From the NCBI GenBank assembly GCA_012798115.1, contig JAAZNV010000007.1, forward strand, positions 89,586 to 129,739: a DNA stretch of 40,154 bases, read 5' to 3'. The DNA comes from a candidate division WWE3 bacterium (GTDB lineage Bacteria > Patescibacteriota > WWE3 > UBA101185 > UBA10185). Position 1 is the stretch's first letter, and the number at the start of each line of letters is the position of its first letter. Of the stretch, positions 1-40,154 are shown in pieces. A model generated the notes under the pieces. It worked only from the letters and a program-made list of their open reading frames with translations. It was not told where the DNA came from and made no database searches. The position numbers and the translations under genes were made by a program.

Positions 1-1
1 C

Positions 2-1174
2 TTATTTTTTATTCTCTTTTCTATTTACTTCTTTTTATCCTATGAAAAACGTTCAAAAGCAAAAGATTTTGTGCTGTTTAATTTAGGGGGTCTTTTAGCA
101 TTTTTTTCCAAGCAAAACGGAATAATCATTCAAGTAGCATCTATCCCATACTTTTTACTTAAAAAGAAATACAAGGAAGCTTTAATGCAATCTTTCTTTA
201 TTCTTTCTGTGTTTAGTTGCTATTATTTTTTATTTCCAAGAACAGATGAGATGAAAGATAAGGATTTTCTTTTTGAGAATATATTAAATGTTCAATATTC
301 TTATTCCTTGGTTTATGGAATATTAGTTGTTGTATCTTCCTTTGTACTTCCTGTTCTCTTTAATTTTGTGTTAAGTGCTTATTTAAGCAAGAAAAAAGAT
401 ATTAAGTTAATTTTGATACTAATAGCTTCTTCTGTTCTTTGCTTCATTTTCTTAAATAAGTGGTTTATTCCTGGAAAAATATCATGGGAAGAATACCCTT
501 ATTTTGAAAATACGTTTGAAAGAACAGGGTTTTTTCCAAGATCAATTTCTGGTACTAAGTACCAATTCAGATGGAATTATGATTTATATAAGTACTGGGA
601 TGCAGTTTCTAAAATACTTTTAAGTTTGACCATTCCTTGTTTGTTCCTATATAAAAAGAAGATTATAAATATTTATTCAATATCTATAGTAGGATATGCC
701 ATTTTAATGATTTTTGTTAAAACGTTTTTTGATAGGTACCTTTTGCCTCTTATTCCTTTGTTTATTCTTTTCTTTTTATATATCAACCCTCAACTGTTCT
801 TTGCTGCTAGTTTGTCTAGCAAGGTTTTTAAGATGTTTTCTTTTACTACTACACTAACTAGCGTTCTTTTTGTTTTATTTACTGCATTTCTTTCAATGCA
901 AATGTCTATAGATTTTGTATTAACTAACAATTATGTATGGGAAAGGAGTGAAAACTTAGTAAATAGCGGAACCTCTCCAAGTAGCATTAAGGCAACAATG
1001 GCTTGGGAAAAACTTCATGGTTTATCTAGCAAGCCCAAGTATTTGTTTTCTTTTGATGATTATGTTAAAAATCCAGGATTAAGGAACTCATATTCTCTGA
1101 TAGAAAAAAAGGAAATTGATTATCCTGCAAATATATTTATAGATTCTGCAATTTACTTGTATCAAGAAAAGTAG
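2..1174 (+). CDS. Polytopic membrane protein, probably a GT39/PMT-like glycosyltransferase C-terminal part (5' truncated by window edge)
   Basis: Frame is open to the left edge without a stop; many hydrophobic segments; next to a window edge, so the GTG at 71 is probably not the true start. Confidence 0.6.
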   Translation, partial: LFFILFSIYFFLSYEKRSKAKDFVLFNLGGLLAFFSKQNGIIIQVASIPYFLLKKKYKEALMQSFFILSVFSCYYFLFPRTDEMKDKDFLFENILNVQYSYSLVYGILVVVSSFVLPVLFNFVLSAYLSKKKDIKLILILIASSVLCFIFLNKWFIPGKISWEEYPYFENTFERTGFFPRSISGTKYQFRWNYDLYKYWDAVSKILLSLTIPCLFLYKKKIINIYSISIVGYAILMIFVKTFFDRYLLPLIPLFILFFLYINPQLFFAASLSSKVFKMFSFTTTLTSVLFVLFTAFLSMQMSIDFVLTNNYVWERSENLVNSGTSPSSIKATMAWEKLHGLSSKPKYLFSFDDYVKNPGLRNSYSLIEKKEIDYPANIFIDSAIYLYQEK

Positions 1175-1220
1175 TTTTGCATATGTGGCGGGGGTATTAT
1201 GTACGTTGTTGCGAACCTTT

Positions 1221-1814
1221 TTATTCTAGGCCAAAGTCTTTCTTACGCTGACTAACATCCATTTTATTTAATTCTTCACTGTATAATGCTAGTACATCAA
1301 TTAGAGTTGCATAACTTTGTCCTATGATTTCGTCTCTCGATTTCCCTGGAAAGTCATAACCTATGATCTTAAGATTATTGTATGAGAACTCTTTGTATAA
1401 GTCTTTATCTTTTACAAAGTCCATAAATGCTTTGGAAATAGTACCTATATCAGCTTGAAGAAGGAAGTGCATAGAAATCCAAATAACTTTGCTTTTTCTA
1501 ATCAAGTCGCAGTAAACAATTATTTCATCATTTTTACTTAGATTTTCTCTGGCAAACTCAAGATTTTGGTTCGTAGTTATAGATTTTTCTTCTAATATAT
1601 AATTTGTGAATCCAGGTTGTATACTAAGCAAATAGTCTTTTGCTGTGGAAGCCTCTGATTTGTCATGAACTCTTGGATTTGTAAAGCCCCCACATAGTAT
1701 AACTTTCTCGATATTCTTATCTTTTATCTCTGTCGCTAAGAAATCAAAGTAGCCTTTGTAATCTGATCTTTCAGGAGAAAATAAACCATAAAGTAGTATA
1801 ACTGCCGTTTTCAT
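1221..1814 (-). CDS. DUF218/YdcF-like protein
   Basis: Pattern VILCGG...SEA...YLLS.QPG...ILEEKSITTNQNLEFAR typical of the DUF218 family. Confidence 0.65.
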   Translation of the reverse strand: MKTAVILLYGLFSPERSDYKGYFDFLATEIKDKNIEKVILCGGFTNPRVHDKSEASTAKDYLLSIQPGFTNYILEEKSITTNQNLEFARENLSKNDEIIVYCDLIRKSKVIWISMHFLLQADIGTISKAFMDFVKDKDLYKEFSYNNLKIIGYDFPGKSRDEIIGQSYATLIDVLALYSEELNKMDVSQRKKDFGLE

Positions 1815-1886
1815 AAGACTATTATACCTAAAATAATTAGAAGTCTAAATTTCTTGGAGAGCAATAAAAAGAACGACCGTCCCAAT

Positions 1887-1972
1887 TGGTGCCCGAGGCG
1901 GGAGTCGAACCCGCATGTCCATAAGGACACAACATTTTAAGTGTTGCGTGTATGCCATTCCACCACTCGGGC
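1887..1972 (-). tRNA. tRNA-Leu (UAA), CCA encoded
   Basis: Reverse complement gcccgag...ctcgggcACCA; anticodon stem CAACA/TGTTG around loop CTTAAAA; class II variable arm TGTCC-ttat-GGACA; T-loop GGTTCGACTCC. Confidence 0.95.
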
Positions 1973-2452
1973 TTATTGTTTATTTCTTCCTATATTTCTA
2001 CCCCTATGATTAGGTTTCAGACTATGACAATTTGGACACAAGACTCTTAAGTTTTCAATTCTATTATCTCTATGGTCCCCGTTTATATGATCTAGTTCTA
2101 ATGGAAGTCTACCATCAGAAGACATTTTCTTCCAACCACACTCCTCACAATACATAGGTTTCAAGCCTGCAGAAAATAAGCGCTTCTTAAGTTTAAACGA
2201 TTGATAATCACTTCCTTTAGTTAGTATATCTTCTAGAGGAATTCTTGGGATTACTTCCAATTTTCTGCCTTTACTCCAAAGCTTTCCTGTAAAGTGAGAT
2301 TTATCTATATTGTAGGTTTTTATATACTTTTCAATTTGCTTGTAATTTCCACCTGCCGGTTTAAGCCCAAGGGTTTTGATTACACAACGAATGCTCTTAC
2401 ATTTTTTAACTGCATGCTTTAGTTTTTCTACATCCCAGGACTTTCTAGACAT
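1973..2452 (-). CDS. HNH endonuclease
   Basis: CEECGW...LELDHINGDHRDNRIENLRVLCPNCHS...HRGRNIGR is a canonical zinc-binding HNH motif. Confidence 0.9.
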   Translation of the reverse strand: MSRKSWDVEKLKHAVKKCKSIRCVIKTLGLKPAGGNYKQIEKYIKTYNIDKSHFTGKLWSKGRKLEVIPRIPLEDILTKGSDYQSFKLKKRLFSAGLKPMYCEECGWKKMSSDGRLPLELDHINGDHRDNRIENLRVLCPNCHSLKPNHRGRNIGRNKQ

Positions 2453-2466
2453 AGAAACTTCATTTA

Positions 2467-2542
2467 TGGCGCACCTGGAGGGAATTGAACCCCCGACCTT
2501 TTCCTTAGAAGGGAACTGCTCTATCCGCTGAGCTACAGGTGC
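2467..2542 (-). tRNA. tRNA-Arg (UCU), CCA encoded
   Basis: Acceptor gcacctg/caggtgc, anticodon loop CTTCTAA, T-arm GGGGGTTCAATTCCCTC, encoded GCCA. Confidence 0.95.
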
Positions 2543-2724
2543 AAATATTCTCTATTGTATCTAATTTTATATAATTTTCCATCTTTTGTTTAAGAATTAC
2601 ACTTATATTTATTGTTTACCTTTTGCTATCAATTTTATAATCTACACTACCTATGGCAGAAGAACTTTTATGAAAAATATAATGACTCACTATTTGCTTT
2701 GATTTCTTATACCTTATAGTTTGA

Positions 2725-2753
2725 CAAGATTAAAATATTGTGTTATAGTGCTC
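2725..2753 (+). promoter_or_regulatory. Sigma-70-type promoter driving the orphan ncRNA
   Basis: TTGACA-17 nt (AGATTAAAATATTGTGT)-TATAGT just upstream of the structured intergenic transcript. Confidence 0.75.
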
Positions 2754-3012
2754 CTACTTAGTCTCCAACCAGCCTAAAAAAGGCTAATCCAAAGGTGAAG
2801 AGATAAGTAGGGGTAGTTTAGTCTTGTCGCCCCGAATCTTAAAGGAGAAAGCCATGAACTGGCCTTAAGCCTTTATAATAATAAAAAATAAAAGACTAAA
2901 AAAACCGGATCAAAAAGACCTGTTTCTACTGTAAGTTAAACTTACGCAGGTCAAAAATGTCGAAAGTTATTAAACCCGAGATAAAAGTAGATTATTTCGG
3001 GTTGTTTTTTTT
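2753..3012 (+). ncRNA. Candidate stand-alone structured ncRNA, about 260 nt
   Basis: Own promoter; nested complementary segments (CCTACTT/AAGTAGG, AGCCT/AGGCT, TTTAGTCTT/AAGACTAAA, GTAAGTT/AACTTAC within GACCTG/CAGGTC); ends at an intrinsic terminator; no significant ORF and no co-directional gene downstream. Confidence 0.6.
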
Positions 3013-3013
3013 G
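2973..3013 (+). terminator. Intrinsic terminator of the orphan ncRNA
   Basis: AACCCGA...TCGGGTT followed by gTTTTTTTT on the + strand; no T-run on the minus side. Confidence 0.75.
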
Positions 3014-3023
3014 TTACACTTTC

Positions 3024-4271
3024 CTACTTTCTAGACCTTAAAATCTTTCCTATTTCTTGCTGAGGCATTTTGATTTTTCTTGGAACGATTGCCAATGCAA
3101 ACACTGCAGATGCAAATAAAATAATTCCTGTTGATATAAAAGACCAGCCATATCCCCATTCTTTAACAATAAACCCTAGAAGAACTGGACCTATTGTATA
3201 AGCTAAGTTTCCAGAGAACTGTCCAATACTAACAAGGTCGTGTCCTGTTTCATCTAACCTTGTTACGTAATCTTCAAATACAGCAAATAGCAGTATGTTA
3301 GCTATGTCTATAAAAACAGAAGTTAATAAAACTAAACCTAAGATAACAAAAATATTATTTGAAACTCCAATTAGAGTTAAAGTAACTCCAGCTAAAATGC
3401 CTGCAATAAAAGAAGTTCTCTTCTTTCCTAATGGTTTAAATATGTATGGAATAATCCATCCTACAAACATAGTAGGAAGACAATATAAAACTAGGAACAA
3501 ATTCCCCCACTTACTTTGTTGTCTTAATTGCTCTGCATATAAGACACCTGTTGTCCAAAAAGCTACATCAAGAAGAGTAGTAGTAAATCCATAAATTACG
3601 AGAACCCATACTCTTTTTGTTAATACTTTTAAGATATTTAGTTCTTTCCAGAAGCTTCTAGGTTTTTCTCCGTTTGTTGCTTCTTTGGCATGTTGTCTTC
3701 CATACAACCCAATGAAGAAAAAGAACAATAATATGGAAGCTGTAGTTAGTATTAAAGAAGCATAAAGAGGAAGTTCAGTGTTTTTAGTAAGTAAAAAAAC
3801 AGTAACAGCAGGACCTAGCATATAAGAAGCTGATTGAAATATGGTCATGATAGCCCAAGCTTCTGTATTTTTTTGAACAGGTAAAAACTTATGAACAAAA
3901 TCAAATTTAGAATAACTTCTAAGTTCATAATAAACAGACCATACAACCATGGCAAATACAAATGGTGCTAAATCTCTTGGTAAGTATAGAAAAATCAAAG
4001 GAAATGCTATTGCAAATATCAACATCCAGATCATGAAGAATACATAATTCTTTTTATTGAAAAATTGAGCAACTATGAAATCAAAAAACATTCCAAAAAG
4101 AGAAGAAGTAGATAAAACTAGTCCAACAAGAAGAGTGTCGTGTAATTTTTCTTCAACTATAACGGGAGCCATGTAAGACATAATTCCATCGTGAAGAGAA
4201 ACAAGAAAAATGATAAAAGAAAATATAAAAAGTGGAATATACGCTTTAAACCTTGGAGCAGGTACTTTCAT
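3024..4271 (-). CDS. MFS transporter
   Basis: About 12 hydrophobic helices with MFS organisation. Confidence 0.75.
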   Translation of the reverse strand: MKVPAPRFKAYIPLFIFSFIIFLVSLHDGIMSYMAPVIVEEKLHDTLLVGLVLSTSSLFGMFFDFIVAQFFNKKNYVFFMIWMLIFAIAFPLIFLYLPRDLAPFVFAMVVWSVYYELRSYSKFDFVHKFLPVQKNTEAWAIMTIFQSASYMLGPAVTVFLLTKNTELPLYASLILTTASILLFFFFIGLYGRQHAKEATNGEKPRSFWKELNILKVLTKRVWVLVIYGFTTTLLDVAFWTTGVLYAEQLRQQSKWGNLFLVLYCLPTMFVGWIIPYIFKPLGKKRTSFIAGILAGVTLTLIGVSNNIFVILGLVLLTSVFIDIANILLFAVFEDYVTRLDETGHDLVSIGQFSGNLAYTIGPVLLGFIVKEWGYGWSFISTGIILFASAVFALAIVPRKIKMPQQEIGKILRSRK

Positions 4272-4360
4272 GGAATAATGATATCAGTTTCGGAAGGGAT
4301 AAAAAAGATTAGTTATTAAATCTTTTGATTTGTTTTGCTTAGTTTTATATACACAAGAAT

Positions 4361-4400
4361 CCCTAGCATAACATTTATCTTATTATGCTAGGGACTGTGT
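4361..4400. terminator. Hairpin/intrinsic terminator
   Basis: TCCCTAGCATAA...TTATGCTAGGGA, 12-bp perfect stem between two genes. Confidence 0.6.
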
Positions 4401-4409
4401 TTTTAATTC

Positions 4410-5258
4410 TCACAAAGATTTATACGCCTTTTCAAGAGCCTTAGCCTTGACTCCACTGTCTGAAGCTTCCAAATAAATCCTTGCGTACTCTTCGGAGGAA
4501 TTTTCCATACTTAAGAATTTCTCGAGAATTTTGTTTCTCATTTCGTCCCAAACTGGAATTTTCTCATCATAAATATCCATGTATTCCCGGAGAGATTTTG
4601 TATTATCCACAAAGTTTAATGTTACATCAATGATTTCATCGTGGAGCTCCCTTTCAGCTAGACATCTGGCGTAAAGTTCTATTCCTTTTTGGAAGGAATC
4701 AACTGTGTTTAAAGCTTTATTAAGAACCTTGTACTTGAGTTCATGCATACCCAGAGTTTTGTCGCAGATATCCATATACTCTTCAAAGGAATCTGCCATA
4801 ATAAAAGCTTTTTCTAGAACTTTAACCATAATTTCACTGCAGGGTAAAGTTTCTTCATTGCAAACTTTTATGTATTCATGGAGCAAGCTTTTGTCGTTCA
4901 TAAAACTAAGTGTTTTATTAATGACCTTATTGTAAAGATCTTCTCCATACTCATATGGGTCCTCAACATGGATTTTTATGCATTCCTGGAATGATTTAGC
5001 CCTACTTAAAGTTTTCTTAAGAGCTTCAACTGCAACAGCACTCATATATGGAGCTTCTAACCAGATCTCCATACATTCCTGGAATGATTTAGCCTTCCTA
5101 AGAAGGCTTTGTATTTTCTTAAGAGCTTTTTTTTCGAGTTCACTTTCTTCTGTTCTTTCAAAGAAAATTAGTGTGCACTCTCTGACAGAATTTGTTTTGC
5201 GAAGCAAATAAGTAAGAACCTCCACACTCATTTCATACTTTGTAATTTCACTTCCCAT
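4410..5258 (-). CDS. Alpha-helical solenoid protein of about 35-38-aa repeats
   Basis: Tandem units such as AKSFQECMEIWLEAPYMSAVAVEALKKTLSR / AKSFQECIKIHVEDP... / ADSFEEYMDICDKTLG... Confidence 0.7.
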   Translation of the reverse strand: MGSEITKYEMSVEVLTYLLRKTNSVRECTLIFFERTEESELEKKALKKIQSLLRKAKSFQECMEIWLEAPYMSAVAVEALKKTLSRAKSFQECIKIHVEDPYEYGEDLYNKVINKTLSFMNDKSLLHEYIKVCNEETLPCSEIMVKVLEKAFIMADSFEEYMDICDKTLGMHELKYKVLNKALNTVDSFQKGIELYARCLAERELHDEIIDVTLNFVDNTKSLREYMDIYDEKIPVWDEMRNKILEKFLSMENSSEEYARIYLEASDSGVKAKALEKAYKSL

Positions 5259-5373
5259 CTTTATCTCCTTTTCTTGTCTATATTATAGGTTGGATTGTAG
5301 CATACTTAGTTGTGAGGTACAAACCTTGTAATTTATCTGTTGGTTTGTTTAGGAAGTGGAGCTTTAGTGTATC

Positions 5374-5450
5374 TGGAGCGACGGACCGGATTTGAACCGG
5401 CGACCTTCTCCTTGGAAGGGAGACGTTCTAGCCAACTGAACTACCGTCGC
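5374..5450 (-). tRNA. tRNA-Gly (UCC), CCA encoded
   Basis: Acceptor gcgacgg/ccgtcgc, anticodon loop CTTCCAA, U73 (typical of bacterial tRNA-Gly), encoded CCA. Confidence 0.95.
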
Positions 5451-5471
5451 ATGTTTAGAACAATCCTAGCA

Positions 5472-5735
5472 TTAATCTAAATCAGAATCGAATTCTTCTT
5501 CAAAATTAGATTTAGATGTATCCTCTATTCCAAAATCATCAAGTCCATTTTCAAGTTCTGAAACATAATCAATGTCATTAAACTTAGATTTAACTTCTTT
5601 TTTCATCCCCAATGCTACTTTTACATCTTCTGGTAAATCTTCTTCTAACTCTTCTACTTCTTCATGCCCTTGGTTTTTCTTAATAACTTTTTCTTTCTTT
5701 ATTTTATTTTCTTTCTTCTTGTTTTCTTTTTTCAT
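5472..5735 (-). CDS. Small charged low-complexity protein
   Basis: Open ORF with Lys-rich N-terminus and acidic C-terminus. Confidence 0.5.
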   Translation of the reverse strand: MKKENKKKENKIKKEKVIKKNQGHEEVEELEEDLPEDVKVALGMKKEVKSKFNDIDYVSELENGLDDFGIEDTSKSNFEEEFDSDLD

Positions 5736-5798
5736 AATTATTTAATTTAAATTAATCAAACATTTTTAAATAATACATAAGTGTAATACAATACTTTT

Positions 5799-6755
5799 AT
5801 GATAGATTCAAGTACCATTTTTGATGTGATAGTTTTAGGTAGCGGACCTGCTGGTTCAACAGCAGCTCTTTATACGTCAAGGGCATTCTTAAAAACACTT
5901 GTAGTAGCAGGAAATCCTGCTGGCGGCCAATTAACTACAACCACAAAAGTTGAAAACTTTCCTGGGTTTCCTGATGGAATATCAGGATCGGAACTAATTG
6001 CTAACATTAGAACTCAAATAGAAAAGCATGGGGCCTTTTTTATGGAAGAAAATGCAGTTAAGGTTTCTGGATCATTTAAAGATATGTTTAAAGTGGAAAC
6101 AGATTCAGGAAATGTTTATAAAGGAAGAATGCTAATTATTGCAACAGGCGCTTCTGCAAGATGGTTAGGTCTTGAAAGTGAACAAAGACTAATTGGAAAA
6201 GGAGTATCTGCTTGTGCAACATGCGATGGATTTTTCTTTAAGGATAAAGTAATTGCAGTGGTTGGCGGTGGAGATGCAGCTATGGAAGAATCCACATATC
6301 TTTCTAAATTTGCATCAAAAATCTATATTCTTGTTAGAGGAGATAAAGGAAAGCTTAGAGCAAGTAAGTTTATGCAGAAAAAAGCGTTTGAAAACCCAAA
6401 AATAGAATTTTTATTTAACACAGAAGTTAAGGAGGTGTTAGGAAGAGATTTTGTAGAAGGAGTTAAAGTAATAAATAACAAGAATGAGGAAGAAAAAATA
6501 ATTAGTGATGTAAAAGGACTTTTTGTTGCAATTGGCCACACCCCAAACACCAAGTTCTTAGATGGTTTTGTGGAACTTGATGAAAAAGGGTATATTAAAT
6601 CACATGAAGACAACAAAACATCTGTAGAAGGTGTTTACGTTGCAGGAGATGTGCATGATTTTAGGTACAAACAAGCAATTACTGCTTCAGGGTTTGGTTG
6701 TGCAGCAGCAATTGAAGCTGTAAGGTTTTTATCTGATAATAAACCAGTTAGTTAA
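5799..6755 (+). CDS. trxB: Thioredoxin reductase
   Basis: GSGPAGSTAALYTSRA, CATCDGFFF redox motif, GGGDAAMEE, YVAGDV. Confidence 0.95.
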   Translation: MIDSSTIFDVIVLGSGPAGSTAALYTSRAFLKTLVVAGNPAGGQLTTTTKVENFPGFPDGISGSELIANIRTQIEKHGAFFMEENAVKVSGSFKDMFKVETDSGNVYKGRMLIIATGASARWLGLESEQRLIGKGVSACATCDGFFFKDKVIAVVGGGDAAMEESTYLSKFASKIYILVRGDKGKLRASKFMQKKAFENPKIEFLFNTEVKEVLGRDFVEGVKVINNKNEEEKIISDVKGLFVAIGHTPNTKFLDGFVELDEKGYIKSHEDNKTSVEGVYVAGDVHDFRYKQAITASGFGCAAAIEAVRFLSDNKPVS

Positions 6756-7254
6756 ATCCTGGTAGCTTTGGTTGCTCTGTCTCTTCAAGCCTTTTCCCTT
6801 CGTCAATGTCTGGTTGTGTTACTATGGCATGAGGGTTGGTTATGTAATAATACTCGAGTTTTAAATTTTCTTCGTCCAAAAATGGGTAGCCTACTCTTAT
6901 AAAATACTTAGGTTCATCACCAAACACTTTGTTCATTGTTTTATTTACTTTTTCTTTAGGTTCTCCCTTTTGTAATAATTGCTCTTCTACCCATTCCTTT
7001 GTTGCCATGTGAAAATGTCTTTGCTGATTATTTATTTCTTCCTTCCAAATTAGTTTTGATGTTTCAACAACGTCTTTTACTTCTGCAAAAGCAGGAGCAT
7101 CCTCTACTGGTACTATTATTTCTTCTGTGGGGACTCCTTCTACTGTTTTTTTGACTCTATTAGAAATAATTTGACTGATTTTAAACTTTAAATCTGCTAC
7201 TTTTCTTCTTTCCTCCTCTCCTTCCGATGATGTTTCTAAAGTATTTATCCTCAT
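6748..7254 (-). CDS. Hypothetical protein
   Basis: Open ORF, convergent 8-nt overlap with trxB; ATG-start, no recognised domain. Confidence 0.6.
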   Translation of the reverse strand: MRINTLETSSEGEEERRKVADLKFKISQIISNRVKKTVEGVPTEEIIVPVEDAPAFAEVKDVVETSKLIWKEEINNQQRHFHMATKEWVEEQLLQKGEPKEKVNKTMNKVFGDEPKYFIRVGYPFLDEENLKLEYYYITNPHAIVTQPDIDEGKRLEETEQPKLPGFN

Positions 7255-7321
7255 GCCTATATTATACTTTATTATGTGATGGTGTGGCTTACTAGTTGTA
7301 TCTTATGTAAAATAAGTACAT

Positions 7322-8458
7322 ATGAAAAGTTTAATGAAAGATGTAAAAAAACTAGACTTTCTTTTTAAAGTAGGGTTAGTGCTTTGTGTCTTTCTCTCAT
7401 CTTCTTATCTTAAGTATAGGGTTTTAGATGAGGCTGGTGGTGATTTTTCTACGTATAAAAAAGCAGTAAGGGACTTTATTGCAGGGAAAAACATTTATAA
7501 AGACACTGTTGAATCTTATGAACCTGGATCTAACGAAGAGCATGGTTATGCTTATTTTCCGACCATGCTTTATATCTATACTCCTTTATATAAGTTAAGT
7601 CTTGCAACACACTACCCTCTTCAAAGAGTATGGAAAGCATCTGTTTTTATAGCTGATATTGGTGTGGGATTAATGATATTGAAGATTTTATGGAAGAAAA
7701 ATTATTGGGCATCTTTAGCTGGAGTGGCTTTTTGGTGGTTGAATCCCTTTTTAATAATTAGAAAATCAGGAGTTTATACTGAACCATTTGGAGTGTTTTT
7801 TATACTTCTTGCTCTTTATTATCTTGAAAAAGATGATGTGAAGTCAGGAATATTTTATGCTATTTCCTTTTCTTTTAAATCTTTTCCCATAATTCTCTTA
7901 CCACTGTTTTTAATAAAATCTAAAAATAAGCTTAAGTTTTTGCTTGGTGCAGCAGCTTTTGCGTTAATTATAAGCATTCCTTTCATGAGAAGCGTACAAG
8001 ATTTTATTTGGTATTTGCAAGGAGCTTTCTTTGTACATGGTGCTAGAGAACCACAAGGAAGGCCACTTCTTTTCTTTATAACTTACTATACATCAGTTCC
8101 CTTGTTTTCTCTTGCTATAGCTAATATTTATAGATATGCTTGCATAATACTTGGTTGGATCTCCACGTCTTATTTAATCCTTAAAAAGAAAATACAAGAC
8201 AAATATATTTTAAGTATGATTTCTTTTATTATTTTTTACCTGTTTACTCCAGTACTAACAAGAACGTATATGCTTTGGTTCATACCAATCTACACGATTG
8301 GAATGTTTAACGTGTTTGAGAGGAAAAAAGAAGGGTTTGCTGGGAAAAACAAGATATATTTCTTCCTTTCTTTAATTGCTTTTTATGTATTTTATGCATG
8401 GTATTTATCGTTATGGTCAAAGGGTTTAAGAATAAAAGGTAATGTAGTTTCTTTATGA
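7322..8458 (+). CDS. Polytopic membrane glycosyltransferase (GT87/DUF2029-like)
   Basis: Multi-TM, DFSTYKKAVRDFIAGKNIY near N-terminus typical of GT87-like enzymes. Confidence 0.65.
   Translation: MKSLMKDVKKLDFLFKVGLVLCVFLSSSYLKYRVLDEAGGDFSTYKKAVRDFIAGKNIYKDTVESYEPGSNEEHGYAYFPTMLYIYTPLYKLSLATHYPLQRVWKASVFIADIGVGLMILKILWKKNYWASLAGVAFWWLNPFLIIRKSGVYTEPFGVFFILLALYYLEKDDVKSGIFYAISFSFKSFPIILLPLFLIKSKNKLKFLLGAAAFALIISIPFMRSVQDFIWYLQGAFFVHGAREPQGRPLLFFITYYTSVPLFSLAIANIYRYACIILGWISTSYLILKKKIQDKYILSMISFIIFYLFTPVLTRTYMLWFIPIYTIGMFNVFERKKEGFAGKNKIYFFLSLIAFYVFYAWYLSLWSKGLRIKGNVVSL

Positions 8459-40154: not shown

Follow-up and report, generated by a model that had tools for sequence, protein, structure and literature searches.

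A candidate orphan small-RNA gene facing an MFS transporter gene in a WWE3 bacterium

What would be made from a promoter that is followed, some 260 nucleotides later, by an intrinsic terminator, with no long open reading frame between the two? The question is raised by an intergenic gap in the window, the 40,154-nt stretch of DNA analysed here (G000:C14:89586-129739), which belongs to a 0.76-Mb (761-kb) WWE3 genome in 14 contigs that is 95% complete. One boundary of the gap is a tRNA-Arg(TCT) gene on the minus strand (2467..2542). The other is an MFS transporter gene (PF07690; 3024..4271, minus strand), which is convergent to the candidate RNA gene and has its stop codon 12 nt past the last U of the latter. 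An initial annotation had described an orphan structured RNA at this place and held that it was not the leader of a downstream gene; indeed, every gene from 3024 to 5735, as well as a tRNA-Gly, lies on the opposite, minus strand. On the far side of the tRNA-Arg, a gene for an HNH endonuclease (PF01844/PF13392; 1973-2452, minus strand) is wedged between this tRNA and a tRNA-Leu, whose gene its stop codon abuts. The HNH gene is missing at the same place in two relatives, G003 and G004, and looks like a homing endonuclease insertion.

The signals that delimit the unit are unlikely to be accidents of composition. The promoter (2721..2749, plus strand) consists of a -35 box TTGACA at 2721-2726 and a -10 box TATAGT at 2744-2749, separated by 17 nt and matching at 11 of 12 positions, with an extended -10 (TGT before TATAGT, the TG being at 2741-2742). 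It is the promoter that had been proposed, except that its start is corrected to 2721 from the 2725 at which the annotated feature began. The 761-kb genome has 14 sites of the form TTGACA-16..18-TATANT, this promoter among them, and 4 of the reversed pattern. It also carries a lineage-specific upstream element, CTTATAG (2713..2719, plus strand; consensus CCTATAG), one base before the -35 box. Because of its 11/12 match, its place among the 14 genomic sites and this upstream element, the promoter is more than chance. At the other end stands an intrinsic terminator (2973..3012, plus strand), in which a stem of 12 pairs (2973-2984/2992-3003) is followed by a G and then by a run of eight U (3005-3012); with z = -4.5, it too is above chance. 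Judged from the position of the -10 box, transcription would start at about 2756, giving a putative RNA of about 257 nt (2756..3012, plus strand) with no ORF of more than 25 codons. A stand-alone, ORF-less unit with a real promoter and a real terminator, as initially described, is thus supported.

Does this RNA belong to a known family? The whole window was searched by cmscan against all 4227 Rfam families at the gathering score, and the region of the orphan RNA also at E<=10. Only tRNAs were found in the window at the gathering score, and in the orphan-RNA region nothing meaningful appeared even at the relaxed threshold; neither raiA, ROOL, GOLLD nor OLE had a match in it. The earlier failure to recognise tmRNA, RNase P RNA, SRP RNA or 6S RNA is borne out by the same search. 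The hallmark of tmRNA is a tRNA-like acceptor together with a tag ORF, and that of RNase P RNA is the conserved P4 core. The tmRNA model (RF00023) has no match at 2600-3100 but identifies the tmRNA of this genome at G000:C2:6080-6453 (87 bits); the RNase P model (RF00010) has none in the orphan RNA, and its best genomic match is at G000:C13:6901-7225 (97 bits). Bacterial SRP RNA, for which SRP domain IV is the test, is likewise without a match in the region at E<=10. The 6S model (RF00013) finds nothing in the orphan RNA, in the rest of the genome or in 11 relatives. A CRISPR-associated role was also considered; the window contains no interspaced repeat array, and nothing points to such a role.

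How much structure is there? Over its full length the RNA has a predicted fold with z = -4.3 to -4.9; the value is -3.4 once the terminator is removed and -2.1 for the 5' 147 nt alone. The value of -3.4 is high but not unique, because 9 of 364 pieces of the window (220 nt, 30 shuffles each) have z <= -3.27. Two of the window's most extreme-folding pieces (z -5.1 and -4.8) lie at 33881-34540 on the plus strand, in the area of the ORFs 33524-33916 (minus strand) and 34099-34353 (plus strand).

All the pairings quoted in the initial annotation are found in the sequence, with refined coordinates. The 5' hairpin region (2753..2811, plus strand) combines CCTACTT at 2753-2759 with AAGTAGG at 2805-2811, and includes GTCTC/GAGAT and AGCC..GGCT; its z of about -2.3 is not decisive, and CCTACTT lies partly upstream of the likely transcription start. 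A long-range stem, TTTAGTCTT/AAGACTAAA (2817-2825/2892-2900), would then close around the hairpin TAAAGG-GCCA-TGAAC-TGGC-CCTTTA (2817..2900 in all, plus strand). Here z is about -1.7 for 2811-2902, and the 9-bp stem is not significant alone, as about 0.2 such stems are expected by chance on a base-composition estimate for this length. An A-rich stretch follows (2876..2916, plus strand), mostly unpaired, which on the minus strand would read as a U-rich part of the MFS mRNA 3' UTR. The strongest internal element is the hairpin 2917..2952, in which GACCTG (2917-2922) pairs with CAGGTC (2947-2952) and encloses GTAAGT/ACTTAC, and which can form on both strands. As plus-strand RNA it has -13.8 kcal/mol and z -3.9, and the segment 2912-2955 taken alone has a z of about -4. 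The description of the RNA as structured therefore stands in part: the fold as a whole is above chance, but most of the signal comes from the terminator and this one hairpin. The strong nested structure that had been claimed is weaker than it seemed, for the 2917-2952 hairpin may be the terminator of the MFS gene on the other strand.

These folds bear on the idea that the molecule is a protein-binding structural RNA, for instance one that regulates RNA polymerase as 6S RNA does, or some other scaffold RNA of the lineage that is absent from Rfam. The absence of 6S matches from G000 and the 11 relatives leaves that role unfilled in known terms, and the z of the whole RNA is what such a molecule might show. 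6S RNA is defined by a long rod with a central bubble, however, while the orphan RNA is predicted to form several hairpins side by side, and its 5' 147 nt fold just slightly above chance. A housekeeping RNA would moreover be expected in congeners, yet this RNA was not found there, and a structural role of this kind is considered improbable.

Conservation of sequence or structure, on which a new family would have to rest, was sought widely. BLASTN against 45 genomes of the class returned the orphan RNA itself and one chance match, an A-rich stretch of 34 nt in G003 (E 6.6e-4) that lies inside an 80-aa ORF. With strict filters, a single-sequence covariance model, R1, likewise recovered only its source from 42 genomes of the class, the next hits having E = 0.27 and above; laxer filters in six genomes gave nothing better, and several syntenic loci searched with filters off held no homologue. 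Collections of phages and plasmids contained no homologue of the RNA; the hits there were to the promoter segment, in two Streptococcus satellite phages, and to short AT-rich stretches. Exact patterns of 19-20 nt were absent from viral contigs. Since no homologue with covariation turned up in what was searched, the orphan RNA does not qualify as a new RNA family.

Evidence from relatives comes instead from the promoter. The CCTATAG element was first noticed by reading promoter loci, where it sits directly before the -35 box. With at most one mismatch allowed, the combined pattern CCTATAGTTTGACA was matched 43 times across 42 genomes of the class and the reversed pattern 15 times; at 30 of the 43 a -10 box (>=5/6) follows at 16-18 nt, where 4% would be expected at random positions. 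The orphan-RNA promoter, CTTATAGTTTGACA-17-TATAGT, belongs to this set of 30 well-formed units. This compound class, CCTATAG-T-TTGACA-17-TATAAT, is overwhelmingly used for proteins: 28 of the 30 units lead into one (27 have an ORF of at least 60 aa within 300 nt, and at locus L117 the ORF comes after a leader of about 450 nt), and 25 of the 28 have a recognisable ribosome-binding site (RBS). What follows the compound promoter at loci L115-L155 is mostly a short, free-standing gene with an AAAGGAG ribosome site and no assigned function; the promoter could be the mark of a regulon, or of a set of small genes that are strongly expressed. It also supplies a rule for locating further short transcription units in the lineage.

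Could the unit then be the mRNA of a small protein, or the remnant of one? The initial annotation had overlooked a canonical RBS with a four-codon ORF (2842..2868, plus strand), in which AAGGAG is followed after a 6-nt spacer by ATG AAC TGG CCT TAA, encoding MNWP. The arrangement AAAGGAGAAAGCC-ATG at 2841-2856, with the ATG at 2854, is in the exact AAAGGAGAAAG-NN-ATG style of the lineage's real gene starts. Outside gene starts, the window has AAGGAG with an ATG at a rate of only about 5 per 80 kb of strand, which amounts to a chance of about 1-2% within the orphan RNA. The locus could accordingly be read as a promoter-RBS-ORF-terminator unit whose ORF was cut to, or never reached beyond, a tetrapeptide, and the company its promoter keeps among protein-leading units agrees with that. 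No frame after the ATG stays open beyond a few codons, however; the start and its RBS are within a hairpin, and the leader would be about 98 nt long, against a median of about 45 in compound-promoter units. A small-protein origin is the main rival to a non-coding RNA, though judged unlikely on balance, and it fits poorly with the one other unit of this promoter class that leads into no protein.

That unit, which with the orphan RNA makes up the 2 of 30 without an ORF, lies in the same syntenic gap in G004, which is of the same family but a different genus. Several relatives retain the tRNA-Leu, tRNA-Arg, MFS and tRNA-Gly genes as a neighbourhood. (The MFS protein alone had no match in the genome contigs; an alignment of 8 relatives led to 31 loci.) In the congeners G003 and G002, about 100 nt separate the end of the MFS gene from tRNA-Arg, with no such RNA gene among them. 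In G004 the gap is about 620 nt and holds an ORF-less unit as well as a 40-codon ORF. The G004 unit has the promoter CCTATAGTTTGACA-17-TATATT and a strong terminator, is on the same relative strand as the orphan RNA and, like it, ends some 10 nt short of the MFS stop codon. It has neither RBS nor ORF. An ORF-less positional counterpart thus exists in another genus, and it is the strongest argument for a non-coding reading of the unit in G000.

The likeness stops at position and promoter. The bodies of the two RNAs do not align beyond composition, the G004 RNA without its terminator folds no better than chance (z -0.7), and a DNA search with the counterpart gave only A-rich and other short matches. 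The folds of the orphan RNA, the G004 RNA and a second orphan of G000, described below, are no more alike than shuffled sequences. Inheritance of a non-coding transcription unit is nevertheless likely, though not proven, because the promoter pattern has five sites in G004, of which about 0.005 would be expected in the gap at random, or perhaps 0.05 if sites are confined to intergenic DNA (an estimate). A bolder proposal would be that WWE3 bacteria retain a non-coding unit at a fixed MFS/tRNA-Arg locus, one of few ORF-less units in the lineage, among which the second orphan of G000 would be another, with promoter and geometry kept while the RNA body diverged beyond recognition, so founding a new lineage-specific group of regulatory RNAs. 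This generalisation is regarded as unlikely.

The geometry of the locus directs attention to the MFS gene. Read on the minus strand, the 2917-2952 hairpin has -9.5 kcal/mol and is followed by five U (2916-2912), and between the MFS stop codon and tRNA-Arg this site (2952-2912), with an overlapping one at 2902, is the sole terminator-like site on that strand. It may therefore be where the convergent MFS transcript ends, although the hairpin is more stable as plus-strand RNA. Might the gap, then, be non-functional intergenic DNA between convergent genes, its hairpins the terminators of both sides and its promoter a relic? The capacity of the internal hairpin to act for the MFS gene, the gap of just about 100 nt in G003 and G002, and the lack of conservation of the orphan RNA would all be accommodated. 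Left over are a promoter, its upstream element and a plus-strand terminator with only the orphan unit to terminate, and the arrangement recurs in G004. The relic explanation is accordingly held to have little chance of being right.

The favoured reading, of moderate confidence, is that the unit is a gene for an orphan small RNA which probably regulates by base pairing and has the 3' end of the MFS mRNA as its most concrete partner. With a strong compound-class promoter of sigma-70 type and an intrinsic terminator to itself, it would be a single-gene unit whose product is a non-coding RNA about 257 nt long. The promoter, the terminator, the want of a long ORF, the convergent layout and the G004 counterpart are read from the sequence; transcription, its start, the end of the MFS mRNA, the overlap and any regulation are predictions. 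Because transcription leaving the MFS gene meets no terminator ahead of the RNA gene, the MFS transcript would be expected to continue about 115 nt into that gene, overlapping the 3' ~100 nt of the orphan RNA as a perfect antisense. Pairing with the MFS mRNA could tune the stability of the transporter mRNA or the formation of its 3' end. Its unpaired segments, rich in A or in C, could just as well find targets in trans. Duplexes predicted with 41 gene-start regions from the window gave no signal, the best value being -37 kcal/mol and the shuffle mean -40. Against a small-RNA gene count this absence of a target signal, the want of a homologue in all that was searched, the empty gap in G003 and G002, the chance-level fold in G004 and the internal RBS with its mini-ORF.

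An orphan sRNA without an assigned target is unsurprising in itself. In a genome of 0.76 Mb, a free-standing RNA gene clearly bounded by promoter and terminator would all the same be a concrete starting point; among open-licence titles and abstracts, nothing was found that describes small RNAs in WWE3 (Katanobacteria), nor anything relevant on small or 6S RNAs in candidate-phyla bacteria.

Other candidate RNAs came to light in the same genomes. A second ORF-less orphan unit of G000, at C5:45742 to ~46010 (L156 743-1010), has CCTATAGCTTGACA with a weak -10 box and would give an RNA of about 230 nt that closes with a long terminator stem, GGGTACTT..AAGTACCC, and U6. Its fold has z -3.5, it has no Rfam match, and it is flanked by genes on the opposite strand. 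Another RNA, conserved, free-standing and about 95 nt long, occurs at G000:C6:34322 on (L089 1501-1640), G001:C7:4819 (L083) and G004:C63:4873 (L038). It has its own promoter, a terminator-like 3' end and a long rod AGAACCCT..AGGGTTCT with the apical motif GUGGGCAGGRGUA, and it precedes a gene starting (V)KEVGLLIDLYQ; it has no Rfam family at the gathering score and only a weak antisense mraW match. This RNA is a better candidate for a new conserved family than the RNA of 2756..3012. In G002, a T-box leader with an Rfam match (L092 1536-1776) lies behind a TTGACA-TATACT promoter, and a similar-looking sequence stands behind such a promoter in G001 (L095).

How does the orphan RNA compare with known systems? 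It shares with 6S RNA a comparable size range and a stand-alone gene, but has no match to the covariance model and folds into several hairpins where 6S RNA forms one long bulged rod. Of the WWE3 compound-promoter small genes it has the CCTATAG-T-TTGACA promoter, the RBS style and the layout of a single gene plus terminator; those genes, however, carry real ORFs where the orphan RNA has only MNWP. As in 3'-overlapping convergent, or cis-antisense, RNAs, it is convergent with a neighbour, the MFS gene, and is predicted to overlap its 3' end by about 100 nt, with the difference that the end of the mRNA is here a predicted one. With the general class of orphan intergenic bacterial sRNAs it has in common a length of about 250 nt, its own promoter, a Rho-independent terminator with a long U tail, the lack of a long ORF and poor conservation past close relatives, even though it is bigger than most base-pairing sRNAs and holds a canonical RBS with a four-codon ORF. 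As it belongs to no known family and has no recognisable relative by sequence, it is probably a regulatory RNA of the ordinary, fast-evolving sort and not a novel type of molecule; as far as can be tested, it would be a lineage-restricted orphan sRNA of a kind already known.
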